From a virus: a DNA stretch of 33,817 nucleotides. The translations under genes and the position numbers were made by a program. This document shows, in pieces, positions 1 to 33,817 of this stretch. The notes below the pieces were generated by a model. The model did not search any database and had not been told where the DNA came from. It saw only the letters and a list, made by a program, of their open reading frames with translations. Positions within the stretch are counted from its first letter, which is position 1, and each line of letters starts with the position of its first letter. The stretch lies in IMG/VR virus record IMGVR_UViG_3300029448_000186, positions 1-33,817 of that record. One strand, given 5' to 3'.

Positions 1-98
1 TTAGAATAGCAATGGATTTCAATGTAGATCCAATATCTTGTGTTTTGTTTCAGATATACAAAGACAAGCCCAAGATAAGAGTGTTTGACGAAATACAG
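1..98. repeat. Left copy of the contig-end overlap (circular genome signature)
   Basis: Bases 1-98 are identical to 33717-33814; the copies part at base 99 (T here, C at the right end). Both copies lie inside the terminase large-subunit reading frame, which is continuous only if the ends are joined. This fits an assembly overlap of a circular or circularly permuted molecule better than a biological terminal repeat, because a true end here would split an essential gene. Confidence 0.9.
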
Positions 99-566
99 TT
101 AAGTCATAGTGGAGGCTATGATTTAATGACTGAAAGAATTGCTAAACTAATAAAAGAAAAATACCCATACGAGAACCCCAACCTATTACAACCAAAATGG
201 AAAATGGTTGATACAACAGGACACTATATTTGTTATCCTGATCCTGCAGGAAAGAATAGACACACATCAGCAATGATGAGTGATCATGATATTCTACGAC
301 AACAGGGATTTGGATTGCGAGTAAAGAAGAAAGCACCATCAGTAGTGGATAGTGTTAATGCAGTTAATAAAGCAATGGAATTTACAATAGTAGATTCAAA
401 GTGTAAGGAGTTCATAAAAGATTTGGAACAGGTAGTCTTAAAAGAAGGAACAAGAGATATAGACAAGTCTAATTCAAGTCTAACACACTTAACAGATGCT
501 TTTAGATATGCAGTTGATTATGAATTTCCTGTTAAAAAACCAATTACAAGAACTTACATGGCATAG
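3..566 (+). CDS. terL: Terminase large subunit, C-terminal nuclease part (continues from the right end)
   Basis: This is the 3' part of the packaging motor gene whose start is at 33002. Joined across the ends the protein is about 426 residues. This part holds the RNase H-like nuclease that cuts concatemeric DNA at the start and end of packaging. The first metal-binding aspartate is in AMDFNVDP (D244 of the joined protein), middle acidic residues lie near DTTGH and YPDPAG, and the last motif is HLTDAFRYAV (D404). The reading frame is already open at base 3, so the ATG at 12 is an internal methionine and not a start. The portal gene follows 9 bases after the stop, the usual terminase-portal order. 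Confidence 0.93.
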   Translation, partial: RIAMDFNVDPISCVLFQIYKDKPKIRVFDEIQLSHSGGYDLMTERIAKLIKEKYPYENPNLLQPKWKMVDTTGHYICYPDPAGKNRHTSAMMSDHDILRQQGFGLRVKKKAPSVVDSVNAVNKAMEFTIVDSKCKEFIKDLEQVVLKEGTRDIDKSNSSLTHLTDAFRYAVDYEFPVKKPITRTYMA

Positions 567-574
567 GAGAGGGA

Positions 575-1885
575 ATGATAGTATATTCAAATGCAAAAGA
601 TATTATAGATGAATCCATCAGACAATTAAAGTGGGACAATCAAAGTGCAATGCTTGATGCAAGAGATGAAGCACTTGATTACTACACTTATAACAATACA
701 GGTAAATATATAGATCAATACTTTTCAGGAACACTACAACAAGAGATACCTATATATTGCGTTAATCTTACCAAAAAACTAATCAATCGTATATCATTAG
801 TATACAAAGATAAGCCTGTAAGAGATATTGAGAATGATTTATATTATGATTTAACGTCAGACAAAGATTGGAAAATGAAATCTTTTGAAAGAATACACAA
901 CCTTTTAGGTACAATGGCAGTTCATATTGCGTGGGACGATGGAAAATTGAAATATAATCCTATAATGAATTTTGTTCCTATAATGGATCCACTTAATCCT
1001 TTAAAACCTATTGGATTAACATATCCACTTAATAAAGCCACAGCAGATTGGAGAAGTGCAGAGGAAGATTTATATGTATATTGGAGTGCAGAAGAACATT
1101 ATATGTTTGATAGCACAGGTAAAAAGATTAGTGTAAATGAAGATAATATTAACCCTTATGGAGTATTACCATTTGCATTTATACAGCCTAACTCAATGGT
1201 AGATGAATTTTGGAATGAGGGTGCAATGGATATAGCACTTGGTAACAAACAAATAGATGTTGCTATGACTATGTTACAACACCACATTAGAACAGCAGGT
1301 GGGCAGTATGTGATAGAGGGCAGAGTAGATGCTAACAATATCCAATTAGGGCTTAATAAGGTAGTAGTAATAGATGAAGGTACTATGAGCAATATATCAT
1401 CTAATACAAGCATTAATGACATCAAGGAAGGTATTCAGTTCCAACTTAAAACAATTGCATTCAATAACAACCTTAACTTTGACTTTGGATTATCAGGAAG
1501 CAAATCAGGTGTAGCATTAAAGATAGAGAATTTAGAACTACTTGAAGCAAGAGAAGATGAAGTAGAGAAGTGGAGAAGGGCAGAAAAACATATTTACGAG
1601 ATTGAAAGAGAGATTATACAGGTAGAAACAGGCAAACAATTACCTGAAGATATAAGCCTTGACTATACAGAAGTTAAATTCCCTGATTTTGAAAGAGAAA
1701 GAGAAGAATGGGATTGGAAGTTCCAACATGGATTAGCAGATAAATATGATTACATGATGGCTCATGATCCTGATAAGTTCCCTGATAGACAATCAGCAAT
1801 AGACTCTTTAGACGAAAAGAAACAAGAGATAGACACAACTGATAACATATTTAAACTAAACCGAGCAAATGGCGAAGGTACTTAA
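575..1885 (+). CDS. Portal protein
   Basis: The 436-residue product follows terL directly and has the length and layout of an SPP1 gp6/HK97-type portal. The portal is the dodecameric ring at one capsid vertex that docks the terminase and later the neck. Visible features are an N-terminal region rich in helices and aromatic residues, a central part with the stretch GVLPFAFIQPNS, and a long charged helix near residues 320-350 (LELLEAREDEVEKWRRAEKH) typical of the portal stem and wing. A GGAGAGGG ribosome site lies just before the ATG. The end overlaps the next gene by 17 bases. The call rests on position, size and general pattern; no single diagnostic motif exists. Confidence 0.85.
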   Translation: MIVYSNAKDIIDESIRQLKWDNQSAMLDARDEALDYYTYNNTGKYIDQYFSGTLQQEIPIYCVNLTKKLINRISLVYKDKPVRDIENDLYYDLTSDKDWKMKSFERIHNLLGTMAVHIAWDDGKLKYNPIMNFVPIMDPLNPLKPIGLTYPLNKATADWRSAEEDLYVYWSAEEHYMFDSTGKKISVNEDNINPYGVLPFAFIQPNSMVDEFWNEGAMDIALGNKQIDVAMTMLQHHIRTAGGQYVIEGRVDANNIQLGLNKVVVIDEGTMSNISSNTSINDIKEGIQFQLKTIAFNNNLNFDFGLSGSKSGVALKIENLELLEAREDEVEKWRRAEKHIYEIEREIIQVETGKQLPEDISLDYTEVKFPDFEREREEWDWKFQHGLADKYDYMMAHDPDKFPDRQSAIDSLDEKKQEIDTTDNIFKLNRANGEGT

Positions 1886-2111
1886 ATCATATTTAGATAA
1901 AATATCTGATTTAGAGGATAAAATAGATAATGAAATAGATGAATTATTAAGGATTATAGATATAGATCAATTACTTGCTAATCCTGAAGCCTATATGACA
2001 GAACTATCTAAACAATTCTTTGAATCACTTGACGATGAACTTAAACAGGCTATTGAGGCAGGAGAACTCAAAGCAGATAGGATTATAAAGAGCATTGAAA
2101 GTAAAATTTAG
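1869..2111 (+). CDS. Small acidic helical protein of the head module, function unknown
   Basis: The 80-residue product is strongly acidic and predicted helical, with heptad-like stretches such as ISDLEDKIDNEIDELLRIID. No enzyme motif or membrane segment is visible. It overlaps the portal gene end and itself overlaps the next gene, so translation is probably coupled. By position it may be a small head-assembly partner of the portal. I do not recognise the family. Confidence 0.6.
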   Translation: MAKVLKSYLDKISDLEDKIDNEIDELLRIIDIDQLLANPEAYMTELSKQFFESLDDELKQAIEAGELKADRIIKSIESKI

Positions 2112-2541
2112 AAAAATTAAAGATGATATAGACTTTGATCAAAACATTAAGAAATTAATTGATGATGCTGTATTTTTATCAGCACAAATTGGTGTTAAGG
2201 AAATCAAAAGAGGATTAGATACATCTACAGATATAAAAGGTAGAAAATTTAAACCATTAGCAGCCTCAACAATTAAGCAAAAAAGAAAAAAAGGGCAACC
2301 AACTAAACCACTTATAGCAACAGGTATGATGAGAAGATTACCTCCTGTTAAAGGTAAGAGTGGTAAATCTACAGTATCTGTAGCCAACAAAAGAACTGAT
2401 ATATCACAATATCATGATCAGGGTGGAAGTACAGCAGGGCAACCACCAAAAAGAGAATGGTTTGGCTTAACTAAAGCAGCAGAGAAAAAGATTGATAAAA
2501 TGTTTAAATCTAAACTTGTAAAACTATATTCAAGACTATGA
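2095..2541 (+). CDS. Phage virion morphogenesis protein (Mu gpG / tail-completion-like)
   Basis: The 148-residue product shows the pattern of the Mu gpG-like virion morphogenesis family: a basic block with DIKGRKFKPLAASTIKQK, then PLIATGMMRR, a beta-rich part, and PPKREWFGLT near the C-terminus. Members act in head completion or head-tail joining. The frame has no early ATG, so the start is taken as TTG at 2095, inside the end of the upstream gene and preceded by a weak AAAGAG. It sits between the portal and a MuF-like gene, the usual place for this family. Confidence 0.75.
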   Translation: MKVKFRKIKDDIDFDQNIKKLIDDAVFLSAQIGVKEIKRGLDTSTDIKGRKFKPLAASTIKQKRKKGQPTKPLIATGMMRRLPPVKGKSGKSTVSVANKRTDISQYHDQGGSTAGQPPKREWFGLTKAAEKKIDKMFKSKLVKLYSRL

Positions 2542-3032
2542 ACACTTATGACGAATTAGGAGTTAAAATATCTAAAATGTTTGATGATTTGGCTCTTATT
2601 GTAACATCTAACTTAACATCAAGGATAAACTCTATGAGATTATCAGGTATGGCAGTATCTGAAGTAAGAAAAGTGCTAATTGCAGATCTTATTGCAGGTG
2701 GTAGAATATTTGGACAACTTCGTAATGGTGTAAAAAGAATATCTAAAAATGCAATAGAAGAAGCAGGTAACATTGCGGCACAAAAAGCATTTGAACAAAA
2801 AAATTTAAAACAATACAAATGGATTACAGTAGGTAAGAATATATGTCCTGATTGTAAGCCAAGACATGGGGAAACAGGAGAATTAGAGTATTTTAAGACT
2901 ATAGGTATGCCTAAAAGTGAATTTAGTGTATGTGGTACTAATTGTAATTGTATGTTAGTACCTATAGAGTATGAAGGAGAAGATTTAGAAGCACCTATTA
3001 AGTATAAGAAATCAACAGAAGGTAGAAAATGA
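2538..3032 (+). CDS. MuF-like minor head protein (SPP1 gp7-like)
   Basis: The 164-residue product carries the C-terminal MuF-type signature: KNICPDCKPRHGET (C103, C106, H110) followed by IGMPKSEF and CGTNCNCMLVP, a cysteine/histidine cluster that likely binds a metal. MuF/gp7 proteins bind the portal and are ejected or kept as minor head proteins. The upstream part is helical and amphipathic. It is shorter than the classic family (250-300 residues or more), so only the C-terminal module is present here. ATG overlaps the previous stop by 4 bases (ATGA), indicating coupled translation. Confidence 0.85.
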   Translation: MNTYDELGVKISKMFDDLALIVTSNLTSRINSMRLSGMAVSEVRKVLIADLIAGGRIFGQLRNGVKRISKNAIEEAGNIAAQKAFEQKNLKQYKWITVGKNICPDCKPRHGETGELEYFKTIGMPKSEFSVCGTNCNCMLVPIEYEGEDLEAPIKYKKSTEGRK

Positions 3033-3793
3033 TAAAAAGGGCTATTGTAACCCCTGATAAACATTTCCCATTAGCAGATATGGCTGCAATTAAGGTAGTA
3101 TGTAAAGCCATAGAACTATGTAAGCCTGATATATACATAGATCTTGGAGATACAACAGAAGGGGAAGCATTTAGTCATTGGAAGTGGAAAAGAAAAAAGA
3201 AGCCTCCTTTAGAGTATATACAGCCTGATATGGATAAAGAATTAAAGGCAGTAAATAAAGGAATGGACATTATAGACTATTCACTTGATAAAGTAGGTTG
3301 TAAAGAAAGGCATTTTGTACAAGGTAATCACGAGTTATGGCTTGATCAGTTTGTAGATGAACACCCATATCTACCACAATATAAAACAGAAAATGCCTTA
3401 ATGTTGAAAGAAAGAGGATATAAGTTTCATCATAATAGCGAATTTTTAAAGATAGGAAAACTATACTTTCATCATGGAAACTTTTATGGTGGGCAATATC
3501 ACGCAGCTAATCATCTGCGTAAATTAGGTTGCAATATAATATATGGACATACTCATGATGTTCAGATGCACTCTGCTACAATGTTAGGTGGGCAGGTTAG
3601 TGCGATAAGTTTAGGCTGTTTAAAGGATATGAGTAAACAATCTAATGCTTGGCTTGGAGGACGAGAGCATAATTGGAGTCATGCCTTTGCAATAGTAGAT
3701 TTTTTTGATAAAGGGCATTTTACTACTAATGTAGTACAAATAATAAAAGGAAAAGCAGTAGTGCAAGGAGAACTCATAGATGGGAATAAATAA
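3029..3793 (+). CDS. Calcineurin-like metallophosphoesterase
   Basis: The 254-residue product has the full set of calcineurin-type motifs in order: TPDKHFP (D10, H12), DLGDTTEG (D41), VQGNHELW (N100, H101), FHHGNF, and IIYGHTHD. These residues bind two metal ions and hydrolyse phosphomono- or diesters. The substrate cannot be told from sequence; DNA, nucleotides and phosphoproteins are all possible. It starts 4 bases inside the MuF-like gene, so it is expressed with the head genes, which is an unusual setting for an enzyme. I see no signal peptide, so it probably acts in the host cytoplasm or is packaged. Confidence 0.9.
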   Translation: MIKRAIVTPDKHFPLADMAAIKVVCKAIELCKPDIYIDLGDTTEGEAFSHWKWKRKKKPPLEYIQPDMDKELKAVNKGMDIIDYSLDKVGCKERHFVQGNHELWLDQFVDEHPYLPQYKTENALMLKERGYKFHHNSEFLKIGKLYFHHGNFYGGQYHAANHLRKLGCNIIYGHTHDVQMHSATMLGGQVSAISLGCLKDMSKQSNAWLGGREHNWSHAFAIVDFFDKGHFTTNVVQIIKGKAVVQGELIDGNK

Positions 3794-4089
3794 TGGATAT
3801 TTTACAGATTATGGAACAATTTGGTATTCCTGTGGCGATGACAATAGCATTCGGATTCTATATATGGAAGCAGAATCAGTTCATACAAAAAACATTAATG
3901 CAGGAGTTAGATCAGGACTTCAAGAGGTTGGAAGGTATTATTATAAAACTGATAGATCAGCAAAAAAAGGTACAAATGAAAGTTGAAAAGTTTCAAGGTA
4001 TATACGAAGCATTAATTGAAGTGTATGCAAGAAAAGATGATAATACAGATAAAATAATGAGAATAATGGAATCAGCAAAAGATGAATAA
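3793..4089 (+). CDS. Small membrane-anchored coiled-coil protein
   Basis: The 98-residue product has one hydrophobic segment near residues 12-25 (IPVAMTIAFGFYIW) followed by a long charged helix with heptad features (LDQDFKRLEGIIIKLIDQQ). The layout resembles the small spanin/holin-like or anchoring proteins seen in many marine phages, but nothing decides the function. The ATG sits inside a TAATGG overlap with the phosphoesterase stop. An overlapping frame from 3780 is rejected because it has no such structure. Confidence 0.6.
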   Translation: MDILQIMEQFGIPVAMTIAFGFYIWKQNQFIQKTLMQELDQDFKRLEGIIIKLIDQQKKVQMKVEKFQGIYEALIEVYARKDDNTDKIMRIMESAKDE

Positions 4090-4222
4090 ACCTCAACAAT
4101 TTAAGATACAAACACCTGTAGGCTCTATTGAAAGTGATAGTGGAAATCATTTTGTTGATGTTATAACTGTTGTTGGTGTAATAGTATTGTATTTAATAGC
4201 AAAGAAAGTATTAGGTAAGTAA
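4082..4222 (+). CDS. Single-pass membrane micro-protein (46 aa)
   Basis: The ATG overlaps the stop of the previous gene (ATGAATAA) and the stop overlaps the next start (TAATGG). The 46-residue product begins MNKPQQFKIQTPVG and has one membrane segment near residues 25-41 (FVDVITVVGVIVLYLIA) with a short basic tail. This is compatible with a holin-like or anchoring role, but no family is recognised. The tight overlaps on both sides support that it is translated. Confidence 0.6.
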   Translation: MNKPQQFKIQTPVGSIESDSGNHFVDVITVVGVIVLYLIAKKVLGK

Positions 4223-4479
4223 TGGCTAAATTTAAAGGTAGAAAAGTAAACTTAAACAAACCAACAAGAATACAAAAAGGACAAACAAGTTATGGTAGAA
4301 AAAAGTTCCAAGTATTTGTTAATGATGGTGGGAGAACTAAAAGGGTAACCTTTGGAGATCCTAATATGAAAATAAGAAAAAAAAATAAAAATGCTCGTAA
4401 ATCATTTAGAGCAAGAATGAAATGTAGCACAGCAAAAGATAAAACAACTGCAAGATATTGGAGTTGTAAGAAGTGGTAA
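4222..4479 (+). CDS. Small basic conserved phage protein, RARxxC / ARYWSCKKW family
   Basis: The 85-residue product is very basic and holds the string FGDPNMKIRKKN, then KSFRARMKC, and ends ARYWSCKKW. I recall this pattern (FGDPxM, RRKSFRARHNC, ARYWSCKxW) as a small conserved family in many marine tailed phages, often close to capsid and scaffold genes. The two cysteines (MKC and SCKKW) are conserved in that pattern and could bind metal. The role is unknown; a capsid-assembly or DNA-contact function is only inferred from position and charge. Start overlaps the previous stop. Confidence 0.7.
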   Translation: MAKFKGRKVNLNKPTRIQKGQTSYGRKKFQVFVNDGGRTKRVTFGDPNMKIRKKNKNARKSFRARMKCSTAKDKTTARYWSCKKW

Positions 4480-4483
4480 TATA

Positions 4484-4639
4484 ATGGGAATATATATACC
4501 ATCTATAATTAAAATATTAACACCTACTGTTGTGAAACAGATTATGAAGTATGTATTTGAAGAAAATGATGTAGATAAAAAAGTAAAGAAACTACAAAAA
4601 AGAATATCAAAACTTGAAAAACAAATAAAGGAGAAATAG
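4484..4639 (+). CDS. Coiled-coil micro-protein (51 aa), unknown
   Basis: The 51-residue product begins MGIYIPSIIKILTPTVV and ends with a charged heptad helix (KKVKKLQKRISKLEKQIKEK). The first 17 residues are hydrophobic and could form an amphipathic or membrane-contact helix. It is 5 bases after the previous stop and overlaps the next GTG start by one base. No family is recognised. Confidence 0.55.
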   Translation: MGIYIPSIIKILTPTVVKQIMKYVFEENDVDKKVKKLQKRISKLEKQIKEK

Positions 4640-4818
4640 TGGATATTAAAGATCTAATAGCAGGTTACTTATTTAATGACGAAACCAAACAAAAAATCAT
4701 TGATAAATTAAATGACAAGGTAGATGTACCTTTCATTAATGAAAAGACAGAAGAAAAAGTCCTTAATGCAGTATATGAGGCAGTAGAAGAAGCAATAAAA
4801 TCAGTATTGTTAAAATAA
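4639..4818 (+). CDS. Micro-protein with GTG start (59 aa), unknown
   Basis: A good ribosome site (AAAGGAG at 4626-4632) precedes the GTG at 4639, which overlaps the previous stop (TAGTG). The 59-residue product is helical and acidic in its second half (DIKDLIAGYLFNDETKQKII at the start, VEEAIKSVLLK at the end). No membrane segment or enzyme motif is seen. It belongs to the run of micro-genes before the scaffold. Confidence 0.6.
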   Translation: MDIKDLIAGYLFNDETKQKIIDKLNDKVDVPFINEKTEEKVLNAVYEAVEEAIKSVLLK

Positions 4819-4863
4819 TACTTTGAATAAACTGAAACTATTAATAAATTACAAGGAAGAATA

Positions 4864-5424
4864 ATGAAAAATTCAAACGAAAATCCAACCACCGACAATC
4901 AAGGTGTCAAAACAGATTCCGTTCAAGGAAACGACACTCCTTCCGTTGATGCAATAGACAACGACACTAAAACTATTGATTCGATTCCTTATGCTCGTTT
5001 TAATGAGGTTACTAAACAAAAAAGAGATTTAGAAGCTAAATTAAAAGATATTGAGGCTAAACAAGAAGCAAATCGTGTTAAAACTATGGAAGAACAAGGT
5101 AAGTATAAAGAATTAAATACTGAACTTATTTCTAAAGTAAATAAATACGAAGAAAAACTTAATGTTTATGCTGAAAAAGAAGCAAAAGAAAGAGAAAACT
5201 TAATATCACAATTAGATGATCAGGACAAAGAAGTTTATGGATCTTTAAGCAATGATCAATTAAGAAAGCATTTGTCTAAAGGGCAGAAGCCTAAACCTGC
5301 TACAATAAATACTACTCAACCTATAAGAGATAAGAGTGGTAATAAAGTATCAGATTGGACAAATCTATCTAAAGATGCTAAAAAATCTAATTGGAAAGAT
5401 ATTTTAAAGACATATACAAAATAA
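4864..5424 (+). CDS. Capsid scaffolding protein
   Basis: The 186-residue product has the layout of an HK97-type scaffold: a disordered polar N-terminus, then IPYARFNEVTKQKRDLEAKL, a motif common in phage scaffolds, a long coiled coil over about residues 45-115, and a lysine-rich C-terminal tail that would contact the capsid protein. It directly precedes the major capsid gene, the expected order. The scaffold directs procapsid assembly and leaves before DNA entry. No protease motif is visible here or next door. Confidence 0.85.
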   Translation: MKNSNENPTTDNQGVKTDSVQGNDTPSVDAIDNDTKTIDSIPYARFNEVTKQKRDLEAKLKDIEAKQEANRVKTMEEQGKYKELNTELISKVNKYEEKLNVYAEKEAKERENLISQLDDQDKEVYGSLSNDQLRKHLSKGQKPKPATINTTQPIRDKSGNKVSDWTNLSKDAKKSNWKDILKTYTK

Positions 5425-5495
5425 CAAATTAAAAAACATATTGCCCTACTTGAAGGCACTCTTGCAGTTGATAGAGGGCAAAGATCGGAGAAATT
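5425..5495 (+). promoter_or_regulatory. Capsid-gene leader with a 7-bp inverted repeat
   Basis: The gap between scaffold and capsid genes holds TTGCCCT (5441-5447) and its complement AGGGCAA (5475-5481), able to pair around a 27-base loop just before the GGAG ribosome site (5487-5490). It may stabilise the capsid mRNA or mark an RNA processing site. There is no T-run, so it is not a classic terminator. Confidence 0.35.
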
Positions 5496-6431
5496 ATGGC
5501 AACAGGATTTGCGACAACAGCAACCTCACAGGCTGCAGATACTGAATTAGCAGTATTTATACCTGAATTATGGACAGATGCAGTAAGAGCATCATTCAAG
5601 AAAAACCTTGTACTTGCAAGTGTAGGTACAGACTTATCATCATTAGCAGCAGGTGGTGGAGATACAATTAATATACCAAGTGTAGCAGATGTTCCAAATG
5701 TGGTAGCAAAAGCACCTCATGTAGCATTTGATTACACAAGTGCGACTGAAGATTCATTAAGTTTAGCACTTACTACACACAATGTTACAGGTACTATGGT
5801 AGAAGATATGGGTGCAATACAATCAAGTTCTGATTTATTATCAATGTATTCTGATTCTATTGGTTACAAACTTGCTTTAGGTTTTGATACTAATGTTGAG
5901 GCTGCTTTAGCACTTACAACAGAGTGTATTAATATTGCAGGTAATACAGTAGCAAAAACTATTGATGCTTTAACATTAGCACACATAAGCAAAGTTGCTT
6001 TAGAAAATGATTGTCCTTTAAATGAGTGTACACTTGTTTTAAATCCAACTTTATATGCTTCATTATTTAGAATAGATGATTTTATTCATATTTCTAAAAC
6101 AGGTATCGCTGATGCACCTAATGGTTCAGTAGGATCTGTTATGGGCATGAATGTAGTTCTATCTAATAATATCACATCTACAAATCACAATGACGCAGTT
6201 GATTCTGATGATGGTGCATTAAATAATGCAAATGTATTAGGTGGATTCGTAGTGCATAATTCTGCTTTAGTGTATGGCTTCAGCCAAGCACCAAGAGTAC
6301 AAGCAGAGTATTCAGTTGATCATTTAGCAACTAAACTAATAGGAGATTCTATTGGTGGTGCTAAATTAGTTCAAGATGCTTCTCAAACTAAATGTTGGGG
6401 AATTGTTGAAGAAGGCACAACTGCTTGGTAA
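5496..6431 (+). CDS. Major capsid protein (HK97 fold)
   Basis: The 311-residue product follows the scaffold and has a good GGAG site. It begins with a polar arm, then FIPELWTDAVRASFKKNLVL, a segment like the N-arm and E-loop start of HK97-fold capsid proteins, then GDTINIPSV, and a C-terminal half with the motif GMNVVLSNN and a closing GGAKLVQDASQTKCWG, as in many T7/P22/lambdoid-like marine capsids of about 300 residues. It makes the icosahedral shell. A strong hairpin follows the stop. Confidence 0.9.
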   Translation: MATGFATTATSQAADTELAVFIPELWTDAVRASFKKNLVLASVGTDLSSLAAGGGDTINIPSVADVPNVVAKAPHVAFDYTSATEDSLSLALTTHNVTGTMVEDMGAIQSSSDLLSMYSDSIGYKLALGFDTNVEAALALTTECINIAGNTVAKTIDALTLAHISKVALENDCPLNECTLVLNPTLYASLFRIDDFIHISKTGIADAPNGSVGSVMGMNVVLSNNITSTNHNDAVDSDDGALNNANVLGGFVVHNSALVYGFSQAPRVQAEYSVDHLATKLIGDSIGGAKLVQDASQTKCWGIVEEGTTAW

Positions 6432-6449
6432 GATAAGTAGTTTAATACT

Positions 6450-6478
6450 ATATGGGGAGGCTTCGTGCCTCCCTATAT
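6450..6478 (+). terminator. Strong hairpin after the capsid gene
   Basis: ATATGGGGAGGC (6450-6461) pairs with GCCTCCCTATAT (6467-6478) around TTCGT, a 12-bp stem with one G-T pair. Only a few T bases follow, so it may act as a partial terminator or as a 3' end that protects the abundant capsid mRNA while allowing some read-through to the next genes. Confidence 0.6.
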
Positions 6479-6494
6479 TCAAATTGGAGATTAC

Positions 6495-6689
6495 ATGAAA
6501 GATATTAAAGTTATATTTAGAGGTTATAAAGTACCATCAGGAAAGCCATTAAATGTTCCTGTTATGATAGGTAAAGCAAGATTAGAAGCATATAAGAATG
6601 ATGGTAGATATGATATGGAAGTTTTAGATCAACCTAAAGCAAAACCTAAAAAGAAAAAAGCACCTAAAAAGGAGGCTTCAGATGAGTAG
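6495..6689 (+). CDS. Small basic-tailed protein of the head module, unknown
   Basis: The start is placed at ATG 6495, with GGAGA 4 bases upstream, rather than at the GTG 6465 that lies inside the hairpin. The 64-residue product begins MKDIKVIFRGYKVPSGKPLN and ends in a lysine/proline-rich tail (KAKPKKKKAPKKEASDE). Short proteins with a compact domain and a basic tail are common after capsid genes and may be cement or neck proteins. A similar layout recurs in the gene at 12884. Function is not known. Confidence 0.6.
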   Translation: MKDIKVIFRGYKVPSGKPLNVPVMIGKARLEAYKNDGRYDMEVLDQPKAKPKKKKAPKKEASDE

Positions 6690-7200
6690 AGATGGAGTAA
6701 GCAGAAGTAGTAAAAGAATTATAAGAGTTACACCTACACTTGATACAAGTGCTTATGCAGCAGGAGATGTAGCATTTATAGCAACAGAAATACCAAGAGC
6801 AGTATTAGAAAAAGGTGGTTGCTCTAAACTTGTTAATGCTTATATAATGGATCAAGATAGAGATACTTATGATTTAGATTTAATATTTACAGAAAAAAAT
6901 ACTGCAATCGGAACATTAAATGCAACTGCTAATATAGGTGATGCTAGTATGGAAGCAATAGGTTTGTGTGGTTTTTGTAGATTTAAAAGCGATGTTGCTT
7001 TTATGGGTGGGATTGATCAAGTAAGTCTAATAAGATGGAGTGAAACAGTTGCTGATTCAGAAAGAACTTCAGCAGGGCCCATTTTCTTACAAGCAGATTC
7101 AGATTCTACAAGTGTTTATGTTTCAGGTATAATAAGTTCAGGAACACCTACATTTGCAGCAGCAGATGATATTGATATAGTTCTACATATAGAAGATTAA
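6682..7200 (+). CDS. Probable capsid-associated or head decoration protein
   Basis: The 172-residue product has a strong GGAGG ribosome site within the end of the previous gene. It is beta-rich, with alternating hydrophobic stretches (RIIRVTPTLDTSAYAAGDVA, DIDIVLHIED) and no membrane segment or catalytic motif. The N-terminal wording (VTPTLDTSAYAAGDV) is one I recall from structural proteins of marine phages. Position after the capsid gene suggests decoration of the shell, but tail or neck roles are not excluded. Confidence 0.6.
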   Translation: MSRDGVSRSSKRIIRVTPTLDTSAYAAGDVAFIATEIPRAVLEKGGCSKLVNAYIMDQDRDTYDLDLIFTEKNTAIGTLNATANIGDASMEAIGLCGFCRFKSDVAFMGGIDQVSLIRWSETVADSERTSAGPIFLQADSDSTSVYVSGIISSGTPTFAAADDIDIVLHIED

Positions 7201-7319
7201 TGTCTGAAGTAGAAGAAAAAACTAATGGTAAAGGAAGTCATTACAGAATACCTGTAACTGATAAACAATACCAAGAAAATTACAATAAAATATTTGGAAA
7301 AAAAGGGAAGAACGAGTGA
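7200..7319 (+). CDS. Micro-protein with SHYRIP / YQENYNKIFG motif (39 aa)
   Basis: The ATG overlaps the previous stop (TAATG). The 39-residue product is polar and contains KGSHYRIPVTDKQYQENYNK followed by IFGKKGK. I recall similar tiny proteins (SHYR, then YxENYDKIFG) in many marine phages, so it is likely real despite its size. No function is known. Confidence 0.6.
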   Translation: MSEVEEKTNGKGSHYRIPVTDKQYQENYNKIFGKKGKNE

Positions 7320-7404
7320 TTATTGATGGGGGGAGTTATGTTTTTCCTTGCTCGTTTTACAGTATCTTCCTTGTGATGCTCTCCCCATTATATTAGGAGT
7401 GAAT
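7320..7404. other. Short non-coding gap with complementary G-rich and C-rich tracts
   Basis: The 85 bases between the micro-gene and the endolysin contain GGGGAG (7330-7335) and CTCCCC (7381-7386), which can pair around a 45-base pyrimidine-rich loop. No open frame with a good start is seen; the endolysin frame is open back to 7348 but has its ribosome site at 7395-7399. The gap may hold a processing or regulatory signal for the lysis genes. Confidence 0.35.
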
Positions 7405-7806
7405 ATGCCAAGATTTGGTACAAGATCTAAAAACAACTTAAAAACTTGTGATCAGAGGTTACAAAATATATTCAATGAAGTTATTAAACATATTGATTGT
7501 TCGGTTATTGAAGGACATAGAGATCAAAAAAGACAAAACAAATTATATGATGAAGGTAAAACAAAACTTAAATACCCTCATGGTAGGCATAATTCTTTTC
7601 CAAGCCTTGCTGCTGATGTTGTTCCTTATCCAATAGATTGGAAAGATAGAGAGAGAATGACACTATTTGCAGGATTTGTTAAAGGTATTGCAAAGGGTAT
7701 GTATAATATAGATCTTCGATGGGGTGGAGATTGGGATAGTGATTGGGAAGTTCAAGACAACAGATTTGATGATTTCCCACATTTTGAAATTAAGGAGAAG
7801 AAGTGA
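7405..7806 (+). CDS. Endolysin, M15-family peptidase (L-Ala-D-Glu / D-Ala carboxypeptidase type)
   Basis: The 133-residue product has the M15 zinc-peptidase pattern: H62 and D71 in GRHNSFPSLAADVVPYP, and the final D123 and H126 in FDDFPHFEI. These bind zinc and supply the catalytic acid for cutting peptide bonds in peptidoglycan. Length fits single-domain phage endolysins of this class. There is no signal peptide, so it needs a holin. The start is ATG 7405, with AGGAG 5 bases upstream; the longer frame from 7348 lacks a site. Two small membrane protein genes follow at once. Confidence 0.9.
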   Translation: MPRFGTRSKNNLKTCDQRLQNIFNEVIKHIDCSVIEGHRDQKRQNKLYDEGKTKLKYPHGRHNSFPSLAADVVPYPIDWKDRERMTLFAGFVKGIAKGMYNIDLRWGGDWDSDWEVQDNRFDDFPHFEIKEKK

Positions 7807-7949
7807 TAGACAGTTTAAAAACAACAGTAGGTTCTTTTGCAACAATAGGAATGAATTATACTGATTTATTAACAGATATACAAAGCATTGTAATAGGTGC
7901 TTTATGGATAGTTTATTTATATAACAAAATAAGAATGGAGAATAAATAA
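7803..7949 (+). CDS. Holin-like membrane micro-protein (48 aa)
   Basis: It starts at GTG 7803, overlapping the endolysin stop (GTGA), with GGAG upstream in the endolysin tail. The 48-residue product has one clear membrane segment near residues 27-42 (SIVIGALWIVYLYNKI) with a charged C-terminus. Its place next to the endolysin makes it a holin or pinholin candidate. Evidence is contextual. Confidence 0.6.
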   Translation: MIDSLKTTVGSFATIGMNYTDLLTDIQSIVIGALWIVYLYNKIRMENK

Positions 7950-8092
7950 TGGAATTTTTATTAGCAAATTGGGATATTGCGTTAGCAGTATTCTTTGTAT
8001 TAGAAAAAGTAGTAAAATTAAGCCCAACCAAATATGATGATATATTACTTGATATGGTATGGGGTGGCTTAAAGAAATTGGTAGGTAAATAA
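7949..8092 (+). CDS. Second holin-like micro-protein (47 aa)
   Basis: It is joined to the previous gene by a TAATG overlap. The 47-residue product begins MEFLLANWDIALAVFFVLEK, an amphipathic/membrane helix, and continues VKLSPTKYDDILLDMVW and GGLKKLVGK. I recall the pattern (membrane helix, SPTKYDD, basic tail) from holin-like micro-proteins of marine phages. It may act with the preceding protein as a holin pair or as holin and antiholin. Confidence 0.6.
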   Translation: MEFLLANWDIALAVFFVLEKVVKLSPTKYDDILLDMVWGGLKKLVGK

Positions 8093-8181
8093 TGCCTAAA
8101 GGAAAAGGAACATACGGATCTAAAGTAGGTAGACCACCAAAGAAAAAGAAAAAAATGAAAAAAACTAAAAAGAGAAGGTAG
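8092..8181 (+). CDS. Tiny AT-hook-like basic protein (29 aa)
   Basis: The 29-residue product reads MPKGKGTYGSKVGRPPKKKK and then lysine and arginine to the end. The GRPPKK core resembles an AT-hook, a minor-groove binder of AT-rich DNA. Very similar micro-proteins starting MPKGKGTYG are, in my recollection, widespread in marine phages, which supports it as a real gene. It is coupled by a TAATG overlap. It may bind packaged DNA or RNA. Confidence 0.65.
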   Translation: MPKGKGTYGSKVGRPPKKKKKMKKTKKRR

Positions 8182-8190
8182 GGTTCTCGT

Positions 8191-8778
8191 ATGGCTAATA
8201 ATATAACATTGGGCGATAATAGCCCATTAGATTATAATTTAAAGCCTATCAAGGTAGGTGGTAAGACTTCTCCAATAGAGATGTCTACTTCCTACCCTGA
8301 TGATAGTAATAGACCAAAAGTTAAAGTTGTAGGAGATTTAGAGGTTACAGGTTCTATACTTAAACAACCTACATTACACATATTAAATGGTGGTACTTAT
8401 AATACAGGTACAACTAAATTTTATCTACCACTTGTAGGTTATAATGTAGAAATAACTTCTACTACAGGTAGAAATGAGTTTGTTGCTTTTGTTACACCTT
8501 ATGCAGGAGTTTTAAAAAAAGTAGTATTAAGAAGTGAATCAGTTCCTTTAACTACTGTTGTAGGTTTTCATAAGTCATCTGAAGGAACAGAAGTTCCTAG
8601 TGTATTAGCTACAGAAGCAATAACAGAAGAAATGCCTGTTGATGATGTTGCACATACTTTTAATTTTACAAGTGCATCAGTATTTACTGCAGGAGATATA
8701 ATTGCAATATCAGTAACACCTGAAGCAGCAGTTTTTGATTTAGTTTGGACAGCAGTTTTGGAATATAAAGGAGTTTAA
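8191..8778 (+). CDS. Virion structural protein, probable fibre or decoration
   Basis: The 195-residue product is beta-rich. The N-terminal 50 residues (ITLGDNSPLDYNLKPIKVGG and VKVVGDLEVTGSI) look like the start of phage fibre or appendage proteins with a short beta-repeat. The C-terminal half (from about 95) looks like a jelly-roll module and ends IIAISVTPEAAVF, VWTAVLEYKG. The next gene has a C-terminal half of similar pattern, so both may build the same appendage. No enzymatic motif is seen. Confidence 0.6.
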   Translation: MANNITLGDNSPLDYNLKPIKVGGKTSPIEMSTSYPDDSNRPKVKVVGDLEVTGSILKQPTLHILNGGTYNTGTTKFYLPLVGYNVEITSTTGRNEFVAFVTPYAGVLKKVVLRSESVPLTTVVGFHKSSEGTEVPSVLATEAITEEMPVDDVAHTFNFTSASVFTAGDIIAISVTPEAAVFDLVWTAVLEYKGV

Positions 8779-9564
8779 ATGGGAAGTTTAGTTGGCAAAA
8801 GTCCTTCAAGTACATACAAAAGTTTATTAAAAACATCAGATGAAACAAATGGTATATCTACTTCTTTAACTGTAATACAAGATGGAGAAGGTACTAATAC
8901 TTGTGTATCTATAAGTGATGATCAATTTGCTATTCAACCTCAAAATGATAATACTACAACTGCACTTCAAATCAAAAATAGTTCAGGTACAAGAATATTC
9001 GCAGTTGATACAAGTAATGATGTAGTTAAGGTTGGATCAACAGCAACACCTGCTAACAGTCAAATATTAGAGTTTCACGCAAGAGGTTTAGTACCATCAG
9101 CATCAGGTACTCATCATTTTGTACCTAGACCTGACAGCCATTATGGACTTTCAAATATAGAAACTGCAAATGGAACAGGTACAGATCCTGATACTTCTTA
9201 TAATGCAGGAGCAACTCAAGATGAAGTTTTATGTAAATTATTTATAGTTCCTGTAAACTCTACTATAGATGCTTGTAAGTTTATAGTTTCAACATCAACA
9301 GATACTGATACTATTATTAATGTCCATCTTTATAAATTTACAATGAAAAATGCAGGAGCAACTAATGATGGAATATTAACAGGGGGAACTTTACTTGCAA
9401 ACGGACAAGCAACAGCAGTTGATAGGAATTGTATAAAAACAATAGATTGCACTATAGATAGTTCTGCTGTATCAGCAGGAGAAGCAATTGCTTGTTTTGT
9501 TGAAAATGAAACAAACACAGATACAGTATTTTTACAAACACAGGTTTTATACCACTTTGATTAG
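8779..9564 (+). CDS. Virion structural protein, probable fibre or adhesin
   Basis: The 261-residue product starts with a section typical of phage fibre N-termini: LTVIQDGEGTNTCVSISDD, then TALQIKNSSGTRIFAVDTSN and VVKVGS. The C-terminal part (about 150-261) is beta-rich, with LFIVPVNSTIDACKFIVS and ending SAGEAIACFVENET, TQVLYHFD, which parallels the end of the preceding gene. It starts immediately after that gene. An appendage on the head or neck is likely; host contact is an inference. Confidence 0.6.
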   Translation: MGSLVGKSPSSTYKSLLKTSDETNGISTSLTVIQDGEGTNTCVSISDDQFAIQPQNDNTTTALQIKNSSGTRIFAVDTSNDVVKVGSTATPANSQILEFHARGLVPSASGTHHFVPRPDSHYGLSNIETANGTGTDPDTSYNAGATQDEVLCKLFIVPVNSTIDACKFIVSTSTDTDTIINVHLYKFTMKNAGATNDGILTGGTLLANGQATAVDRNCIKTIDCTIDSSAVSAGEAIACFVENETNTDTVFLQTQVLYHFD

Positions 9565-9573
9565 GAGAAAAAG

Positions 9574-11130
9574 ATGGCAAATTTAAACACAACTTTACAA
9601 ATTAAAACAGGACAAGGTGATTCATTTGATATGTTAATGAGTGATCAATATACAGAAGTATACAGAACACAAGCAAAAGTAGATAATACAGATGGATTCA
9701 TATCACTTGCAAGTTTATCTAAAACAAACGCAAGTATTCTTAAAGGTGCAAAATTATTAGTAATTAAAAACAATAGTCCTGTTGGTGTTGAAATACTATT
9801 TCATATAAACGAATTTGCTACAAATGGGGTATCAGATACATATAGTGCTGATGCTTTGTATACACAATTTTTAGCAGGTGGAGAGTTTATGGTTTTACCT
9901 AATCAATTTATAATAGGTAGTAATGGTATAACTTCAGTAGCCAATGCTGTAACTGTTAGTAATTTAACAGGTGCAGCTCACAATGCTACACTTGCAGTAG
10001 ATAGTTTAGCAGATGTGGATAGTGCAACAGCAGATGGAATTGTAAATTCAGCAAGTGCTACAAGAGTTTATTTAGAGCCTTACACAAGTGCTGCTAACTG
10101 TACAGCAAATTTATTTGTAGTAGGAGATTTAATTAGAGTAGATGATGAAATTATGGAAGTTACTGCAATAGGAGATAAATCTGATTTAGCAAACAATTAT
10201 TTAGATGTAACAAGAGGTATGTATGGTTCAACAGCAACAACAGGTTCAGCAGATGATGAACCTGTAGAATTTCCATTTTTTAACACACAAGGAAATTTTG
10301 ATGATTATACATTAGCACAAACAAATCAAAGTGGTAGATATAGTGCTAAAAACTTGTTAGGACATGGAAGAAAAGCAGATAGTACCAAGAAAACAGGAAT
10401 AGTAAGAGGTTCATTTGCAATGAAATTTTACAATCAAGGGTATCAAGAACTTGGTTTAAGTGGTGTTACAGGATCAAGTAAATCAGGACTTGTTGCTTCA
10501 ACTGCTTATCAATTTCAAGTTGCTGTAGATGGTGGAAGTGCTTATGATGTAGATATAACAACAGATGCTTCTGATTTAACAGTAGGAAAACTTTTAAACT
10601 TAATACAATCACAATTTGATCAGGCTTATTATGCTTCATCAGGTAACTTAAAAAACAAAAAATTAACAGTAGGTATAGTTAATGGAGATATAAGATTTAC
10701 TTCAGGTAGTAGAACAAGTACAAGTGCTGTAGCATTATCAGATTCTTCAGGTGGAGATACAGATTTATGGGGTGTTGGAATTATACCTGCAGTAGCAAGT
10801 GTAGAAACTGCAGTACCATCAAAACTTCCTGATGATACTATAATAGACAAAGACACATACAATGAAGAAACTAATATGCCTGTTTTTGCTTATGATGATG
10901 GTAAAGGTAATATTTTAGGTGCTGCAAATGGTACGATTAATTACCATACAGGAGAAATTGATTTTACAGCAGAACCAAACGCAGAATTTGCAGTAAGTTT
11001 AAATCATAGTTCAGCATTAAGTGGTGGAATAGTTTCAGATAGTAATCTTGAAAATTGTATTATTGCAATAAAAGGTAGATCCACCAACAGTAAAATAAAT
11101 GCAGAAGTAGAAATATTAGGATTCGTATAG
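9574..11130 (+). CDS. Large virion structural protein of the neck/tail module
   Basis: The 518-residue product is soluble and beta-rich. It has a compact module around residues 185-235: LIRVDDEIMEVTAIG, then LDVTRGMYGSTATT, a pattern repeated in the next gene. A second region near 465-500 (GTINYHTGEIDFTAEPNAEF) looks like a beta-sandwich end found in structural proteins. There are no catalytic motifs. Position between fibres and the neck protein suggests a part of the neck, tail completion or baseplate. I do not know the family. Confidence 0.55.
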   Translation: MANLNTTLQIKTGQGDSFDMLMSDQYTEVYRTQAKVDNTDGFISLASLSKTNASILKGAKLLVIKNNSPVGVEILFHINEFATNGVSDTYSADALYTQFLAGGEFMVLPNQFIIGSNGITSVANAVTVSNLTGAAHNATLAVDSLADVDSATADGIVNSASATRVYLEPYTSAANCTANLFVVGDLIRVDDEIMEVTAIGDKSDLANNYLDVTRGMYGSTATTGSADDEPVEFPFFNTQGNFDDYTLAQTNQSGRYSAKNLLGHGRKADSTKKTGIVRGSFAMKFYNQGYQELGLSGVTGSSKSGLVASTAYQFQVAVDGGSAYDVDITTDASDLTVGKLLNLIQSQFDQAYYASSGNLKNKKLTVGIVNGDIRFTSGSRTSTSAVALSDSSGGDTDLWGVGIIPAVASVETAVPSKLPDDTIIDKDTYNEETNMPVFAYDDGKGNILGAANGTINYHTGEIDFTAEPNAEFAVSLNHSSALSGGIVSDSNLENCIIAIKGRSTNSKINAEVEILGFV

Positions 11131-11139
11131 GAGAAATAG

Positions 11140-12441
11140 ATGGCGACAACAACATTTAGTTATGCAACGCAATTAAATTTTAGAGATTATTTCCCTCATT
11201 TAGTAGGTAGTGATAATAAAAGTCCTGTATATAATTGGACTTTAGGATTAAATAATTGGAGAGATACAGATTTAGATATTTATTATTCTAACAATACAGG
11301 TTTAGTTTCACAATTATATTGGGACGGAGCAGAAGTTGATAAGATTGCTTTTAACACAACTGAAACTTCAAAATTAGATGGTTCAATAACTATGGACGCA
11401 ACAAGTTTTGATGTTGATAGTGGTAGTGGTTTTGATGCTGATGATATTATAAAAATTAATAACGAATATATGAGAATAGTATCAAAAAGCACAAATACAA
11501 TTACTGTATCAACACCTACTACAAATAGAGGGTTATTTGGCTCGGCAGCACAACACCACGCAAATGATTCGTCTGTTTATAAAATTATAGATACAAGCCA
11601 AGATGTTGGAGATGCAAGTTCAGCACAGCCTGTTGCTTTAAGTTTTGTATATGACACAAATTTAGATTTATGTTTATTAATTACATCTACAGGTAGCCCT
11701 AATGATTATGTTGTTGAATCAGGAACTGATTATCAGACATTTATAAACAATCAATTATATAGAGCCTCAATGGAACTCAATAATATGCTTGATAATCGCT
11801 TCCCTAACCCTATTCCAAAGAGTTTTATTCATTCTGATACACCAAGTTCAGATACTGCAGAATATGATGCAATACTTGTTAAAATGACTTGTTATATTGT
11901 GGCAGTCAATCTATTAAGAGCAAGTGGAGATTTTGAACAAGCAGAGGTTATACAAGAACAAATTACAAATCTTGATGGAACAGGTATGGCAGATAAGTTA
12001 AACAAAGGAGAATGGAAACTATCTTTTGAAACTGATAAAACTGATTCATCAGGAGATATTATAGAAGTAACCAATGCAGGTAGTATGAATTTAGTAGAAA
12101 CCTATGGAGAATGGACAGGTATAAGATATGATCGTATTCAACTGATTTGCACAACAGGTGGTGCTTATGGAACTGCAAAGTTTTCTATAAAAACATCAGA
12201 TAGTAGTGCTTTATATGGTACGGAAACAACAGGGCAAGATGTTACAGGGGGACTTGATTATATAGGTAATGGATTATATGTAAGATTTGAAGGGGAAAGT
12301 ATGAATACCAATGACAGATGGGATATAGAAGTAAGAAATTATGCTATGAAGCAAAGTAATTCTCAAGGAACAAGATCTATTGATGCTATAAGAAATGATT
12401 TAAGTGTTGCTAAAATAGTACCAAGAAGGAATAGATATTAA
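11140..12441 (+). CDS. Head-tail connector/neck protein with added beta module
   Basis: The 433-residue product has three parts. The first (about 75-155) holds IIKINNEYMRIVSKSTNTIT and TNRGLFGSAAQHH, the module shared with the upstream gene. The middle (about 200-290) is helical: TFINNQLYRASMELNNML, then YDAILVKMTCYIVAVNLLRA and EQAEVIQEQI, a four-helix pattern like gp6/gp15-type head-tail adaptors. The C-terminal part is beta-rich. This suggests an adaptor ring protein under the portal that carries extra surface domains. The call rests on pattern and position. Confidence 0.6.
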   Translation: MATTTFSYATQLNFRDYFPHLVGSDNKSPVYNWTLGLNNWRDTDLDIYYSNNTGLVSQLYWDGAEVDKIAFNTTETSKLDGSITMDATSFDVDSGSGFDADDIIKINNEYMRIVSKSTNTITVSTPTTNRGLFGSAAQHHANDSSVYKIIDTSQDVGDASSAQPVALSFVYDTNLDLCLLITSTGSPNDYVVESGTDYQTFINNQLYRASMELNNMLDNRFPNPIPKSFIHSDTPSSDTAEYDAILVKMTCYIVAVNLLRASGDFEQAEVIQEQITNLDGTGMADKLNKGEWKLSFETDKTDSSGDIIEVTNAGSMNLVETYGEWTGIRYDRIQLICTTGGAYGTAKFSIKTSDSSALYGTETTGQDVTGGLDYIGNGLYVRFEGESMNTNDRWDIEVRNYAMKQSNSQGTRSIDAIRNDLSVAKIVPRRNRY

Positions 12442-12875
12442 TGGCTGTAACCTACGATAATGTAGCATTTGGAAGAATTGAAGAAGCATTAAAGCAATAT
12501 GTGGATAATGAGTTTCAGAATGTATATATAAGCCCTAAATTTGTTGATAGAGGTAATGAATTTATTAGAATTAATCTTACTTCAAGTAACAACATAGAAA
12601 CATCAAATGCTTACGAAATAAGGGAGTATTCTGTAGGTTTAAGATATTACCATAAATGTGATATGTCGCAAATAAGAATTAATGAATCAGTTAAAAAAAA
12701 ATCAGATAGGCTAAAAAAACATTTACTTGATAAGCAAACTTATTCAGATAATTGGGCAGAATTAAGTATAGATGAAATTACTTATGATGTACAAGATGCT
12801 GAAAATGAAGATAAAGATAATTTGTATATTATAGAATATACATTAACACTAACAAACTATAACCATTTCAATTAG
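12441..12875 (+). CDS. Tail terminator (tail completion) protein
   Basis: The 144-residue product starts in a TAATG overlap and stands between the connector and the tail tube, the normal place for the tail terminator (lambda gpU/SPP1 gp17-like). It has an N-terminal helix (RIEEALKQYVDNEF), a beta strand pair with REYSVGLRYYHK, a middle helix with many lysines, and a final strand (YIIEYTLTLTNYN), the alpha/beta fold of that family. It would cap the tail tube and join it to the head. Confidence 0.7.
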   Translation: MAVTYDNVAFGRIEEALKQYVDNEFQNVYISPKFVDRGNEFIRINLTSSNNIETSNAYEIREYSVGLRYYHKCDMSQIRINESVKKKSDRLKKHLLDKQTYSDNWAELSIDEITYDVQDAENEDKDNLYIIEYTLTLTNYNHFN

Positions 12876-12883
12876 GAGAAGTT

Positions 12884-13093
12884 ATGAAACTTAAAGCAAC
12901 AGGTGCTTTTAAAGAGTTAAAAAACAAACACTTTGGAGTACATAAAGTTAAGACATTGGAAGAAGGTGGTGTTTTAGAGGTAACATCTCCTGATTCAATT
13001 CCTGCTGAAGTATTTGCTACTTTACAGGAAGTAGGAAAACCAAAGCCAAAACCAAAAAAAGTAGCAAAAAAGACTACGGAAGGAGATAAATAA
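12884..13093 (+). CDS. Small basic-tailed protein before the tail tube, unknown
   Basis: The 69-residue product starts MKLKATGAFKELKNKHFG, has a short alpha/beta region to about residue 50, then a PKPKPKKVAKK tail. The compact domain plus basic tail resembles the product of 6495, though I see no firm sequence identity. A good AGGAGA site precedes it. It may be an assembly helper or minor tail protein. Confidence 0.55.
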   Translation: MKLKATGAFKELKNKHFGVHKVKTLEEGGVLEVTSPDSIPAEVFATLQEVGKPKPKPKKVAKKTTEGDK

Positions 13094-14106
13094 TGGCACA
13101 AGCACAGAACTATTTTCCATCACAAAATGTAAGTGTATGGTATCAAAAAGAAGCAACACCGGGTACACAACCTGATGATGCAGGTTTAAAAAAACTACAA
13201 ACAACATCATTCACAATACCTGAAGCAAGTGTACCTGTAGAATATTCTGCACAAAGAGCAGGACAATTTACTATGACTGCAAGTCAAGGACACCATGCTC
13301 AAGGTACTAAAATGTGGACATTTGATACAGTATTAAGAGGAACACCTGTATCAGTATTATTAGCAACAGAAGCCGTATTTGAAGATGCTTCAAGTGAAGC
13401 AGCATTAAATAATGATTATACTTTTCCAACTGCTTCATATAGGGTAGATAGCCCTTCATCATGCAATACTTTTGAAATTAGATTTATTGAGGGTGGTGCA
13501 GATGCAGCAAATCATAATATGGTATGTCAAGGGTGTGTAGCAACAGGATTTACACTAACAGAAGATATAGGATCTGAAGGTGGAGAACTTGTATGTACTA
13601 TTAATTGGGCAACAGGTTTTCAGCCTGATTATAGTGCAGATGATATTACAAGTCCTGCATACGATACAGGAACACCTAAAAACATAAGAGCATTAGCAAG
13701 TGGAACATCAGGTATTAATGGTGGTGCTTTAGAAGAACTTGTAATACAATCTTGGGAATTATCAGTAAGTAGAAGTATTGAAAGAATCCATTATGCAGAT
13801 ATAACAGATGGTAGTTTTGCACCATTTGGTTATGCTATGACAGGTGGATTTGAGGTTACAGGTTCTATGACTGTAATAAGAAATGATGATGTACATGATT
13901 TACTTGCTAAATTCTATGATAGTAATACAGTAGATATTAACATTACTGAAGATAGTGATTTTATAATTGCACTTGATAAATGTTTCTTAAATGAACCATC
14001 TATTGATAATGGTGGTGCTGTATTAACAGAAACAATACCATTTACAGTTGTAGGTGCAGACGATATATCATCATCAACTAAAATGTTAGGTATTACAATA
14101 GCATAA
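13093..14106 (+). CDS. Major tail tube protein
   Basis: The 337-residue product begins MAQAQNYFPSQNVSVWYQKE ATPGTQ, a start often seen in siphovirus tail tube proteins (YxxEATPGT). The body is beta-rich with SWELSVSRSIERIHY and FEVTGSMTVIRND, the usual tube-forming strands, and it ends ITIA. It lies between the tail terminator and the tail-assembly chaperone pair, the canonical place. Length is in the upper range for a tube protein, so extra surface domains (for example the cysteine-containing loop around 110-160) may be present. Confidence 0.85.
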   Translation: MAQAQNYFPSQNVSVWYQKEATPGTQPDDAGLKKLQTTSFTIPEASVPVEYSAQRAGQFTMTASQGHHAQGTKMWTFDTVLRGTPVSVLLATEAVFEDASSEAALNNDYTFPTASYRVDSPSSCNTFEIRFIEGGADAANHNMVCQGCVATGFTLTEDIGSEGGELVCTINWATGFQPDYSADDITSPAYDTGTPKNIRALASGTSGINGGALEELVIQSWELSVSRSIERIHYADITDGSFAPFGYAMTGGFEVTGSMTVIRNDDVHDLLAKFYDSNTVDINITEDSDFIIALDKCFLNEPSIDNGGAVLTETIPFTVVGADDISSSTKMLGITIA

Positions 14107-14124
14107 TAAACAAGGAGAACGAGC

Positions 14125-14400
14125 ATGGAAAAAAAGATAGATCTTGTAATTAAGCGAGATGGCAAAGTTGAATCTAAAAGAGAAGTAAGTCTAAAAGATA
14201 TAAATCTTGATGAGAGATGCCAACTTATGGATTTGATGATGCAAGTATCAAAAGAAAATAACTCTAAATTTTTTACCAATATGGTACAATGTATTAGAGT
14301 AGCAACAAATATGACAGATGAGATGATTAATGAATTTTCTAATGAAGAAATTATGGAATTATTCAGAGTTATAGGAGATGCTTTAAACAAAAAAAAGTAG
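14125..14400 (+). CDS. Tail-assembly chaperone, short form (gpG-like)
   Basis: The 91-residue product is acidic and helical and follows the tail tube gene with a GGAGAA site. In siphoviruses this slot holds the chaperone that coats the tape measure protein before tube assembly. Its last codons read AAC AAA AAA AAG TAG, a dnaX-type slippery end, so a share of ribosomes should shift to the -1 frame and make a longer form. There is no recognisable enzyme motif. Confidence 0.85.
   Translation: MEKKIDLVIKRDGKVESKREVSLKDINLDERCQLMDLMMQVSKENNSKFFTNMVQCIRVATNMTDEMINEFSNEEIMELFRVIGDALNKKK
14373..14378 (+). promoter_or_regulatory. Internal Shine-Dalgarno-like frameshift stimulator
   Basis: AGGAGA (14373-14378) lies 12 bases before the slippery heptamer. 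In E. coli dnaX an internal Shine-Dalgarno site at a similar distance raises -1 frameshifting. No start codon follows at a useful distance, which supports a role in frameshifting rather than initiation. Confidence 0.6.
14391..14397 (+). other. -1 programmed frameshift site, A AAA AAG
   Basis: The zero-frame codons end A AAA AAG, then TAG. Slipping back one base keeps lysine pairing in both sites and opens the next frame (GTA GAT GAA ATT) through to 14831. The 8-A run, the adjacent stop and the internal Shine-Dalgarno are the elements of a known bacterial frameshift signal. A stem-loop at 14440-14473 (11 bp with two G-T pairs) also lies downstream, but about 40 bases away, farther than usual for a stimulator. 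Confidence 0.85.
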
Positions 14401-14831
14401 ATGAAATTCTATTTAGACTAAATGTATGGTATTATTATAAGGGTTGTGAAGTGGTAGAACATTTTACAACCTTCCCATACAAAGCAAGAAGTTTAACTTT
14501 AAACAAAGAAATAGAATTTAATAATATAGAAGATGTTTATGAAGAATTATGTAGATGCTATGATAAATCATTTAACAAATATCCTATTGGAGAGTCTTTA
14601 TTTGTTTCACATTTATTTTATTCCAACCCTGCAAACTTTTATGATCCTAAAATCCAAAATAGAATTAAAAAAGTTCAATATTCTTTAGAATCTAATACAC
14701 CTTTATATTCTACAGTACAACATACACCTGCAAGTGTAGTAGATGAGTTTTTAATATATAGTGCTGAAAAAGAACATTGCATTCAGTATTTAGCGAAAGA
14801 AAGAAAGAAAAAAGATGGCAATAAAAAATAA
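14397..14831 (+). CDS. Tail-assembly chaperone, -1 frameshift extension (gpT-like)
   Basis: This frame is open from the slip site to a stop at 14831, directly overlapping the tape measure start. After the shift the fused product would be about 235 residues: 91 of the first part plus about 144 (VDEILFRLNVWYYYKGCEVV, then EHFTTFPYKARS). It has no good ribosome site of its own; the GTG at 14451 lies in a stem-loop. The fused long form is expected at lower amount and would bind the tape measure, as lambda gpGT does. The end is basic (AKERKKKDGNKK). Confidence 0.85.
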   Translation, partial: VDEILFRLNVWYYYKGCEVVEHFTTFPYKARSLTLNKEIEFNNIEDVYEELCRCYDKSFNKYPIGESLFVSHLFYSNPANFYDPKIQNRIKKVQYSLESNTPLYSTVQHTPASVVDEFLIYSAEKEHCIQYLAKERKKKDGNKK

Positions 14832-17355
14832 ATATGTATTAGAATTTAATTCTAAAGGTGTCAAAAAAACCAAACAAGATGTAGATAAACTTGACAAGAG
14901 TCAAGGCATATTAGCAAAAAATTCAGGAAAATTAAAAGCAGGTATGGCTATAGCAGGTACTGCTATTGTTGCAATGGGTGTTCACGCAATAAAAACAGCA
15001 GGGGAATTTGAAAAATTACAAACAAGATTAATAACTATGTATGGTAGTGTTAATAAAGGTACAAAAGCATTCAGAGAATTTACAAAAGTTGCCTCAACAA
15101 CTCCTTATGCAGTTAAATCAGTAGTAGAAGCAGGTGCTGCACTTAAAGCATTTGGTATGGACGCAGAAAAAAACATCAAAGGTGTAGCAGATTTAGCGGC
15201 ATTTATGGGTGTAGATGTAGTAGAAGCAGCAAACGCAATGGGTAGAGCATTTGCAGGTGGTGCAGGTGCTGCAGATGTATTAAGAGAACGAGGGGTATTA
15301 GAGTTAATAAAATCATTTAAAGGCATAGAGGACATTACTAAACTTACCTTACCTGAATTTAGAACTGCATTAATAGATGCAATGGAAGATCCATCAATAG
15401 GTATATCAGGTTCTACTAATGCACTTGCAGAAACATTTGAAGGAAATATGTCTAATATGATGGACTCAATAGATATGTTAGCTGCAGGTTTTGGAGAAAA
15501 ATTATTACCTGCTGTTAAAACTGCTACTCAAACTATGAAAGGTTGGGCAGATACATTAGGGGGAGCAAAAGATCCGATACAAGAAGGAATAATAGCTTTA
15601 AATAAACAAAACGCAGAAATGGGAATGCTTGTTAGACAACTTGACGATGCAGAAAAAGGTAGCAATTTATACCAACAAGCATTAAATAGAATTAGAAAAG
15701 AATATCCTGAATTGCTTGGTGGTATGGACGGAGAAAATATTGAATTAGAAAAAGTAGTAAAAAATCTTGAAGATGCAAACTTTGAAAGACAAAAAGAAAT
15801 AGCTTTATTAAATCAAAGATTAAAACTTGCTGCAGCAGAAGATCAATTACAAAAAATATATGAAAAACAATATGAGATAGTAGGTAAAGTTGCTGAAGAA
15901 CAAACACAAATGGTTACAGAGTTACAGGGAAGGGTTGATGATTATTTAGATTCAGGTGGTAATACTGAAATTGCTAAATTTATGCAAGGGCAAATAGATT
16001 TAATTCAAAGAACTAATACAGAATTTAATAAACTTGGAATGAAGCCTGAAACATATAAAAAAATCATAACTGAAGCAATGACTACTTTAAAAGGTTTTTA
16101 TGAAGTTGCTCCTGAAACAGATTGGATAGATAAATTAGTTGCAAAAGCAAATCAAATGGGAGAAGATATTTTAGCACCCGCTTATCCTGATTGGTATAAT
16201 GATTTTATGAACGAATTATTAATTCCTATGCAAGGTGGCTATGAAGGAATGAGCCTTGCTGTTAATAAAAATATAAAAGATATGCAAAAAGTATTGGATC
16301 AATACAAAACAAACAAAGAATTTAATCAAGGCATGGCAGATTCAATGCAAGCAATAATAGATACTGAAATACAAAAATTGGAAAAATTAGAAGAACAATA
16401 TGGTAAAGTAGAAGATAAAAGAAAAGGGGGAGAAGACCCTCCTGAAGATGGCACTGATCCTTTAAAAACATTTGTACCAACAATAGAAGTTGAGCCTTCA
16501 GGGAAAATGTGGGAAGGTATATTACCTGATAAAACCCAATTTACTGCATCTGCTGAAGAAATATCAGCAGGATTAGAGGCAGTAAAATCTATTTATATGG
16601 AAAGAATGATGGCTTTAAGAGAAGAACTTGTTGAAGCTAATATTATGGATATACTTTCAGGTGGAACAACAGAAGAAAGAGAAGAAAAAAAACAAGAAAT
16701 TGTAAATCAAATTAATGGATTAGCAGATGCAATTGGTAGTATAGAGAAAAAAACAGCAGTATCTACCACAAATTCTTTAGGGTTTTTTGCTAAATTCGCT
16801 AAAGGTGTTAAAAAATTCTCAACACAAGTAGCAAAAGATGAAAACAATATACAACAAGAAGTATTAGATGGTGCATCTTCTCTTATTGCTGCAGGTGGGC
16901 ATGGTAAAGAAAAACAAATTAAAATGCAAAAAGCAATGATTAAAGCAAATACTGCTAAAGGTTTAATAGATATATGGACAAGTCCTGCACCATCAGATCC
17001 ATTAACTGCTGCAAAAGCAATAGCAGCAAGTGCTGTATTAGTAGGTAAAGCATCGCAATCTAACCAACAATTAAATCAAGCATTAGCAGATTTAAAAGGT
17101 GGAGGACAAGAAACTTCAGCACAATTTGCAGAATATGGTATGAATCAAGTGGTAGATGGAGCAACACCGATCATAGCAGGAGAAGCAGGTGCAGAGTTAG
17201 TGCAAATTACACCACTTGAAGGACCTAATGTTGATGGTCCTCAAGGACAAGGGCAAATAGTAATAACAGGTAATGTTATGAGTAAAGATTTTGTAGAAGA
17301 TGAGTTAGTAGAACAACTAAAAGAATCAATAAGACAAGGATATGATTTTAGATAA
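14815..17355 (+). CDS. Tape measure protein
   Basis: The 846-residue product starts within the chaperone end. It has a basic N-terminal coiled coil, a hydrophobic segment near residues 42-64 (AGMAIAGTAIVAMGVHAIKT), then the phage tape measure core (GEFEKLQTRLITMYGSV, FTKVASTTPYAVKSVVEAG, GRAFAGGAGAADVLRERGV), long helical stretches, and a glycine/alanine-rich end. These are family hallmarks. It sets tail length; by the usual 1.5 angstrom per residue the tail would be near 120-130 nm, consistent with a siphovirus. Confidence 0.93.
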   Translation: MAIKNKYVLEFNSKGVKKTKQDVDKLDKSQGILAKNSGKLKAGMAIAGTAIVAMGVHAIKTAGEFEKLQTRLITMYGSVNKGTKAFREFTKVASTTPYAVKSVVEAGAALKAFGMDAEKNIKGVADLAAFMGVDVVEAANAMGRAFAGGAGAADVLRERGVLELIKSFKGIEDITKLTLPEFRTALIDAMEDPSIGISGSTNALAETFEGNMSNMMDSIDMLAAGFGEKLLPAVKTATQTMKGWADTLGGAKDPIQEGIIALNKQNAEMGMLVRQLDDAEKGSNLYQQALNRIRKEYPELLGGMDGENIELEKVVKNLEDANFERQKEIALLNQRLKLAAAEDQLQKIYEKQYEIVGKVAEEQTQMVTELQGRVDDYLDSGGNTEIAKFMQGQIDLIQRTNTEFNKLGMKPETYKKIITEAMTTLKGFYEVAPETDWIDKLVAKANQMGEDILAPAYPDWYNDFMNELLIPMQGGYEGMSLAVNKNIKDMQKVLDQYKTNKEFNQGMADSMQAIIDTEIQKLEKLEEQYGKVEDKRKGGEDPPEDGTDPLKTFVPTIEVEPSGKMWEGILPDKTQFTASAEEISAGLEAVKSIYMERMMALREELVEANIMDILSGGTTEEREEKKQEIVNQINGLADAIGSIEKKTAVSTTNSLGFFAKFAKGVKKFSTQVAKDENNIQQEVLDGASSLIAAGGHGKEKQIKMQKAMIKANTAKGLIDIWTSPAPSDPLTAAKAIAASAVLVGKASQSNQQLNQALADLKGGGQETSAQFAEYGMNQVVDGATPIIAGEAGAELVQITPLEGPNVDGPQGQGQIVITGNVMSKDFVEDELVEQLKESIRQGYDFR

Positions 17356-20300
17356 TGTCAATAGAAATAAGTGATATATTTAAGTCCGATACAGGTAATA
17401 CAAGACAAAGTGTAGTACCTTTAGTAGTTATTTATAAAAATACAAGAGCAGATGCTTTTGAAACTATAGATAGTGTAAGTGATGATGATAAGTTGTTTTT
17501 ATCAACTCAAAACATACATTTTGACGGAAATTATTATGAACCACTACTACAGAATATACCTGATATTAAAGAAAGTTTAGATTTAACAACCAAACAATAT
17601 CGTATTCAAAGTTCAGGTTTAACTATTAGCAATGTATCTTTTCATGGTAGAAAGTTTTCAGGTTACATAAAAGATGTTATTAATTGTGCTGTTAGAATAT
17701 ATTGGAAATCACAATCTTGCAAAACATTAGAAGATTGCTCTATGATCAATCAAGGCACTATCACAAGATTTACACAAACAAAAACAGCCATTAAATTATC
17801 AGTAGAAGATATATCTCAATTAACTTTAGATAAACTAATACCTGAATTAATACCTGATGAAGATCAATATGCCAAACAAGACAGATTAACACCTTTTCCA
17901 ATGGTGTATGGCCATGTAACTAAATCTCCTTTAAAAAAGAAAGTTGATAATATTTTAGCTACTGAAGATGGTGTAGAATCAGTTACAGCATTTGTTGTTG
18001 ATACAGAACCTGTATCTAAAATTGTATCAGAATCAAAATTAACAGATTATCCTACTGTAGTTCAAGAAAAAATGCCTGAACAATCAGCAGTATATTTAAA
18101 AGATGGCGATGATTATATTAATATATTAAATAATATACCACAAGATTATGGGCAATGGTTTTATTTTTTACAAGATATATCAGGAGAAATGTTTGAAGTA
18201 GTTGGTAGTGAAATTATTGCAACACCATTATATACACAAGCACAACAAGAAATTTTTAGGGTATTTGGTTATGAATCCCCTGCAATGGGTAGAGTGTTAA
18301 GAAGAATAACACAAATTAAAGGGCATAGAAAAGCAAGATCAAGAGCAATATCAGGGGGAGAATCATATTCAGACAATGGTGGAGTAGGACACAAAATAGG
18401 TGGGCAACTTTTTGCAGTTCGTGATTTAACAAAAGATCCTTGGCTCAATCTTGAAAATGGTGCAGCACTATCAACTGAAGCAGGTAGTGTAAATAATGAA
18501 GAAGTAAGATATGCACCTTCAAGATGGTATCAAAATATGTGGGACGCAGATAATCAGTATTCAAGAGATGCTTTTATATTTCCTTTTTCTTCAGATAATA
18601 GAAATTCAATAACAAATCCTCCAAGCAGTTGGATTCCTGATGATGATCTTTGGAATGGTGGTTGTGATGAATTAGATGATGAGGTATTTGGAGAAACAGA
18701 AGATTGGGATAGTCATTACGGACTTGTTAAACCAAATGATTTTAAAGATGCTATAAAAAATGACGACAATAGAGGTTTAGGTTGGTATGGGAGGCAAGAA
18801 TCTGAAGTAGGAGAAGATGGTGCTTATGTTTATTGGGAATTTGTTTTAGATCCACTTGAAACTAATTCTAAATGTATTACTTGGTTTATTGCAGATATAT
18901 GGGCATATAGTGGGTGGAATTGGCAATTAAGTAGTACAGGTGTTCATGAATATAATATGGCAAGTGCATTGTGGGGAGGCGAAAGTATACCTCAACACCC
19001 AAATCCAAATTATACTCATTCTAATTATAATACAGAAGAAACTTGGGCAAGAGAAATTCATTCTTTTCCATCTTTTTTACCACACAATAAACAACATATT
19101 AGAGGAGAAGATGGGGGATTTCAATTAAACACAAGAGAATTTACTCGTCATAATCCAACAGGAACTAACTTTATAAATGCTTGGAGTTTTCCTGAAAATA
19201 CCATTATACATGAATGGAATACACCTAATCAATTTAAATCAATTAAGTTAGGTATGCCTCAAATTGTTCAAAAAGAAGTAGATATACAATATCTTGCTTA
19301 TTGTTGTGGTGCTATAAATTATATGCACATTATACAAGATGTTTTTGTAGAAAATACACACGAAAAAACTTGGTATGCAAATGTATACGGAAGATTATCA
19401 GAAGGTTTAACTAATTGGAGTCCATTTAACTCATTTTTAACAGAAACATTAACTGAATGGGTTGAAGATGTATATGACTATGCTGAAGGTTTAGGCTATT
19501 CACAAGGTGGATCAGGAGGACAAGCAGGGTGGCTTGTAAATGGTGGAGATGATATGACTTCACAAGATCTAATTGAAAGTATGCAAATCACACCAAATAA
19601 AATGTGGGTTATATTTTTTGATGGAACAACAAATGTTTATGAAGATGGGCAATTTGATAATAATAGCACTATTGAAACAGGCACTCCTTTTATAATTTTT
19701 ACAGAAGATGTACATAGGGTAACACCTACAGAGTCATTTAGAAGAAACTTTATAAGAATGCACTTATTAGAATCAGGTTGGGAACAAGGATTTCAACCAA
19801 GTGAAGCAGCAACAAAAATACAAGAATTTTACACAGCTAATGGTTGGGACGATTCTGTTTATATTCCTGAAGTTAATGTTAGTGGTATGGTAGAAACACC
19901 TCATGGAATTGTACAACATTTACTATCATCAGAAGTAGATTACAATTCTGATTATTATGATGAAGAAATGTTACACCTAACACAATCAATACATCAGGGT
20001 TGGAGAATGGCTTTTACATTAACAAAGCAAATGAAAGTAAAAGAATTAATAGAAGAATTTGCTACTAATACAAAAATGTTCCCAAAATTTAGAGCAGATG
20101 GTACATTTACTTTTAATCCTATGAAATCATTTTATAATATGAGTGATACAAAATATAGAATTTATGCACCTGATGTTCAAAAATTTAGTTTTCAATTAAC
20201 TAATGTTGATGATGTTTATGATCAACTTAAATTATTATATCATTATGATTATGGTAATAATGATTTTAAAAAAGTAATAGAACCTCCAATACAAACACAA

Positions 20301-21491
20301 ACAGGAGAATATAGTTCATATTGGAGATTAACAACCGATTTATACCAAGACACTAACCCTGAATGGGTTTACAACCTTAATGATATATACCAAAAAACAG
20401 CAGAAGAAGGATTAACACAATTTGAGGCTAAATATATTAGAGATGATTATACTGCTAATGAATTTAAAAAGTATAAAATGATGGAATCTATTAATCAAAA
20501 ACTAATTGTTAAACTTGAATTATCAACAAAGTTTTTAAATCTTGAAGCAGGAGATGTAGTATATATAAGTCAATTATCAGATGAAACTGCATTTGGCTAT
20601 AAATATTGGACATATGAAGTAAAAGGTGGGCAATTAGTATATCCATTTTTTATAGTTAAAGAAATTAAAAAGAAAGCAAACAAAATTGATGTAATAGCAC
20701 AACAATTACATAGATTACAATATGGTTTACCATCATGGTATATTGAGGGTTATAACAATGATGAAGGTTTTGTTCCTCCACTTACAGAAGATGGTATTGA
20801 AGATACAATAGATGATGGGAACGTATATAATGGAAATGGAGATAATGTTACATATACTTACCAATCTGCATATTCAGAACCTGAATTAGAATTTTCTGAA
20901 TATTTTAATGTAGAGTGGGAAAATGGAGAATTTGCTTGTAGTTGGTATGCAGATGACAGTGTAAGATTAAACATATATCAAAACCCTTATTCATTTGAGT
21001 ACCCTAATGGTATGACTTGGACAGCAGAAATTGCTGATATTGTAGATGGAGAAGTTGGGACATATTCACAAGAAACTGATAATTTTGAACTTTCTACTGT
21101 ATCAGCAGGAGATGCTTCTAATAATCAAGGGTATTGTATTATTAAAACAAAAGCACAAAACTATACTTACCCTCCTAATTTTGGTAAAATAAGGATAACT
21201 ACTGAAGAAGGTAACATTTTAATCCGTGATTTTAGACAAGAGTATAATGTAGGTGGAACAACTGAAGCAACAGGAGATGTAAACCAAGATGGTGTTGTGA
21301 ATATATTAGATGTTGTTATGATGGTTAATTTTATATTAGGAACTTTAGATCCTGAAGAATTTTGGGCTGATGATGATTGGGAAGAAGAACTTGGTTACTT
21401 TGTTGATACAGGAGATATGAATCAAGATGGTGGATTAAACATTTTAGATATAATAGCAGTAATGGACATAATAACAAGTGGGCAAGGATAA
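17355..21491 (+). CDS. Giant tail-tip/hub protein with C-terminal dockerin-like module
   Basis: The 1378-residue product starts in a TAATG overlap with the tape measure. Its N-terminal 200 residues (IEISDIFKSDTGNTRQSVVP, then LEDCSMINQGTITRF) look like the distal-tail or hub beta domains of marine siphoviruses. A long central part is aromatic-rich and probably receptor-facing. Near residues 950-1140 helices and strands follow (LTKQMKVKELIEEFATNTKM, EAGDVVYISQLSDET), like tail hub domains. The C-terminal 76 residues hold two EF-hand-like calcium loops, typical of dockerin. The protein combines several functions usually split among separate tail genes. Confidence 0.8.
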   Translation: MSIEISDIFKSDTGNTRQSVVPLVVIYKNTRADAFETIDSVSDDDKLFLSTQNIHFDGNYYEPLLQNIPDIKESLDLTTKQYRIQSSGLTISNVSFHGRKFSGYIKDVINCAVRIYWKSQSCKTLEDCSMINQGTITRFTQTKTAIKLSVEDISQLTLDKLIPELIPDEDQYAKQDRLTPFPMVYGHVTKSPLKKKVDNILATEDGVESVTAFVVDTEPVSKIVSESKLTDYPTVVQEKMPEQSAVYLKDGDDYINILNNIPQDYGQWFYFLQDISGEMFEVVGSEIIATPLYTQAQQEIFRVFGYESPAMGRVLRRITQIKGHRKARSRAISGGESYSDNGGVGHKIGGQLFAVRDLTKDPWLNLENGAALSTEAGSVNNEEVRYAPSRWYQNMWDADNQYSRDAFIFPFSSDNRNSITNPPSSWIPDDDLWNGGCDELDDEVFGETEDWDSHYGLVKPNDFKDAIKNDDNRGLGWYGRQESEVGEDGAYVYWEFVLDPLETNSKCITWFIADIWAYSGWNWQLSSTGVHEYNMASALWGGESIPQHPNPNYTHSNYNTEETWAREIHSFPSFLPHNKQHIRGEDGGFQLNTREFTRHNPTGTNFINAWSFPENTIIHEWNTPNQFKSIKLGMPQIVQKEVDIQYLAYCCGAINYMHIIQDVFVENTHEKTWYANVYGRLSEGLTNWSPFNSFLTETLTEWVEDVYDYAEGLGYSQGGSGGQAGWLVNGGDDMTSQDLIESMQITPNKMWVIFFDGTTNVYEDGQFDNNSTIETGTPFIIFTEDVHRVTPTESFRRNFIRMHLLESGWEQGFQPSEAATKIQEFYTANGWDDSVYIPEVNVSGMVETPHGIVQHLLSSEVDYNSDYYDEEMLHLTQSIHQGWRMAFTLTKQMKVKELIEEFATNTKMFPKFRADGTFTFNPMKSFYNMSDTKYRIYAPDVQKFSFQLTNVDDVYDQLKLLYHYDYGNNDFKKVIEPPIQTQTGEYSSYWRLTTDLYQDTNPEWVYNLNDIYQKTAEEGLTQFEAKYIRDDYTANEFKKYKMMESINQKLIVKLELSTKFLNLEAGDVVYISQLSDETAFGYKYWTYEVKGGQLVYPFFIVKEIKKKANKIDVIAQQLHRLQYGLPSWYIEGYNNDEGFVPPLTEDGIEDTIDDGNVYNGNGDNVTYTYQSAYSEPELEFSEYFNVEWENGEFACSWYADDSVRLNIYQNPYSFEYPNGMTWTAEIADIVDGEVGTYSQETDNFELSTVSAGDASNNQGYCIIKTKAQNYTYPPNFGKIRITTEEGNILIRDFRQEYNVGGTTEATGDVNQDGVVNILDVVMMVNFILGTLDPEEFWADDDWEEELGYFVDTGDMNQDGGLNILDIIAVMDIITSGQG
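21261..21488 (+). other. Dockerin-like calcium-binding repeat pair in the tail-tip protein
   Basis: Residues 1303-1378 contain GDVNQDGVVNILD (loop from D1308) and GDMNQDGGLNILD (loop from D1354), each followed by a hydrophobic helix (VVMMVNFILG, IIAVMDIITS). The D-x-N-x-D-G-x-x-N-x-x-D spacing is that of type I dockerin repeats, which fold with bound calcium and bind cohesin domains in cellulosomes. Here the function would be calcium-stabilised attachment at the tail tip; whether a cohesin-like partner exists is unknown. Confidence 0.85.
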
Positions 21492-22189
21492 TGAAAAAAA
21501 TTAGAGCAGAAATAATAGATGGTAAATTTAGATTATATAATCAATATCCTGAATTGGCAGGTATAGAAATTACTTATTCAGGAGAAGTATATATTAACCC
21601 AACACTTCCTGAAGGTTGGGCATTAAGAGCAGGTAACAATAAAATATTAATAGTCAATTTTGGTACAAATATTATAGAAAATGGATTTGATTTATTTACT
21701 TATGAAGGTGTTTTAAATGTTAGGAATTGTTTAGGTGCAACAAAACAAATGGAAAGAGTTCAGATTACAGTAGCAAACAAAAAGATTCTTTGGGGAGATA
21801 GCAAAATGCAAGGAATGACAGAAAAAACTGATACTTGGGATTCTTTAGAGCATAACAACATATCAAAACCAAAACAACCTAAAATATTTGGGCAAAAATA
21901 CAAAAGTCAATACCAAAAATCAAATATTGGCATTGTTAATATTCAAATGCAAAAGAATTTACACACTAAAGGTGGCGAATATACACTTAATGGAAAAGAT
22001 TATAAAGGTTACTATCATGTTCATTCTGATATGGGTTATGCAATGACAGGTAAAACTCATAGCAAGGCATCAAAACATTTACAAAGAGGAAGCGATAAAA
22101 TTATTAGAAAACAACCAAAAATGGCAACCCAATCTACACCAAGCACACCAAGTACACCAAGTACACCAAGCACAGGGGGTGGTTATTAA
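21491..22189 (+). CDS. Tail-tip/baseplate-associated protein with TPS-repeat tail
   Basis: The 232-residue product has an N-terminal beta region (IEITYSGEVYINPTLPEG), a middle basic linker, and near residues 156-193 the string GGEYTLNGKDYKGYYHVHSD then AMTGKTHSKASKHL. I recall this G-x-x-Y-x-G-x-YH-x-H pattern from baseplate and tail proteins of marine phages, including T4-like ones. The end is a low-complexity STPSTPSTPST linker and GGGY. It starts in a TAATG-type overlap. Role is structural, at or near the tail tip. Confidence 0.65.
   Translation: MKKIRAEIIDGKFRLYNQYPELAGIEITYSGEVYINPTLPEGWALRAGNNKILIVNFGTNIIENGFDLFTYEGVLNVRNCLGATKQMERVQITVANKKILWGDSKMQGMTEKTDTWDSLEHNNISKPKQPKIFGQKYKSQYQKSNIGIVNIQMQKNLHTKGGEYTLNGKDYKGYYHVHSDMGYAMTGKTHSKASKHLQRGSDKIIRKQPKMATQSTPSTPSTPSTPSTGGGY
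22133..22174 (+). repeat. 9-base minisatellite coding a Thr-Pro-Ser repeat
   Basis: Four copies of ACACCAAGY (Y is C or T) encode a run of T-P-S units near the end of the 21491 gene, a flexible linker. Copy number could vary between phage variants by slippage. Confidence 0.85.
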
Positions 22190-23346
22190 TGGCTAATAAT
22201 CAAATACCTAAAACACCTCGTTTTTTTGTTGATATGATGAGTTATTTACACGCAACAGGGCATGGAAAATATTTTACTCGCAAAGATAGTGAACATTCAG
22301 ACAATCCTGCTGTTGAACAAATACATTATGGAGAAAAGGCAGACTTGTTATATTGTAATACATCAAGTGTTATTAAATTTACAGAAGATGCACCTAATTA
22401 TGGTGGAGATACTATATTTAACTATGAAGATTATTGGTGGAGTCACACAGCAATAACTTTTCCTGTATTGCCAATAGATTGTTTAGTTTGTTTAAATCAT
22501 AATCTTGAAGGTATGTCATTTACAGGTGGTAGTTGGACTAACCTTGTATCGGAATGGGGTTTTGGACAAGGAAATAATTTAGTAAATTGGTTAGATCCCA
22601 TTGAACATAATGGTTTTTCTATTAAATTAATATCTACACCTTTTTATACTACTACAGATACAAAAAGATTATATGCTTATTTTTATGATTATATAGGTAA
22701 TGTTGGGCAACGATATATGGGTAGTTATTTTTTTGGTAAAACTTGGACACCAAACATAGATCCAAAAGTTACAATGTCAAGAGAGTTTGATGGAATCAAG
22801 GTTAGCAGAACTAAAGGTGGCTTTTCTCATCATAATGTTAATTATTTAGGTAATCCATTATGGAGTGGACATAATGCTTGGGAATTATGGAAATATCCAT
22901 CTGATCCTGCTACTACACCACCAAATGAAAATCCTGATTCAACACAACAACAAATGTTTATAGAGGACGATAAAGCAAATCTTGGTAGATTGGGCAGAAG
23001 AAAATGGACAATAAGTTTTACCCATATTGCAGATTATGATTTACACGCAGCACTTGAGCAAACAAATTGGAATAGTTTTGATGGCACTCAAACATACCCT
23101 GATAATTCAGAACAAAACTTTACAGAAAAAGGATATGACAACCCTATATTACAAGAAGATAATTTTATGAGTAGATTATGGATTCCTACTTTAGGGGGAA
23201 CAATTCCGTTTGTATTTCAACCAAATACAGAAAATAATAATCCTGATCAATTTGCTGTATGCACTTTTGATAGAAATAGTATAAGCATTTCAACATTAGC
23301 ACCAAATATGTATTCAATATCATTTAGTATAAGCGAGGTATGGTAA
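22189..23346 (+). CDS. Tail-tip protein, first of a tandem paralogous pair
   Basis: The 385-residue product shares its whole plan with the next gene: PRFFVDMMSYLHATGHGKYF at the start, IPIDCLVCLNHNL-like middle (here LPIDCLVCLNHNL), IEHNGFSIK, GNPLWSGHNAWE, NLGRLGRRKW, and the end LWIPTLGGTIPFVFQP then NNNPDQFAVCTF and SISEVW. It is soluble and rich in aromatics, like a tail-tip or receptor-binding protein. A tandem pair suggests a hetero-ring or two alternative tip proteins. No glycosidase or peptidase motif is visible. Confidence 0.65.
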   Translation: MANNQIPKTPRFFVDMMSYLHATGHGKYFTRKDSEHSDNPAVEQIHYGEKADLLYCNTSSVIKFTEDAPNYGGDTIFNYEDYWWSHTAITFPVLPIDCLVCLNHNLEGMSFTGGSWTNLVSEWGFGQGNNLVNWLDPIEHNGFSIKLISTPFYTTTDTKRLYAYFYDYIGNVGQRYMGSYFFGKTWTPNIDPKVTMSREFDGIKVSRTKGGFSHHNVNYLGNPLWSGHNAWELWKYPSDPATTPPNENPDSTQQQMFIEDDKANLGRLGRRKWTISFTHIADYDLHAALEQTNWNSFDGTQTYPDNSEQNFTEKGYDNPILQEDNFMSRLWIPTLGGTIPFVFQPNTENNNPDQFAVCTFDRNSISISTLAPNMYSISFSISEVW

Positions 23347-24404
23347 TGGGCTATCAGGAACTAAAGAAACCAAAATTTTATATTGATATGATGTCATACC
23401 TACACGCAGTAGGTAAAACAGAATATTTTAAAAACCAAGAATTATATGATACTGATTTAAATGCACATACTTATAGTGGAACTTTTGAAGATCTATTATA
23501 TTTAAATCCAATTAGCATAATTAAAACTTTTAATGCAGGTACAGTAGATCCATTTGTTGAATTTAAATCAGATAAAGACTTCCCAACAATTCCTGTTGAT
23601 TTTATAGGGCTATTAAATCACAATTTAAGCAATCAAACGACTTTTGTTCAATCAAACAATTCTGTTCTTGGTGCTTCTCCCTATGTGTTTGATAAAAATA
23701 TTAATTTTGGAAATGCTTCCCTTACGATTGAACATAATGGTTTTTCTTTAGCAACTTTTACATACACTCACATATTAAGTCCTGCAAGTATAAAAATAAC
23801 ATCAATGAGAACAGCAGATGATACAGCGAATTATATAGGTAGTTTTTTAATGGGTTGTACTTGGAGTCCTCCACATAACCCACAATTAAAAGCATCTATA
23901 TTAAGAAAATTTGATGGTATTAAATCTAAAAAAACACAAGCAGGACACACAAGATCAGATATGAATTATATTGGTAATCCATTATGGGCAGGTAGAAACC
24001 CTTTTGAACAATGGAATTATGAAGATAATTTTGTTCCTGATGATACTAATATGATTATAGAAGATTCTAAAACAAATTTAGGTAACACAGGTAGAAGAAG
24101 TTGGAAATTAACTTGGGATTCTGTAAGTGATACAGATTTATTTGCAGAACTTGAACAATCAAACAATGCTTTAGATATAGTAGATTCAAACATTGATAAT
24201 CCATTTTTACAAAGTAATACATTTATTTCAAGGGTATGGACACCAACATTAGGTGGTTCTTTACCTTTTATGCTGCAAATAGATGATTCTAACAATAATC
24301 CTGATCAGTTTGTTATAGCAAGATTTAAAAAGCATTCACTAACACTAACAAGTAAAGCACCTAATTTATATTCTTTTTCAGTAGACATAGAAGAAACTTG
24401 GTAA
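23346..24404 (+). CDS. Tail-tip protein, second of the paralogous pair
   Basis: The 352-residue product mirrors its neighbour: KPKFYIDMMSYLHAVGKTEY, IPVDFIGLLNHNL, IEHNGFSLA, GNPLWAGRNPFEQW, NLGNTGRRSW, and the end VWTPTLGGSLPFMLQ, NNNPDQFVIARF, VDIEETW. The start is placed at ATG 23346 in a TAATG overlap with GAGG 7 bases upstream; ATG 23340 is too near that site. It is the last late gene, followed by a terminator. Divergence between the two is greatest in the middle, as expected for surface loops. Confidence 0.65.
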   Translation: MGYQELKKPKFYIDMMSYLHAVGKTEYFKNQELYDTDLNAHTYSGTFEDLLYLNPISIIKTFNAGTVDPFVEFKSDKDFPTIPVDFIGLLNHNLSNQTTFVQSNNSVLGASPYVFDKNINFGNASLTIEHNGFSLATFTYTHILSPASIKITSMRTADDTANYIGSFLMGCTWSPPHNPQLKASILRKFDGIKSKKTQAGHTRSDMNYIGNPLWAGRNPFEQWNYEDNFVPDDTNMIIEDSKTNLGNTGRRSWKLTWDSVSDTDLFAELEQSNNALDIVDSNIDNPFLQSNTFISRVWTPTLGGSLPFMLQIDDSNNNPDQFVIARFKKHSLTLTSKAPNLYSFSVDIEETW

Positions 24405-24425
24405 CCAAAAAGATTTATAAAAAGC

Positions 24426-24453
24426 AAAAGCCCTCAATTAAGAGGGCTTTTTT
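24426..24453 (+). terminator. Rho-independent terminator of the late operon
   Basis: AAAAGCCCTC (24426-24435) pairs with GAGGGCTTTT (24442-24451) around AATTAA, followed by more T bases. It stands 21 bases after the last tail gene. The A-run on the left arm gives a T-run on the other strand, so it could also stop leftward transcription. Confidence 0.9.
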
Positions 24454-24473
24454 GTTTCTACTCACAGGAGGGG

Positions 24474-24541
24474 AAAAAGGGGACTAACCTTTGTGTGCAT
24501 TGGTTAGATGATAAGAAAGGAAATAAATCAGTCCCCTTTTT
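24474..24541 (-). terminator. Leftward terminator with nested hairpin
   Basis: AAAAAGGGGAC (24474-24484) pairs with GTCCCCTTTTT (24531-24541), an 11-bp stem that ends in a T-run when read leftward. Inside the loop CTAACC (24484-24489) can pair with GGTTAG (24502-24507). The right arm overlaps the last codons of the leftward gene. It would end the leftward operon and shield it from late transcription. Confidence 0.75.
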
Positions 24542-25196
24542 TAGATGATTCTTTTGCTTGTCTTTCTTTTTCTGCTTCAAGCATTCTTTTGTATTGTTCG
24601 TTTTCAAGCAATTCTTCATAGTAATTTAATAATGCTTGTTCTATATTTTCTACTATTTTTTTTGCTTGATGTATAGATTGTGCATCAAATATCTTTTTTA
24701 AACTATTTTCAAAGGCATTAGGTTGACAAACTTTACATTCAACTGCTATTGGAAGCCATTGAGAGTGTTTTTTAAAAGCATTATTAACTTTTACTATCAC
24801 ATCTTCCATTGATTTAATAGTTGATTGTTCTGTTTGTTGAATAACTGCATTTGCAACTTCTTCTGCACTTGCACAAGATTCTTCTACACCTATACCAAGA
24901 TTTGATAATGCTCTTGCTCTTGATGATGTTTCACAATTCTCATAATGAGATGTTTTGTTTATGAATGTAGATCCACGAGTTTCTTGGGCAATTCCTGTAA
25001 ATGCTCTTTCAGGCACTTTTACATCAGGGACTATTGTTGTTACCATTACTACAGAATCTTGCGAATCTGATGTAATTTCAGTCCTTATAGAGCCATTTGG
25101 ATATAATCTATGAAACTCTAATAGTCTATGTTGCGTTAAAACATAAGGTTTTCCCTTAATATCTACTGTAGGTAATGCTTTATTATCTTTACCCAT
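24528..25196 (-). CDS. Probable single-strand annealing / ERF- or Rad52-like recombination protein
   Basis: The 222-residue product has a beta-rich N-terminal part (LTQHRLLEFHRLYPNGSIRT, then VVMVTTIVPD) and the string RGSTFINKTSHYENCETSSR, ALSNLGIGVEESCASAEEV. The pattern of an ETS-x-x-R-A-L helix followed by GIGI/V is common in phage single-strand annealing proteins of the ERF/Rad52-like group. The C-terminus is a long charged coiled coil. It anneals complementary single strands during replication-linked recombination. It is the last gene of the leftward operon. The exact family needs a profile search. Confidence 0.55.
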   Translation of the reverse strand: MGKDNKALPTVDIKGKPYVLTQHRLLEFHRLYPNGSIRTEITSDSQDSVVMVTTIVPDVKVPERAFTGIAQETRGSTFINKTSHYENCETSSRARALSNLGIGVEESCASAEEVANAVIQQTEQSTIKSMEDVIVKVNNAFKKHSQWLPIAVECKVCQPNAFENSLKKIFDAQSIHQAKKIVENIEQALLNYYEELLENEQYKRMLEAEKERQAKESSKKGD

Positions 25197-25335
25197 TTAT
25201 TTCTCCTTGTTTGTTATCAAATTTTATATTAGCATTAATTTTAGTTTTTGTGTGTCCATCAATTCTAACAGATAAATATACCATTTTTTGTGGATTTGGT
25301 TTTTTAGGTTGTATGTATAATTCATGAAATTTCAT
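25189..25335 (-). CDS. Small leftward-operon protein (48 aa), unknown
   Basis: Read leftward, ATG (25335-25333) follows AAGGGGAAATAA, a good site. The 48-residue product begins MKFHELYIQPKKPNPQKMVY and is beta-like and basic; its end overlaps the annealing-protein gene start by 8 bases, indicating coupling. No family is recognised. Confidence 0.6.
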   Translation of the reverse strand: MKFHELYIQPKKPNPQKMVYLSVRIDGHTKTKINANIKFDNKQGEING

Positions 25336-25352
25336 TTATTTCCCCTTATTTG

Positions 25353-25508
25353 TTATATTTTATATTCTTTTAATTTACCTTTATCATTAGATTTAATAAA
25401 AGCACTACCAAAAGCAAATTCAAATACTTGTTTTTTTTCTGCTTCTGTACATTTATTTATTAGTTTATTTTCTAATATATTTATAATTTGTTTTTCTGTT
25501 AATTTCAT
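25353..25508 (-). CDS. Small leftward-operon protein (51 aa), unknown
   Basis: Read leftward, ATG (25508-25506) follows AAAGGAAATAA. The 51-residue product begins MKLTEKQIINILENKLINKC and is helical and charged, with FEFAFGSAFIKSNDKGKL in the second half. It is the first gene after the divergent control region, so it may be a small regulatory or accessory protein. The opposite-strand frame over this stretch is low complexity and is rejected. Confidence 0.6.
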   Translation of the reverse strand: MKLTEKQIINILENKLINKCTEAEKKQVFEFAFGSAFIKSNDKGKLKEYKI

Positions 25509-25708
25509 TTTTTATTTCCTTTATGTTTATTATCATTAACCAATAACAAAAGGTATAACATTTAAAGTTCTTAAACAAGCAAATAATAAAAAAAGTTTAA
25601 AATAATTTAATTTCTCGTTATAATAATAAATAAATAAAGATTTTTGTTGTTTGGTAACTTTAATATTATTAAATTAGAATTAATTGGTTAAATAAAAAAA
25701 GGAAAAAT
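25509..25708. promoter_or_regulatory. Divergent early control region
   Basis: This 200-bp, very AT-rich gap separates the leftward and rightward operons. It contains an inverted pair TTAACCAAT (25536-25544) and ATTGGTTAA (25683-25691), and a local dyad TTTAATA-T-TATTAAA (25659-25673). Leftward, TGTTATACC (complement of 25552-25560) looks like an extended -10. Rightward promoter-like elements in the T-rich stretch at 25640-25675 are weak. The outer pair could bind one regulator controlling both promoters. Confidence 0.55.
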
Positions 25709-26116
25709 ATGAAATTTATAAAAAATCATGGAGGTAGGGAAAATTATTATCCTACTAAATTAAAAAAAGATATGGCGGGAGATTGTGTTGTAAGGGCAAT
25801 TTCTATTGGTACTAAACAAGACTATCTTGTTGTAAGAGATGGTTTATTTGAAGTGGCTAAAGAAATTGGTTTTATGCCTAATGATACAAAAACATATAGA
25901 TTGTATTTAAAAAGAAATGGTTGGGTTAGAAAATCTCCATTAAAAAATGGTAACAAAAAATATAAAGTAAAAAATATAGCAAAATTCTTTACAGGACAAA
26001 ATGTTATAATCCACACATCTCATCATTTAACAACATTGATTGATGGAGATTTGAATGATACTTGGGATTGTAGAGAATGGTGTGCTAACAGTTATTATAC
26101 CAAAGAAAACAAATAG
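25709..26116 (+). CDS. Papain-like-fold protein (probable cysteine peptidase or related), first early gene
   Basis: The 135-residue product carries AGDCVVRAIS (C26), then HHLTTLIDG (H106), and LNDTWDCREW (D117). A Cys near the start, a His before a beta strand, and an Asp/Asn form the triad of papain-like and C39-type folds, and I recall this GDCVxRA/HxxTxxDG/DTxD family from many phages. It could cleave or amidate/deamidate a host protein early in infection, but members of this family have unproven substrates. Ribosome site AAAGGAAAA precedes the ATG. Confidence 0.7.
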   Translation: MKFIKNHGGRENYYPTKLKKDMAGDCVVRAISIGTKQDYLVVRDGLFEVAKEIGFMPNDTKTYRLYLKRNGWVRKSPLKNGNKKYKVKNIAKFFTGQNVIIHTSHHLTTLIDGDLNDTWDCREWCANSYYTKENK

Positions 26117-26123
26117 GAAATTT

Positions 26124-26882
26124 ATGAACAAAGGTTGGATTAGCATACATAGAAAGATCTTTGATAATATTATATTAAAGCCTAAAGGTAAATATACAAG
26201 GTTAGAGGCTTGGTTATGGTTGTTGAAAGAAACAAGTTATTCTGATCAGAAGGTTAATATTGGTAATGAAATATATAATGTTAAATCAGGACAAATATTA
26301 AGAAGCCAAGAAAAGTTAAGGAAACAATTCAAGTGGGGAAATACAAAGTTATTAAATTTCTTTAAATTGCTACAAAAAGAAGAAATGATTTCAGTAAAAA
26401 CAAACTCAAAAACAACTATGATAACTATATTAAAATTCAATGAGTTACAAAAAAGACAAACTGAAAACAAATATCAAACAAATATCAAACAAATACATAG
26501 TAATAAAGGTAATAAAATAAATAAAGATATATATACTAGGATTGATGAATTTAAAAAACAATGTGAAGAACTATTACCTGCAGAACATGATGAATATGAG
26601 AACTTTATGAATTACTATACAGAATACAATGATGGTGGTAAGAAGTTTAAAAAAGAATTTTACAAAACATTTAATATTAAAATGAGATGGAATACTTGGA
26701 TTAAAAGAGGCTTTAATTCTAAACCTACACAAGATTTAGAAGATAAATTTCCACTTGATAAAACAGGAAATGCAAGATTAGGTAAATGCAGCAAATGTAG
26801 ATCTACAGTATTTTTAGATAAATGGAAACCAATATTAGATAGTAGTTGTTGTAATACAAAAGTAATAGGAAAAGGAGAATAA
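26124..26882 (+). CDS. Replication initiation protein (DnaD / O-like, winged helix) with C-terminal zinc cluster
   Basis: The start is ATG 26124, after AGGAAA; the longer frame from 26055 runs back into the previous gene. The 252-residue product begins MNKGWISIHRKIFDNIILKP, then RLEAWLWLLKETS, and a winged-helix region (SQEKLRKQFKWGNTKLLNFF, KEEMISVKTNS) common to phage replication initiators. The middle is a polar linker, and the end has CSKCRS and a CC pair that may bind zinc. It would bind an origin and load host helicase. An origin within the gene is possible because of its AT-rich linker. Confidence 0.7.
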   Translation: MNKGWISIHRKIFDNIILKPKGKYTRLEAWLWLLKETSYSDQKVNIGNEIYNVKSGQILRSQEKLRKQFKWGNTKLLNFFKLLQKEEMISVKTNSKTTMITILKFNELQKRQTENKYQTNIKQIHSNKGNKINKDIYTRIDEFKKQCEELLPAEHDEYENFMNYYTEYNDGGKKFKKEFYKTFNIKMRWNTWIKRGFNSKPTQDLEDKFPLDKTGNARLGKCSKCRSTVFLDKWKPILDSSCCNTKVIGKGE

Positions 26883-27296
26883 ATGTCTATAGAATGTGAT
26901 TATAATGGTAGTGTAGGACACAATGGGAAAATAAGAATAATATGTAAATATTGTAGTAATTTTAAACCATTTAAATCTTATACATCATCAATACTAAAAG
27001 ATAAAGAATTAGAAATGTGTAACACTTGTTATGATAAAATTAAAGGTAAATTTTATAGTGGAAACAAAGGTATATATAAACACCAATGTATTGAACAATT
27101 AAGAAAATTAAAAGTTGGAGAATATATAGTAGTGCATGATAGAACAAAAGAAGTTATAAAAGGAGGTTGGTTGTGGAGGGTTAATTGTCATGGAGTTTCT
27201 CGTGTAAGAAAGAAAAAAGGATCTAAAAAAAATTTTAAAATAGAATCAATTAATCACACATCACATAAAATAATAAGAATAGGAGATTTTAAATGA
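26883..27296 (+). CDS. Zinc-ribbon-like protein, unknown
   Basis: The 137-residue product starts one base after the previous stop with an AAGGAG site. It has CKYCSNFKPF (near residues 21-30) and CNTCYDKIKGKFY (near 46-58), two CxxC pairs that may form a zinc ribbon. A second, basic part follows (LKVGEYIVVHDRTKEV, SRVRKKKGSKKNFKIE), suited to nucleic acid binding. It lies between the replication initiator and a Mom-like gene. The family is not recognised. Confidence 0.6.
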   Translation: MSIECDYNGSVGHNGKIRIICKYCSNFKPFKSYTSSILKDKELEMCNTCYDKIKGKFYSGNKGIYKHQCIEQLRKLKVGEYIVVHDRTKEVIKGGWLWRVNCHGVSRVRKKKGSKKNFKIESINHTSHKIIRIGDFK

Positions 27297-27421
27297 AGGA
27301 CATTAAAAGTTTTTTAATAGGATTTTTATTAGCAGTAGTATTGTTTTTATCACTTGGTTTTACAGATGTACAATTAGGTAGTGTATCTTGGAAGCCTATG
27401 TATGTTAAAATAGTAGATTAA
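27293..27421 (+). CDS. Membrane micro-protein (42 aa)
   Basis: ATG overlaps the previous stop and the stop overlaps the next start (TAATG). The 42-residue product begins MKDIKSFLIGFLLAVVLFLS, one membrane segment, then LGSVSWKPMYVKIVD. I recall very similar micro-proteins (LGSxxWxPxYVKI) from marine phages. Its role is unknown; an inner-membrane effector in early infection is possible. Confidence 0.6.
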   Translation: MKDIKSFLIGFLLAVVLFLSLGFTDVQLGSVSWKPMYVKIVD

Positions 27422-28062
27422 TGACAATTAAAAATAAATATAAAGTAGAATCAATAGATTCAAGAGAAACTTATGATTGGTTATTACATAAGCATTATGC
27501 TAAAAGAATACCAAGCATATCTTATGCTTTTGGTTTATTTGAAGATAAGGTATTAATAGGTGTTTGCACTTTTGGTAGCCCTGCATCAAACTCTTTATGT
27601 ATTGGTGTTTGTGGTATAAACTATAAAAGTCAAATAATTGAATTAAATAGGCTTTGTGTAAATGATCATAATACTAAAAATTTAACATCTTATTTTTTAG
27701 GTAATTGTCTAAAAATGTTACCAACACCTAAAATAGTTGTAAGTTATTCAGATACACAACAAAATCATAATGGTTATATATATCAGGCAACTAATTGGAT
27801 TTATACAGGTGCTACAAAAGAAAGAACAGACATAGGTTTTGAAGATAACAAACATAGCAGACATTATAACAAAAACATAGATTATACACAAAATAGAAAA
27901 TTTAGAAGTAGCAAACATAGATATATCATGTTTTTAGGCAATAAAACACAAAAAAAGAATATGTTAAAAAATTTAAAATATAATATAGAGCCATATCCTA
28001 AAGGGCAAAACAAAAGATATGATGCAAGTTACAAACCAACAATACAAACAAAGTTATTTTAA
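27421..28062 (+). CDS. Mom-like DNA modification protein (GNAT-type)
   Basis: The 213-residue product carries the pattern of the phage Mu Mom family: VLIGVCTFGSPAS, IIELNRLCVND, then KIVVSYSDTQQNHNGYIYQA and TNWIYTG. Mom modifies adenine in DNA to a carbamoylmethyl derivative and so protects phage DNA from many restriction enzymes. The C-terminal 60 residues are basic and could bind DNA. Coupled by TAATG to a membrane micro-gene and followed by an AAGGAG site for the next. Mu mom needs Dam-site-dependent control; no such signal is visible here. Confidence 0.8.
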   Translation: MTIKNKYKVESIDSRETYDWLLHKHYAKRIPSISYAFGLFEDKVLIGVCTFGSPASNSLCIGVCGINYKSQIIELNRLCVNDHNTKNLTSYFLGNCLKMLPTPKIVVSYSDTQQNHNGYIYQATNWIYTGATKERTDIGFEDNKHSRHYNKNIDYTQNRKFRSSKHRYIMFLGNKTQKKNMLKNLKYNIEPYPKGQNKRYDASYKPTIQTKLF

Positions 28063-28071
28063 GGAGATCTT

Positions 28072-28170
28072 ATGATAGTAGTATTTCAATTTGCAATATT
28101 TTTAATCTTTTTTATTTTAGTAGCAGAATTATACATTGCTATTAAGTATAGCATAAAGGATAAACTATAA
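28072..28170 (+). CDS. Membrane micro-protein (32 aa)
   Basis: A strong AAGGAG site precedes the ATG and the stop overlaps the next ATG (TAATGG). The 32-residue product begins MIVVFQFAIFLIFFILVAEL and is nearly all one membrane helix with a short charged end. No family is recognised. Confidence 0.55.
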   Translation: MIVVFQFAIFLIFFILVAELYIAIKYSIKDKL

Positions 28171-28328
28171 TGGATATAATGAACAAAGTAGATACAGATA
28201 CCTTTATATTTTTTTTAAGATGGTTAGACGAAGAAAAAGGTTGGAATGCAAGTGTAATAATAGATGTGGTTGAAAAGCCATATAAATATAATCAGGAATT
28301 TAATATATATTTGGAGGAAGAAAAATGA
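28170..28328 (+). CDS. Acidic micro-protein (52 aa), unknown
   Basis: The 52-residue product begins MDIMNKVDTDTFIFFLRWLD and ends EFNIYLEEEK. It has one amphipathic helix near the start and an acidic end. It is joined by TAATGG and ATGA overlaps to its neighbours. No motif is recognised; it may be a host-interaction protein. Confidence 0.55.
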   Translation: MDIMNKVDTDTFIFFLRWLDEEKGWNASVIIDVVEKPYKYNQEFNIYLEEEK

Positions 28329-28669
28329 AAAAACCAACTATTAAAGATTTATATAAAACAACTAATGCTGTTTATCAATGTGTAGAAACCGATACTATAT
28401 GTTATAATGGTAGAAAAATAATCTATGATCCTGTTACAAGGGCAAAATTTATAGACACATTTGGAAATGATGAGATTGGCGAATGTTGTGGACATTTACA
28501 ACTTAAAGTTTGGAACAATGGGAAAATTTCAAAATGGGAGATGTCTATATCAACTGCAACTGAAGATGTGATAGAATTAGATTATTTAGATGTTAAACTA
28601 TTAAAAAAACTGAATGATTTTTTAAATTATGCCTTAAAAAACATAGTAGAAGAACAGGAGGAAAAATGA
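28325..28669 (+). CDS. Early-region protein, unknown (114 aa)
   Basis: The 114-residue product is alpha/beta, with CVETDTICYNGRKIIYDP, GHLQLKVWNNGKISKWEMSI and a helical end (LKKLNDFLNYALKNI). Cysteines at three places (CVETDTIC, ECCGH) could bind metal. A GGAGGAAG site lies just upstream within the previous gene. I do not recognise the family. Confidence 0.6.
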   Translation: MKKPTIKDLYKTTNAVYQCVETDTICYNGRKIIYDPVTRAKFIDTFGNDEIGECCGHLQLKVWNNGKISKWEMSISTATEDVIELDYLDVKLLKKLNDFLNYALKNIVEEQEEK

Positions 28670-28764
28670 ATTGGTTTAACTTTTTTGTTTATTTAGGTAT
28701 GTTTATAATAGGTGTATTATTTTGGTATTTTATAGTTTATTATATAATTGATTGGTTTAAATAA
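28666..28764 (+). CDS. Aromatic membrane micro-protein (32 aa)
   Basis: ATG overlaps the stop of the previous gene (ATGA), with AGGAGG upstream. The 32-residue product begins MNWFNFFVYLGMFIIGVLFW and continues YFIVYY before a short polar end, forming one aromatic-rich membrane helix. The role is unknown. Confidence 0.55.
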   Translation: MNWFNFFVYLGMFIIGVLFWYFIVYYIIDWFK

Positions 28765-28773
28765 GGGGAAAAC

Positions 28774-29010
28774 ATGATTGAATCTGAAGAAAGACATTAT
28801 AAACAATGTCAATTAGGCGACGAATGCGAGAGATGCTTTTGGATTTCAGAGGCACATTGGGCATTGTCTGAAGCAGGAATGGTAATAAGGGCAGAGCAGC
28901 CAAAAGATAAAATTGAAGTAAAAGAAGTTGGTGCAGTAGTACCAAGATCAACAGACAAAAACAAACACCCATTATATAATTATATATTGGATAAATTCAC
29001 AGGAGATTAA
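28774..29010 (+). CDS. Small cysteine-containing early protein (78 aa)
   Basis: The 78-residue product begins MIESEERHYKQCQLGDECER, then CFWISEAHWALSEAGMV. Cysteines at 12, 18 and 21 with H8 could bind zinc. The second half is polar (KNKHPLYNYILDKFTGD). It has an AAGGGGA site. Its last codons run into the tandem repeats at 29004. The family is not recognised. Confidence 0.55.
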   Translation: MIESEERHYKQCQLGDECERCFWISEAHWALSEAGMVIRAEQPKDKIEVKEVGAVVPRSTDKNKHPLYNYILDKFTGD

Positions 29011-29056
29011 ATCTACTATACAGTAGATTAAATCTACTATATAGGAGATTAAATAA
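29004..29056. repeat. Three 21-bp iteron-like direct repeats with dyads
   Basis: AGATTAAATCTACTATA occurs at 29004-29020 and 29025-29041, and its first nine bases recur at 29046-29054, each 21 bases apart, i.e. two helical turns. The core also forms a dyad (AGTAGATT-A-AATCTACT, 29022-29038) and CTACT/AGTAG can pair. The first copy overlaps the stop of the previous gene. Such spacing suits a protein-binding iteron array, either an origin or an operator. Each copy also carries GGAGATTAAAT or near it, a ribosome-site-like sequence without a start codon. Confidence 0.75.
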
Positions 29057-29072
29057 CCTTAAAAGGAGAATA

Positions 29073-29903
29073 ATGAGTAAGGTTTTTAAAAAATATGCAA
29101 AAGGTAATCTTAATGCAGACTTAAAAGTTATATCTCTTGGTATGGGGGTTCAATCAACTGCTGTATATTTAATGAGTTCTATGGGTTGTAAATTACCAAG
29201 AGCAGATTATGCTATATTTTCAGATCCACAAGCAGAACATTATAAAACTTATGATATGTTAAAATGGCTGCTAAAATGGAAAGAAAAAAACAATGGAATT
29301 GACATTATAGTTAATAGAGATAACAATATTTATACTGATCAGCTTAAAACAAGTGCTGATCAGCATATAAGAGTACCACAAATCCCTGCACACACAGATC
29401 CAACAGGAATTGCTATGAGGCAATGTACTTATGAATATAAAATAGCACCTGTAATAAAAACCACAAGAAAATTACATGGTTTAAAACCAAGAAAAAGAAT
29501 GAAACCTACTGAAATGTGGCTTGGTATATCAACAGATGAAATTGAAAGAATGAAAGACAGTAGTTTATATAATATTAAATATTTTTATCCACTTATATAT
29601 CATAGGTTAAGTAGAACAGACTGTATTAACTTTTTTAAAGAAAACAATTTCCCTGTACCTGTAAAATCATCTTGTGTATTTTGTCCTTATCATTCAAATA
29701 GTTTTTGGGCAGAACTTCAGAAAGAAAATGGAGATGCTTGGAAGAAAAGTGTTGAAGTAGATAAAGCAATTAGGAGAAAGTATGGTATGGACAAAGATAT
29801 GTATTTACACACATCAAGGAAACCATTAGAAGATATAGATTTTGATGATAAGCAGCTACCCTTATTTGAAGGCTTTGATTGTGAAGGACATTGTGGGTTA
29901 TAA
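29073..29903 (+). CDS. PP-loop ATPase / PAPS-reductase-like enzyme
   Basis: The 276-residue product has SLGMGVQSTA (S21-T29), the PP-loop of adenine nucleotide alpha-hydrolase/PAPS reductase proteins, a second motif around YAIFSDPQAEH, and cysteines C118 (RQCTYEYKI), C184, C201 and C204 (SSCVFCPYH), plus CEGHC at the end that may hold a metal or Fe-S cluster. Family members activate a substrate with ATP or use sulfate-type donors; DndC, which adds sulfur to the DNA backbone, belongs here. It has a good AAGGAG site. Whether it acts on DNA or on small molecules is unknown. Confidence 0.8.
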   Translation: MSKVFKKYAKGNLNADLKVISLGMGVQSTAVYLMSSMGCKLPRADYAIFSDPQAEHYKTYDMLKWLLKWKEKNNGIDIIVNRDNNIYTDQLKTSADQHIRVPQIPAHTDPTGIAMRQCTYEYKIAPVIKTTRKLHGLKPRKRMKPTEMWLGISTDEIERMKDSSLYNIKYFYPLIYHRLSRTDCINFFKENNFPVPVKSSCVFCPYHSNSFWAELQKENGDAWKKSVEVDKAIRRKYGMDKDMYLHTSRKPLEDIDFDDKQLPLFEGFDCEGHCGL

Positions 29904-29917
29904 TTATTTAATAATAG

Positions 29918-29943
29918 GTGGTTATTATTTAATAATCACTTTT
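29918..29943 (+). terminator. Hairpin with T-run after the PP-loop gene
   Basis: GTGGTTATTA (29918-29927) pairs with TAATAATCAC (29930-29939) with one G-T pair, followed by TTTT. The stem is AT-rich, so termination is likely partial. ATTATTTAATAAT is present twice in this gap (29903-29915 and 29923-29935), making alternative pairings possible. Confidence 0.55.
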
Positions 29944-29971
29944 CGTAACGAAGAACAAAAAGGAGAAATAA

Positions 29972-30262
29972 ATGAAAGTTATAAATTGGAAACCATATAA
30001 TAAAGGTAAATTAAGAGGCTTTTTTGATGTATTAACTGCAGAAGGCTTTACTATTAAAGGCTTTAAGATCATGGAAGGCATCAATGGCGAGTTTGTATCA
30101 AGGCCAAACCAACAAGATAAAGATGGAGAATGGTTTGATACAGTATATTGCACAAGAGAAATATCAGCAGAACTATTAAAAATGGTTAAAACAGAACAAG
30201 GACAAGCACCTGAACCTAAACCTGTTGAACCTACAAACAATGAAGAATCAATACCATTTTAG
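29972..30262 (+). CDS. SpoVG-like protein with SSB-type C-terminal tip
   Basis: The 96-residue product has the core TIKGFKIMEGINGEFVSRPN and GEWFDTVYCTREIS, which resembles the SpoVG fold (inducing strand, IxGxNGxFVxxP, then GxxxDxV). SpoVG proteins bind nucleic acid. After a proline/acidic linker it ends NNEESIPF, close to the DDDIPF tip by which bacterial SSB recruits replication and repair partners. It may be a compact phage single-strand binding protein. It has AAAGGAG upstream and sits between PP-loop and HTH genes. Confidence 0.65.
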   Translation: MKVINWKPYNKGKLRGFFDVLTAEGFTIKGFKIMEGINGEFVSRPNQQDKDGEWFDTVYCTREISAELLKMVKTEQGQAPEPKPVEPTNNEESIPF

Positions 30263-30270
30263 GAGAATGT

Positions 30271-30477
30271 ATGACATCAATAGAGCAAAAAGGTTTAACT
30301 TTTAGAGAAAAACTAAATTTTATAATACATAATGAAGAACGCAATGCAGTATGGCTATCCAAAAAACTTGGTTGTAGCCATACACTTGCTTATGGTATGT
30401 TAAGTGGTAAATCTACAATTACAGCAAAATATAGGTTTAAAATCAGGGCATTATTTGGTAGCCAATATGGAATCTAA
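30271..30477 (+). CDS. Small helix-turn-helix DNA-binding protein
   Basis: The 68-residue product has a Cro/Xre-type helix-turn-helix: FREKLNFIIHNEERNAVWLS, KKLGCSHTLAYGMLSGKSTI. The turn and recognition helix are around residues 27-48. It has an AGGAGA site 5 bases before the ATG. It may regulate the early genes and is the only recognisable repressor-type protein in the genome; length fits Cro-like regulators. Its target is not identified; the dyads at 25.5-25.7 kb or the 29.0-kb repeats are candidates. Confidence 0.7.
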   Translation: MTSIEQKGLTFREKLNFIIHNEERNAVWLSKKLGCSHTLAYGMLSGKSTITAKYRFKIRALFGSQYGI

Positions 30478-30640
30478 AAAATGTCCAAGATGTAAGATTG
30501 AAAAATCACTTAATGATTATTATCGTAGGCAAGACGCAGGACACAGGAGGCAAACCTACTGCAGCCCTTGCATGAAAGACTACAACAAGAAAAAATACCA
30601 AAAAGATAAAAAAAGGAAAGGTGGTGCTTGGTGGTTATAA
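30467..30640 (+). CDS. Small zinc-finger protein (57 aa)
   Basis: The start is ATG 30467, inside the end of the HTH gene, with TTTGGTA upstream; a longer frame from 30404 lies wholly in that gene. The 57-residue product begins MESKKCPRCKIEKSLNDYYR and has YCSPCMKDYNKKKYQ. Two CxxC pairs about 25 residues apart suggest a zinc-bound module, like the small EndoVII/HNH-related zinc proteins of phages. No catalytic histidine pair is clear, so it may only bind nucleic acid. Confidence 0.6.
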   Translation: MESKKCPRCKIEKSLNDYYRRQDAGHRRQTYCSPCMKDYNKKKYQKDKKRKGGAWWL

Positions 30641-31158
30641 TACCTGAAAGAATGATTCAAGAAGCAATAGGTTATGCTTATAAATCAAGAGCCTTTACAT
30701 CTGATAATCATGATTTTCATGAAGGTGGATTAGATGCAAAGCAAAGAAAGATGTATGAAGGTAAATTAGGAGAGAAAATATTTAAATGCTTTCTCCGAGA
30801 AGCAAAAATACCATTCCAAGAAGATTCTTCAAGTCATACAGAGGCTGATGAATATGATTTTAAAATTCATGGTTTATTGGTTGATGTAAAAACAAGAACA
30901 AAAGAATATCATACAAGAACACTTGAAATGGTTAAGCAGTTTAAAAGAAAACCTAAAAATATATATGTATCAGTTCAATTAGATGTAGAAAAGAAAAGTG
31001 GATATGTTATTGGTTGGTTTGGAAAGAAGGATCTACAAAGAATAAAAAGAATAGAAAATAATGGCTATTTAGATAACTATGTAATGTATGATAATGAATT
31101 AAGAGATCTATATGAACTTGAAGATATGTTAGAACAATATTGTAATAAAGGAGATTAA
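30628..31158 (+). CDS. PD-(D/E)XK-type nuclease
   Basis: The 176-residue product has YEGKLGEKIF (E49), EYDFKIHGLLVDVKTRT with D77, D86 and K88, which is the E...D...DxK pattern of the PD-(D/E)XK nucleases (restriction and recombination nucleases, lambda-type exonucleases). It may process DNA ends with the annealing protein or degrade host DNA. No ATG is near the start: TTG 30628 or GTG 30631 follow GGAAAGG, while ATG 30652 would drop eight residues. It overlaps the zinc-finger gene by 13 bases. Confidence 0.75.
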   Translation: MVVIIPERMIQEAIGYAYKSRAFTSDNHDFHEGGLDAKQRKMYEGKLGEKIFKCFLREAKIPFQEDSSSHTEADEYDFKIHGLLVDVKTRTKEYHTRTLEMVKQFKRKPKNIYVSVQLDVEKKSGYVIGWFGKKDLQRIKRIENNGYLDNYVMYDNELRDLYELEDMLEQYCNKGD

Positions 31159-31584
31159 ATGAAAGTGCATTTTTCAAGCAAAAGTAATGAATGGACTACA
31201 CCACAAGACTTTTACATTAAACTTAATAATGAGTTTGGTTTTACATTGGATCCTTGCTGCACAAAAGAATCTGCAAAATGTAAAAAATATTACACTATAG
31301 AAGATGATGGTTTATCTCAAGATTGGAGCAATGAAATAGTATTTATGAATCCTCCATACGGTAGAGAAATATCTAAATGGGTAAAAAAAGCATACCAAGA
31401 ATCATTAAAAGGTGCAACAGTAGTTTGTTTAATACCTGCAAGAACAGACACAAAATACTGGCATGATTATATATTTCCACATGCTAAAGTAAGGTTTGTT
31501 AAAGGTAGGTTGAAGTTTGGAGGCAAACAAAAAGGAAGCGGATCAGCGCCATTTCCGTCAGCAGTAGTAATATTTAAGGAGTAG
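31159..31584 (+). CDS. Dam-like phage DNA N6-adenine methyltransferase
   Basis: The 141-residue product has SSKSNEWTTPQDFYIKLN at the start, FTLDPCC (D31, cofactor region), FMNPPYGREISKW (N64-P-P-Y67, catalytic motif) and VVCLIPARTDTKYWHDYIF, then KGRLKFG. This is the small phage Dam family (N-6-adenine methyltransferase). It transfers methyl groups to adenine in short DNA sites; which site is unknown, although GATC is frequent by eye in this genome. It has an AAGGAG site and follows the nuclease gene. Confidence 0.85.
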   Translation: MKVHFSSKSNEWTTPQDFYIKLNNEFGFTLDPCCTKESAKCKKYYTIEDDGLSQDWSNEIVFMNPPYGREISKWVKKAYQESLKGATVVCLIPARTDTKYWHDYIFPHAKVRFVKGRLKFGGKQKGSGSAPFPSAVVIFKE

Positions 31585-31586
31585 TT

Positions 31587-31736
31587 ATGTTATCACACGA
31601 ATTAGCACAAATATGGATATGTTCTGATGGTAAAAGGTTTATAAACAAAAATAATGCTTTAAAACATGAGCAGAAAGTTCAAGAAGAATATAAAGAAATA
31701 GAAAGATTGCAAGAGGCTTTTAAGCGATTCCCATAA
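31587..31736 (+). CDS. Small early protein (49 aa), unknown
   Basis: The 49-residue product begins MLSHELAQIWICSDGKRFIN, then NNALKHEQKVQEEYKEI, a short beta hairpin and a coiled helix. AAGGAG is 6 bases before the ATG. Similar small (IWxCSDGKxFxxxxxALxHE) proteins occur in marine phages by my recollection. Function is unknown. Confidence 0.6.
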   Translation: MLSHELAQIWICSDGKRFINKNNALKHEQKVQEEYKEIERLQEAFKRFP

Positions 31737-31974
31737 AGTTAAACCCATCTTTACCACAATAATCACATATCTGCTTGTATAGTTCTTTAGAGAATGCCAC
31801 AACATCTTCTTCTGAAGCCACTAAATCTCTTGGAGGATTAAACAAATCTTCAAGAAACCTTAAAACTTCTTCATTGTTAGCATTAGTCATCTCAATATGT
31901 TCCAATCTCTTGAGTATATTAAGTATGTTTTGGGCTATAAGTTCTATAAGTTCTGTATCAGTTGGTTTTTTCAT
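31720..31974 (-). CDS. Small acidic leftward protein (84 aa), unknown
   Basis: The 84-residue product reads MKKPTDTELIELIAQNILNI, then EVLRFLEDLFNPPRDLVASE and ICDYCGKDGFN. It is helical, acidic and looks like a coding sequence, while the opposite frame here is serine-rich low complexity. No clear ribosome site precedes the ATG (31974-31972), so translation may be leaderless or weak. It stands opposite all its neighbours and overlaps the 3' end of the rightward micro-gene by 17 bases. It could be a small regulator. Confidence 0.5.
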   Translation of the reverse strand: MKKPTDTELIELIAQNILNILKRLEHIEMTNANNEEVLRFLEDLFNPPRDLVASEEDVVAFSKELYKQICDYCGKDGFNFMGIA

Positions 31975-32058
31975 AATATAAAGTTAATTACTATGTTTTT
32001 TATATCCAATATTGTAATTGTGGTAAAATGTTGTGTAATATACGAATAAGGACAACCT
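31975..32058. promoter_or_regulatory. Probable promoter region for the RusA-HNH-terminase block
   Basis: This 84-bp, AT-rich gap lies between a leftward and a rightward gene. TGGTAAAAT (about 32021-32029) fits an extended -10 (TG-N-TANAAT), with no clear -35. An AAGGACAACCT segment precedes the ATG at 32059. It is the likely origin of transcription into the packaging and late genes. Confidence 0.45.
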
Positions 32059-32424
32059 ATGATTTTAGATGTAATAATCAAATCGAGAAATGTTTTAGAC
32101 AGACTACATTGGGCTACAAAAGGTAGACTCAAGCAAGAATATGCCCTCCTGATCAGAAACCAAATGAGATTAGGTGCATTCCCAAAAGCAGAAGAAAAAC
32201 AATTCTTTACTCTTGAAATAGTAAGTTGGAGAAAAAGACTATTAGATTATGATAATTTGGTAGGAGGCTGTAAACAACTAATAGATGCTATGATAGAGGA
32301 AGGTTATATATGGGACGATTCTCCAAAGTATTTAGATTTAAGAATAAAACAGGTAAAAAATTCAGATCCTGTAAGAGAAAGATTAACAAAATTCCATAAT
32401 AAAACTTGGATAGCAAGGTATTAA
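32059..32424 (+). CDS. RusA-like Holliday junction resolvase
   Basis: The 121-residue product holds LLDYDNLVGGCKQLIDAMIE (D63, D65, K72, D76) and GYIWDDSPKY (D86, D87). This matches the RusA pattern of an early D-x-D, a lysine and paired late aspartates that bind magnesium and cut four-way junctions symmetrically. Length is right for the family (about 120). It would resolve recombination or replication branches before packaging. It is followed by an HNH gene in a TAATG overlap. Confidence 0.85.
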   Translation: MILDVIIKSRNVLDRLHWATKGRLKQEYALLIRNQMRLGAFPKAEEKQFFTLEIVSWRKRLLDYDNLVGGCKQLIDAMIEEGYIWDDSPKYLDLRIKQVKNSDPVRERLTKFHNKTWIARY

Positions 32425-32726
32425 TGGAACATACTCACAAATATCTACAGTATTTGAGAGAACAAAAACATTGCAGTCTATGTTATAAAGAAACACCTAC
32501 AGAACCACACCATATAGATCAAATAGGTATGGGTAGAGATAGGAAGAAACCATTAAGGGAACATTATACAGCAATACCTGTATGTAGACATTGTCATACA
32601 GAATATCATAATTTAGGAAAAAACAGGTATAGTGCTAAACATCAAGTAAACCCTTATGAGATAGCATTGTATTATGTAAGTAAATTTTTAATAAAGGGAA
32701 GAAATGGCTCGTCCAAAAAAATATGA
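32424..32726 (+). CDS. HNH-type nuclease next to the terminase
   Basis: The start is ATG 32424 (TAATG overlap, AAGG upstream), preferred to TTG 32406. The 100-residue product has HCSLCYKETPTEPHHIDQIG (C17, C20, H29, H30) and IPVCRHCHTEYHNLG (C54, C57, H58, H62): zinc-binding cysteines plus HNH catalytic histidines. HNH proteins encoded beside terminase genes help the terminase cut DNA in HK97-like phages, which is a likely role here. It resembles NinG/DUF968-type small phage HNH proteins. Confidence 0.75.
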   Translation: MEHTHKYLQYLREQKHCSLCYKETPTEPHHIDQIGMGRDRKKPLREHYTAIPVCRHCHTEYHNLGKNRYSAKHQVNPYEIALYYVSKFLIKGRNGSSKKI

Positions 32727-33015
32727 CATACCTCCAAATAAGGTACAAGAGTTAGCCGAGTTCGGTTGTACTAACAAAGAAATAGCACAATTTTATGGTT
32801 GCGATGAATCTCTTATCCGTAAGAGTTATTCCGAATTTATCACAAAAGGCAGAGCATCAGGAAAAACAAGGTTACGAGAACTACAATGGGAAGTAGCAAA
32901 AAAAGGTAATGTTACTATGCTTATATGGCTTGGAAAACAGGTATTGGGACAATCAGAGAATCCTATGGTTATGGAAGATGAACTTGTAGAAGGCTTTGAT
33001 CTTGAAGTCATTTAA
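32704..33015 (+). CDS. terS: Terminase small subunit
   Basis: The 103-residue product begins MARPKKYDIPPNKVQELAEF, then GCTNKEIAQFYGCDESLIRK, a helix-turn-helix that binds the packaging start site, and a basic middle helix. It ends with an acidic tail (MEDELVEGFDLEVI) that likely contacts the large subunit. Length and immediate position before terL support the call. It overlaps the HNH gene by 23 bases with an AAGGGAAG site. Confidence 0.85.
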   Translation: MARPKKYDIPPNKVQELAEFGCTNKEIAQFYGCDESLIRKSYSEFITKGRASGKTRLRELQWEVAKKGNVTMLIWLGKQVLGQSENPMVMEDELVEGFDLEVI

Positions 33016-33817
33016 GGTATTCAAACATCAGAATCAATTCATAAGAAGTAACGCAAAATACCCTGCACTTGTAGCAGGATATGGTAGTGGTAAGACAGTA
33101 GCATTTGTTCTTAAAGCATTATTAGAAGCAGGAAGAAACCCACAAAAAACAATCCTATTAGCAGAACCTACATTTCCTATGATCAGAGATGTACTACAAC
33201 CTACACTTGAAGAAACATTAGAACAATTAGGATTTTCATTTAAATATAGAGCATCAGAAATGAAGTATACTATTAAGTGGAGAAATGGTTATTCTAACAT
33301 TATATTAAGATCAGCAGAAAACTACAGAAGATGGGCAGGGCTTAATTTAGCAGGTTTTGGTATAGATGAGGCAGCACTACTTAAAGATGATAAGGCATGG
33401 AAGATGGGACTATCAAGACTACGAGATGGAAACAATTTGACAGGCTTTATTACCACAACACCTGAAGGATTTAACTTTGTATATGATTTATGGAAAGATA
33501 AGCCTAAATCAGGATATGAGTTAGTTCAAGGCAAGACTACAGACAACAAATACTTACCACAAGATTTTATAGATTCATTATATGAAAACTATGATAACAA
33601 ATTAATCAGTAGTTATATTGATGGTAATTTTGTAAATTTACAATACGGAACTTGTTATTATGCTTTTGATAGAGTTAAAAATGTAAATCAAGTTTCTTAT
33701 AATAGTTCCCTACCTATTAGAATAGCAATGGATTTCAATGTAGATCCAATATCTTGTGTTTTGTTTCAGATATACAAAGACAAGCCCAAGATAAGAGTGT
33801 TTGACGAAATACAGCTT
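33002..33817 (+). CDS. terL: Terminase large subunit, N-terminal ATPase part (continues at base 3)
   Basis: The frame has no ATG before the Walker A motif, and GAAGG lies 8 bases before TTG 33002, so TTG is the likely start, inside the end of terS. Walker A is GYGSGKT (residues 26-32), Walker B is AGFGIDEAA (D122, E123), and the coupling motif is ITTTPEGF. This is the packaging ATPase. The gene runs to the window end and continues in frame at the left end, joining to a protein of about 426 residues, normal for the family. Confidence 0.93.
   Translation, partial: MKSFKVFKHQNQFIRSNAKYPALVAGYGSGKTVAFVLKALLEAGRNPQKTILLAEPTFPMIRDVLQPTLEETLEQLGFSFKYRASEMKYTIKWRNGYSNIILRSAENYRRWAGLNLAGFGIDEAALLKDDKAWKMGLSRLRDGNNLTGFITTTPEGFNFVYDLWKDKPKSGYELVQGKTTDNKYLPQDFIDSLYENYDNKLISSYIDGNFVNLQYGTCYYAFDRVKNVNQVSYNSSLPIRIAMDFNVDPISCVLFQIYKDKPKIRVFDEIQL
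33717..33814. repeat. Right copy of the contig-end overlap
   Basis: These 98 bases repeat bases 1-98 exactly. The last three bases (CTT) differ from the left copy (TTA at 99-101) at two of three places, as expected from an unpolished contig edge or a strain variant. Removing one copy gives a circular unit of about 33.7 kb. Confidence 0.9.

Follow-up and report, generated by a model that had tools for sequence, protein, structure and literature searches.

Organization of the tail module

The window, by which we mean the whole stretch of DNA analysed, is the 33,817-nucleotide IMG/VR record IMGVR_UViG_3300029448_000186. Because a large terminase gene (32996–33817) runs off its end and a portal-like gene (1–566) lies near its start, the record is a nearly complete phage genome cut inside the terminase. 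The features considered here all lie on one strand:

14815..17355, + strand: tape measure protein, 846 residues, the upstream neighbour of the hub (Pfam TMP_3, E = 1.8e-7, below the curated cut-off; PHROG 973)
17355..21491, + strand: tail-tip hub protein, 1378 residues, with a dockerin at its C-terminus, directly after the tape measure gene (142 related loci; homolog L250)
19887..20720, + strand: conserved core of the hub, residues 845–1122 (alignments A1 and A2)
21261..21488, + strand: type I dockerin module, residues 1303–1378 (Pfam PF00404, PDB dockerin matches, relatives)
21276..21311, + strand: calcium loop 1, DVNQDGVVNILD, residues 1308–1319 (ligand positions kept in 85 relatives)
21414..21449, + strand: calcium loop 2, DMNQDGGLNILD, residues 1354–1365 (ligand positions kept in 85 relatives)
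21489..21493, + strand: TAATG, where the hub stop codon overlaps the cohesin-like gene's start codon (read from the sequence)
21491..22189, + strand: cohesin-like adaptor protein, 232 residues, proposed partner of the dockerin (its family lies directly 3' of the hubs)
21491..21781, + strand: predicted N-terminal cohesin-fold domain, residues 1–97, nine strands (AF2, Foldseek, hhalign)
22189..23346, + strand: conserved downstream tail gene (related ORFs in 103 loci)
23340..24404, + strand: paralog of the preceding gene, 39% identical to it (related ORFs in 104 loci)

The tape measure gene also matches PHROG 973 ('tail length tape measure protein', E = 5.8e-16) and occurs at 93 of the 142 related loci that were fetched. 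The product of 22189..23346, for which neither Pfam nor PHROG gave a match, is a candidate receptor-binding or tip protein; the window holds two such paralogous genes in tandem (22189–24404), and most related loci have one 3' of the hub within the fetched flank. A PAPS-reductase-like gene lies further downstream (29073–29903; PHROG 424, E = 2.1e-35). The viral contigs are apparently marine, judging from the record names and from matches in marine MAGs.

A single dockerin is found in the 33.8 kb record, together with one cohesin-like domain detected by the phage profile and no PF00963 cohesin. The record thus does not fit a cellulosome, a system recognized by a multi-cohesin scaffoldin, carbohydrate-binding modules and dockerin-bearing enzymes.

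The dockerin module and the hub family

The preliminary description had placed a dockerin-like calcium module at the end of the tail protein, and it is borne out at the same coordinates: the module has two complete loops and matches Pfam Dockerin_1 (PF00404) with E = 3.6e-9 and 37.1 bits, against a cut-off of 22.9. In a phmmer search of the PDB the module matches solved dockerins (4dh2_B, E = 3.6e-6; 5nrk_B, 2.9e-5). All five calcium-ligand positions (1, 3, 5, 9 and 12) are occupied by D or N in both loops, and each loop is followed by a hydrophobic helix. The loop pattern is absent from every other ORF of at least 60 residues in the window, and in 5000 shuffles of the hub protein it occurred on average 0.0014 times and never twice. 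The spacing of 46 residues between the loops is the maximum for the family (range 17–46, commonest 34), owing to an acidic insert, DPEEFWADDDWEEELGYFVD, that separates them (21312–21413). The AF2 model of the homologous module of relative L007 shows, at high confidence, two loop-helix units packed as a compact module (helices 17–28 and 55–68 after the loops; block pLDDT 94–97), which accords with the paired EF-hand loops that a predicted structure was expected to contain. The tail-tip hub of the window thus carries a genuine type I dockerin as a fixed C-terminal part.

Like the clostridial cellulosomal dockerins (PF00404; PDB 4dh2 and 5nrk), the phage module is C-terminal, consists of two loop-helix repeats with complete ligands and scores above the Pfam cut-off; it differs in being carried by a tail-tip protein and, in the window copy, in its longer acidic insert between the loops. 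The recognition positions 10 and 11, a Ser-Thr pair in C. thermocellum, are hydrophobic in the phage dockerins (mostly V or I followed by L).

Relatives of the hub were sought with its core alone, so that the query was free of dockerin sequence, and whole-family and hub-core searches together yielded a set of 143 loci. Of the distinct complete hubs from uncultured viral contigs with a real C-terminus, 85 of 89 end in a two-loop dockerin, and the ligand positions 1, 3, 5, 9 and 12 are kept in both loops across these 85 relatives. The four others are L125, in which the hub is frameshifted just past the core and the dockerin is intact in the next frame (2175–5532), L062 and L142, which keep a residual half-dockerin (Pfam E = 0.003 and 0.013), and L070, whose end has diverged. 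The dockerin module is therefore almost always present in this family of tail proteins. The frameshift in L125 is either a sequencing error or a programmed shift. Some hubs carry an extra half-dockerin ahead of the module (L003, L004, L028, L142 and L062), and it is this half alone that L062 and L142 retain.

Searching IMG/VR with the dockerin itself returned five homologous hubs with dockerin-type loops at the end, of which four have the two-loop form. The same query also returned a trypsin-like serine protease with a two-repeat dockerin (L005:4080-5438, IMGVR_UViG_3300030108_004562) in a 51 kb contig classed as viral, which is either a host fragment or a phage carrying a secreted enzyme.

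For the window hub, Pfam gives the dockerin alone, Phage-tail_3 (PF13550) not being reached, and PHROG gives no match. A homolog in a bacterial genome, L250, does match Phage-tail_3 above the cut-off (E = 1.3e-6), and through it the window hub core groups with the hub and tip proteins of that family. Neither the hub nor any of five other proteins or segments taken from the window or its relatives had a relative among 50,697 phage records, save for a weak capsid match in cyanophages; similar viral proteins are present in UniProt without names, as seen from BFVD matches. Scanning GTDB genomes for a hub-core pattern gave no match, but later whole-genome profile searches did find relatives. These lie in five places in 4 of 245 Neomarinimicrobiota genomes, and in 2 of the 395 genomes of the phylum to which the Prevotellaceae MAG G002 belongs, where one of them is a fragment.

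A predicted cohesin fold beside the dockerin

Both dockerins and cohesins are well known from cellulosomes, and also from bacterial and archaeal proteins that are not cellulosomal. The preliminary description had suggested that a cohesin-like fold be sought among the other tail proteins, and the first candidate, the product of the gene that follows the hub, is predicted to fold like a cohesin; a partner-type domain for the module is thus present in the window. The family of this product shares an N-terminal domain of ∼100 residues, and in the AF2 model built for the window protein with 26 relatives residues 1–97 form nine strands with a pLDDT of ∼94. When this model was compared by Foldseek with 350,542 PDB chains, ranks 1–12 were all cohesins (best E = 1.4e-3, probability 1.00). 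A second model joined the dockerin and the cohesin-like domain of relative L007 in an artificial in-frame fusion, with the TAA read as Q, so that both domains could be modelled together. Its mean pLDDT was 92.8, with nine strands in the cohesin-like domain and the two dockerin helices visible, and its pTM was 0.66, a value that does not decide the docking of the two domains. Against the PDB, ranks 1–7 and all six matches with E ≤ 1e-3 were again cohesins (best E = 5e-5). Taken together, the models indicate that the first 97 residues of the 21491 product have a cohesin fold. TM-scores are modest, because the phage domain, at ∼97 residues, is shorter than solved cohesins (∼135–170).

Sequence gave weaker evidence for a cohesin than fold did. 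Profile comparisons of this protein with Pfam, PHROG and the PDB left it unidentified and returned no PDB cohesin, the fold comparison alone pointing to one, and none of 26 members of the family matched PF00963 at E ≤ 5. Aligned by hhalign with cohesin-like repeats, delimited by hand, from the marine MAG Candidatus Neomarinimicrobiota MED589, the phage domain scored 31.9 (E = 1.6e-4 for a single comparison, probability 50), whereas none of 150 column-shuffled controls exceeded 17.6 and no other phage profile exceeded 15.6; Poribacteria cohesins, taken as a set by themselves, gave no match. It is because PF00963 was not matched, the repeats were delimited by hand and the Poribacteria set was unmatched that we call the domain cohesin-like and not a member of PF00963. 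Two other places for a cohesin, the downstream paralogs (hhalign score 9.9) and the beta-rich region before the dockerin (8.7), were rejected.

The alignment with the MED589 repeats is in register through the GIEI-GF, GW and NKIII segments. Unlike the phage domain, these repeats are found in large secreted proteins, which end in a sorting-type C-terminal domain, and themselves score weakly against PF00963. The solved structures nearest to the two phage models are nine-stranded beta-sandwich cohesins (PF00963; PDB 6kge, 4dh2 and the non-cellulosomal archaeal 2xdh). The phage domain differs from these in its length (∼97 versus ∼140 residues), in lacking Pfam-level similarity and in occurring as a single N-terminal copy on a small adaptor, with no scaffoldin. 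The remainder of the adaptor contains a YHVHSD-MTGK segment in the window. Of the 86 distinct cohesin-like proteins, 52 have a basic, Ser/Gly-rich tail that finishes in GGY.

The dockerin and the cohesin-like gene occur together. Where at least 450 nt of downstream sequence made a hub testable, the cohesin-like gene lay directly 3' of it in 117 of 118 cases, the exception being the frameshifted L125. Scanning by a different neighbour gene recovered the dockerin and the cohesin-like gene in 57 of 57 testable new loci, and scanning by the cohesin-like protein placed a dockerin ORF directly upstream in 34 of 34 newly fetched loci; these counts include some overlapping contigs. By itself such linkage is no proof of contact, since neighbouring tail genes are conserved too. 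Both junctions of the adaptor gene have the same TAATG form, the second at 22187–22191, and the overlap with the hub makes translational coupling of the two genes possible.

Absence is shared as well. Unlike the phage hubs, the six complete hub relatives in bacterial genomes end at the core and have neither a dockerin nor a cohesin-like gene after them. This fits a joint gain of both parts, and counts as one event at most, given that the six need a single change on a tree with weak support and several long branches. Dockerin-less relatives inside Neomarinimicrobiota genomes (L248, L249, L250, L251 and L252, in G197, G198, G196 and G099) are probably prophages or phage contigs, in a phylum for which few phages are known. 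Natural fusions of hub and cohesin were not found among the fetched loci; a viral BFVD entry of 1389 residues (A0A516LNX3), which aligns over 165 columns with the model of the dockerin-cohesin fusion, may combine hub, dockerin and cohesin in a single natural protein.

The proposed joint at the tail tip

These observations suggest that the dockerin, with two calcium ions, probably plugs into the cohesin-fold domain of the next gene's product and so holds this adaptor at the tail tip. Hub subunits at the tip would expose their C-terminal dockerins, each of which would bind calcium, an ion that is plentiful in sea water, and capture one adaptor through its cohesin-like domain. The adaptor would thereby be held at the tip without covalent fusion, possibly along with the tip proteins that follow, as its C-terminal part, often ending in GGY or containing the YHVHSD-MTGK segment of the window, may carry the products of 22189 and 23340. 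The binding of the two domains, the need for calcium, the stoichiometry and the carrying of the next proteins by the adaptor are steps that we infer. The preliminary description had already raised a calcium-stabilised dock for another virion protein, and the anatomy favours it, with a cohesin-like product encoded next to the hub in essentially all relatives, but the co-variation test does not: in a partial Mantel analysis of 53 loci, dockerin and cohesin distances showed no excess co-variation beyond that of the hub core (r = −0.02, p = 0.65). At cohesin differences below 15%, the mean difference between dockerins is 42%. In cellulosomes many dockerins bind many cohesins, and fast dockerin change beside similar cohesins fits either a permissive joint or a dockerin that faces a receptor.

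The latter would be expected if the tail-tip dockerin imitated host dockerins and bound a bacterial surface cohesin as receptor, which was the other alternative of the preliminary description; the phage cohesin might then bind host dockerins in turn. Such docking to the host is consistent with phage dockerins diverging more rapidly than the hub core among loci whose cohesins are similar, and with the best bacterial dockerin matches of the module lying in MED589, a genome with 86 dockerin matches as well as a few weak matches to cohesins. It is a live alternative, but not one that the data require, and we regard it as unlikely, because the phage has a cohesin-fold partner of its own in the adjacent, overlapping gene in every testable relative, and because the likeness to host dockerins is only 31–41% over the module and shows no specificity for a single phylum. 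Together with the hub relatives in the same phylum, the MED589 dockerin matches amount to a lead towards a host, short of a host assignment. It is quite unlikely that the dockerin is a mere calcium-stabilised cap or trimer-stabilising element and that its neighbour resembles cohesins only as a jelly-roll-like sandwich. The missing co-variation signal would agree with this, as would the cellulose- and chitin-binding modules and other Ig-like sandwiches found lower in the Foldseek lists; yet two separate searches gave cohesins alone in their first 12 and first 7 ranks, respectively, the sequence profile points independently to bacterial cohesin-like repeats, and a cohesin fold is unlikely to stand beside a dockerin by chance. 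A chaperone-like contact made during tail assembly and parted before the virion matures appears very improbable: the overlapping TAATG junction does suggest coupled synthesis, but nothing specific points to release, and known cohesin-dockerin pairs are very tight.

A joint that persists in the virion would resemble the non-cellulosomal cohesin-dockerin pairs of bacteria and archaea in being a plug and socket outside cellulose degradation, with the difference that both halves here belong to a phage tail module. On balance, we favour the view that a virus-encoded dockerin-cohesin joint is used to build the tail tip throughout an uncultured lineage of marine tailed phages, and that the joint was acquired from marine bacteria or is shared with them. 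A dockerin-like gene product is mentioned in a paper on Vibrio phage VvAW1 (PMC3558961), and another phage paper labels a carbohydrate-binding module as dockerin (PMC5967307). Our literature search, across 5.39 million papers, found no virion described as having a cohesin-dockerin pair.

If the proposed joint is real, it would be the first use of the dockerin-cohesin plug and socket inside a virion, and would offer a modular point for swapping tip proteins or for engaging host dockerins and cohesins with the same joint. Bacteria use this connector to build cellulose-digesting complexes, and its contacts, which rank with the strongest non-covalent joints known between proteins, are widely exploited in protein engineering. 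Having both halves fixed in a phage tail module would extend to the architecture of viruses a system of bacterial extracellular enzymes, and would supply many natural dockerin-cohesin pairs for specificity studies. It would also put names on two protein families that now match nothing, or a dockerin only, in Pfam and PHROGs, and would give the tail-tip proteins of a large unannotated group of marine phages a testable assembly rule.
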